Assembly: GCA_022760735.1 (NCBI GenBank)
Contig: JAKELU010000003.1
Location: forward strand, 94,719 to 127,022
Source of the DNA: Firmicutes bacterium FC7
GTDB taxonomy: Bacteria > Bacillota > Clostridia > Tissierellales > Tissierellaceae
Length of the DNA: 32,304 nucleotides
Direction: 5' to 3'
Position numbers and translations under genes: made by a program. This document shows, in pieces, positions 1 through 32,304 of the stretch; position 1 is the stretch's first letter, and each line of letters opens with the position of its first letter. Below the pieces are notes generated by a model that was given only the letters and a program-made list of their open reading frames with translations, did no database searches and was not told the origin of the DNA.

Positions 1-1
1 T

Positions 2-685
2 TTCGAATATACAGTTAGACCAGGAGACACATTGTTCTCAATAGCTCAAAGATATAATACAACTGTTAAAGAGATATTGGCATTAAATCCAGGCTTGGAT
101 CCAAATAATTTAAGAGTAGGTCAAGTAATTTGTATACCAGAAGGTACAACACCACCTCCCTGTGATGGCTCCTACTATGTGGTAAGACCTGGAGATACTC
201 TCTATTCAATAGCTAATATGTATAATACTACAGTAGCTAAATTGATGGCTGCAAATCCAGGAGTTGATCCAAATAATCTAAGAGTGGGAATGATGCTTTG
301 TATTCCCAGGGGCGAAGAGCCCATGCCAACATGTCCAGGCGGAGCAATATATGTGGTAAAGGCTAAAGACACATTAAGTTCTATCTTGCTAAGATTTAAT
401 ATTTCAGTAATGGATTTAATGGAAGGTAATCCTGATATAGATATAGATAAAATAAAAGTAGGCCAGGAGCTATGTATACTACCTCACAGAGATAGAGGCT
501 GTCCTTGCCCAAAGGGAACAAAATCCTATATAATCTTACCAGAAGATATTCCTAGTGGAGATAAACCTGTAGTAGTAAATCTGGCTGAAAAATTTAATGT
601 TTCAACATCTACTCTACTAAAAGCTAATCCAAATATGGCACCACAGGATTTCGTTGAAGGTATAAGAATCTGTGTTCCAAAGTAA
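2..685 (+). CDS. LysM-repeat cell-wall-binding protein (5' end outside the window)
   Basis: The reading frame is open to the window edge and already reads YTVRPGDTLFSIAQRYN, the middle of a LysM repeat, so the gene starts upstream. The TTG at 32 is not the real start. Of the 227 visible residues, four LysM-like units lie at about 3-46, 58-102, 116-160 and 175-226. The first two are near identical (RPGDTLxSIA, NPGxDPNNLRVG, CIP). The third is diverged and the fourth is degenerate, with a short insertion. LysM domains bind the GlcNAc-containing glycan of peptidoglycan or chitin, so this is probably an exported wall- or spore-associated protein. No catalytic domain is visible, but one could lie upstream. 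A strong terminator follows directly. Confidence 0.9.
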   Translation, partial: FEYTVRPGDTLFSIAQRYNTTVKEILALNPGLDPNNLRVGQVICIPEGTTPPPCDGSYYVVRPGDTLYSIANMYNTTVAKLMAANPGVDPNNLRVGMMLCIPRGEEPMPTCPGGAIYVVKAKDTLSSILLRFNISVMDLMEGNPDIDIDKIKVGQELCILPHRDRGCPCPKGTKSYIILPEDIPSGDKPVVVNLAEKFNVSTSTLLKANPNMAPQDFVEGIRICVPK

Positions 686-688
686 TTT

Positions 689-721
689 AATAGCCCCCAT
701 CTGGGGGCTATTTAGTTTTTT
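689..721 (+). terminator. Rho-independent terminator of the LysM gene
   Basis: A perfect 10-bp stem (AATAGCCCCC / GGGGGCTATT) with an ATCT loop is followed by a T-rich run. It starts three bases after the stop codon. Confidence 0.93.
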
Positions 722-749
722 GTAAATTTATTGTAAATAGTTTGTAAAT
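720..749 (+). promoter_or_regulatory. three TTGTAAAT direct repeats at 11-bp spacing
   Basis: TTGTAAAT occurs at 720-727, 731-738 and 742-749, a period of exactly 11 bp. Read on the other strand this is TTTACA-N5-TTTACA-N5-TTTACA. Direct repeats of TT(A/T/C)ACA-type hexamers with 11-bp phasing are the hallmark of PhoP/OmpR-family response-regulator sites. The third copy overlaps the proposed -35 box of the downstream lipoprotein gene. The repeats are seen directly. Their assignment to a regulator is inference. Confidence 0.5.
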
Positions 750-770
750 ACTTGATTATTTTAGTATGCT
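742..770 (+). promoter_or_regulatory. putative promoter of the 834 lipoprotein gene
   Basis: A TTGTAA -35 box at 742-747 and a TATGCT -10 box at 765-770 are separated by 17 bp, about 64 bp upstream of the start codon. The -10 box is imperfect. The position just after the upstream terminator supports it. Confidence 0.4.
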
Positions 771-833
771 AAGCTTAGGGTATAAAAATAATAAATAATG
801 CAATCCCAAATGAAAAGAAGGAAGTGAATATTT

Positions 834-1790
834 ATGAAAAAAAGTATTTTAATAACATTGCTCATATTAATATTGGCCTTATCATTAACTGCATGTAAAA
901 AAGACATTGAAGAACCAACTGAACCAGTTACATCAGGCCCTGTGGTAGAAGAGTCTGTAGAAGAAGCAGATAAAGATGAAAAAGAAATGATTATGAATGA
1001 ATTTAATGCTTTAATAGAAATGAAGAAAGATCCGGAAGAAGTCATATCTTATATCAATGACAATATTAAGAAACTAAGCACATTAGAAGCAGATAGAATG
1101 GTTGATGATTTAGAAATATTATTGGAAAAAAATATTGAGGATTTAACTAACTTAATATTTGCTACAGATAAGGACAATGAACTTATGGCTATAGCTGGGG
1201 CTGAAGTGTTTTTCCCTGAGGAAAAAATAAGTGAAATTAAGAATGAGGAATTGAAAAAAGAAATCCAAAAAGCATTTAATAATATGTACAAGCTTATAAA
1301 TTTAGAAGGTGAATTTTATCCAATAGTAGATTATTCAAAACTATTAGATTACAATAAAAATATTTCTGAAGAATGGAAGGAGTATTTGGAAATTAGGGCT
1401 ATGGATTCTGAAAAGAGACCATTCTCAGATGGTGCAATAAACATTAGCTTTGAAGAATTAGCGGAGAGAATATTAAAGACTGAAAGACATCTAAACACTT
1501 ATATTGAAGGACCTAGACAGGATGTATTATTAAATCTTTATAAAAACAAATTATCTGCTTATATGAAAGGCTTACCAAATACGCCAATAGTTAATAATAA
1601 CAAGTTGTTGGACGAGGTATTAGAAAGCTATGAAAAAATTTCAACTAATGAAGGATATATAACTGCTCATACAATATATCAATACTTGCAAGCAATTAAA
1701 GCTAATAAATTAATAGTTAATAATTCGGTTTTATCAAAGGCTGATGAGTTGATTACCGAAGCTGTAAGGATGCTAACAGAATATAAATAA
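834..1790 (+). CDS. lipoprotein of unknown function
   Basis: This 318-residue protein begins with a lipoprotein signal: a K-K n-region, a Leu/Ile-rich core and a lipobox LTAC with Cys21 as the predicted lipidated residue. It would therefore sit on the outer face of the membrane. The start has a GAAGGAAG ribosome binding site. The mature part has an acidic linker (about 24-52) and then an all-helical, Lys/Glu-rich body with no recognisable catalytic motif or repeat. I cannot assign a family. It is a single-gene unit bounded by terminators at 689-721 and 1817-1866, and its promoter carries the 11-bp-phased repeats, which hints at control by a two-component system. Confidence 0.8.
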   Translation: MKKSILITLLILILALSLTACKKDIEEPTEPVTSGPVVEESVEEADKDEKEMIMNEFNALIEMKKDPEEVISYINDNIKKLSTLEADRMVDDLEILLEKNIEDLTNLIFATDKDNELMAIAGAEVFFPEEKISEIKNEELKKEIQKAFNNMYKLINLEGEFYPIVDYSKLLDYNKNISEEWKEYLEIRAMDSEKRPFSDGAINISFEELAERILKTERHLNTYIEGPRQDVLLNLYKNKLSAYMKGLPNTPIVNNNKLLDEVLESYEKISTNEGYITAHTIYQYLQAIKANKLIVNNSVLSKADELITEAVRMLTEYK

Positions 1791-1816
1791 AATATCCAAT
1801 AGTGATGTCAAATGGG

Positions 1817-1866
1817 GCTGTCGCGTAGCATATAAATAAATGCTAGTGGGACAGCTTCATTTTTTC
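1817..1866 (+). terminator. terminator (GCTGTCGC family, copy 1)
   Basis: GCTGTCGCGTAGCA pairs imperfectly with TGCTAGTGGGACAGC around an A/T-rich loop and is followed by TTCATTTTTT. It closes the lipoprotein gene. Its stem sequence is shared with the terminators at 8167 and 12036. Confidence 0.8.
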
Positions 1867-1916
1867 CTTTAAATCTTATATATAATTAATGTATAATACC
1901 CTAGGGAGGCGATATA

Positions 1917-2882
1917 ATGAAAAAAACAGTATATTTACTAGTATTTTTATTAATTTTATCTTTCCTAGGAGGTTGTAGCCCAAAGGAAAAAGTACAAACC
2001 AATATCAGAGTTGCATCACTTAAAGGACCAACATCTATAGGTCTTGTAAAGCTGATGGAAGACAGCAAAGAAGGAAAATCACAAAATCAGTATGAATTCA
2101 ATATTTACGCAACTGCAGATGAGATAGTTGCAAAGCTTGGTAAAGGAGAGTTGGATATAGCTACAATTCCAGCAAATTTGTCAGCAGTACTATACAATAA
2201 GCTGGAGGGAAATATTTCTGTAGCAGGGATAAATACCCTAAGTGTATTATATATTGTTGAAAATGGAGAAAGCTTAAGCTCCTTGGAAGATTTAAAGGGG
2301 AAAACCATATATTCAACAGGAAAGGGAACAACTCCTGAATATGTTCTTAACTATATACTTAAGGAAAATGGAATTGATCCTATAACTGATGTAAATATTG
2401 AATATAAGTCTGAGGCAACAGAGGTGGCCACACTTCTTGCTAGTGAGGATAATGTGGTGGCATTTTTACCACAGCCATTTATAACAGCTTCACAAATGAA
2501 GAATGATAGAATTAGAGTAGCGTTTAGTATCGAGGAAGAATGGCAGAAATTAAATGAAAACAAATCACAGGTAACAGGAGTAGTTGTTGTTACAAAAGAA
2601 TTCCTAGAAAATAACAAAGATTCCTTCAATACATTCCTAGAAGAGTATAAAAAATCCGTTGAGTTTGTAAATTCCAATGTTGGAGAGGCGGCCAAATTAG
2701 TAGGAGGTCTTGATATTATTCCTGAAGCTGTAGCAGTGAAGGCTATACCATTATGTAATGTGGTGTTTATAACAGGTGATGAAATGGAAGAAAAGCTAAG
2801 TAGTTATTTAAAAGTTTTATATATTTCTGATCCAAAGAGTGTGGGAGGTAAATTGCCTGATGAGGAGTTTTACTTCAAATAA
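1917..2882 (+). CDS. ABC transporter substrate-binding lipoprotein, NitT/TauT (NMT1-like) class
   Basis: This is the extracellular receptor of a three-gene ABC importer. The 321-residue protein has a signal peptide and lipobox ending LGGC (Cys20), so it is tethered to the membrane. The body reads as a type II periplasmic-binding fold: an N-terminal lobe with VASLKGPTSIGLVKLMED, then the TIPANLSAVLYNK segment, a crossover near LKGKTIYSTGKGTTPEYVL (about 125-143), and a FLPQPFITASQM motif typical of NMT1/SsuA-like receptors. The start has a GGGAGG ribosome binding site, and a TATAAT box lies at 1892-1897 with no good -35. It overlaps the permease gene by 23 nt. The substrate is unknown; sulfonates, pyrimidine precursors or other small anions are all used by relatives. 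No TPP or other riboswitch is visible upstream. Confidence 0.88.
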   Translation: MKKTVYLLVFLLILSFLGGCSPKEKVQTNIRVASLKGPTSIGLVKLMEDSKEGKSQNQYEFNIYATADEIVAKLGKGELDIATIPANLSAVLYNKLEGNISVAGINTLSVLYIVENGESLSSLEDLKGKTIYSTGKGTTPEYVLNYILKENGIDPITDVNIEYKSEATEVATLLASEDNVVAFLPQPFITASQMKNDRIRVAFSIEEEWQKLNENKSQVTGVVVVTKEFLENNKDSFNTFLEEYKKSVEFVNSNVGEAAKLVGGLDIIPEAVAVKAIPLCNVVFITGDEMEEKLSSYLKVLYISDPKSVGGKLPDEEFYFK

Positions 2883-3606
2883 GAGGGGATTTATTAAAAA
2901 AATCTATTCTTTTATATTTTGGATAGTTATTTGGCACATATTTAGTATTTTTGTGAACAATGGGTTATTGTTACCTTCACCACTTGATGTGCTTAAATCC
3001 TTAGTAAACCTCTTGAAAACTAAAGATATATATGTAGTAGTTGGAAATACATTTTGTAGAATAACCTTAGGATTCCTTCTTGGCTCTATCTTTGGGGTTA
3101 TATCAGCTATTTTTTCATATAGGTTTATTATTTTTAGAGATTTAATTGCTCCTCTTATTTCCTCAATTAAGGCTACTCCCGTTGCGTCTATTATAATACT
3201 AGCTTTAGTATGGATAAGCTCCTATAACCTTTCAGTTTTTGTAGTTTTTTTAATGGTCCTTCCTGCTATTTATACTAATATTTTAAAGGGATTAGATAGT
3301 ACGGATAAAAAGATGCTTGAAATGGCTAAGGTTTTTAGAGTAAAAGGATACAAGCTAATAAGATATATCTATATCCCTTCAATTAAGCCATATTTAATTG
3401 CTGCATCTAGCTTAGGACTGGGATTGAGTTGGAAAGCAGGGGTTGCTGCTGAAGTGATTGGTCTACCATCTAGAACTATGGGTGAATCCCTTTATCTATC
3501 AAAGATATACCTAAATACTTCAGAGCTATTTGCTTGGACAGTGCTTATTGTAATGATTAGCTTTATCTTTGAAAAACTATTTATTTATATATTGAATAAA
3601 ATCTAG
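2860..3606 (+). CDS. ABC transporter permease, NitT/TauT (SsuC-like) class
   Basis: This 248-residue membrane protein forms the channel of the importer. About six hydrophobic segments are visible. The cytoplasmic coupling (EAA-type) loop reads LEMAKVFRVKGYKLIRYIYI-PSIKPYL at about 147-174. I place the start at the ATG at 2860, which has GGGAGG about 12 nt upstream, rather than at the GTG at 2839, which would add seven residues with no signal. The start lies inside the receptor gene (23-nt overlap), so translational coupling is likely. The ATPase gene follows after 8 nt. Confidence 0.87.
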   Translation: MRSFTSNKRGFIKKIYSFIFWIVIWHIFSIFVNNGLLLPSPLDVLKSLVNLLKTKDIYVVVGNTFCRITLGFLLGSIFGVISAIFSYRFIIFRDLIAPLISSIKATPVASIIILALVWISSYNLSVFVVFLMVLPAIYTNILKGLDSTDKKMLEMAKVFRVKGYKLIRYIYIPSIKPYLIAASSLGLGLSWKAGVAAEVIGLPSRTMGESLYLSKIYLNTSELFAWTVLIVMISFIFEKLFIYILNKI

Positions 3607-3614
3607 GTGATTAT

Positions 3615-4187
3615 ATGGATATTGAGATAAGAAATATAAGTAAGGCATATGATGGGGTGCAGGTATTTAGAGATTTTTCTGCTACAATAAAAGCAAATCA
3701 AATTACATGCATTATGGGGGAGTCAGGAATTGGGAAAACAACTTTAATAAATATGATTATAGGTTTAGAAAAACCTGATAGTGGAAAAATTCTTGGATTA
3801 AATCAAAGAAAAATTGGAGTTGTATTTCAAGAAGATAGACTTTGTGAAGAATTTAACTGTGTTCAAAACTTGCAGCTTGTATGTGACAGAGGTATAAATG
3901 ATAACCAATTAACAAACTTACTTCGTGATCTTAGATTAGATGGGGTTGAATATAAAAAGGTTTCTTCCTTAAGTGGTGGTATGAAGAGAAGGTTGGCCAT
4001 TGGAAGGGCGTTAATTAATAATCCGGATATAATTGTTATGGATGAGCCATTTAAAGGCTTAGATAAGGATTTGCATACTAAGGTAATTGAATTGGTTAAG
4101 AAAAAGTCCAAGGATAAAACTTTAATTGTAGTTACTCATAGTATGGAAGAGGCTAGATTATTGAATGCCGATATCATTGTTTTATAA
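3615..4187 (+). CDS. ABC transporter ATP-binding protein, NitT/TauT class, short form
   Basis: This is the energising ATPase of the importer. At 190 residues it has every core motif: Walker A GESGIGKT (35-42), Q-loop Gln72, signature LSGGM (119-123), Walker B IIVMDEP (139-145) and the H-loop His175. It stops right after the H-loop region (NADIIVL), so it lacks the C-terminal 40-60 residues found in most SsuB/TauB-like ATPases. The open frame ends at a normal stop and no continuing homologous frame is obvious, so this looks like a natural short form. The start is an ATG with an AGGTGAT site 8 nt after the permease stop. Confidence 0.88.
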   Translation: MDIEIRNISKAYDGVQVFRDFSATIKANQITCIMGESGIGKTTLINMIIGLEKPDSGKILGLNQRKIGVVFQEDRLCEEFNCVQNLQLVCDRGINDNQLTNLLRDLRLDGVEYKKVSSLSGGMKRRLAIGRALINNPDIIVMDEPFKGLDKDLHTKVIELVKKKSKDKTLIVVTHSMEEARLLNADIIVL

Positions 4188-4195
4188 AATTACTA

Positions 4196-4224
4196 TTGTA
4201 ATTTATTCGAATAAATGTTATATT
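4196..4224 (+). promoter_or_regulatory. predicted promoter of the hyd operon
   Basis: A TTGTAA -35 (4196-4201), a 17-bp spacer and a TATATT -10 (4219-4224) with an upstream TG (extended -10) lie about 120 bp before hydC. This is the best sigma-A-like match in the gap. Transcription would begin near 4231. Confidence 0.55.
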
Positions 4225-4232
4225 ATTAACGA
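4215..4232 (+). promoter_or_regulatory. possible second, weaker Rex half-match over the -10 box
   Basis: ATGTTAT-ATTA-TTAACGA matches the Rex consensus TTGTTAA-N4-TTAACAA at 11 of 14 defined positions. It overlaps the proposed -10 box and start point, where repressor binding would block initiation. In such AT-rich DNA a chance match is quite possible. Confidence 0.3.
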
Positions 4233-4275
4233 TTAAATTTATATATTTCTGCAACAAAACTTTTTTTACTATTAA

Positions 4276-4293
4276 TTGTTAATAAGGTAACAA
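4276..4293 (+). promoter_or_regulatory. Rex (redox-sensing repressor) operator
   Basis: TTGTTAA-TAAG-GTAACAA matches the Firmicute Rex consensus TTGTTAA-N4-TTAACAA at 13 of 14 defined positions and is flanked by a further A/T pair, giving an almost perfect palindrome. It lies 52 bp upstream of the hydC start. Rex represses NADH-reoxidation genes when NAD+ is high, and hydrogenase operons are known Rex targets in clostridia and Thermotogales. No rex gene lies in this window. Confidence 0.7.
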
Positions 4294-4345
4294 TATCTAT
4301 TAGTACCTCACTTTAATAAATCATTTACTCTAAGGGGGTTAGCTT

Positions 4346-4831
4346 ATGGAATTTAAGTTTGATAAAGAAAAAATAGAAGAGTTTAAAAAGGTTATCCAAG
4401 ATCTTAAGAACAAAAAAGGTGCTCTAATGCCAGTGCTTCAGAAGGTACAAGAAATATTCGGATATCTTCCTACTGAAATGTTGCAGTTAACATCAGAAGA
4501 ATTAAATATTCCGCTTTCAGAAATCTATGGAGTAGCCACATTTTATTCTCAATTTTCCTTTATACCTAAAGGAGAATATGTTGTAAGTGTCTGTCTAGGA
4601 ACTGCGTGTTATGTTAAGGGAGGTCAAGAAATACTTGAGGAGTTTGAGAAGCAATTAGGAATAAAAGCAGGTTATACAACTCAGGATATGAAATTCTCCA
4701 TCTGTTCGACTAGATGCATTGGTGATTGCAGTATGGCTCCTGTAGTTACAGTTAATAATGATGTTTATCCTAGACTAAAAAAAGAGCAGGTTAAAGATAT
4801 TATTCTTAAGTATGGTGGTGAAGTCAAATGA
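4346..4831 (+). CDS. hydC: NAD-dependent [FeFe] hydrogenase subunit HydC (NuoE-like [2Fe-2S])
   Basis: This 161-residue protein is the small thioredoxin-like [2Fe-2S] subunit of the trimeric hydrogenase and corresponds to complex I NuoE. The N-terminal helical part (to about 75) includes the family phrase [11 protein letters not shown]. The cluster ligands are Cys83 and Cys88 (CLGTAC), and Cys124 and Cys128 (RCIGDC). It relays electrons next to the flavin subunit HydB. It is the first gene of hydC-hydB-hydA, starts with an AAGGGGG ribosome binding site, and overlaps hydB by 4 nt (ATGA). A Rex operator lies upstream. Gene names follow the Thermotoga scheme; NuoE-like is the alternative label. 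Confidence 0.93.
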
Positions 4832-6408
4832 TTACAATGGAAATGTTAGAAAATATTAGACGAGAACATAGACCAATACTTGAAAAAAGACTTTTAAAAG
4901 AGGACAAGGTCATCATCAATGGAGATGAGATTGTATTAAAAGGAGATTTTTATAAAAAACAATATAGAATCGCGCTAAAAAACTGCGGAATAATCAATCC
5001 TGCAGATATTAGAGATTACATAGCTATGGATGGATATTTTGCCCTTGCTAAAGTACTAAGAGAAAAAGAGCCTAAGGACGTAATTGAGGATATAAAGGCT
5101 TCAAACTTAAGAGGTAGAGGGGGAGCGGGATTCCCTACCGGTAAGAAATGGGAAGAGTCTTTCAAAAGGGAATCTGATAAGAAATACTTCATTTGTAATG
5201 CAGATGAAGGAGATCCTGGTGCATTTATGGATAGATCCATCCTTGAAAATGACCCTCATTCAGTACTTGAAGGAATGGCTATAGGTGGATATGCAGTTGG
5301 TGCTGATCAAGGATTTATATATGTTAGAGCGGAGTACCCAACTGCTGTTAAATCATTACAAAAAGCAATAGAACAAGCTAGAGAATACGGGCTTTTAGGT
5401 GAAAACATACTTGGAACAGGCTTTAATTTTGATATAGAGCTGAGACTAGGTTCTGGAGCGTTTGTTTGTGGTGAAGGTACTGCACTAATGGAATCAATTG
5501 AAGGCAAGAGGGGCATGCCAAGAAAGAAGCCACCAAGAACTTCACACGTTGGATTATGGCAAAAACCTACGATTTTAAACAATGTAGAAACCTTAGCCAA
5601 TGTTCCAGTTATTATGAACAAAGGTGTTGATTGGTTTAGAAGTATTGGGACAGAGAAATCTCCTGGAACAAAGGTATTTGCACTTGTAGGTAAAGTAGTA
5701 AATGCTGGTCTGGTTGAAGTGCCTATGGGTACATCCCTTAGAGAAATAATCTATGATATAGGTGGAGGAGTACAGGATGGAAAGGATTTAAAGGCTGTTC
5801 AGACAGGAGGTCCATCAGGAGGATGTATTCCAGCATCACTTATTGATACACCTGTAGATTTTGAGTCTCTTGATAAAATTGGCTCTATTATGGGTTCAGG
5901 TGGAATGGTAGTTATGGATGAGAATACTTGTATGGTTGATATAGCAAGATTCTTCTTGGAATTTACTATAGATGAATCCTGTGGTAAATGTACACCATGC
6001 AGAATAGGAAATAAAAGAATGTTTGAGATTTTAACTAGAATGACAAACGGTACTGCAGAAGAAAGAGAGCTTTCAGAATTAAAAGAGTTGGCTGAAATAA
6101 TTGAAGATACATCTCTTTGTGGACTAGGTCAAACATCACCTAACCCTGTACTATCTACTTTGAAATATTTTTATGATGAATATGAAGCTCATGTAATGGA
6201 CAGAATATGCCCTTCTGGTGTATGTAAGTCTTTACTTAAATACAATATAACAGATGACTGCATAGGATGTAGGAAATGTGCAAAAGTATGTCCAGTTTCA
6301 TGTATAAGTGGAAAGCTTAAGGAAATTCATGTTATTGATCAGGATAAATGCATTAAATGTGGTGCGTGCCATGAAGCATGTCCAAAAGATGCAATTAAAA
6401 TAGGTTAG
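4828..6408 (+). CDS. hydB: NAD-dependent [FeFe] hydrogenase flavoprotein subunit HydB (NuoF-like)
   Basis: This 526-residue subunit binds FMN and NAD(H). The glycine-rich FMN/NADH loop [14 protein letters not shown] is at 95-108, and [13 protein letters not shown] at 124-136 is the classic NuoF signature. A [4Fe-4S] site is formed by Cys385, Cys388, Cys391 and Cys431. The C-terminus adds two ferredoxin-type [4Fe-4S] clusters (Cys478/481/484/488 and Cys508/511/514/518). An H-x5-CPSGVC motif (His455, Cys461, Cys466) precedes them. Thermotoga-type HydB is longer and has an N-terminal thioredoxin-like [2Fe-2S] domain. Here the first 80 residues contain no such cysteine set, so that domain is absent. 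The start is the ATG overlapping the hydC stop. In the bifurcating model this is where NADH and ferredoxin electrons meet. Confidence 0.94.
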
Positions 6409-6418
6409 GGGTGAGAAA

Positions 6419-8152
6419 ATGATTAATTTAAAGATAAATGGTAGAGACGTAACAGTTCCTGAAGGAACAACAATACTTGAGGCAGCTAAAAAGCTTAATA
6501 TAAAAATACCTACTCTTTGTCATCTTGATTTACATAATATAAAATTTGTAAATCAGTCTTCTTCATGTCGTATATGTGTTGTTGAGGTAGAAGGGAAGAA
6601 AAATCTTCAAACAGCATGTTCAACAACTGTAACAGAGGGAATGAACGTAAGAACTGATACAAGAAGGGCTGTAAAGGCTAGAAGAACAATGCTAGAGCTT
6701 TTATTGTCAAACCATCCAAAGGATTGTCTTGTATGTGCAAAGAATCACGATTGTGAACTTCAAAAGCTATCAGCTGATTTAGGAATTAGAGATATACCAT
6801 TTGAAGGAGAAATGAATGATTTTCCTATTGATAAGAGTAGTTTATCAATAATAAGAGATCCTAATAAATGTATTCTTTGTAAAAGATGTGAAACCATGTG
6901 CAATAATGTACAGACGGTTCATGCATTAGCAGAGATTGGCAGAGGATTTGATACTGTTATTGGTACAGCTTTTAACGCACCAATACATGAATCAACATGT
7001 ACATTTTGCGGACAATGTTTAGCTGTATGTCCAACAGGTGCCCTAACTGAGGTTAATAAAATATCTAAAGTTTGGAAGGCAATAAACAGTGACAAAATAG
7101 TAGTAGTACAGACTGCTCCAGCAATTAGAGTTGCCCTTGGAGAAGAATTTGGAATGGAACCTGGAACTCAGGTTACTGGAAAGATGGTGGCAGCCTTAAG
7201 ACTAATGGGCTTTGATAAGGTATTTGATACGGATTTCGCAGCAGACTTAACTATAATGGAAGAAGCCACTGAGCTTATGCATAGGCTTAAACATGGCGGA
7301 AGGCTGCCAATATTGACAAGTTGTTGTCCTGGTTGGGTAAAATTTCTTGAACATAATTACCATGATTTGTTGGACATACCATCATCCTGTAAGTCTCCAC
7401 ATGAAATGTTTGGAACACTAGCTAAAACTTATTTAGCAGAAAAGATGGGATATAAACCAGAAGATATAGTAGTTGTATCTGTAATGCCATGTGTAGCTAA
7501 GAAATATGAAGCAGCTAGACCTGAGCTTGGCCATGGTGGTACAAAAGCCGTAGATTATGTTATAACTACAAGAGAGCTAGCCATTATGATTAAAGAATCA
7601 GGAATTGATTTTGCTAATCTAGATGATGAGGAGTTTGACAATCCTTTGGGAGAATCCTCTGGTGCATCAGTAATATTTGGTGCTACAGGTGGAGTTATTG
7701 AAGCTGCTTTAAGAACAGCTTATGAGCTTATGACAGGAGAAACTCTAGAAAACATAGAATTCCATGGCCTAAGAGGAATGGATGGCATCAAGGAAGCTAG
7801 TGTTACAATAAAAGGAGAAAAAATTAATATAGCTGTATGTCATGGTCTTGGAAATGCTAGAACCATACTTGAAAAAATACGAAAAGGTGAATCAGACTAT
7901 CATGCTATTGAGATTATGGCATGTCCTGGAGGCTGCATAGGTGGCGGAGGGCAACCATATCATCATGGAGATTTTACTATACTTGAAAAGAGAATTAAGG
8001 GTATCTATAGTGAAGATAGGGCAAAGAAAATAAGAAAGTCTCATGAAAATCCAATGATTAAGAAGATTTACGAAGAGTACATTGGAGAGCCTTATGGTGA
8101 GAAGGCCCATGAATTACTTCATACTAGATATATACCTAGAAAAAAGATGTAA
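6419..8152 (+). CDS. hydA: [FeFe] hydrogenase catalytic subunit HydA
   Basis: This 577-residue enzyme reversibly makes H2 from protons. Domains in order: a plant-type [2Fe-2S] domain (Cys34, 50, 53, 67); a His-ligated [4Fe-4S] site (His99, Cys103, 106, 112); two ferredoxin-like [4Fe-4S] clusters (Cys151/154/157/161 and Cys194/197/200/204); and the H-cluster domain. The three H-cluster signatures are intact: TSCCPGW (300-306, Cys302 as proton-path residue, Cys303 as ligand), MPCVAKK (356-362, ligand Cys358) and MACPGGCIGGGGQP (500-513, ligands Cys502 and Cys506). This is the M3-type architecture found in trimeric bifurcating hydrogenases. The ribosome binding site is AGGGGTGA, 10 nt after the hydB stop. 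The maturases HydE, HydF and HydG are not in the window. Confidence 0.96.
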   Translation: MINLKINGRDVTVPEGTTILEAAKKLNIKIPTLCHLDLHNIKFVNQSSSCRICVVEVEGKKNLQTACSTTVTEGMNVRTDTRRAVKARRTMLELLLSNHPKDCLVCAKNHDCELQKLSADLGIRDIPFEGEMNDFPIDKSSLSIIRDPNKCILCKRCETMCNNVQTVHALAEIGRGFDTVIGTAFNAPIHESTCTFCGQCLAVCPTGALTEVNKISKVWKAINSDKIVVVQTAPAIRVALGEEFGMEPGTQVTGKMVAALRLMGFDKVFDTDFAADLTIMEEATELMHRLKHGGRLPILTSCCPGWVKFLEHNYHDLLDIPSSCKSPHEMFGTLAKTYLAEKMGYKPEDIVVVSVMPCVAKKYEAARPELGHGGTKAVDYVITTRELAIMIKESGIDFANLDDEEFDNPLGESSGASVIFGATGGVIEAALRTAYELMTGETLENIEFHGLRGMDGIKEASVTIKGEKINIAVCHGLGNARTILEKIRKGESDYHAIEIMACPGGCIGGGGQPYHHGDFTILEKRIKGIYSEDRAKKIRKSHENPMIKKIYEEYIGEPYGEKAHELLHTRYIPRKKM

Positions 8153-8166
8153 GAAATATGGTGGAA

Positions 8167-8207
8167 AAGCTGTCGCGCTAAATAGACTAGTGCGGCAGTT
8201 TTTTTAT
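8167..8207 (+). terminator. terminator of the hyd operon (GCTGTCGC family, copy 2)
   Basis: CTGTCGCGCTA pairs with TAGTGCGGCAG (two G-T wobbles) around a short loop, followed by a run of seven T. The stem is related to those at 1817 and 12036. Confidence 0.9.
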
Positions 8208-8283
8208 TAATAATTCTATTCCAAAATTTAATTAAATTGCAGATTTTAGGGTATTATATCGATAGTAAGATTGGAGGGATAGT

Positions 8284-9501
8284 ATGAGTGAATTGATAAA
8301 CAACAGAGAATATAGACAGGAAGTACTAAAACAGGTTATAAGAGAATTACACGCTGGTAAGAGTGTGCAGGAAGTTAAGGACAAGTTTGCTGAGGTTATA
8401 GCAGGAGTTTCGCCTTCTGAGATTTCTCAAATGGAGGTAGCCTTAGTAAAAGAAGGATTGCCAATAGAAGAAATTCAACACCTTTGCAATGTCCATGCAG
8501 AAGTATTTAAAGGAACTCTAGAAGAGATTCATCACCCTGAACAGGTACCTGGACATCCTGTATACACCTTTAAGAGAGAAAATGAGGCTTTAACAAAGCT
8601 TATAGATAAAGATATCAGAAAGGCTTTGGAGGATTTCAAAGCTGATGATTCTAAGGAAAATATTAACAAGTTAATTGAGCAAATAAATCTATTGTGGGAT
8701 ATTGATAAACATTATAGTAGAAAGGAAAATTTAATATTCCCATATCTAGAGAAATATGGCATTACATCACCTCCAAAGGTAATGTGGGGAGTAGACGATG
8801 AAATAAGGGCGATGATTAAAGACGCTAAGCTAAGCCTAACCAATTACCAAGGAAATAAAGAGGAAGTTGTTAAAAAGATAGAAGATACAACTAAAGAAGT
8901 AAAAGAAATGATTTTTAAAGAGGAAAGTATCCTTTTCCCAATGGCATTAGAAACTCTCACAGAAGATGAATGGATTAGAATATATATGGATTCAGATGAA
9001 ATTGGATACACATTAATAGCACCAGAAAAATCTTGGGAACTAAAAAGAGTCGACCTTGAAAAGAAAGAAGAAAAGCAAGGCCTTACAGAAGGTGGATTTG
9101 TTAAGTTTGAAACTGGTGTCCTATCAACTAAAGAGTTAAATCTAATTTTAAATAATTTACCTGGAGATTTTACATTTGTTGATAAGGATAATATAGTTAA
9201 ATATTTCTCTAATAGCAAGGATAGAATATTTCCAAGAACTAAAGCAGTAATAGGTCGTACCGTTGAAAATTGCCATCCACCAGCATCGGTTCATGTAGTT
9301 GAACAGCTTGTAAATGACTTTAAATCAGGTAAAAAGGACAGTGAAAGCTTCTGGATTAACAAAGGTGATTTATTCGTACTAATTCAGTACTTCGCCATAA
9401 GAGATGAAAATGGTGAATATATAGGTACATTAGAATATAGTCAAGAAGTATCCCATATACGAAAATTAACAGGAGAAAAGAGATTATTAGAAGAGGCTTA
9501 G
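8284..9501 (+). CDS. DUF438 - hemerythrin-like - PAS protein
   Basis: This 405-residue soluble protein has three visible parts. Residues about 1-85 match the DUF438 helical domain (YRQEVLKQVIRELHAGKSVQEV). Residues about 95-230 form a hemerythrin-like four-helix bundle with candidate metal ligands in GHPVYTFKRENEAL, IDKHYSRKENLIFPYLEKYG and FKEESILFPMALE. Residues about 280-400 are a PAS domain (FVDKDNIVKYFSN, GRTVENCHPPASVH, EYIGTLEYSQEVSHIR). Hemerythrin bundles bind a diiron centre that senses O2 or NO, and PAS domains bind ligands or cofactors, so a redox-sensing role in an anaerobe is likely. No output domain is present. The start has a TTGGAGGG ribosome binding site. It is monocistronic and sits just after the oxygen-sensitive hydrogenase. 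Confidence 0.88.
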   Translation: MSELINNREYRQEVLKQVIRELHAGKSVQEVKDKFAEVIAGVSPSEISQMEVALVKEGLPIEEIQHLCNVHAEVFKGTLEEIHHPEQVPGHPVYTFKRENEALTKLIDKDIRKALEDFKADDSKENINKLIEQINLLWDIDKHYSRKENLIFPYLEKYGITSPPKVMWGVDDEIRAMIKDAKLSLTNYQGNKEEVVKKIEDTTKEVKEMIFKEESILFPMALETLTEDEWIRIYMDSDEIGYTLIAPEKSWELKRVDLEKKEEKQGLTEGGFVKFETGVLSTKELNLILNNLPGDFTFVDKDNIVKYFSNSKDRIFPRTKAVIGRTVENCHPPASVHVVEQLVNDFKSGKKDSESFWINKGDLFVLIQYFAIRDENGEYIGTLEYSQEVSHIRKLTGEKRLLEEA

Positions 9502-9514
9502 GCCTCTTTTATTT
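9491..9514 (+). terminator. terminator overlapping the stop codon of the DUF438 gene
   Basis: AAGAGGC-TTAG-GCCTCTT is a perfect 7-bp stem followed by TTATTT. The stop codon lies in the loop. Confidence 0.8.
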
Positions 9515-9692
9515 ATGAAAGATAATTGAAAATAGTGGAGTCAAGGCCCTTAATGCATATAACATGCCTATTTCTCTTTCTGGTTTTTCTCGGTGTATTT
9601 AATGTGTTATATTCAAAAGTCAATATATAACTAAATAAAATCAAAAAAATCATAGCTGTAATAAAAGAGACTGCTAATAATTTGTTATTCAT
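9513..9692 (-). CDS. small putative membrane protein, possibly frameshifted
   Basis: A 59-codon minus-strand frame starts with ATG at 9692 and encodes a hydrophobic helix at about residues 5-25 (LLAVSFITAMIFLILFSYIL). After residue 36 the frame becomes basic and unnatural-looking. Shifting frame by one base in the A5 run at 9584-9588 gives a more protein-like end (PEREIGMLYALRALTPLF...), which stops at 9509-9511. A good promoter lies just upstream (9730-9757). It is the only candidate gene in the 399-base gap 9502-9900. The ribosome binding site is poor and I know no family. It could be real, a decayed gene or chance. Confidence 0.33.
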   Translation of the reverse strand: MNNKLLAVSFITAMIFLILFSYILTFEYNTLNTPRKTRKRNRHVICIKGLDSTIFNYLS

Positions 9693-9729
9693 ATTTTCTA
9701 ACTTCTACATCGCTTTATTATTTTATTAT

Positions 9730-9757
9730 ATTATATCATTGACTTTTGTTGTGTAAA
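9730..9757 (-). promoter_or_regulatory. minus-strand promoter upstream of the small gene
   Basis: Read on the minus strand, TTTACA, a 16-bp spacer and a perfect TATAAT preceded by TGA (extended -10) lie about 40 bp before the ATG at 9692. Confidence 0.5.
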
Positions 9758-9838
9758 CCTATGAAATCCATATTATAACCCTTAAATTTTAAGCCTACTT
9801 TTGTTTCTAGATTGTAAACTTATTTACCTTATTTAACA

Positions 9839-9867
9839 TTGTAATTCAACGATTTTTATAGTATTAT
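9839..9867 (+). promoter_or_regulatory. promoter of the LCP-family gene
   Basis: TTGTAA (9839-9844), a 17-bp spacer and TATTAT (9862-9867) lie 33 bp before the start codon at 9901. Confidence 0.55.
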
Positions 9868-9900
9868 GTAATGTAGCACAAAATATATTGAGGTGTAGAC

Positions 9901-10845
9901 ATGAAAAAGAAATTTATTATTGCATTTATAACGTCTTTTATTTGTTTTACAATTTTATACTCAACAGTGTTAAGTTCATTATTTTTTGATAAGCCAGTAG
10001 TAGCAACAGATGAAGAACCTAATAAAATCGTTGAAATAGAACCAGAAGAAGAGACTAAGGTTAAAAACGAAATATTATTCCTATTAATGGGTGTAGATGC
10101 TCAAAATGTAAAGAAGTCTAAAGGTACTCGTTCAGATACAATGATGCTTACAAGAGTAAACTTTGAAACTGGGGAGATTAATATACTTTCAATCCCTAGG
10201 GATACAAGATTAGCTGTAAATGGGAAACTGGACAAAGTAAATGCAGCTCATGCTTACGGAGGTCCAGAATTAAGTGTCGAAACCATTAGTAATTTCCTTG
10301 GAATAGATTTGGAATATTACGTTAAGGTTGATTATCAGATTGTACAAGATGTAGTTAACGCCATTGGCGGTGTTGAATTTGATGTGCCTATGAACATGAA
10401 ATATAATGACCCTACTGCTAAGCCACCACTAAATATAAATTTAAAGAAGGGCTTACAGGTACTTGATGGGAAACAGGCACATGATTTATTAAGGTTTAGA
10501 CATAATAACGATTACACTGTAGGATATCCTGATGGCGATGTAGGTAGAATTAAGACACAGCAGAATTTTATGAAGGAGTTAGTAAAGCAAACTTTAAAGG
10601 CTAAGAATATAGTAAAAATTCCTTCTTTGATAAAGACATATTATGAAAATGTAGAAACCAATATACCACTTAGCTTAATGTTAAAAGCTGCTACATCAGC
10701 AGGAAAAATTGACGTTGAGAACATGACTACTGCCACAGTTCCTGGTGTTGGGGAATACATTGGTAATATAAGTTACTATATTTATGATAGAGAAGAGACT
10801 AACCTGTTAGTGCAAGAAATGTTTGGCGATTATTTACTAGATTAA
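9901..10845 (+). CDS. LytR-CpsA-Psr (LCP) family cell-wall ligase
   Basis: This 314-residue protein has one N-terminal membrane anchor (about 5-28) and an extracellular LCP domain from about 56. Family motifs are clear: LLMGVDAQN (61-69), the RSDTMMLTRVN segment (77-87), SIPRDTR (97-103), KVNAAHAYGG (112-121), GGVEFDVP (156-163), LRFRH (197-201) and GRIKTQQNFM (215-224). The conserved Arg and Asp residues that hold the lipid pyrophosphate and Mg2+ are present. LCP enzymes move undecaprenyl-linked anionic glycopolymers such as teichoic acid or capsule onto peptidoglycan. The start is ATG with a GAGGTG site. No other wall-polymer genes lie near it. Confidence 0.93.
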   Translation: MKKKFIIAFITSFICFTILYSTVLSSLFFDKPVVATDEEPNKIVEIEPEEETKVKNEILFLLMGVDAQNVKKSKGTRSDTMMLTRVNFETGEINILSIPRDTRLAVNGKLDKVNAAHAYGGPELSVETISNFLGIDLEYYVKVDYQIVQDVVNAIGGVEFDVPMNMKYNDPTAKPPLNINLKKGLQVLDGKQAHDLLRFRHNNDYTVGYPDGDVGRIKTQQNFMKELVKQTLKAKNIVKIPSLIKTYYENVETNIPLSLMLKAATSAGKIDVENMTTATVPGVGEYIGNISYYIYDREETNLLVQEMFGDYLLD

Positions 10846-10851
10846 GGCTGT

Positions 10852-10879
10852 TTACTTCAAAGAATATATAGAGTATTAT
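10852..10879 (+). promoter_or_regulatory. weak promoter candidate before fni/idi2
   Basis: TTACTT (10852-10857), a 16-bp spacer and TATTAT (10874-10879) lie about 40 bp before the isomerase start. The gap holds no convincing terminator, so read-through from the LCP gene is also possible. Confidence 0.35.
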
Positions 10880-10919
10880 ATAATTAAGCCTTAGAAAAAA
10901 CGTTAGAAGAGGTGTGAAA

Positions 10920-11933
10920 ATGAGAAGTATTAGGAAGAAAGAGCATATAGAGAATTATTTGAAGACTACTTTTCAAGGAGATACACTTCTGGGGGATGTA
11001 TTTCTAGAACATAATGCTTTGCCAAACTTAAATCTGGATGAAATAGATGCTTCATCTGAATTTCTAGGGAAAAAAATAAATTATCCTATATTAATCAATG
11101 CTATGACAGGAGGTTCTTCTTTAACTAAGGAGATAAATAGGGACTTGTCTATCCTAGCAAAGGAATTTAACGTTCCAATGGCAGTTGGTTCTCAAACTAT
11201 TGTATTAGAAGATGAAGAAGAAGCTAAAGATTCTTTTAGAATAGTTAGAGATATTATCGGTCAGGATGGTATTGTGATAAGCAATCTTAGTGGTCAAGCT
11301 ACTGTTGATCAGGCAAAGTTAGCAATTGATATTGTTGATGCAGATGCTATTCAGATACATCTAAATACTGCTCAAGAGTTGGTAATGGAAGAAGGAGATC
11401 GTAATTTTAAAGGTGTTATAGATAATATCGAGGCAATCGTTAATAATATAGATAAGCCTGTTATTGTAAAGGAAGTAGGCTTTGGTATATCAAAGGAAGT
11501 AGCTGAAAGACTATATAATATTGGAGTTAGATATATAGATATTTCTGGTTATGGTGGAACAAATTTTATTGAAATTGAAAACTTGAGGAATCATGCTTTT
11601 GATTATACTGAGCTTTATTCATGGGGAATCCCAACAGCAGCTGCTTTAATTAATTGTAGAAAGCTTCCAATGGATTTAAAACTTATTTCTAGCGGCGGAA
11701 TAAGAAATAGCTTAGATGTTGTGAAATCTATTGTATTAGGGGCAGAAGTTGTAGGTATAAGTGGGGAGCTATTAGCTTATTTAGTACACGGTGGATATGG
11801 AAATGCTATGGAATACCTAAGTGGCTTAACTCACAAGATTAAGATATTGATGCTGTTAATGGGTAAGAAAAATATTGAAGAATTAAGAAACTCAGAATAT
11901 AAAATTACAGGAAGACTTAAGGATTTAGTATAG
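10920..11933 (+). CDS. fni: isopentenyl-diphosphate delta-isomerase, type 2 (FMN-dependent)
   Basis: This 337-residue cytosolic enzyme interconverts IPP and DMAPP for isoprenoid synthesis using reduced FMN. It is a FMN-binding TIM barrel with type 2 signatures: INAMTGG (59-65), VGSQ (89-92), IHLNTAQE (146-153), VKEVGFG (183-189) and SGYGGTNF (209-216), then ISSGGIRNSLDV and the C-terminal GISGELL. I choose the ATG at 10920 because AGAGGTG sits seven bases before it; the GTG at 10914 overlaps that site. Type 2 enzymes are common in Firmicutes and archaea. No other isoprenoid gene is adjacent. Confidence 0.94.
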   Translation: MRSIRKKEHIENYLKTTFQGDTLLGDVFLEHNALPNLNLDEIDASSEFLGKKINYPILINAMTGGSSLTKEINRDLSILAKEFNVPMAVGSQTIVLEDEEEAKDSFRIVRDIIGQDGIVISNLSGQATVDQAKLAIDIVDADAIQIHLNTAQELVMEEGDRNFKGVIDNIEAIVNNIDKPVIVKEVGFGISKEVAERLYNIGVRYIDISGYGGTNFIEIENLRNHAFDYTELYSWGIPTAAALINCRKLPMDLKLISSGGIRNSLDVVKSIVLGAEVVGISGELLAYLVHGGYGNAMEYLSGLTHKIKILMLLMGKKNIEELRNSEYKITGRLKDLV

Positions 11934-11940
11934 AAATTTG

Positions 11941-11979
11941 AACGTCAATCATTTGATTTGGTTGGCGTTTTATTTTTTT
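11941..11979 (+). terminator. terminator of fni
   Basis: AACGTCAA pairs with TTGGCGTT (one G-T wobble) around a 13-base loop and is followed by a T-rich tract. Confidence 0.8.
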
Positions 11980-12035
11980 CAAACCATAGATGTTAAATTG
12001 TGCCATGATTTATAATTTACTTTGCTTTAATATTG

Positions 12036-12074
12036 AAGCTGTCGTACTAGATAATTAGTACGGCAGCTTTTTTG
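12036..12074 (+). terminator. terminator (GCTGTCGC family, copy 3)
   Basis: AAGCTGTCGTACTA pairs with TAGTACGGCAGCTT, a 14-bp stem with one wobble and a six-base loop, followed by T6. It lies between convergent genes and points along the plus strand, as a second terminator after fni. It may also slow minus-strand transcription. Confidence 0.85.
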
Positions 12075-13841
12075 TTAAAATCCTCCAGCACCACCGCCAC
12101 CGGCACCTCCTCCACCTCCAGCTGAGAATCCTCCACCTCCACCGTAGTTTGTAGAAGTAGGAGTAGATGTTCCGGTGTTTCCGTAGAAGCTTTTGTTCAT
12201 ACTATCCTCAAAAGCAGATCCGCCCTTTTTATTATTATGAGCAAAGTACCAATAACCCCAATACATAGGGTAATAATCGTAGCCATAATACATTCTGCGT
12301 TTATTTAATTTTTCTAAGCTTATACCTAATGCTATAGCATAAATAAGGGTCTTATCTTTTGGAATGCTTATATCTAAATTACTGTAGTTATCAAATTCTT
12401 TCTTAAAATCTTTCCATAGTCCATATTGGATATATCCCTTATCTGATTTTCTAACCATTAAGGCGATACCTAATACAAATAACAAGATAGAGACAAGTAT
12501 AGCACCAATTCCATAAATAGCTTCGTTTATAAGTGAAAATATTCCTATAATAAAAATTGGAACAGAAAGGAGCATTGTTATTAGTCCTGGCATTACATTG
12601 CTCTTATCCGAATAGTTTCTAGAATCTAATTGAACTTTAACTAATTTCATCCATTGATTATATTCCCTATAATAATTTCTCATGTGCTTTCTTCTATAAA
12701 AATCAATATCTTTTGTACTTACGGTAGTTGAATTGCCTACAGTATTAAATAACCAGTCCAATAGATATCTTTCATGTTCTAGAAGGTTATTATCTAGAAT
12801 ATTTTTTCTTGTAAATTTAAACTCTGAATCATTTGAAGATTGTTTATCTATAGTTATATATTCACGTCTGGCCAAATCAAAAAGTGTAGCCATCAAACCT
12901 CTAATATCAATCATAGAATTCATAAATAATGTTACTTCAGCTGGCGAAATTTCTTCAGGATATATACTATTCATGTTTTCATAAATCATAGGATCTCTTC
13001 TGTTTTTTCTAAAGAAAAAATATGTTGTTACAATACCTATTATCAATGTAATAATAGAAATATTATTAAACAAGGATTTATTCGCTTTACTTCGTACTTC
13101 TTTTTCCTCAAGGTCCCTTATATATTCCATTTCCTCTTTTAATATATTATCTAAGCTATTATTACCAATTTTAGAAGCTAAAGGTGTGTAATCTTTTGGA
13201 TAAAGTACTCTTGCTTCAATAAATGTTTTTGTTGGTACGTCTCTAACCTCTAATCTAATTTGCTTGCTGTCTGTAAAATTTATTGTGCCATTTAAAGGTC
13301 CATGAGCAAATATTTTGATCTTCTCTTTATCAAATTCAGGTAAGGACAAATTTGCAGTGAAATATTCAATAGGGGTTTCGTTTCCTTCTCCTAAGTATTT
13401 ATAGTAGAACTCAGCGGTGTCGCTGTGAATTACTGCTACATTTTTTAAGGTGTACTTGAATCTAAAGGTCTTTTCTTCATCTTCAGACGGTGAAAATATC
13501 ATCATGGTTATTTCATCATTTTCTTGTTTATAGCTATATACGTTAGAATCACCTTTTTCAGCTTTTTGTTCAAGTGTATAAGGATTTTCAGATCCGTTTA
13601 CAACTTCAAAGACCTCTAAAGTTTCAATACCATCAGTACCTTCTAAGACGATATTTCTAAAGACTCCATTAAATTTATCATTGAATTTAAATGTAAGGTC
13701 TTCATATACATTTAAATCTCCATTTTCCATTAGTTCTGAGGTGACTATCCACTTAGTAATAATAAGACTATCATCTGCAAATACATTAGTTGGTACAAAA
13801 ATTAGAATAAGTATGATTGTAAGAATGATATGTTTTCTCAA
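12075..13841 (-). CDS. DUF2207-domain membrane protein with Gly-rich tail
   Basis: This 588-residue protein has a signal peptide (about 1-22, ending NVFA), an extracellular DUF2207 domain (about 25-245, including DLNVYEDLTFKFND and GVFRNIVLEG), a transmembrane segment near 260-277, a cytoplasmic stretch rich in charged residues, a paired hydrophobic region near 415-470, and a C-terminal tail ending in Gly/Ala/Phe repeats (GGGGGFSAGGGGGAGGGGAGGF-like, about 565-588). This matches the usual DUF2207 architecture, whose function is unknown; the Gly-rich end is also typical. The start is TTG at 13841, six bases after a strong AGGAGG, and no ATG fits. It lies downstream of bioY but behind that gene's terminator. 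Confidence 0.88.
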   Translation of the reverse strand: MRKHIILTIILILIFVPTNVFADDSLIITKWIVTSELMENGDLNVYEDLTFKFNDKFNGVFRNIVLEGTDGIETLEVFEVVNGSENPYTLEQKAEKGDSNVYSYKQENDEITMMIFSPSEDEEKTFRFKYTLKNVAVIHSDTAEFYYKYLGEGNETPIEYFTANLSLPEFDKEKIKIFAHGPLNGTINFTDSKQIRLEVRDVPTKTFIEARVLYPKDYTPLASKIGNNSLDNILKEEMEYIRDLEEKEVRSKANKSLFNNISIITLIIGIVTTYFFFRKNRRDPMIYENMNSIYPEEISPAEVTLFMNSMIDIRGLMATLFDLARREYITIDKQSSNDSEFKFTRKNILDNNLLEHERYLLDWLFNTVGNSTTVSTKDIDFYRRKHMRNYYREYNQWMKLVKVQLDSRNYSDKSNVMPGLITMLLSVPIFIIGIFSLINEAIYGIGAILVSILLFVLGIALMVRKSDKGYIQYGLWKDFKKEFDNYSNLDISIPKDKTLIYAIALGISLEKLNKRRMYYGYDYYPMYWGYWYFAHNNKKGGSAFEDSMNKSFYGNTGTSTPTSTNYGGGGGFSAGGGGGAGGGGAGGF

Positions 13842-13929
13842 ATTACATCCTCCTATTATAGAAGCTTATTATTTATATGTATCATATGATTTACTAATTA
13901 TATTTACCCTATTTTATGCAGAATTCTAA

Positions 13930-13972
13930 AATAAAATAAAAAAATAGAGTTTGAGAAAATTCTCAGACCCTA
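13930..13972 (-). terminator. terminator of bioY
   Basis: On the minus strand TAGGGTCTGAGAA pairs with TTCTCAAACTCTA (one mismatch, one wobble), followed by a run of T. The left arm includes the bioY stop codon. Confidence 0.9.
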
Positions 13973-14530
13973 CCTTTCAGTTAATGAATTAATTATTCTT
14001 GTAATTGAAATTAGCTTAATACCAACTAGAGAGGCTACTGTTAGCTTTATAACATCTCCAGGGATGAACATTAAACATCCTAATTTGAATACTTCATAGA
14101 ATGTTAATCCCATATTTAGTACACGGTTCATTATGAAATACATATATGGAAGTCCTATTAAGTAAGTGATCATAGTTCCTACAACTGTAGCAAATAAGAC
14201 CCTTTTAAATTCTAATTTAAAGTTAACTATTGTTCCTACTACATACGCTGCAACTATAAAGCCTAATAAAAATCCAAAGCTAGGTTTCATAATTGATTGT
14301 AAACCTCCTGATAATCCGGTAAAAATAGGTATACCAACAAGACCTAATATCACATAAACAATTTGAGATAAAGCTCCAAGTTTGGGACCTAGCACAACAC
14401 CTCCTAAGAGTACAAATAAGGTTTGTAAAGTAATAGGTACAGGGCCAAATGGTAGGCTAATAAATGCTCCAATTGCTGTCAATGCTGTAAATAACCCTGT
14501 TAATGTCATTTCTTTTGCACTTAATTTCAT
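13970..14530 (-). CDS. bioY: biotin transporter BioY (ECF S component)
   Basis: This 186-residue integral membrane protein is the biotin-binding S component of an ECF importer. About six hydrophobic segments are visible, with BioY signatures near the N-terminus (LTGLFTALTAIGAF, GPVPITLQTLFVLLGG) and GPKLGALSQIVYVILGLVG-IPIF. The start is ATG at 14530 with AGGAGG seven bases upstream, not the TTG at 14551. The ECF energising module (EcfA/A'/T) is not in the window, so it must be shared from elsewhere or BioY must act alone. A BirA-type operator overlaps the promoter, which independently supports biotin as substrate. No biotin synthesis genes are nearby. Confidence 0.93.
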   Translation of the reverse strand: MKLSAKEMTLTGLFTALTAIGAFISLPFGPVPITLQTLFVLLGGVVLGPKLGALSQIVYVILGLVGIPIFTGLSGGLQSIMKPSFGFLLGFIVAAYVVGTIVNFKLEFKRVLFATVVGTMITYLIGLPYMYFIMNRVLNMGLTFYEVFKLGCLMFIPGDVIKLTVASLVGIKLISITRIINSLTER

Positions 14531-14543
14531 GATAAATCCTCCT

Positions 14544-14578
14544 ATTGTCAACCTATAGTATAAAACATAGTTTACAAT
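14544..14578 (-). promoter_or_regulatory. BirA (biotin repressor) operator of bioY
   Basis: On the minus strand ATTGTAAAC and GTTGACAAT form an inverted repeat. In the conventional layout this is TTGTCAACC-N15-AGTTTACAA, one of the known BirA operator spacings. It covers the -10 region of the bioY promoter and the transcription start, as expected for a repressor site. Confidence 0.75.
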
Positions 14579-14583
14579 AACAA
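14555..14583 (-). promoter_or_regulatory. bioY promoter
   Basis: On the minus strand TTGTTA (-35, 14578-14583), a 17-bp spacer and TACTAT (-10, 14555-14560) precede bioY and lie within the BirA operator. Confidence 0.6.
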
Positions 14584-14602
14584 CTCAGTTATGTCAACTG
14601 AG
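14584..14602 (-). repeat. 19-bp palindrome just upstream of the bioY -35 box
   Basis: CTCAGTT-ATGTC-AACTGAG is a perfect 7-bp inverted repeat abutting the -35 box. It does not look like a BirA site. It could be another operator or a weak RNA hairpin after the upstream gene. Confidence 0.45.
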
Positions 14603-14682
14603 AAAACAAATTAGGTTTACAATAGTGCTAATTGAAAAAATGGAAACCAATATTGAGTATTGTTAGCTTATTGGAGTTTAAA

Positions 14683-14722
14683 AAATCTGATATCAGCTAA
14701 ATAAATAGCTGTATATCAGATT
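14683..14722 (-). terminator. terminator overlapping the 3' end of the DsrE-like gene
   Basis: On the minus strand AATCTGATAT-AC-AGCTA pairs with TAGCT-G-ATATCAGATT around a short loop, followed by TTTTT. The stem is built from the last codons of the gene and its stop. Confidence 0.8.
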
Positions 14723-15173
14723 CTAATGCATCTTTAATATAATCCTCTGCAGTCATAATTTCTACCTCAGGGAGCAATTCACTATTTGTAAATCCCATAA
14801 CATCACAAGATAGTTTACATGCTCTAAGCTTAACTCCCTTATTAATTGCTCCTTTAAGAAAAGCCTCTATAGGCGGAGTATCATTATCCTCCATCATTTC
14901 TTCAAGCATTTTCTTACCAATTCCAGCAAAATTCATTTTAGAAAGTGGTAGGTTCTCAATTCCTCTAGGTGTCATATTCGCAAACATCTTCTCATAGGCT
15001 GATTTTTCTTCATCTGATACTCCATTTGGATCTCTCACTAAGGTTAGACCCCAAAAAGCAAAAAACATAGTAACCTCTACATTCATTTCTAAGGCTGTAT
15101 TTGCTAAAATTAGTGCAGCAAGTGCTTTATCATATTCGCCACTAAAAATAAGTAGACTCATTTTTTTATTCAT
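14697..15173 (-). CDS. DsrE/DsrF-like sulfur-carrier family protein
   Basis: This 158-residue soluble protein has the DsrE/F (DsrE2-like) fold: a Rossmann-like start MSLLIFSGEYDKALAALILA, then an MFFAFWGLTLV strand, an insertion with a helical MTPRGIENLPLSKM segment, and a KLRACKLSCDVMGF stretch holding Cys119 and Cys123. Family members carry persulfide sulfur on such a cysteine, or have less clear redox roles. It lies 22 bp after a cysteine desulfurase-like gene, which supports a sulfur-transfer function as the acceptor of the desulfurase. The start is ATG with GAGGAGG upstream; that site can be folded into a hairpin (15184-15207). Function beyond the family is inference. Confidence 0.85.
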   Translation of the reverse strand: MNKKMSLLIFSGEYDKALAALILANTALEMNVEVTMFFAFWGLTLVRDPNGVSDEEKSAYEKMFANMTPRGIENLPLSKMNFAGIGKKMLEEMMEDNDTPPIEAFLKGAINKGVKLRACKLSCDVMGFTNSELLPEVEIMTAEDYIKDALESDIQLFI

Positions 15174-15183
15174 ATAAAAACCT

Positions 15184-15207
15184 CCTCTAGATAGTTTACT
15201 CTAGAGG
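15184..15207 (-). promoter_or_regulatory. hairpin covering the desulfurase stop codon and part of the DsrE ribosome binding site
   Basis: CCTCTAGA and TCTAGAGG form a perfect 8-bp stem with an eight-base loop. On the minus strand the stop codon TAA of the upstream gene is in the loop, and the right arm contains the first part of GAGGAGG of the downstream gene. Ribosomes finishing the first gene would open the stem, which suggests translational coupling. A short T run follows, so partial termination is an alternative. Confidence 0.55.
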
Positions 15208-16509
15208 AAGGTTTCTATACTTTTCTAAATAATAATTGATATTATCACTAATCTTTTTAAGCAAATAAACTAATAAATCAATCTCATTATAATCATTATA
15301 TAGTCCAAAACTTATTCTAACCATACCGGGTTGCCGGCTCTTAGGACAATTTCTAAATCTATGGATATCTTCTTTCTTAATTTTAAATATCTTCTGGATA
15401 TATGGTTGAGCACAGAAGCATCCATTTCTAACTGCAATTCCGCCTTCATTTCCAAGTATTTGGGCTAACATGGTATGATGTATTCCTCTCATATTAAAAG
15501 ATATAATGGATACCTTTCTATCTACATTAAAATCATCATATATAATTAGATTAGGTATCTTGCTTAATTGGCTAAGAGCATAGGAAGTTAAATTCTTTTC
15601 GTACTCTTTAATATTTTCTATACCAATGGACTGGAGAGTTCTTATGCTTGCTGTTAATGCAACTACACCCATTAAGTTAGGAGTACCTGCTTCCTCTTTT
15701 TCAGGAGGATCTGCCCATATAACATCATTATCTGAAACAAACTTTACTGTACCTCCACCAACGCATTCTGAACAGCCTTCAATAAAAGTATTTTTTGGAG
15801 CAACTAGTACACCAATGCCAAAAGGTGCGTACATTTTATGTGCTGAAAAACCTAGAAAGTCAATATGCTCAGGTGATTCAACCTCTTTCATATCAATAGG
15901 AATATGTGCAACTGCTTGTGCTGCATCTACGAAAATTTTAGCGCCATATTTATGGGCAAGTCTAGCTATTTCATGAATTGGATTAATATAGCCAGTTACA
16001 TTAGAGGCTGCAGTAACGCAAACTAATCCGACTCTACCGTTGTATTCTCTTAATTTCATCTCCAGATCATCTATATCAAGTCTTCCTACTGAGTCTATAT
16101 TTACATAGTCAACTTGATACTTGTTTCTCCATGGCAGCATATTTGAATGATGCTCCATGTATGTAGTTAAAATAATTTTATTCCTTAAGGTATCTTGCAA
16201 TCTAAAAGATAGTTTGTTAATGCAATCTGTAATATTATTAAGAAATATTACAGTGTGATAGTCCTTTTTGCCATTAACAAAATCAAGTACTAGACATCTC
16301 GCAGCATCATAAGTTTCAGAGGAGATAATTGATTTATATCCAGTTCCTCTATGAACAGATGAATAATATGGGGCAAAATCCACAATTTCTTGAATTACAG
16401 ATTTGAAAGGGGGAGTAGTTGCCGCATTGTCAAAATTGATATAGTGCACCATATTACCATTTTGCAAAGTAACAATACTGTCAGAACCAACTACTAAATC
16501 TCTATACAT
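15196..16509 (-). CDS. cysteine desulfurase-like aminotransferase, class V
   Basis: This 437-residue PLP enzyme is of the SufS/CsdA-like group of class V aminotransferases, which remove sulfur from cysteine as an enzyme persulfide. Visible features: FDNAATTPP near the N-terminus (26-34), EHHSNMLPWR with His121, VDAAQA with Asp195 and Gln198, the PLP lysine in FSAHKMYAPFGIG (Lys225), and RNGCFCAQPY with candidate catalytic Cys366 at the SufS position. It is slightly longer than typical SufS (about 405-420), and no SufBCD or SufU genes are nearby, so it is probably not the main Fe-S assembly desulfurase. The partner is the DsrE-like gene 22 bp downstream. The start is ATG with GGGTGAT upstream. 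Confidence 0.87.
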   Translation of the reverse strand: MYRDLVVGSDSIVTLQNGNMVHYINFDNAATTPPFKSVIQEIVDFAPYYSSVHRGTGYKSIISSETYDAARCLVLDFVNGKKDYHTVIFLNNITDCINKLSFRLQDTLRNKIILTTYMEHHSNMLPWRNKYQVDYVNIDSVGRLDIDDLEMKLREYNGRVGLVCVTAASNVTGYINPIHEIARLAHKYGAKIFVDAAQAVAHIPIDMKEVESPEHIDFLGFSAHKMYAPFGIGVLVAPKNTFIEGCSECVGGGTVKFVSDNDVIWADPPEKEEAGTPNLMGVVALTASIRTLQSIGIENIKEYEKNLTSYALSQLSKIPNLIIYDDFNVDRKVSIISFNMRGIHHTMLAQILGNEGGIAVRNGCFCAQPYIQKIFKIKKEDIHRFRNCPKSRQPGMVRISFGLYNDYNEIDLLVYLLKKISDNINYYLEKYRNLPLE

Positions 16510-16615
16510 AGCATCACCCTTGCTTAAAAAGATTCTTCACCTCGTCTATAATAGTTTATTAATATTTGCTAAAAAGGTGAGTGCTATTTTAGTTGGTTCC
16601 TAATTGATGTAGTTA

Positions 16616-17296
16616 TTAATAAGGTAGATTGTTTCTGTATTTTTCCATTATGCCTGCAAATATTTCACCTGAGGTTGGAGGAGTATATGTAATAGCATTA
16701 GCTCCTGCATCAATGGTTTCAAGAATTGTTTCTTCAGTAGGCCCACCAGTAGCGATTATTGGCAGTTCCTTTCCGTATTCGCTTCTTATTTGTCTTACAA
16801 TATTTGCAGTATTTGGTCCACCTGAGATATTTAGTATGCTAACTCCAGCTTTTATTTTTCCTCTATAATCGTCATTTATAGATGCAACAGTTGCTATTAT
16901 TGGGATATCAATTATTTTATACATTTCCTCTATAACCTCATTCTTTGTAGGTGCATTAACTACAACACCGTAAGCGCCCATTAATTCAGCTTGTAAAGCA
17001 ATAGCGATAGATCTTTTGCCTGTAGTTAGCCCACCTCCGACTCCAACAAAAACAGGTACAGGGGCTACTTCTAAAATTGATTGAATAATTGATAGCTGTG
17101 GGGTAAATGGATAAACTGCAATAATAGAACTAGCATTGCTGTTCTTGATTATTGCTACGTCAGTTGAGAATAATAGGGATTTAATTCTAGTTCCTAAAAC
17201 CTTGATTCCACTTGCTTTGTAAATAGCTTTAGGTACTTCAATAACCCTTGATCTTAGAGTGGATTTTACTTCCGGCATGTACTTTTCTTTTTCCAT
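16616..17296 (-). CDS. TIM-barrel family protein of unknown function
   Basis: This 226-residue protein has alternating strands and helices of a (beta/alpha)8 barrel: VAIIKNSNASSIIAVYPFTP, VPVFVGVGGGLTTG (about 80-93), ELMGAYGVVVNAPT, IPIIATVAS, VSILNISGGPNTA and the late phosphate-binding type loops ELPIIATGGPTEETILETI-DAGANAITYTPP (about 179-210). This resembles phosphate-binding barrels such as HisA/F, KDPG aldolase or ThiE, but I see no diagnostic catalytic set. Proteins of this kind in clostridia are often labelled only as hydrolase. The start is ATG with AAGGAAGGTG upstream. It is divergent from the AraC-family gene with a 139-bp shared control region and may be its target. Confidence 0.7.
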   Translation of the reverse strand: MEKEKYMPEVKSTLRSRVIEVPKAIYKASGIKVLGTRIKSLLFSTDVAIIKNSNASSIIAVYPFTPQLSIIQSILEVAPVPVFVGVGGGLTTGKRSIAIALQAELMGAYGVVVNAPTKNEVIEEMYKIIDIPIIATVASINDDYRGKIKAGVSILNISGGPNTANIVRQIRSEYGKELPIIATGGPTEETILETIDAGANAITYTPPTSGEIFAGIMEKYRNNLPY

Positions 17297-17334
17297 AAAA
17301 ACACCTTCCTTCTTTAGTTATATACTACAAATTT

Positions 17335-17381
17335 ACCCAATTTAAAATTTGCAATGCATATTTTTTAGAATATAATTGGGT
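17335..17381 (+). promoter_or_regulatory. AraC-gene promoter flanked by an ACCCAATT inverted repeat
   Basis: TTGCAA (17349-17354), a 16-bp spacer and a perfect TATAAT (17371-17376) lie about 60 bp before the AraC-family start. ACCCAATT (17335-17342) and its exact complement AATTGGGT (17374-17381) bracket the promoter, the second arm overlapping the -10. This arrangement suggests an autoregulatory or divergent-gene operator. The repeats are seen; the role is inferred. Confidence 0.5.
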
Positions 17382-17435
17382 ATAAATAAATTTAAGATAA
17401 TTATATCTCAAGTTGAGTAAAAAGTGAGGCGAAAT

Positions 17436-19409
17436 ATGAGAAAAGAGCATGTAGAATATTTTAAAGATTTGCCTATAAAAATACAACTTGCCAATATAAT
17501 GGAGTATCCATTTCATTGGCAAAATTCTATTGAGATTTTGTTTGTACTAAGGGGTAGCATCACAATCGGTGTAGAAACAGAGACTTATACTATTAAGGAA
17601 AAAGAAATCGAAATAATAAACCCAAATGAAGTTTTTAGAATGGAATCCAAAGATCCTAACAATTTAGTTCTTATGCTGGATATAGACCCAAATTTTTTTG
17701 AAAGGTATTATGATGATGCTAAGGATACCTTTTATTATACAGATTCTTCAGCTGAGAATTCCCAAGAAGAAGGAAAATACTATATTTTAAGAAGGTTTAT
17801 ATCCATTATAGTGTATGAATTTATTGCTAAACTGGATGATTATGAGGATTCCATAGAGGAAAATTTACTTGATATGATGTATCACCTACTTAACAATTTT
17901 CATTACCTCATATACGAAGAGGAAAGCCTAAAGGATGATGAATATCAGCTTGAGAGATTTCATAGAATAGTAAAATATATAAGCAATAACTATATGGAAA
18001 AGGTAAGTCTTCAAAAAATAGCTGAAAAGGAATTCTTAACTACTCAATATCTATCTTATAAATTGAAGGAAGTATTTGGTCAAAGCTTTAATGAATATCT
18101 AAATCAGGTAAGAGCAGAAGAATCTACAAAATTATTGTTGGATACAGATTTGAACATAAGTGAAATATCAGAAGAAGTGGGTTTTTCTCATGTTAGGTAT
18201 TATAATAAGCATTTTAAGCTCCATTACAATATGACTCCAATGCAGTATAGAAAGAAGTATAAAGTAAGCGTTGAAGAACTTGAGAAGATGAAAAAAATAA
18301 AGTACTTTGACCTTAAAGAAGCACTACCTTACTTAGTTCAATATATAGAAGACTATGAGAGATTTAATTATGATAATAGAATAATAAAGCTTGATATTGA
18401 CTTAAATAATGATCCAATAGATGAGTTTATAAAGCCAAACCTAATAAATCTAGGGGATATATCCCTCCTTTTAGAAGAAGAAAATATGAGAATATTAAGG
18501 GAGATAAAGGGGCAGATTGGTTTTAAATACTGTCTTGTGAATAGACTTTTTTCTGATGATATGGATATTTACAGAGGTAAAAACAACAGATTTATCAATT
18601 GGACTAGGGTAGAAAACATACTTGATTTCATAAAAAGTATGAAACTATTTCCAATAATAAATACAGAGGGTGTTGAAGAGGATATATTAAAGGACTTTAT
18701 CCAAAACTTTAGCAATATCTATGACACAGATGTAGAAGAGTGGTTAAATTTTGATACAAGTGAGTTAAAACCATATTTTCTTAAAGAAGAAATTTCTCCT
18801 CTTTATGATACTATGCATATGGTACCTTTTATCCTCTATAGCTACATACATGAGAATAAGCGAATAGTCCCAAATATGATAGATGAAATTACTAAAGAAA
18901 CTTACCTTACTAATGATACATTCTTTGGAGGCAATGGTTTATTTACCGCAAATTACTTAAACAAACCTTCCTTCTATGCATTTAAGTTTTTATCCATCTT
19001 GGGTAATGAAATTTTATATAGGGGAGAAGGGTACGTGGTGACAAAATCTGATGATGGTTATCAGATCCTCTTATTTAATCCTGCAGAAGTTACTGAAGAC
19101 ATAATTTATGGTAAGAAATCGCATGATAAGCTAAAGGCTAGAAAGGTATCCATAAATATATATAATATGGAAAGCGACCTTCAAATTACTAAGTATGATT
19201 TTAATAAGAGCCATGGTTCTATATATGATAAATGGGTTTTCTTAGGCTCACCTGAAAGGATAGATAATACTCACTGGGAGCTATTAGATGAATACGTTCA
19301 TCCTAATGTAACTTTCTTTTATGGTAAAAAGTCTACAGTTTATAATTTAGTGACGACTATAAAACCTAATGGTGCAGTATTATTTACCTTAAATAAGGTA
19401 CAAAATTAA
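17436..19409 (+). CDS. AraC-family regulator with cupin N-terminus and GH39-like C-terminus
   Basis: This 657-residue protein has a small cupin sensor (about 15-90: FHWQNSIEILFVLRGSITIG), a helical linker, and a two-motif AraC DNA-binding domain at about 175-275 (VSLQKIAEKEFLTTQYLSYKL; ISEISEEVGFSHVRYYNKHF). The remaining 380 residues resemble the later half of a GH39 xylosidase-like domain (PSFYAFKFLSILGNEILYRG, YVVTKSDDGYQILLFNPAE). AraC-GH39 chimeras occur in clostridia and bacilli, where the tail probably senses a sugar. I do not see a convincing GH39 acid/base NEP motif, so catalysis is doubtful. The start is ATG at 17436 after GTGAGGCG; the GTG at 17424 overlaps that site. Confidence 0.85.
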   Translation: MRKEHVEYFKDLPIKIQLANIMEYPFHWQNSIEILFVLRGSITIGVETETYTIKEKEIEIINPNEVFRMESKDPNNLVLMLDIDPNFFERYYDDAKDTFYYTDSSAENSQEEGKYYILRRFISIIVYEFIAKLDDYEDSIEENLLDMMYHLLNNFHYLIYEEESLKDDEYQLERFHRIVKYISNNYMEKVSLQKIAEKEFLTTQYLSYKLKEVFGQSFNEYLNQVRAEESTKLLLDTDLNISEISEEVGFSHVRYYNKHFKLHYNMTPMQYRKKYKVSVEELEKMKKIKYFDLKEALPYLVQYIEDYERFNYDNRIIKLDIDLNNDPIDEFIKPNLINLGDISLLLEEENMRILREIKGQIGFKYCLVNRLFSDDMDIYRGKNNRFINWTRVENILDFIKSMKLFPIINTEGVEEDILKDFIQNFSNIYDTDVEEWLNFDTSELKPYFLKEEISPLYDTMHMVPFILYSYIHENKRIVPNMIDEITKETYLTNDTFFGGNGLFTANYLNKPSFYAFKFLSILGNEILYRGEGYVVTKSDDGYQILLFNPAEVTEDIIYGKKSHDKLKARKVSINIYNMESDLQITKYDFNKSHGSIYDKWVFLGSPERIDNTHWELLDEYVHPNVTFFYGKKSTVYNLVTTIKPNGAVLFTLNKVQN

Positions 19410-19504
19410 GGTTACTTTTAGGATTATTTTAAGATTTTTGAATAAATGAAATTTTTGTAAACCTAAAGATTGTTCATAAAAGAGATTAAATCAGTGAATG
19501 AAAT

Positions 19505-19547
19505 AAAACCTCCAAATTGATAAGATAAGATTATCAATGGAGGTTTT
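19505..19547 (+). promoter_or_regulatory. long leader hairpin that includes the MATE ribosome binding site
   Basis: AAAACCTCC-AA-ATTGATAA pairs with TTATCAAT-GGAGGTTTT, a 17-bp stem with a two-base bulge and a seven-base loop (GATAAGA). The right arm holds GGAGG, seven bases before the MATE ATG, fully paired to CCTCC. A TTTTATT follows, so it is also shaped like an intrinsic terminator. Either reading predicts low basal expression relieved by a trans factor or an alternative fold. No known riboswitch aptamer is recognisable in the 95 bases before it. Confidence 0.6.
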
Positions 19548-19550
19548 ATT

Positions 19551-20930
19551 ATGAGTGACAAAAAATTATTCGGAGAGGAAAGGATTGGAAAGCTGCTATT
19601 AAAATTTTCAATACCAATTATTCTTTCTTATCTGATTTCAGAATTGTACAATATGGTTGATACCATATTTGTAGGGAGAGAAGTTGGCGCTAGTGGAATT
19701 GCAGCATTAGTATTAGTATTTCCTATTCAAAGAATAATAGTTGCACTAGGAACGATGATAGCTGTAGGAACTTCAACAGCCTTTTCAAGAAGTAATGGTC
19801 GAAATGATATAAAAGGCGCTAAAAATGTCTTAAAAAACGGATTTTCATTATCCTATTCAATTATGATTTTATTGACTTTAACAGTTTTAATCTTTGGAAA
19901 TAATATACTTATGATGCTAGGTGCAAGTCAAACAATGCTTCCTCTAGCAAAAAAATATTTGATGATCATTATATTTGGAAGCATGTTTGTAAGTATGACC
20001 ATATTTATATCAAATATTATGATAGCAGTAGGTCAAAGTAAAATATCGATAATAAGCACCAGTGTAGGGGCAGTACTTAATATAATACTAGATTATATAT
20101 TAGTAACGAAAATGAGCATGGGAGTTATGGGTGCTGCCATAGCGACTACGCTTTCACAAGTTGCAGGTTTTATATACGCGTATTATCACTATAGAAAGAT
20201 ACAAAGGCAATATGAAGTGGAACTTGGATTTGAAATAGATAAAAAAATTGCTGCATCAATTATACTTGTAGGTATTTCAGCCTTTGTAATAGAAGCTGAA
20301 GATGGAATCTTGATGGCAGTGTTAAATAACCTATTAGCTTCAACAATAGGTGACTCAGGAATAGTGGTACTAGGTGTTATATCGAAGGTATATATGTTTC
20401 TATTTATAAGTATGCTTGGTATTGCAGCAGCCATGCAGCCAATTGCAGCTTATAATCTAGGAGCAAAGAATTATAGGAGATTAAAGGGTGTAATGCATGA
20501 AACAACTAAGTTCGCTTTCATTGCAGCTACGGTTATTTGGATACCAATGATGATATTTACACCACAGTTAATCAGCATATTTGTAACTGATGCAGATATT
20601 ATACTGAAGTCAGTAAAGGCATTTAGAATAATGATAGCTGTATTCCCGGTTATTAGTATGTATTATGTATCAATTTACTATTTCCAAGCTCTTGGAAAGG
20701 CAAAAACCTCAATACTTGTATCAGTATTGCGCCAAATAATTATCATGATTCCTATATCAATAATCATGGTTAAAGGGTTTAAGCTAGGAGCTATGGGTGT
20801 ATGGCTTTCATACCCTATATCAGACATATTGGCTAGTTTAGCGTCATATATGTTGATAAGAAATGAAGGTATTGAATTAAATATAGCAGTTAGGAAACAA
20901 GTTGAGAAAGAAAAGTTACAAGGAATATAA
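19551..20930 (+). CDS. MATE-family multidrug/metabolite exporter
   Basis: This 459-residue membrane protein has about 12 hydrophobic segments in two related halves, the usual MATE length. Family features include the N-terminal PIILSYLISELYNMVDTIFV-GREVGASGIAAL, the internal ITKM/MGVMGAAIATTLSQVAGF segment near 185-205 and MLGIAAAMQPIAAYNLGAKNY near 290-310. MATE proteins export cationic drugs or metabolites using H+ or Na+. The start is ATG with GGAGG that is buried in a leader hairpin (19505-19547), so expression is probably controlled after transcription starts. A strong terminator follows. Confidence 0.93.
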   Translation: MSDKKLFGEERIGKLLLKFSIPIILSYLISELYNMVDTIFVGREVGASGIAALVLVFPIQRIIVALGTMIAVGTSTAFSRSNGRNDIKGAKNVLKNGFSLSYSIMILLTLTVLIFGNNILMMLGASQTMLPLAKKYLMIIIFGSMFVSMTIFISNIMIAVGQSKISIISTSVGAVLNIILDYILVTKMSMGVMGAAIATTLSQVAGFIYAYYHYRKIQRQYEVELGFEIDKKIAASIILVGISAFVIEAEDGILMAVLNNLLASTIGDSGIVVLGVISKVYMFLFISMLGIAAAMQPIAAYNLGAKNYRRLKGVMHETTKFAFIAATVIWIPMMIFTPQLISIFVTDADIILKSVKAFRIMIAVFPVISMYYVSIYYFQALGKAKTSILVSVLRQIIIMIPISIIMVKGFKLGAMGVWLSYPISDILASLASYMLIRNEGIELNIAVRKQVEKEKLQGI

Positions 20931-20942
20931 TACATTAAGTCT

Positions 20943-20986
20943 AGGCACAATTCATATAGCTAATATGGATTGTGCCTTTTATTTTT
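20943..20986 (+). terminator. terminator of the MATE gene
   Basis: AGGCACAAT-T-CATAT pairs with ATATG-G-ATTGTGCCT around AGCTA, followed by TTTATTTTT. Confidence 0.93.
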
Positions 20987-20993
20987 AAAACTA

Positions 20994-21022
20994 TTGAAAA
21001 GTGTATCTATAAGTGTTATGCT
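20994..21022 (+). promoter_or_regulatory. promoter of the ECF S-component gene
   Basis: TTGAAA (20994-20999), a 17-bp spacer and TATGCT (21017-21022) with an upstream TG lie about 60 bp before the start and right after a terminator. Confidence 0.45.
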
Positions 21023-21083
21023 TAAAACAGGTACAGTTATATTATATCTCGTATTTGTATCAGTACAATTTGGAGGGGTATAT

Positions 21084-21581
21084 ATGAGGGAAAATGATAG
21101 ATTAAGATTACTTGTAAAATATGCAGTTTTAATTGCTATGACTACGGTTATGACTATTGCTATAAGAATCCCTACAGTTGCAACTAATGGTTATTTAAAT
21201 TTAGGTGATATGGTTGTATTTGTTGCTGCTCTACTTATGGGTAAAAGTGGAGGTCTAATCATTGGAGGATTGGGCTCTTCCCTTGCGGACATTATAGCAG
21301 GATATACACACTATGCGCCAATTACCTTGATTGTAAAAGGAATTGAAGGCTATATAGCTGGGGCTTTATTTGAGACAAAGATTGGAAAGAAGATGCCACT
21401 ATTTGCTACAGCAATTGGTGGTATTTGGATGGCTCTAGGATATTATTTAGCAGAGATTTTTATGTATGGTGCTGAGGCAGCTTTAGTGAGCATTCCAGGC
21501 AATTTGGCTCAAGGTATATTTGGAGCGATAACATCAGTAGTATTTTACAAGGCTTTAAATAGAAGTAGAATAAGAATATGA
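21084..21581 (+). CDS. ECF transporter S component, substrate unknown
   Basis: This 165-residue membrane protein has five to six hydrophobic segments. The conserved block YLNLGDMVVFVAALLMG, then GGLIIGGLGSSLADIIAGY and APITLIVKGIEGYIAG, is characteristic of the ECF riboflavin-type S-component family (PF07155-like), whose members take up vitamins or precursors. The substrate cannot be read from sequence, and no riboswitch is present in the short leader. The start is ATG at 21084 after TTGGAGGGG. An upstream in-frame extension to 20970 would run through the preceding terminator and is not credible. No EcfA or EcfT is nearby, so it would use a shared energising module, like BioY at 13970. Confidence 0.88.
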   Translation: MRENDRLRLLVKYAVLIAMTTVMTIAIRIPTVATNGYLNLGDMVVFVAALLMGKSGGLIIGGLGSSLADIIAGYTHYAPITLIVKGIEGYIAGALFETKIGKKMPLFATAIGGIWMALGYYLAEIFMYGAEAALVSIPGNLAQGIFGAITSVVFYKALNRSRIRI

Positions 21582-21611
21582 GAGAGGATTAGAAAAAACC
21601 TCTCTCATATT
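21575..21611. terminator. 13-bp perfect inverted repeat between convergent genes
   Basis: AATATGAGAGAGG and CCTCTCTCATATT are exact complements with an 11-base loop containing A6. It spans the stop codons of both the ECF gene and the Old Yellow Enzyme gene. It is probably a two-way terminator, although neither side has a classic T run outside the stem. Confidence 0.6.
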
Positions 21612-22605
21612 GTTTAGGGAAAAATCCACTTATATTCCTCTCGTAGGCCATATTTAGAACAAGATATGGATCTCTTAAGAGAGCTCTACCAAGGGCTACT
21701 AAATCTGCTCTTTCGTTGGAGATTATTTCCTCAATGTGGTCATAATCTTTAATTAGACCTACTGCTATGGTTGGTATATTACATTCCTTTTTAATCCTTT
21801 CAGCATGGGTTACCTGATAGCCCGGGAAGGCATTGATTCTAGCCTTAACTACACCACCACTGCTGACATGTACAATGTCTATATCATCTTTTACTAGATT
21901 AACTATTTCTACCATTTCCTCTTTGTCGATTCCACCTTCAGTATAATCATCTGCAGATACACGAAGGGATATAGGCTTATTCTCAGGCCAGACTTCCTTT
22001 ACAGCTTCTATAATTTCCTTAAGGAATCTAACTCTATTTTCTCTACTTCCGCCGTATTCATCATCTCTTTTGTTAGATAATGGGGATAAGAATTCATTAA
22101 TTAAATAACCATGAGCCCCATGTATTTCAATCATATCGAATCCTGCTTCATTAGCACGTCTAGCTGCATCTTTAAATTGAGACACTATTTCTTTAATTCC
22201 ATCCTTACTAAGTTCTCTTGGTACCCTATATTCATCACTAAATCGTAGAGGAGATGGTGCGACTATAAATTCATCATTAGATTCACATTTTCTACCTGCA
22301 TGTGCTAGTTGGATACCTATCTTCGTACCATAAGATTTCACTTGGTCAACAATTTTTTTTAGACCTTTAATATGACTATCTGACCAAATTCCTAAATCAT
22401 TACTGCTAATTCGTCCATTAGGTATAACACCAGTAGCTTCAACTATAATTAGCCCTACTCCACCAACCGCTCTAGTAACGTAGTGGGTTATGTGAAAGTT
22501 CTTTACCATGCCATCTTCATCTGCTGAGTACATACACATTGGAGGCATGACAATTCTGTTTTTTAATTCCATATCCTTTAATTTAAAATTGGTTAAACTC
22601 TTCAA
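21589..22605 (-). CDS. Old Yellow Enzyme, YqjM/NamA-like NAD(P)H-dependent ene-reductase
   Basis: This 338-residue FMN TIM-barrel enzyme reduces activated C=C bonds, for example in unsaturated carbonyls. It matches the YqjM subfamily: MPPMCMYSA with Cys24 and Tyr26 near the flavin, IQLAHAGRK with Gln99 and His102, IEIHGAHGYLINEFLSP with substrate-binding His162 and His165 and Tyr167, Arg216 in LRVSADDY, and the late FMN phosphate loop VGLIKDYDHIEE plus LVALGRALLRDP. Length fits YqjM (338). There is no C-terminal Fe-S/FAD extension as in 2,4-dienoyl-CoA reductase. The start is TTG at 22605 after AAGGAG; no suitable ATG precedes it. Two palindromes lie just upstream. Confidence 0.93.
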   Translation of the reverse strand: MKSLTNFKLKDMELKNRIVMPPMCMYSADEDGMVKNFHITHYVTRAVGGVGLIIVEATGVIPNGRISSNDLGIWSDSHIKGLKKIVDQVKSYGTKIGIQLAHAGRKCESNDEFIVAPSPLRFSDEYRVPRELSKDGIKEIVSQFKDAARRANEAGFDMIEIHGAHGYLINEFLSPLSNKRDDEYGGSRENRVRFLKEIIEAVKEVWPENKPISLRVSADDYTEGGIDKEEMVEIVNLVKDDIDIVHVSSGGVVKARINAFPGYQVTHAERIKKECNIPTIAVGLIKDYDHIEEIISNERADLVALGRALLRDPYLVLNMAYERNISGFFPKQYERGFF

Positions 22606-22619
22606 GCTATCACTCTCCT

Positions 22620-22667
22620 TAAGTATATACTTACCACTTAATAAATAAAATTATCACTAATTTTATT
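22620..22667 (-). promoter_or_regulatory. two palindromes upstream of the ene-reductase gene
   Basis: TAAGTATATACTTA (22620-22633) is a perfect 14-bp palindrome beside the ribosome binding site. AATAAAATTA-TCAC-TAATTTTATT (22644-22667) is a perfect 10-bp inverted repeat. Either could be an operator for a MarR/TetR/HxlR-type regulator, but both are AT-only or nearly so. Confidence 0.35.
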
Positions 22668-22846
22668 AACATTTTGAGCAATAACTAGGAAAGTAGTACA
22701 GATTTATACCTCAACAGATTAAGAACTAAGCTAATAAAATAAATTACCAATTAACCTAAAAAATATGGAAAATCTTACAAAAAAAGAAGGGAAACTATAG
22801 GACTATGCCGAATGTTAATATTACTAAATGACAGTGGAGGTTAGCC

Positions 22847-23575
22847 ATGCAAATAAAAATTAGTTTTGAAAGTAAAACGGATATTATATTACCTATTCAT
22901 TATAATCACATACTACAAGCCTTTATCTATAATAACATAGATGAAAAGTTAGCTTCATTTCTACATAATAAAGGTTTTGTAAATAACGGGAGATCATTTA
23001 AATTATTTACTTTCTCTAGAATCTTAAATAGGGGTAAAAGAGTAAATGATAATTTTAACTTTGGGAATAAAATTAATATAATTGTGTCTTCGCCAATTGA
23101 AGACTTTTGCAGCTCAATTGCAAATTACATGTTACAAAGGGAAGACTTACACATGGGAAAAAACAATGTAAAAGTAAACGAAATACAGATATTAAATTAT
23201 GACCTAGATAGTGAAGAAATAGTAGTCGAGGCACTCTCTCCTATTGTTGTATATAGTACTTTTTTTAGACCAGATAAAAGTAAATATACTTGCTATTTTA
23301 CACCTTTAGAATCTGACTTTTCTAGAATAGTATCAGAGAACCTAATAAGAAAATACAACGCTCTAAACAATACAAATCTACCACTTGATTCTAGTATAAA
23401 AATAATTCCAAATGGACCGTATAAGCAAAATATAACATATTATAAAGATATTTTGATAAAGGGGGTATCGGGGAAATTTATAATTAGAGGTAATAAGGAA
23501 CTACTTCAGCTAGGAGTAGATGCTGGATTAGGAAGCAAAAACAGCCAAGGATTTGGATGTGTAAGAGTATTATAG
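22847..23575 (+). CDS. cas6: CRISPR endoribonuclease Cas6 (subtype I-B)
   Basis: This 242-residue protein cuts the repeat within the pre-crRNA to give mature crRNAs. It has tandem ferredoxin-like folds with the C-terminal glycine-rich loop DAGLGSKNSQGFGCVRVL (225-242) that defines the family. The N-terminal IHYNHILQAFIY holds His18 and His21, one of which is a likely catalytic residue. Expected cleavage in the 3' part of the repeat would leave the 8-nt handle ATTGAAAC. It is the first cas gene, with a GTGGAGG ribosome binding site. The next gene follows after 15 bp. Confidence 0.94.
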   Translation: MQIKISFESKTDIILPIHYNHILQAFIYNNIDEKLASFLHNKGFVNNGRSFKLFTFSRILNRGKRVNDNFNFGNKINIIVSSPIEDFCSSIANYMLQREDLHMGKNNVKVNEIQILNYDLDSEEIVVEALSPIVVYSTFFRPDKSKYTCYFTPLESDFSRIVSENLIRKYNALNNTNLPLDSSIKIIPNGPYKQNITYYKDILIKGVSGKFIIRGNKELLQLGVDAGLGSKNSQGFGCVRVL

Positions 23576-23590
23576 GAAGGAGGGGAAAGT

Positions 23591-25528
23591 ATGATAGAGG
23601 GCCTAATACAAATTGGAAGTGCATTGCCTTCAGATGATGGTTCTTTGTCTAATTTAATTCAAGTAGTAGAACCAATTAGAAAAAATAAGCAGCTAAATGT
23701 TTTAAAAATAAACTTTGATTTGGATAATGATAGGTTAATATTTGATGTAAATGAGGAAATGGATATTAATACATCAAAGAAATACAATTATATAGGATCT
23801 GCTAGTGGGCCAAATTCTCCACAATGGTATGTAACATCTACTATGATTAATTATCATATAACAGAAACTATATTTAATTTATCTAATCAGGATTTTAGTG
23901 AAGAATTAAATAAAAAGATTAAAGCTGTTTTAGAACAGTTCTATTATTTAGTTGAAGAATCCATGCCAAATAAATATAAATATGCATTAAATATTGAAAA
24001 GTTCAATATATCAAATATTGATATGAGAAATATATATGAACAAGTAAAATTAGAAAAGACAAAAGATGGAGCTAAACCAAAAGCTGGGGATATTGGCAAA
24101 GGTATCATTGCTAAATTAAGCAAAGAAATAGAAAATTATTTGATAGATAATTATGACATGAAGTTAAGCGATTTTGGGTTGTTTACAATCCTTATTAATG
24201 GTGAGATTATAGCGCAAAACAAAGAGTATATAGACAGGGTAGTTGAATCTACAGAACCTAGTATAAAGGTTTCCAAAACTGATAAGGGAACATGTAGTAT
24301 TTGTGCTAGTAGAGAAGATGTAACAATGGATATGACAAAGACAAAAATAAAACTATATACTACAAATCAAATTATATTTGCCAATAATTTAGATAAGAAT
24401 AATTATTATAAAAACATGCAGATGTGCAAATCTTGTATGACTAAGTATTTGGCAGGAGAGAATTATTTACAAAACAGACTTGCAGTAAAACTTTCAACAT
24501 TTGATGTGTATATAATTCCTCAATTTGTACATGGGGAACCACTGAATAGTGTTGAGTTGGATCGAGTTACTGATAAAATTGTGTATTCCTTCAATACTGT
24601 AAAGTCATTTGAAGGTATTGGTGAGATGAGAAATGAAATTTATAATAAAATAGCTTTCAGTAACTCTAATAGCTACTTTCTTTTAAACTTTTTGTTCTAC
24701 AAGAGTGTACAAGCTTCAACTAAGGTGCAAGCATTTATTAAAGATGTTAATCCTTCAATATTTGAGAAAATGGCTGAAGCAACTTTAAAATCAAATAAAG
24801 ATATGAGAAAAGCCATAGGTTCAAGCTTAAAAACATATATAGATTTACAAAGTGTCTATATAATGAATCCTATTAGACTTTCAAAGGGAAGTCCAACTCA
24901 ATACAGAAGTATACTACAGACATATGATTCTATATTGACTGGGAAAAAATTAAATAAGAGAAATGTGATCAAGAATATTGTAGAGTGTACAAAAATAATT
25001 TGGTTTAACAAAGAGTCTTATAATATAAATCCAGAAAAAACAAGTTTAGAGTTCTATATTATTAGATCAAATATGTATTTAAAATTTTTAGAATATATGG
25101 GATGTTTGAAGGGGGGAGAAGGTATGTCTGTTGAAGGATTGAGAGTAAAGGATGAGTTAAAAAATTATATTGAAAGCATGTCTTATACTGAGGAGCAAGC
25201 AGCTATGTTCTTATTGGGGTGTTTAATTGGTGAAATAGGGAATGTTCAGTATAAGAGGAATCCAATTGATGGAAATAAGCCTATACTAAATAAATTAAAC
25301 TTTAATGGTATTGATAAAAATAAAATTATTAGGCTTACAAAGGATGTATTCAATAAGTTAAATCAAGAAAAGATTAGACATTTTAATGAAACAACTTTCT
25401 TTGAAATGAAAAGACTTTTAGATAAAAACCTAGAAAGCTGGAGTTTAAACAAGGAAGATAATTTATTCTATATATTATCAGGCTATTCATTCGTAACTAC
25501 AATACCAATGTTAAAGGAGGATAATTAA
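23591..25528 (+). CDS. cas8b: Cascade large subunit Cas8b (Csh1 family)
   Basis: This 645-residue protein is the large subunit of the I-B surveillance complex, expected to read the PAM and recruit Cas3. Position in the operon and a treble-clef type zinc site (Cys235/Cys238 in CSIC and Cys279/Cys282 in CKSC) fit Cas8b1/Csh1. N-terminal MIEGLIQIGSALPSDD is also typical. The start is ATG behind AAGGAGGGG. The C-terminal 134 residues can be translated separately from an internal ATG at 25124 (see Cas11b). The stop overlaps the cas7 start by one base. Cas8 sequences diverge fast, so subfamily is assigned largely from its Csh2-type neighbour. Confidence 0.9.
   Translation: MIEGLIQIGSALPSDDGSLSNLIQVVEPIRKNKQLNVLKINFDLDNDRLIFDVNEEMDINTSKKYNYIGSASGPNSPQWYVTSTMINYHITETIFNLSNQDFSEELNKKIKAVLEQFYYLVEESMPNKYKYALNIEKFNISNIDMRNIYEQVKLEKTKDGAKPKAGDIGKGIIAKLSKEIENYLIDNYDMKLSDFGLFTILINGEIIAQNKEYIDRVVESTEPSIKVSKTDKGTCSICASREDVTMDMTKTKIKLYTTNQIIFANNLDKNNYYKNMQMCKSCMTKYLAGENYLQNRLAVKLSTFDVYIIPQFVHGEPLNSVELDRVTDKIVYSFNTVKSFEGIGEMRNEIYNKIAFSNSNSYFLLNFLFYKSVQASTKVQAFIKDVNPSIFEKMAEATLKSNKDMRKAIGSSLKTYIDLQSVYIMNPIRLSKGSPTQYRSILQTYDSILTGKKLNKRNVIKNIVECTKIIWFNKESYNINPEKTSLEFYIIRSNMYLKFLEYMGCLKGGEGMSVEGLRVKDELKNYIESMSYTEEQAAMFLLGCLIGEIGNVQYKRNPIDGNKPILNKLNFNGIDKNKIIRLTKDVFNKLNQEKIRHFNETTFFEMKRLLDKNLESWSLNKEDNLFYILSGYSFVTTIPMLKEDN
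25124..25528 (+). CDS. cas11b: predicted small subunit Cas11b, from an internal start inside cas8b
   Basis: An ATG at codon 512 of cas8b, in frame, is preceded by AAGGGGGGAGAAGGT, a ribosome binding site as strong as any in the operon. The product would be 134 residues, mostly helical (KDELKNYIESMSYTEEQAAM; IIRLTKDVFNKLNQEK), fitting the small-subunit fold. Independent translation of Cas11 from within cas8 has been shown for several type I systems, including I-B. Here it is inferred from the site, frame, length and helical content. Confidence 0.7.
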   Translation: MSVEGLRVKDELKNYIESMSYTEEQAAMFLLGCLIGEIGNVQYKRNPIDGNKPILNKLNFNGIDKNKIIRLTKDVFNKLNQEKIRHFNETTFFEMKRLLDKNLESWSLNKEDNLFYILSGYSFVTTIPMLKEDN

Positions 25529-26406
25529 TGAATAATAGTGAAATATTATATCTTTATGATGCAAAGTTGACTAATCCTAATGGAGATCCAGATGAAGAAA
25601 ACAGACCAAGAATGGATTATGAAAGAGAAATTAATCTTGTTTCAGATTTAAGATTGAAGAGATACATAAGAGATTATTTGTATCAAGAAGGGCATGATAT
25701 TTTTGTTAGAAGGGTAGATGATAAGCCAGTAACCGCAGATAAGAGAATTAAAGAACTAAAAGATTCAAGCGAGAAATGGATATTAGAAAATTGGATAGAT
25801 GTGAGGATGTTTGGTGCTACAATGACTGTAAAAGGTGATACGAAAACATATATAGGACCTGTTCAGTTTAATTGGGGATATTCTCTAAATAAGGTAGAGT
25901 TGTTAGAGGCTAGTATTACATCGCATTTTTCAGCTAACGAAAAAGCTACTCAAGGAACTATAGGTAAGGATTATAGAGTTAAGTATTCTCTCATTGCTTT
26001 TTCAGGCGTAATTAGTGGAAGAAGAGCAGAAAAAACTCAGCTTAAAAACGAAGATGTCCTATTGTTAGATAATGCTATGAAAAATGCAATTCCGAATCTC
26101 GCCACAAGAAGTAAAATAGGTCAATATCCAAGACTATATTTGAGAGTAGAATACAGGGATAACCAAACTATCTTAGGAGATTTGAGAGACTATATTGATT
26201 TAAAAGAAAAGTTCGAAAGTATAAGAGACATTAATGAATTGACATTAGAAATAGATAAGTTAGTAAATCTATTAAATGAAAATAAAGAAAAAATAAATAA
26301 AATCTTTTATTATATTGATTCAAGTTTGAAATTAATTATGAAAGGTAATATTGTAGCTAATATTCAGGAGGTAATTCAAAATATACCATTTGAAGAGATT
26401 GTGTAG
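25528..26406 (+). CDS. cas7: Cascade backbone protein Cas7 (Csh2 family)
   Basis: This 292-residue RRM-fold protein polymerises along the crRNA spacer to form the backbone. Csh2 signatures are clear: YLYDAKLTNPNGDPDEENRP at the N-terminus, LVSDLRLKRYIRDYL, DVRMFGATMTV and a central TSHFSANEKATQGTIGKDYR block. These mark subtype I-B (Hmari type) rather than I-A (Csa2) or I-C (Csd2). The start ATG overlaps the cas8b stop (TAATG), with AAAGGAGG just upstream. The cas5 start follows within 10 bp. Confidence 0.95.
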   Translation: MNNSEILYLYDAKLTNPNGDPDEENRPRMDYEREINLVSDLRLKRYIRDYLYQEGHDIFVRRVDDKPVTADKRIKELKDSSEKWILENWIDVRMFGATMTVKGDTKTYIGPVQFNWGYSLNKVELLEASITSHFSANEKATQGTIGKDYRVKYSLIAFSGVISGRRAEKTQLKNEDVLLLDNAMKNAIPNLATRSKIGQYPRLYLRVEYRDNQTILGDLRDYIDLKEKFESIRDINELTLEIDKLVNLLNENKEKINKIFYYIDSSLKLIMKGNIVANIQEVIQNIPFEEIV

Positions 26407-26415
26407 GTGATAATT

Positions 26416-27132
26416 ATGAAAGTTATTGTTTTTGACGTAAAAGGTAAATTTGCCCACTTTAGAAAGTTCTATACGAATTCATCTTCTTTAACTTATGGTG
26501 TTCCTCCTAGAACTACAATTGCAGGTATGATAGCTGCCATTATGGGATTTGAAAGAGATAGTTATTATGAAATCTTTAGTTCAGATAAACTAAAAATAGG
26601 AGTTAAAAAATTAACTCCCACGAAAAAAATACTTCAAACCCTAAATTATATTAGAGCAACGTCAATGTCTGAGTTAATAACTCCTAAAGACCACACTCAA
26701 GTTCCTTTTGAAATACTTGTTGGGGATACTGAACTATCATTTAGGATATACGTTACACACAATAATTTAGACTTGTTAAATGAATTAGAAGAAAGAATTA
26801 GAAAAAACCAACTAGCATATCCACCATACTTAGGAAGTGCAAACTTTGGTTGCTCTATTAAATATATAGATTATCTAGAGGGAGTTTATGAAGAAAGTAA
26901 AGACTATATTAAGATAGACTCAGTAATAAGGTCAGAAGATATTGCAGAAGTTGATATCTCTAACTATTCCGGTAAATTGATGAAAGAAAGAATGCCTATA
27001 GATTTTTATGAAGGAAGGCTAATAAAAAAAGTAGATACTTATATATATGATGACGATGGTAAACCACTTAATATTAAAGTTAGGAATAAGTTTATTAAAT
27101 TAGAAAATGGAGAGAATATTATATTTTTATAG
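26416..27132 (+). CDS. cas5: Cascade subunit Cas5 (subtype I-B, Cas5h)
   Basis: This 238-residue RAMP protein caps the 5' handle of the crRNA. N-terminal VIVFDVKGKFAHFRKFY and the following YGVPPRTTIAGMIAAIMG are the Cas5 signature, and a late AYPPYLGSANFGCSIKYID segment is typical of Cas5h. I choose the ATG at 26416, five bases after AGGTGAT, over the GTG at 26407 that abuts the cas7 stop. No endonuclease role is expected since Cas6 is present. The gene ends 10 bp before the cas3 start. Confidence 0.93.
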   Translation: MKVIVFDVKGKFAHFRKFYTNSSSLTYGVPPRTTIAGMIAAIMGFERDSYYEIFSSDKLKIGVKKLTPTKKILQTLNYIRATSMSELITPKDHTQVPFEILVGDTELSFRIYVTHNNLDLLNELEERIRKNQLAYPPYLGSANFGCSIKYIDYLEGVYEESKDYIKIDSVIRSEDIAEVDISNYSGKLMKERMPIDFYEGRLIKKVDTYIYDDDGKPLNIKVRNKFIKLENGENIIFL

Positions 27133-27142
27133 GGGGGGTACA

Positions 27143-29458
27143 ATGCGCTTTTATTCGCACCCTGATAGAACATTGCTAAATCATTTAATTGAAGTTAGGG
27201 ATATAAACCTATATAAAGTTCCAGATGACTTAAGAAGGGCTTTTGAAATTGCAGCCTTATGCCATGATTTTGGAAAATATTCTACATTTTTTCAGAATTA
27301 TTTATTGAATAATAAGAAAAAATCAGATTTAGGAAATCATGGATTTATATCAGCTATATTTGGCGCTTATGTAGCAATAAAAGAATTTGGGGAAGATTCC
27401 TATCTTCCCTTAATGATTTATAATGTTATAATCCATCATCATGGTAATTTAGAATGTTTCTCTCATAACCTGCCATCTAAGATTGGAAATGTTAAGATAA
27501 CGGATTATTCAGTTAACTTACTAGATAAAATTGAGATTGGAATAAAACAGATTGATGACATCAATAAAAATAAGAATTACATAATTGAGGAATTAAAGCA
27601 AATTGGACTAGGAAATATGTTTGAGTTATTTTTAAATGAAGATGACGTAATAAATAAGACTCTACAAAACTTAAAAAGAATAGAATATAAGCTATCATTA
27701 GCACAAGAAAGGGATAAACATTATTTTATTCATCAAACTATTTATTCGGCATTAATTTCAGCTGATAAGATAAGTGCTTCAGGGATTAAGTATGATATCC
27801 CATTGTTTTGTGGCTTTAATGAAATAGAAGAAATTAAAAGGCAAAAATTTGAGAATAATTTAAGTTCAATAAATCAAATAAGAGATGAAATATTTAGATG
27901 TGTTTTAGATAATTTGACTAGAAATTTTTATAAAAGTAAGATATTTTCAATTACTGCACCAACTGGAACAGGGAAAACATACGCTGGATTTTACGCATCT
28001 GTAAAATTAAAAGAACTATTAGGACTAAAAGGTAAAATAATTTATTCTTTACCTTTTACATCAATAATTGAACAAAATTATTCATCTATTGTAGATATAT
28101 TAAAGTGCTTAGAGTCATTTGATAAAAACATTAGTAGATATATAATTAAACATCACAACTTATCTAAAACTGACTATATAACAGATTATCATGATTATAC
28201 TAAACTACAATCTGAACTATTAATTGAGAATTGGGAAAGTGGAATTGTAGTTACTACTTTTGTACAACTATTTGAAACAGCTATAGGAAGTAAGAATAAA
28301 ATGCTCAAAAAGTTTCTAGCTTTTAATGATTCAATAATATTGATTGATGAAATTCAAAGTATAGACATTAAATATTACAAACTTATAGAATATGTTTTAG
28401 AAAAATTATGTGAATATACAAATTGTAGGATAATAATTATGACAGCCACAAAGCCAATTATTCTCCAAAATAGTATAGAACTTTTGCCAGAAAATAAAAG
28501 ATATTTTGAGAAGTTTAACAGAACTAGATTGATTCCAAAATTAGATAAAGTTTATATCAATGATTTTATTGATGATTTTATTGAAAACATAGAAGAAAAG
28601 TCATATATGATAGTTTGTAATACAATTAATCAGTCTATTGAAGTTTTTAATTCTTTAAAACATTTAGAAAGGGATACATATTATTTATCTACTAATGTAC
28701 TCCCTATTAAAAGAAAAAAGATAATTGAAGAAGTCAGTGATAGATTAAAGAAAAACGATAATATAATATTGATTTCTACTCAGGTAGTAGAAGCTGGGGT
28801 TGATCTAGATTTTGATGAGGTAATAAGAGATTTAGCGCCATTTGATTCTATTATACAGTGTGCAGGAAGGTGTAATAGAAATTATATAAAAGGTCAGGGA
28901 AATGTAAAAATTGTTAATATGGTTAATGAAAATGGGGAATCCTACGGAAAATATATATATGGGAGCACACTATTAAATATAACTAGAGATTTACTAAAGG
29001 AAATAGAATATATAGATGAAAGAAACTATTTTGATTTAATAAATAGATATTATAACATAATAAATAATAGTAAATCAAAAGATGAATCTAATAAGTTTAT
29101 CAAATCTTTAAATGATATGGATTTTAACGGTTCTGATTGGGCAATAAATAGGTTTTCATTAATTGAAGATAATCCAACTTATATTGATGTATTATTCATT
29201 TATGACGAAATAGCTGAGAGGGCATATGAAGAATACAAACAGATATTAGGCATAAAGAACTTTGAGGAAAAGAAGGAAAGATATTTAGAAATTGGACAAA
29301 CTTTAAAAAGTTATACGTTGTCAATCCCTATAAAATATTGCCGCAGTTTTGTTCATGAGAATGGTATGTTGATTTTACCAAGAGAGGGTATAAGTCAATA
29401 CTATGATGAGGATACTGGATTCGTTAGAGAAAGTTCAGACACATATATGATTTTTTAG
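27143..29458 (+). CDS. cas3: CRISPR nuclease-helicase Cas3
   Basis: This 771-residue protein unwinds and degrades target DNA recruited by Cascade. The N-terminal HD nuclease has His14, the His41-Asp42 pair in LCHDFGK and the HHH run at 98-100. The SF2 helicase has motif I APTGTGKT (272-279), motif II DEIQ (402-405), motif III MTATKP (433-438), motif V STQVVEAGVDLDF (545-557) and motif VI QCAGRCNRN (572-580). All catalytic motifs look intact, so HD and helicase are fused and probably active. I choose ATG at 27143 after AGGGGGGG; the ATG at 27107 lies inside cas5 without a ribosome binding site. Confidence 0.95.
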   Translation: MRFYSHPDRTLLNHLIEVRDINLYKVPDDLRRAFEIAALCHDFGKYSTFFQNYLLNNKKKSDLGNHGFISAIFGAYVAIKEFGEDSYLPLMIYNVIIHHHGNLECFSHNLPSKIGNVKITDYSVNLLDKIEIGIKQIDDINKNKNYIIEELKQIGLGNMFELFLNEDDVINKTLQNLKRIEYKLSLAQERDKHYFIHQTIYSALISADKISASGIKYDIPLFCGFNEIEEIKRQKFENNLSSINQIRDEIFRCVLDNLTRNFYKSKIFSITAPTGTGKTYAGFYASVKLKELLGLKGKIIYSLPFTSIIEQNYSSIVDILKCLESFDKNISRYIIKHHNLSKTDYITDYHDYTKLQSELLIENWESGIVVTTFVQLFETAIGSKNKMLKKFLAFNDSIILIDEIQSIDIKYYKLIEYVLEKLCEYTNCRIIIMTATKPIILQNSIELLPENKRYFEKFNRTRLIPKLDKVYINDFIDDFIENIEEKSYMIVCNTINQSIEVFNSLKHLERDTYYLSTNVLPIKRKKIIEEVSDRLKKNDNIILISTQVVEAGVDLDFDEVIRDLAPFDSIIQCAGRCNRNYIKGQGNVKIVNMVNENGESYGKYIYGSTLLNITRDLLKEIEYIDERNYFDLINRYYNIINNSKSKDESNKFIKSLNDMDFNGSDWAINRFSLIEDNPTYIDVLFIYDEIAERAYEEYKQILGIKNFEEKKERYLEIGQTLKSYTLSIPIKYCRSFVHENGMLILPREGISQYYDEDTGFVRESSDTYMIF

Positions 29459-29468
29459 AGGTGATTAT

Positions 29469-29969
29469 GTGGATGAGGATAAAATTAATGGTACCTTAAT
29501 GTGGTATTACAAAATATGTAAAAGAGAAGTATGGTTGATGAGTAAAAACATAATACCTGATCAAAAAGATACTAATATTGATATTGGTAGGTTTATTCAT
29601 GAAATGTCATATAGTAGAAACAAAAAGGAAATTGAATTTGGAAATGTTAAATTTGATGTTTTATTAAATACAAAGGATCAGCTTGTTATTGGGGAAACTA
29701 AGAAATCATCAAAATTTCAAGAGGCATCTAGATTGCAGTTGCTCTATTATCTAAGAGAGTTGAAAAATGCAAATATAGATGCAAAGGGTATTCTTTTATA
29801 TCCGGAGGAAAAGAAAAGGGTAGAGGTAGAGCTCAATGAGGAAAATATCATTGAATTAGAAAAGGCTGAGGATGAAATCGTAGAAATTATGAATAAAGAA
29901 GTTCCGCCACCGGTCGCTAAGAATAAGTTCTGTAGAAGTTGTGGATATAGAGAATATTGCTTTGCATAA
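29469..29969 (+). CDS. cas4: CRISPR adaptation exonuclease Cas4
   Basis: This 166-residue RecB-like nuclease trims prespacers and helps choose PAM and orientation during spacer acquisition. The [4Fe-4S] ligands are Cys17 (ICKREVW) and Cys155, Cys158 and Cys164 (FCRSCGYREYCFA). Nuclease residues are His44 (FIHEM), Asp63, Glu76 and Lys78 (GETKKS). INGTLMWYYKICKREVW is the typical N-terminus. The start is GTG at 29469 after AGAGGTGAT; the nearby ATG at 29467 is in another frame. It lies between cas3 and cas1, the usual I-B position. Confidence 0.94.
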   Translation: MDEDKINGTLMWYYKICKREVWLMSKNIIPDQKDTNIDIGRFIHEMSYSRNKKEIEFGNVKFDVLLNTKDQLVIGETKKSSKFQEASRLQLLYYLRELKNANIDAKGILLYPEEKKRVEVELNEENIIELEKAEDEIVEIMNKEVPPPVAKNKFCRSCGYREYCFA

Positions 29970-29981
29970 GGGGGTAAAGAC

Positions 29982-30974
29982 TTGAAAAGAGATATCTATG
30001 TATTTAATGATGGAGAGATGAGAAGAAAAGATAATACCCTATTATTTGAAACTCAATTTGGGAAGCAGTATATACCTGTTGAGGAGGTTAATAACATATG
30101 GTTTTTTGGTGAAATTACGATTAATAAATCATTTTTAGACTTTGTATCTCAAAAGGAGATATGTTTACATTTCTTTAACTATTATGGATATTATACAGGT
30201 AGCTTTTATCCTAGGGAGCATCTTAATTCAGGGTATGTTATATTAAAGCAAGCTGAACATTATCTTGATTACTCTAAGAGAATGATACTTGCTAGGACGA
30301 TAATTGAAACAGCTGCAAAAAATATATTAGTAATACTCAAGTATTATAACAGCAGAGGGATAGATTTAGAAACTACTATAAATAGTATATCTCAGAAAAT
30401 TATTTACATGGAACAAGTGGGAAACATTCAGCAATTAATGGCATTAGAGGGTAATATTAGGGATGAATATTATAACTGTTTTAATTTTATTATAAAAAAT
30501 CCTGACTTTGAATTTACCAAAAGGAGCAAAAGACCACCTCTTGATAATATTAATTCACTGATTAGTTTTGGAAATGCATTAATGTATACGACAATATTAG
30601 GTGAAATATACCAGACTCAGCTTGATCCCAGAATAGGATACCTCCATTCCACAAATGAAAGAAGATTTACACTGAATTTAGATATAGCTGAGATATTTAA
30701 ACCAATTGTTGTTGATAGGGCAATTTTTTCATTACTTAACCGGGGTGTTATAACTACAAAAGATTTTGAAAAAGATTTTAATGGAATTTTGATATCAGAA
30801 AAAGGTAAGAAGAAATTTTTGGAAGAATACAATAAGAAACTAGAAACGGTTATTAAACATCCAAATCTGAACATTAATGTAAGTTATAAAAGGCTTATAA
30901 GACTTGAGCTTTATAAAATACAAAAACATATAACTGAAGACGAAAGATATGAGGGTTTTGTTGCGGGGTGGTAA
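29982..30974 (+). CDS. cas1: CRISPR integrase Cas1 (subtype I-B)
   Basis: This 330-residue metal-dependent integrase inserts new spacers at the leader end together with Cas2. The active-site residues are Glu156 (ALEGNIRDEYY), His222 (RIGYLHS) and Glu237 (LDIAEIFKPIVVD). The N-terminal beta domain starts KRDIYVFNDGEMRRKDNTL. Full-length I-B Cas1 proteins are about 330 residues, so it is intact. The start is TTG at 29982, eight bases after GGGGG; no ATG fits. The cas2 start lies two bases after its stop. Confidence 0.95.
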   Translation: MKRDIYVFNDGEMRRKDNTLLFETQFGKQYIPVEEVNNIWFFGEITINKSFLDFVSQKEICLHFFNYYGYYTGSFYPREHLNSGYVILKQAEHYLDYSKRMILARTIIETAAKNILVILKYYNSRGIDLETTINSISQKIIYMEQVGNIQQLMALEGNIRDEYYNCFNFIIKNPDFEFTKRSKRPPLDNINSLISFGNALMYTTILGEIYQTQLDPRIGYLHSTNERRFTLNLDIAEIFKPIVVDRAIFSLLNRGVITTKDFEKDFNGILISEKGKKKFLEEYNKKLETVIKHPNLNINVSYKRLIRLELYKIQKHITEDERYEGFVAGW

Positions 30975-30975
30975 G

Positions 30976-31239
30976 ATGTTTGTGATATTGTTTTATGATT
31001 TTGGAGAAAAAAGAGTTTCAAAGGCTTTAAAAACTTGCAGAAAATATTTAACTTGGGTACAGAATTCTGTATTTGAAGGGGAAATAACAGAAGGAAACTT
31101 AAAGAAGTTGAAACATGAACTATCGATGAAAATGGATAAAGATGTTGATTCGCTTGTAATATATACTTTTGCTAATATGAAATATTCTACAAGAGAAGTA
31201 ATAGGGGTTGAAAAGAATCCTCAATCTTTATTTCTTTGA
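30976..31239 (+). CDS. cas2: CRISPR adaptation protein Cas2
   Basis: This 87-residue ferredoxin-fold protein dimerises to bridge two Cas1 dimers. It has the classic start MFVILFYDFGEKRVSKALKT with Asp8 at the conserved position after beta-1, a WVQNSVFEGEIT strand, and a SLVIYTFANMKYSTREVIG end. I choose ATG at 30976 after GGGGTGG; the ATG at 30949 within cas1 would add nine uncharacteristic residues. It is the last cas gene; the leader begins right after it. Confidence 0.95.
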   Translation: MFVILFYDFGEKRVSKALKTCRKYLTWVQNSVFEGEITEGNLKKLKHELSMKMDKDVDSLVIYTFANMKYSTREVIGVEKNPQSLFL

Positions 31240-31383
31240 TACGTCTGTCGACCTATAATACTGTAAAAAATCCAGGGGATCGACGGAAGTAAAAATCTTG
31301 AAATTTCAATGATTTTACGATTATTTAAAAATTCCCATTAAATATGTTAAAATAATAATATAGCAATAGTGCCATGTGCACGG
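31240..31383 (+). promoter_or_regulatory. CRISPR leader
   Basis: These 144 bases between cas2 and the first repeat are AT-rich and have no coding frame. An imperfect inverted repeat CTGTCGACC (31245-31253) / GGATCGACGG (31277-31286) lies at the cas2-proximal end, and an A/T-rich stretch with several TATA/TAAAAT-like boxes lies near 31340-31365. The leader should carry the array promoter and Cas1-Cas2 docking signals. I cannot place the promoter with confidence. Confidence 0.75.
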
Positions 31384-32304
31384 GTACCTAGAATACCTAT
31401 AAGGAATTGAAACTTCAAGGAAATAACAAATATATTATATATGCCGTATTGTACCTAGAATACCTATAAGGAATTGAAACATTTCTTCTGCTGGTATTCC
31501 ATAACGGTTAAAATATTGAGTACCTAGAATACCTATAAGGAATTGAAACCCGAGGTACTCAAAGCCATGGCCGAGGAGAGAGACGAGTACCTAGAATACC
31601 TATAAGGAATTGAAACTGTAGAGAAAGGCATGGGAAGATATTTCCTAAAGATGTACCTAGAATACCTATAAGGAATTGAAACCAGCAATCATAATAACGG
31701 CAGCAGCCATAACAATACTGTACCTAGAATACCTATAAGGAATTGAAACTTTCTTTTAGCAATCAAAGGTATACGTCTATCTTCGTACCTAGAATACCTA
31801 TAAGGAATTGAAACAGCCTGTGATAGTTCCATCTTCGGCAATAGTAATTGGTACCTAGAATACCTATAAGGAATTGAAACTCATGGAGCACTAATGCTAC
31901 AGCTGCTGAATATGCGTACCTAGAATACCTATAAGGAATTGAAACGCGAATTCAAGAACCTCTTCATCAGTAAGCTTGTCTAGTACCTAGAATACCTATA
32001 AGGAATTGAAACTATAATCAAGTACAAGAAAAATTAGGGGAAAAGAAAATGTACCTAGAATACCTATAAGGAATTGAAACTTTAGATCCCATTTTAAAAA
32101 GCTTTCTTTATATCCGTACCTAGAATACCTATAAGGAATTGAAACAGAGCAGGTCAGGACATTTCACAGGTTCAGACAAGTACCTAGAATACCTATAAGG
32201 AATTGAAACTTGCTTAACATACCTAGACTATGCCTAATCTTTTCAGTACCTAGAATACCTATAAGGAATTGAAACAAGTTAGATCCTAAAAATACTGAAT
32301 TGCT
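31384..32304 (+). CRISPR. CRISPR array, 14 repeats, continues past the window
   Basis: Fourteen identical 30-nt repeats begin GTACCTAGAATACC and end GGAATTGAAAC. They start at 31384, 31451, 31520, 31587, 31653, 31720, 31785, 31851, 31916, 31983, 32051, 32116, 32180 and 32246. The 13 complete spacers are 34-39 nt (37, 39, 37, 36, 37, 35, 36, 35, 37, 38, 35, 34, 36) and a 29-nt partial spacer runs to the window end. All spacers differ. The ATTGAAAC end is the usual 8-nt crRNA handle of I-B/III-type repeats. Perfect repeat identity and an intact adaptation module suggest a live array. Confidence 0.99.

Follow-up and report, generated by a model that had tools for sequence, protein, structure and literature searches.

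In this study, we analyzed a window of 32,304 nucleotides from Firmicutes bacterium FC7, whose type I-B cas8b gene very probably has a second, internal in-frame start that is real and used and that gives a predicted small subunit, Cas11b. This degree of confidence attaches to the two-start explanation as a whole. The gene carries a strong Shine-Dalgarno (SD) sequence and a start codon at the head of its last domain, the family conserves this place as an initiation site, the model of the predicted product matches the fold of known small subunits, and relatives encode the same domain as a gene of its own.

A complete type I-B operon lies on the forward strand of the window, in the order cas6, cas8b, cas7, cas5, cas3, cas4, cas1 and cas2, followed by a CRISPR array. 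The cas6 gene (Cas6b; 22847–23575) matches TIGR01877 (2.7e-38) and the PADLOC Cas6b profile (2.2e-79). The cas8b gene (23591–25528) encodes a large subunit of the TM1802/Csh1 family (645 aa, 74.5 kDa) that matches TIGR02556 (5.9e-54) and TIGR02591 (1.6e-43), both above the cut-off, as well as PADLOC Cas8b (3e-125) and PF09484 (1.9e-106), and it encloses the predicted cas11b in frame. It is followed by cas7 (Csh2; 25528–26406; TIGR02590, 1.2e-71), cas5b (26407–27132; TIGR02592, 2.8e-35), the HD nuclease-helicase gene cas3 (27107–29458; TIGR01587, 8.4e-44, and TIGR01596, 8.7e-25), and the adaptation genes cas4 (29469–29969), cas1 (29982–30974) and cas2 (30949–31239), which together span 29469–31239 and match TIGR00372, TIGR03641 and TIGR01573. 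The array (31384–32299) has the 30-nt repeat GTACCTAGAATACCTATAAGGAATTGAAAC, of which 14 copies are seen, and reaches the window end. The Cas8b, Cas7 and Cas5 of the I-B models, together with Cas3, Cas6 and the array, place the system in type I-B with a TM1802/Csh1-type Cas8b. Neighboring cas genes overlap or are separated by gaps of at most 15 bases, which leaves no room for a further gene in the operon. A profile of the Cas11b domain run against the whole genome found a single copy, the one in cas8b, in a search that covered this small-subunit family. Within that scope, both results agree with the earlier note, made from the sequence alone, in which the I-B set was said to lack any other small subunit.

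The internal start is the ATG at 25124–25126, in-frame codon 512 of the 645 codons of cas8b, directly after the SD sequence AAGGGGGGAGAAGGT (25109–25123). The predicted gene, cas11b (25124–25528, forward strand), has its stop codon in common with cas8b and encodes 134 residues with a mass of 15.72 kDa and a predicted pI of 6.6. All duplex energies were computed with an anti-SD sequence that we take from general knowledge, and the pairing would fall at about 25108–25116, roughly 8 nt 5′ of the start. The energies were −12.8 kcal/mol for the cas8b start, −11.7 for both the internal start and cas7, −11.5 for cas1 and −10.0 for cas6, with weaker values for cas4 (−7.1) and cas5 (−2.9). The longest-ORF starts of cas3 (27107) and cas2 (30949) have almost no SD (0 and −1.4 kcal/mol, respectively); the cas2 profile match starts at residue 10, so the true cas2 start may lie downstream of 30949. 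The coordinates and the energy thus bear out the in-frame ATG behind a strong SD, and the 134-residue product, that the earlier note had pointed out. Its further statement that this ribosome-binding site (RBS) is as strong as any in the operon slightly overstates the case, as the site ranks joint second with cas7 among nine starts and the cas8b start is stronger.

Among the 37 in-frame internal ATG, GTG and TTG codons of cas8b, codon 512 is the sole one at −11.7 kcal/mol or below, the runner-up being ATG 539 with −7.8. Over all forward frames between 22847 and 31239, four of 424 such codons reach −11.7 kcal/mol: the starts of cas8b and cas7, the internal start, and an ATG at 30098 that lies out of frame within cas1. 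An SD and ATG of this strength therefore arise by chance about once within this operon, and the weight of the argument rests on the in-frame location at the right place and, above all, on conservation. The RNA around the internal start has no particularly weak fold (−5.8 kcal/mol; mean, −4.4), and 73% of codon positions fold as weakly as this region or more weakly.

Homologues were collected from five named loci and by searching overlapping draws of 28, 249, 391, 398 and 63 genomes. The resulting 83 loci (L001–L083) contained 79 distinct best-ORF sequences after L010, L011, L014 and L015 were dropped as duplicates. A phmmer score of at least 190 retained 53 of them, and removal of L079, which is truncated before the site, left a close set of 52. 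This set contains the window gene and several groups of near-identical rows (L001/L005, L061–L063, L067/L068 and L035/L036). Two imperfect rows, L064 with its C-terminal end cut and L004 with a broken N-terminal frame, were retained because the site is intact. In L004 (Thermoanaerobacter wiegelii Rt8.B1), cas8b is broken over two reading frames near residue 185–193, with the Cas11b part, the SD and a TTG intact. A distant set of 37 loci, defined by a match with E ≤ 1e-5 in an ORF of at least 250 codons, contained 30 distinct C-termini after L026, L028, L040, L044, L047, L050 and L095 were collapsed; five of these have no Cas11 domain and were treated separately as split forms, so that 25 full-length homologues remained. 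The SD thresholds were set post hoc, at −5 kcal/mol for the column analysis and at −7 kcal/mol with ±5 codons for a rule chosen after inspection of the distant set, and the controls share that rule. The rows are related by descent, so their counts are not independent events, and the column controls and the tree correct for this only in part. No relatives were found in phages (tblastn) or in viral contigs (protein and profile searches), and tblastn against plasmids gave two distant records that were left out of the analysis.

The SD before codon 512 is conserved beyond what the encoded protein needs. Over the 52 close homologues, its mean energy is −10.75 kcal/mol, compared with −7.70 in synonymous codon shuffles, and none of 1000 joint shuffles was as strong as observed (z −10.3); 79 control columns (60 shuffles each) gave a mean z of −0.1 and a lowest value of −3.6. 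The SD is stronger than its own shuffled mean in 45 genes and no stronger in seven. When the window gene is taken by itself, the result is not significant: 34% of its synonymous shuffles were equally strong, because Lys-Gly-Gly-Glu is rich in purines whatever the codons. The peptide before the site varies among relatives (KGGEG, KEGKV, EEGRS, ERGES and EVKRG) while the SD persists. Of the 52 close homologues, 51 have an NTG codon with an SD of −7 kcal/mol or below no more than five codons from the aligned position, as do all 25 full-length distant ones; under the same rule, 310 of 28,920 and 198 of 13,264 control positions qualify, respectively (1.1–1.5%).

The start codon follows a distinct pattern. 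The residue aligned with codon 512 in the close set is Met in 23 genes, Leu in 18, Val in 7, Gly in 3 and Ile in 1. The codon is ATG, GTG or TTG in 48 of the 52, all 48 with an SD energy of −5 kcal/mol or below, and no other column of the alignment compares with it except that of the true cas8b start (43 of 51). Leu in this column is encoded by TTG in 18 of 18 cases, compared with 557 of 3632 (15%) in other columns, and Val by GTG in seven of seven, compared with 357 of 1647 (22%). Ten or more Leu occur in 134 columns, of which this one alone is 100% TTG; the true start follows with 75% and the next column with 42%. L007, which is 71% identical to the window gene, has the same 15-base purine run followed by TTG (Leu), and all nine relatives at 53–57% identity have Leu at this codon. 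In L005, from [Clostridium] ultunense, the start codon is TTG. Met is thus not kept in the closest relatives, yet Leu is always TTG and Val always GTG, and the conserved trait is therefore the capacity to serve as a start codon. The earlier note had proposed to align related genes to see whether the purine-rich site and the Met are conserved more than the flanking codons, and had regarded a lack of conservation of either in close relatives as refuting the start. The purine-rich site is indeed kept family-wide, whereas the Met gives way to TTG-encoded Leu in the closest relatives, and the refuting condition, read literally for the Met, would have misled.

On a tree built from the residues before 480, with the site excluded, codon 512 changed at least 10 times, and the boundary between start-capable and other codons was crossed twice. 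The first crossing is a three-row clade (L073–L075) in which the SD, AAGGAGGTG or GGGGAGGTG, and a TTG lie four codons downstream, and these rows were therefore rejected as true exceptions. The second is L069 (G677:C11), a true exception with ATT at the codon and no site at −6 kcal/mol or below within 60 codons, which may use a weaker internal site or none. In L069, cas7 comes directly after cas8b, and a separate cas11 gene is absent from the junction.

We also predicted the structure of the Cas11b segment. The AlphaFold2 model of residues 512–645, computed with five relatives, has six helices (pLDDT 80.8, pTM 0.80), and its eight best Foldseek matches in the PDB are type I-C Cascade chains, none of them at E ≤ 0.001; among these type I-C entries, 9jhc (‘RacrIC1-Cascade IC1’) is counted by its title. 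In VIA-align, run on 251 chains picked by Foldseek, type I-C Cascade chains take the first 11 of the 50 places listed, with Z scores of 6.8–8.2 (the next entry has 4.0), although Z below about 13 in helical bundles can mean a common arrangement. These 11 align over 95–104 residues with an rmsd of 2.9–4.1 and 10–16% identity. Read from chain length, four are free small subunits (112–117 residues) and seven are Cas8c (385–582 residues). In the free chains, residue 2 or 3 is the first to align and pairs with residue 10 of the model, which places the internal start about 7–8 residues before the equivalent point. The earlier note's description of the product as helical and of small-subunit size thus fits the model, and the structure comparison that it had suggested led to type I-C small-subunit chains and the C-terminal region of Cas8c. 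A small all-helical domain with a Cas11 fold is accordingly predicted, with the qualification that helical bundles easily score middling Z values. Solved Cas11b chains, including that of Synechocystis, and Cse2-type chains were not among the structural matches listed, which excludes nothing. Sequence searches of the PDB with Cas8b and with the Cas11 domain profile gave unrelated, insignificant matches only and no CRISPR chain, and the prediction for full-length Cas8b was poor (pLDDT 45, pTM 0.33) and was left out of the analysis.

A separate cas11b gene is present in 15 genomes of the same phylum (L088, L090, L092/L097, L093, L094 and L098–L107), where a shortened cas8b is directly followed by a gene of about 140 aa. 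Five distant cas8b genes stop just before the junction (475–528 codons, stop to stop). Base by base, an ORF of 137–147 aa abuts the cas8b stop in two of these and overlaps it by 4 nt in three, and in all five an SD lies within the last codons of cas8b. The three ORFs scanned match the end of the 602-position Pfam profile Cas_TM1802 (positions 491 or 492 through 599; E values between 2e-13 and 1.3e-16) and also PADLOC PDLC01518 (134 positions), which is labelled Cas8b large subunit. The alignment of the five split ORFs with the fused domain by hhalign gave E 8.8e-6 and a probability of 83%. A profile of these five rows matched 12 of 398 genomes, 11 in separate frames of 137–206 codons and one in a 543-codon frame. 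All 11 separate frames have a short cas8b directly upstream, its length being partial where the locus edge cuts it, as in several cases. The total of 15 is the first five plus these 11, less G635, which is in both sets. At least one genome, G970, has the split form plus a fused cas8b elsewhere. In a 92-row tree, which is unrooted, made by a quick method and flagged with a long-branch warning on other rows, the 15 split forms are separated from all other rows by a single branch.

The fused genes have no stop at the junction, but 76 of these 77 genes retain an SD and a codon able to start translation. We lean towards regarding the internal and the intergenic RBS as one junction in two states in this Cas8b branch, so that in the fused proteins the short linker before Cas11 would be the translation of a ribosome-binding site. 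Both layouts would be explained by a single fusion in which the former start was retained, or by a single fission at an internal start already present. In the literature searched, mostly outside subscription papers, we found no description of the split cas8b/cas11b clade; PADLOC already profiles the separate gene.

The purine run and the ATG might instead be a by-product of a linker rich in Lys, Gly and Glu before a Met, with no internal initiation. The shuffles of the window gene alone and the equally strong site at 30098 are what such a by-product would give. Peptide composition alone as the cause of the site was rejected, however, on the family-wide synonymous shuffles, none of which reached the observed mean; moreover, the SD stays while the preceding peptide varies, and protein constraint cannot explain why Leu is solely TTG and Val solely GTG in the column. 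We therefore consider this explanation highly improbable. The same low standing is given to the idea that proteolysis or an internal promoter gives rise to a short C-terminal product of Cas8b. In Clostridium thermocellum, a short piece of Cas8b was initially taken for a sign of fragmentation (Richter 2017, cited in PMC11899642), and promoter-like patterns do exist inside cas8b; a promoter and terminator scan of 22600–25600 counted 25 such patterns against 20.5 (sd 4.8) expected, which is no clear excess. Neither route requires a conserved SD and start codon at a fixed place.

Ribosomes could also bind or start at the site for another purpose, such as a pause for folding or the feeding of cas7, with a short protein that is not a Cascade subunit. 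The TAA stop common to cas8b and cas11b overlaps the cas7 ATG by one base (25526–25530), and internal starts would therefore also feed ribosomes into cas7. However, pausing alone needs no start codon, the predicted short protein spans an entire domain, the best matches of its model are type I-C small-subunit chains, and the 15 relatives with the split arrangement encode this domain separately. This alternative is unlikely, albeit somewhat less so than the two above.

We propose instead that one cas8b mRNA is read from two translation starts. Initiation at 23591 would yield the 645-residue large subunit, and the internal SD would recruit ribosomes to the ATG at 25124 to synthesize Cas11b, whose sequence equals that of the C-terminal 134 residues of Cas8b. 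If the complex is built like the type I complexes of known structure, Cas8b would fill one Cascade position, and its C-terminal domain together with two or three free Cas11b would line the belly, which would hold the displaced DNA strand on target binding. Internal starts could also help to set the subunit ratio through cas7; the distance to cas7 varies widely over the 52 relatives in a crude count.

McBride et al. reportedly found independent small-subunit translation in types I-B, I-C and I-D in 2020 (Mol. Cell) and described it as widespread. The site in the window is a well-supported new instance of this arrangement. What the present comparison adds is the pattern of a Met, Leu or Val codon that is always NTG, the large extent of the Cas8b branch that shows it, and a sister arrangement in which the two genes are naturally split. 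Five publications report that Cas11 is translated from a start within the gene of the large subunit in the same three types (PMC13199841, PMC11899642, PMC11096372, PMC7684278 and PMC10212523), in line with the earlier note's statement that it is established for several type I systems. The 2025 classification lists several type I subtypes in which large and small subunits are fused (PMC12669027).

The closest case is the type I-B1 Cas8b1/Cas11 of Thermotoga maritima (TM1802), which belongs to the same Cas8b family (TIGR02556/PF09484, named after TM1802); TIGR02556 matched in two control genomes, that of T. maritima among them. For this system, a 15.1 kDa Cas11 was predicted from an internal cas8b1 start that was non-functional in Escherichia coli, which the authors presume to be due to a suboptimal RBS, a suboptimal start codon or both; in that host, separate provision of Cas11 was necessary, and Cas8b1 did not co-purify (PMC13199841). 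The window cas8b, in contrast, has a strong SD and an ATG. The type I-B Cascade of Synechocystis sp. PCC 6714 is described as containing one Cas8b, seven Cas7 and three Cas11b, the last made from an internal RBS in cas8b and equal to the Cas8b C-terminus (PMC11096372, PDB 8H67). Unlike that of the window, its large subunit belongs to the Cmx8/Myxan branch. In Haloferax volcanii, an internal in-frame cas8b start was reported from mass spectrometry and an M545A mutant, and Cas11b was needed for efficient interference; the protein differs from the predicted one in being archaeal, in its size of 28.9 kDa and in its non-standard SD (PMC11899642). Desulfovibrio vulgaris Cas11c, which is attributed to an internal RBS in cas8c (PMC7684278; PDB 7kha and 8dex), is of another subtype, type I-C, whose chains are the best structural matches of our model.

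An internal Cas11 start is easily overlooked in annotation, and, judging by the T. maritima case, a Cascade of this kind without Cas11 may fail to assemble properly. For TM1802-type Cas8b, annotation should look for an SD and an NTG codon, often TTG, at the Cas8/Cas11 junction, or for a separate gene of about 140 aa after a short cas8b. When such systems are transferred to other hosts, cas11b should be supplied as a gene of its own. The naturally split clade offers a ready-made control for examining what purpose separate translation serves.
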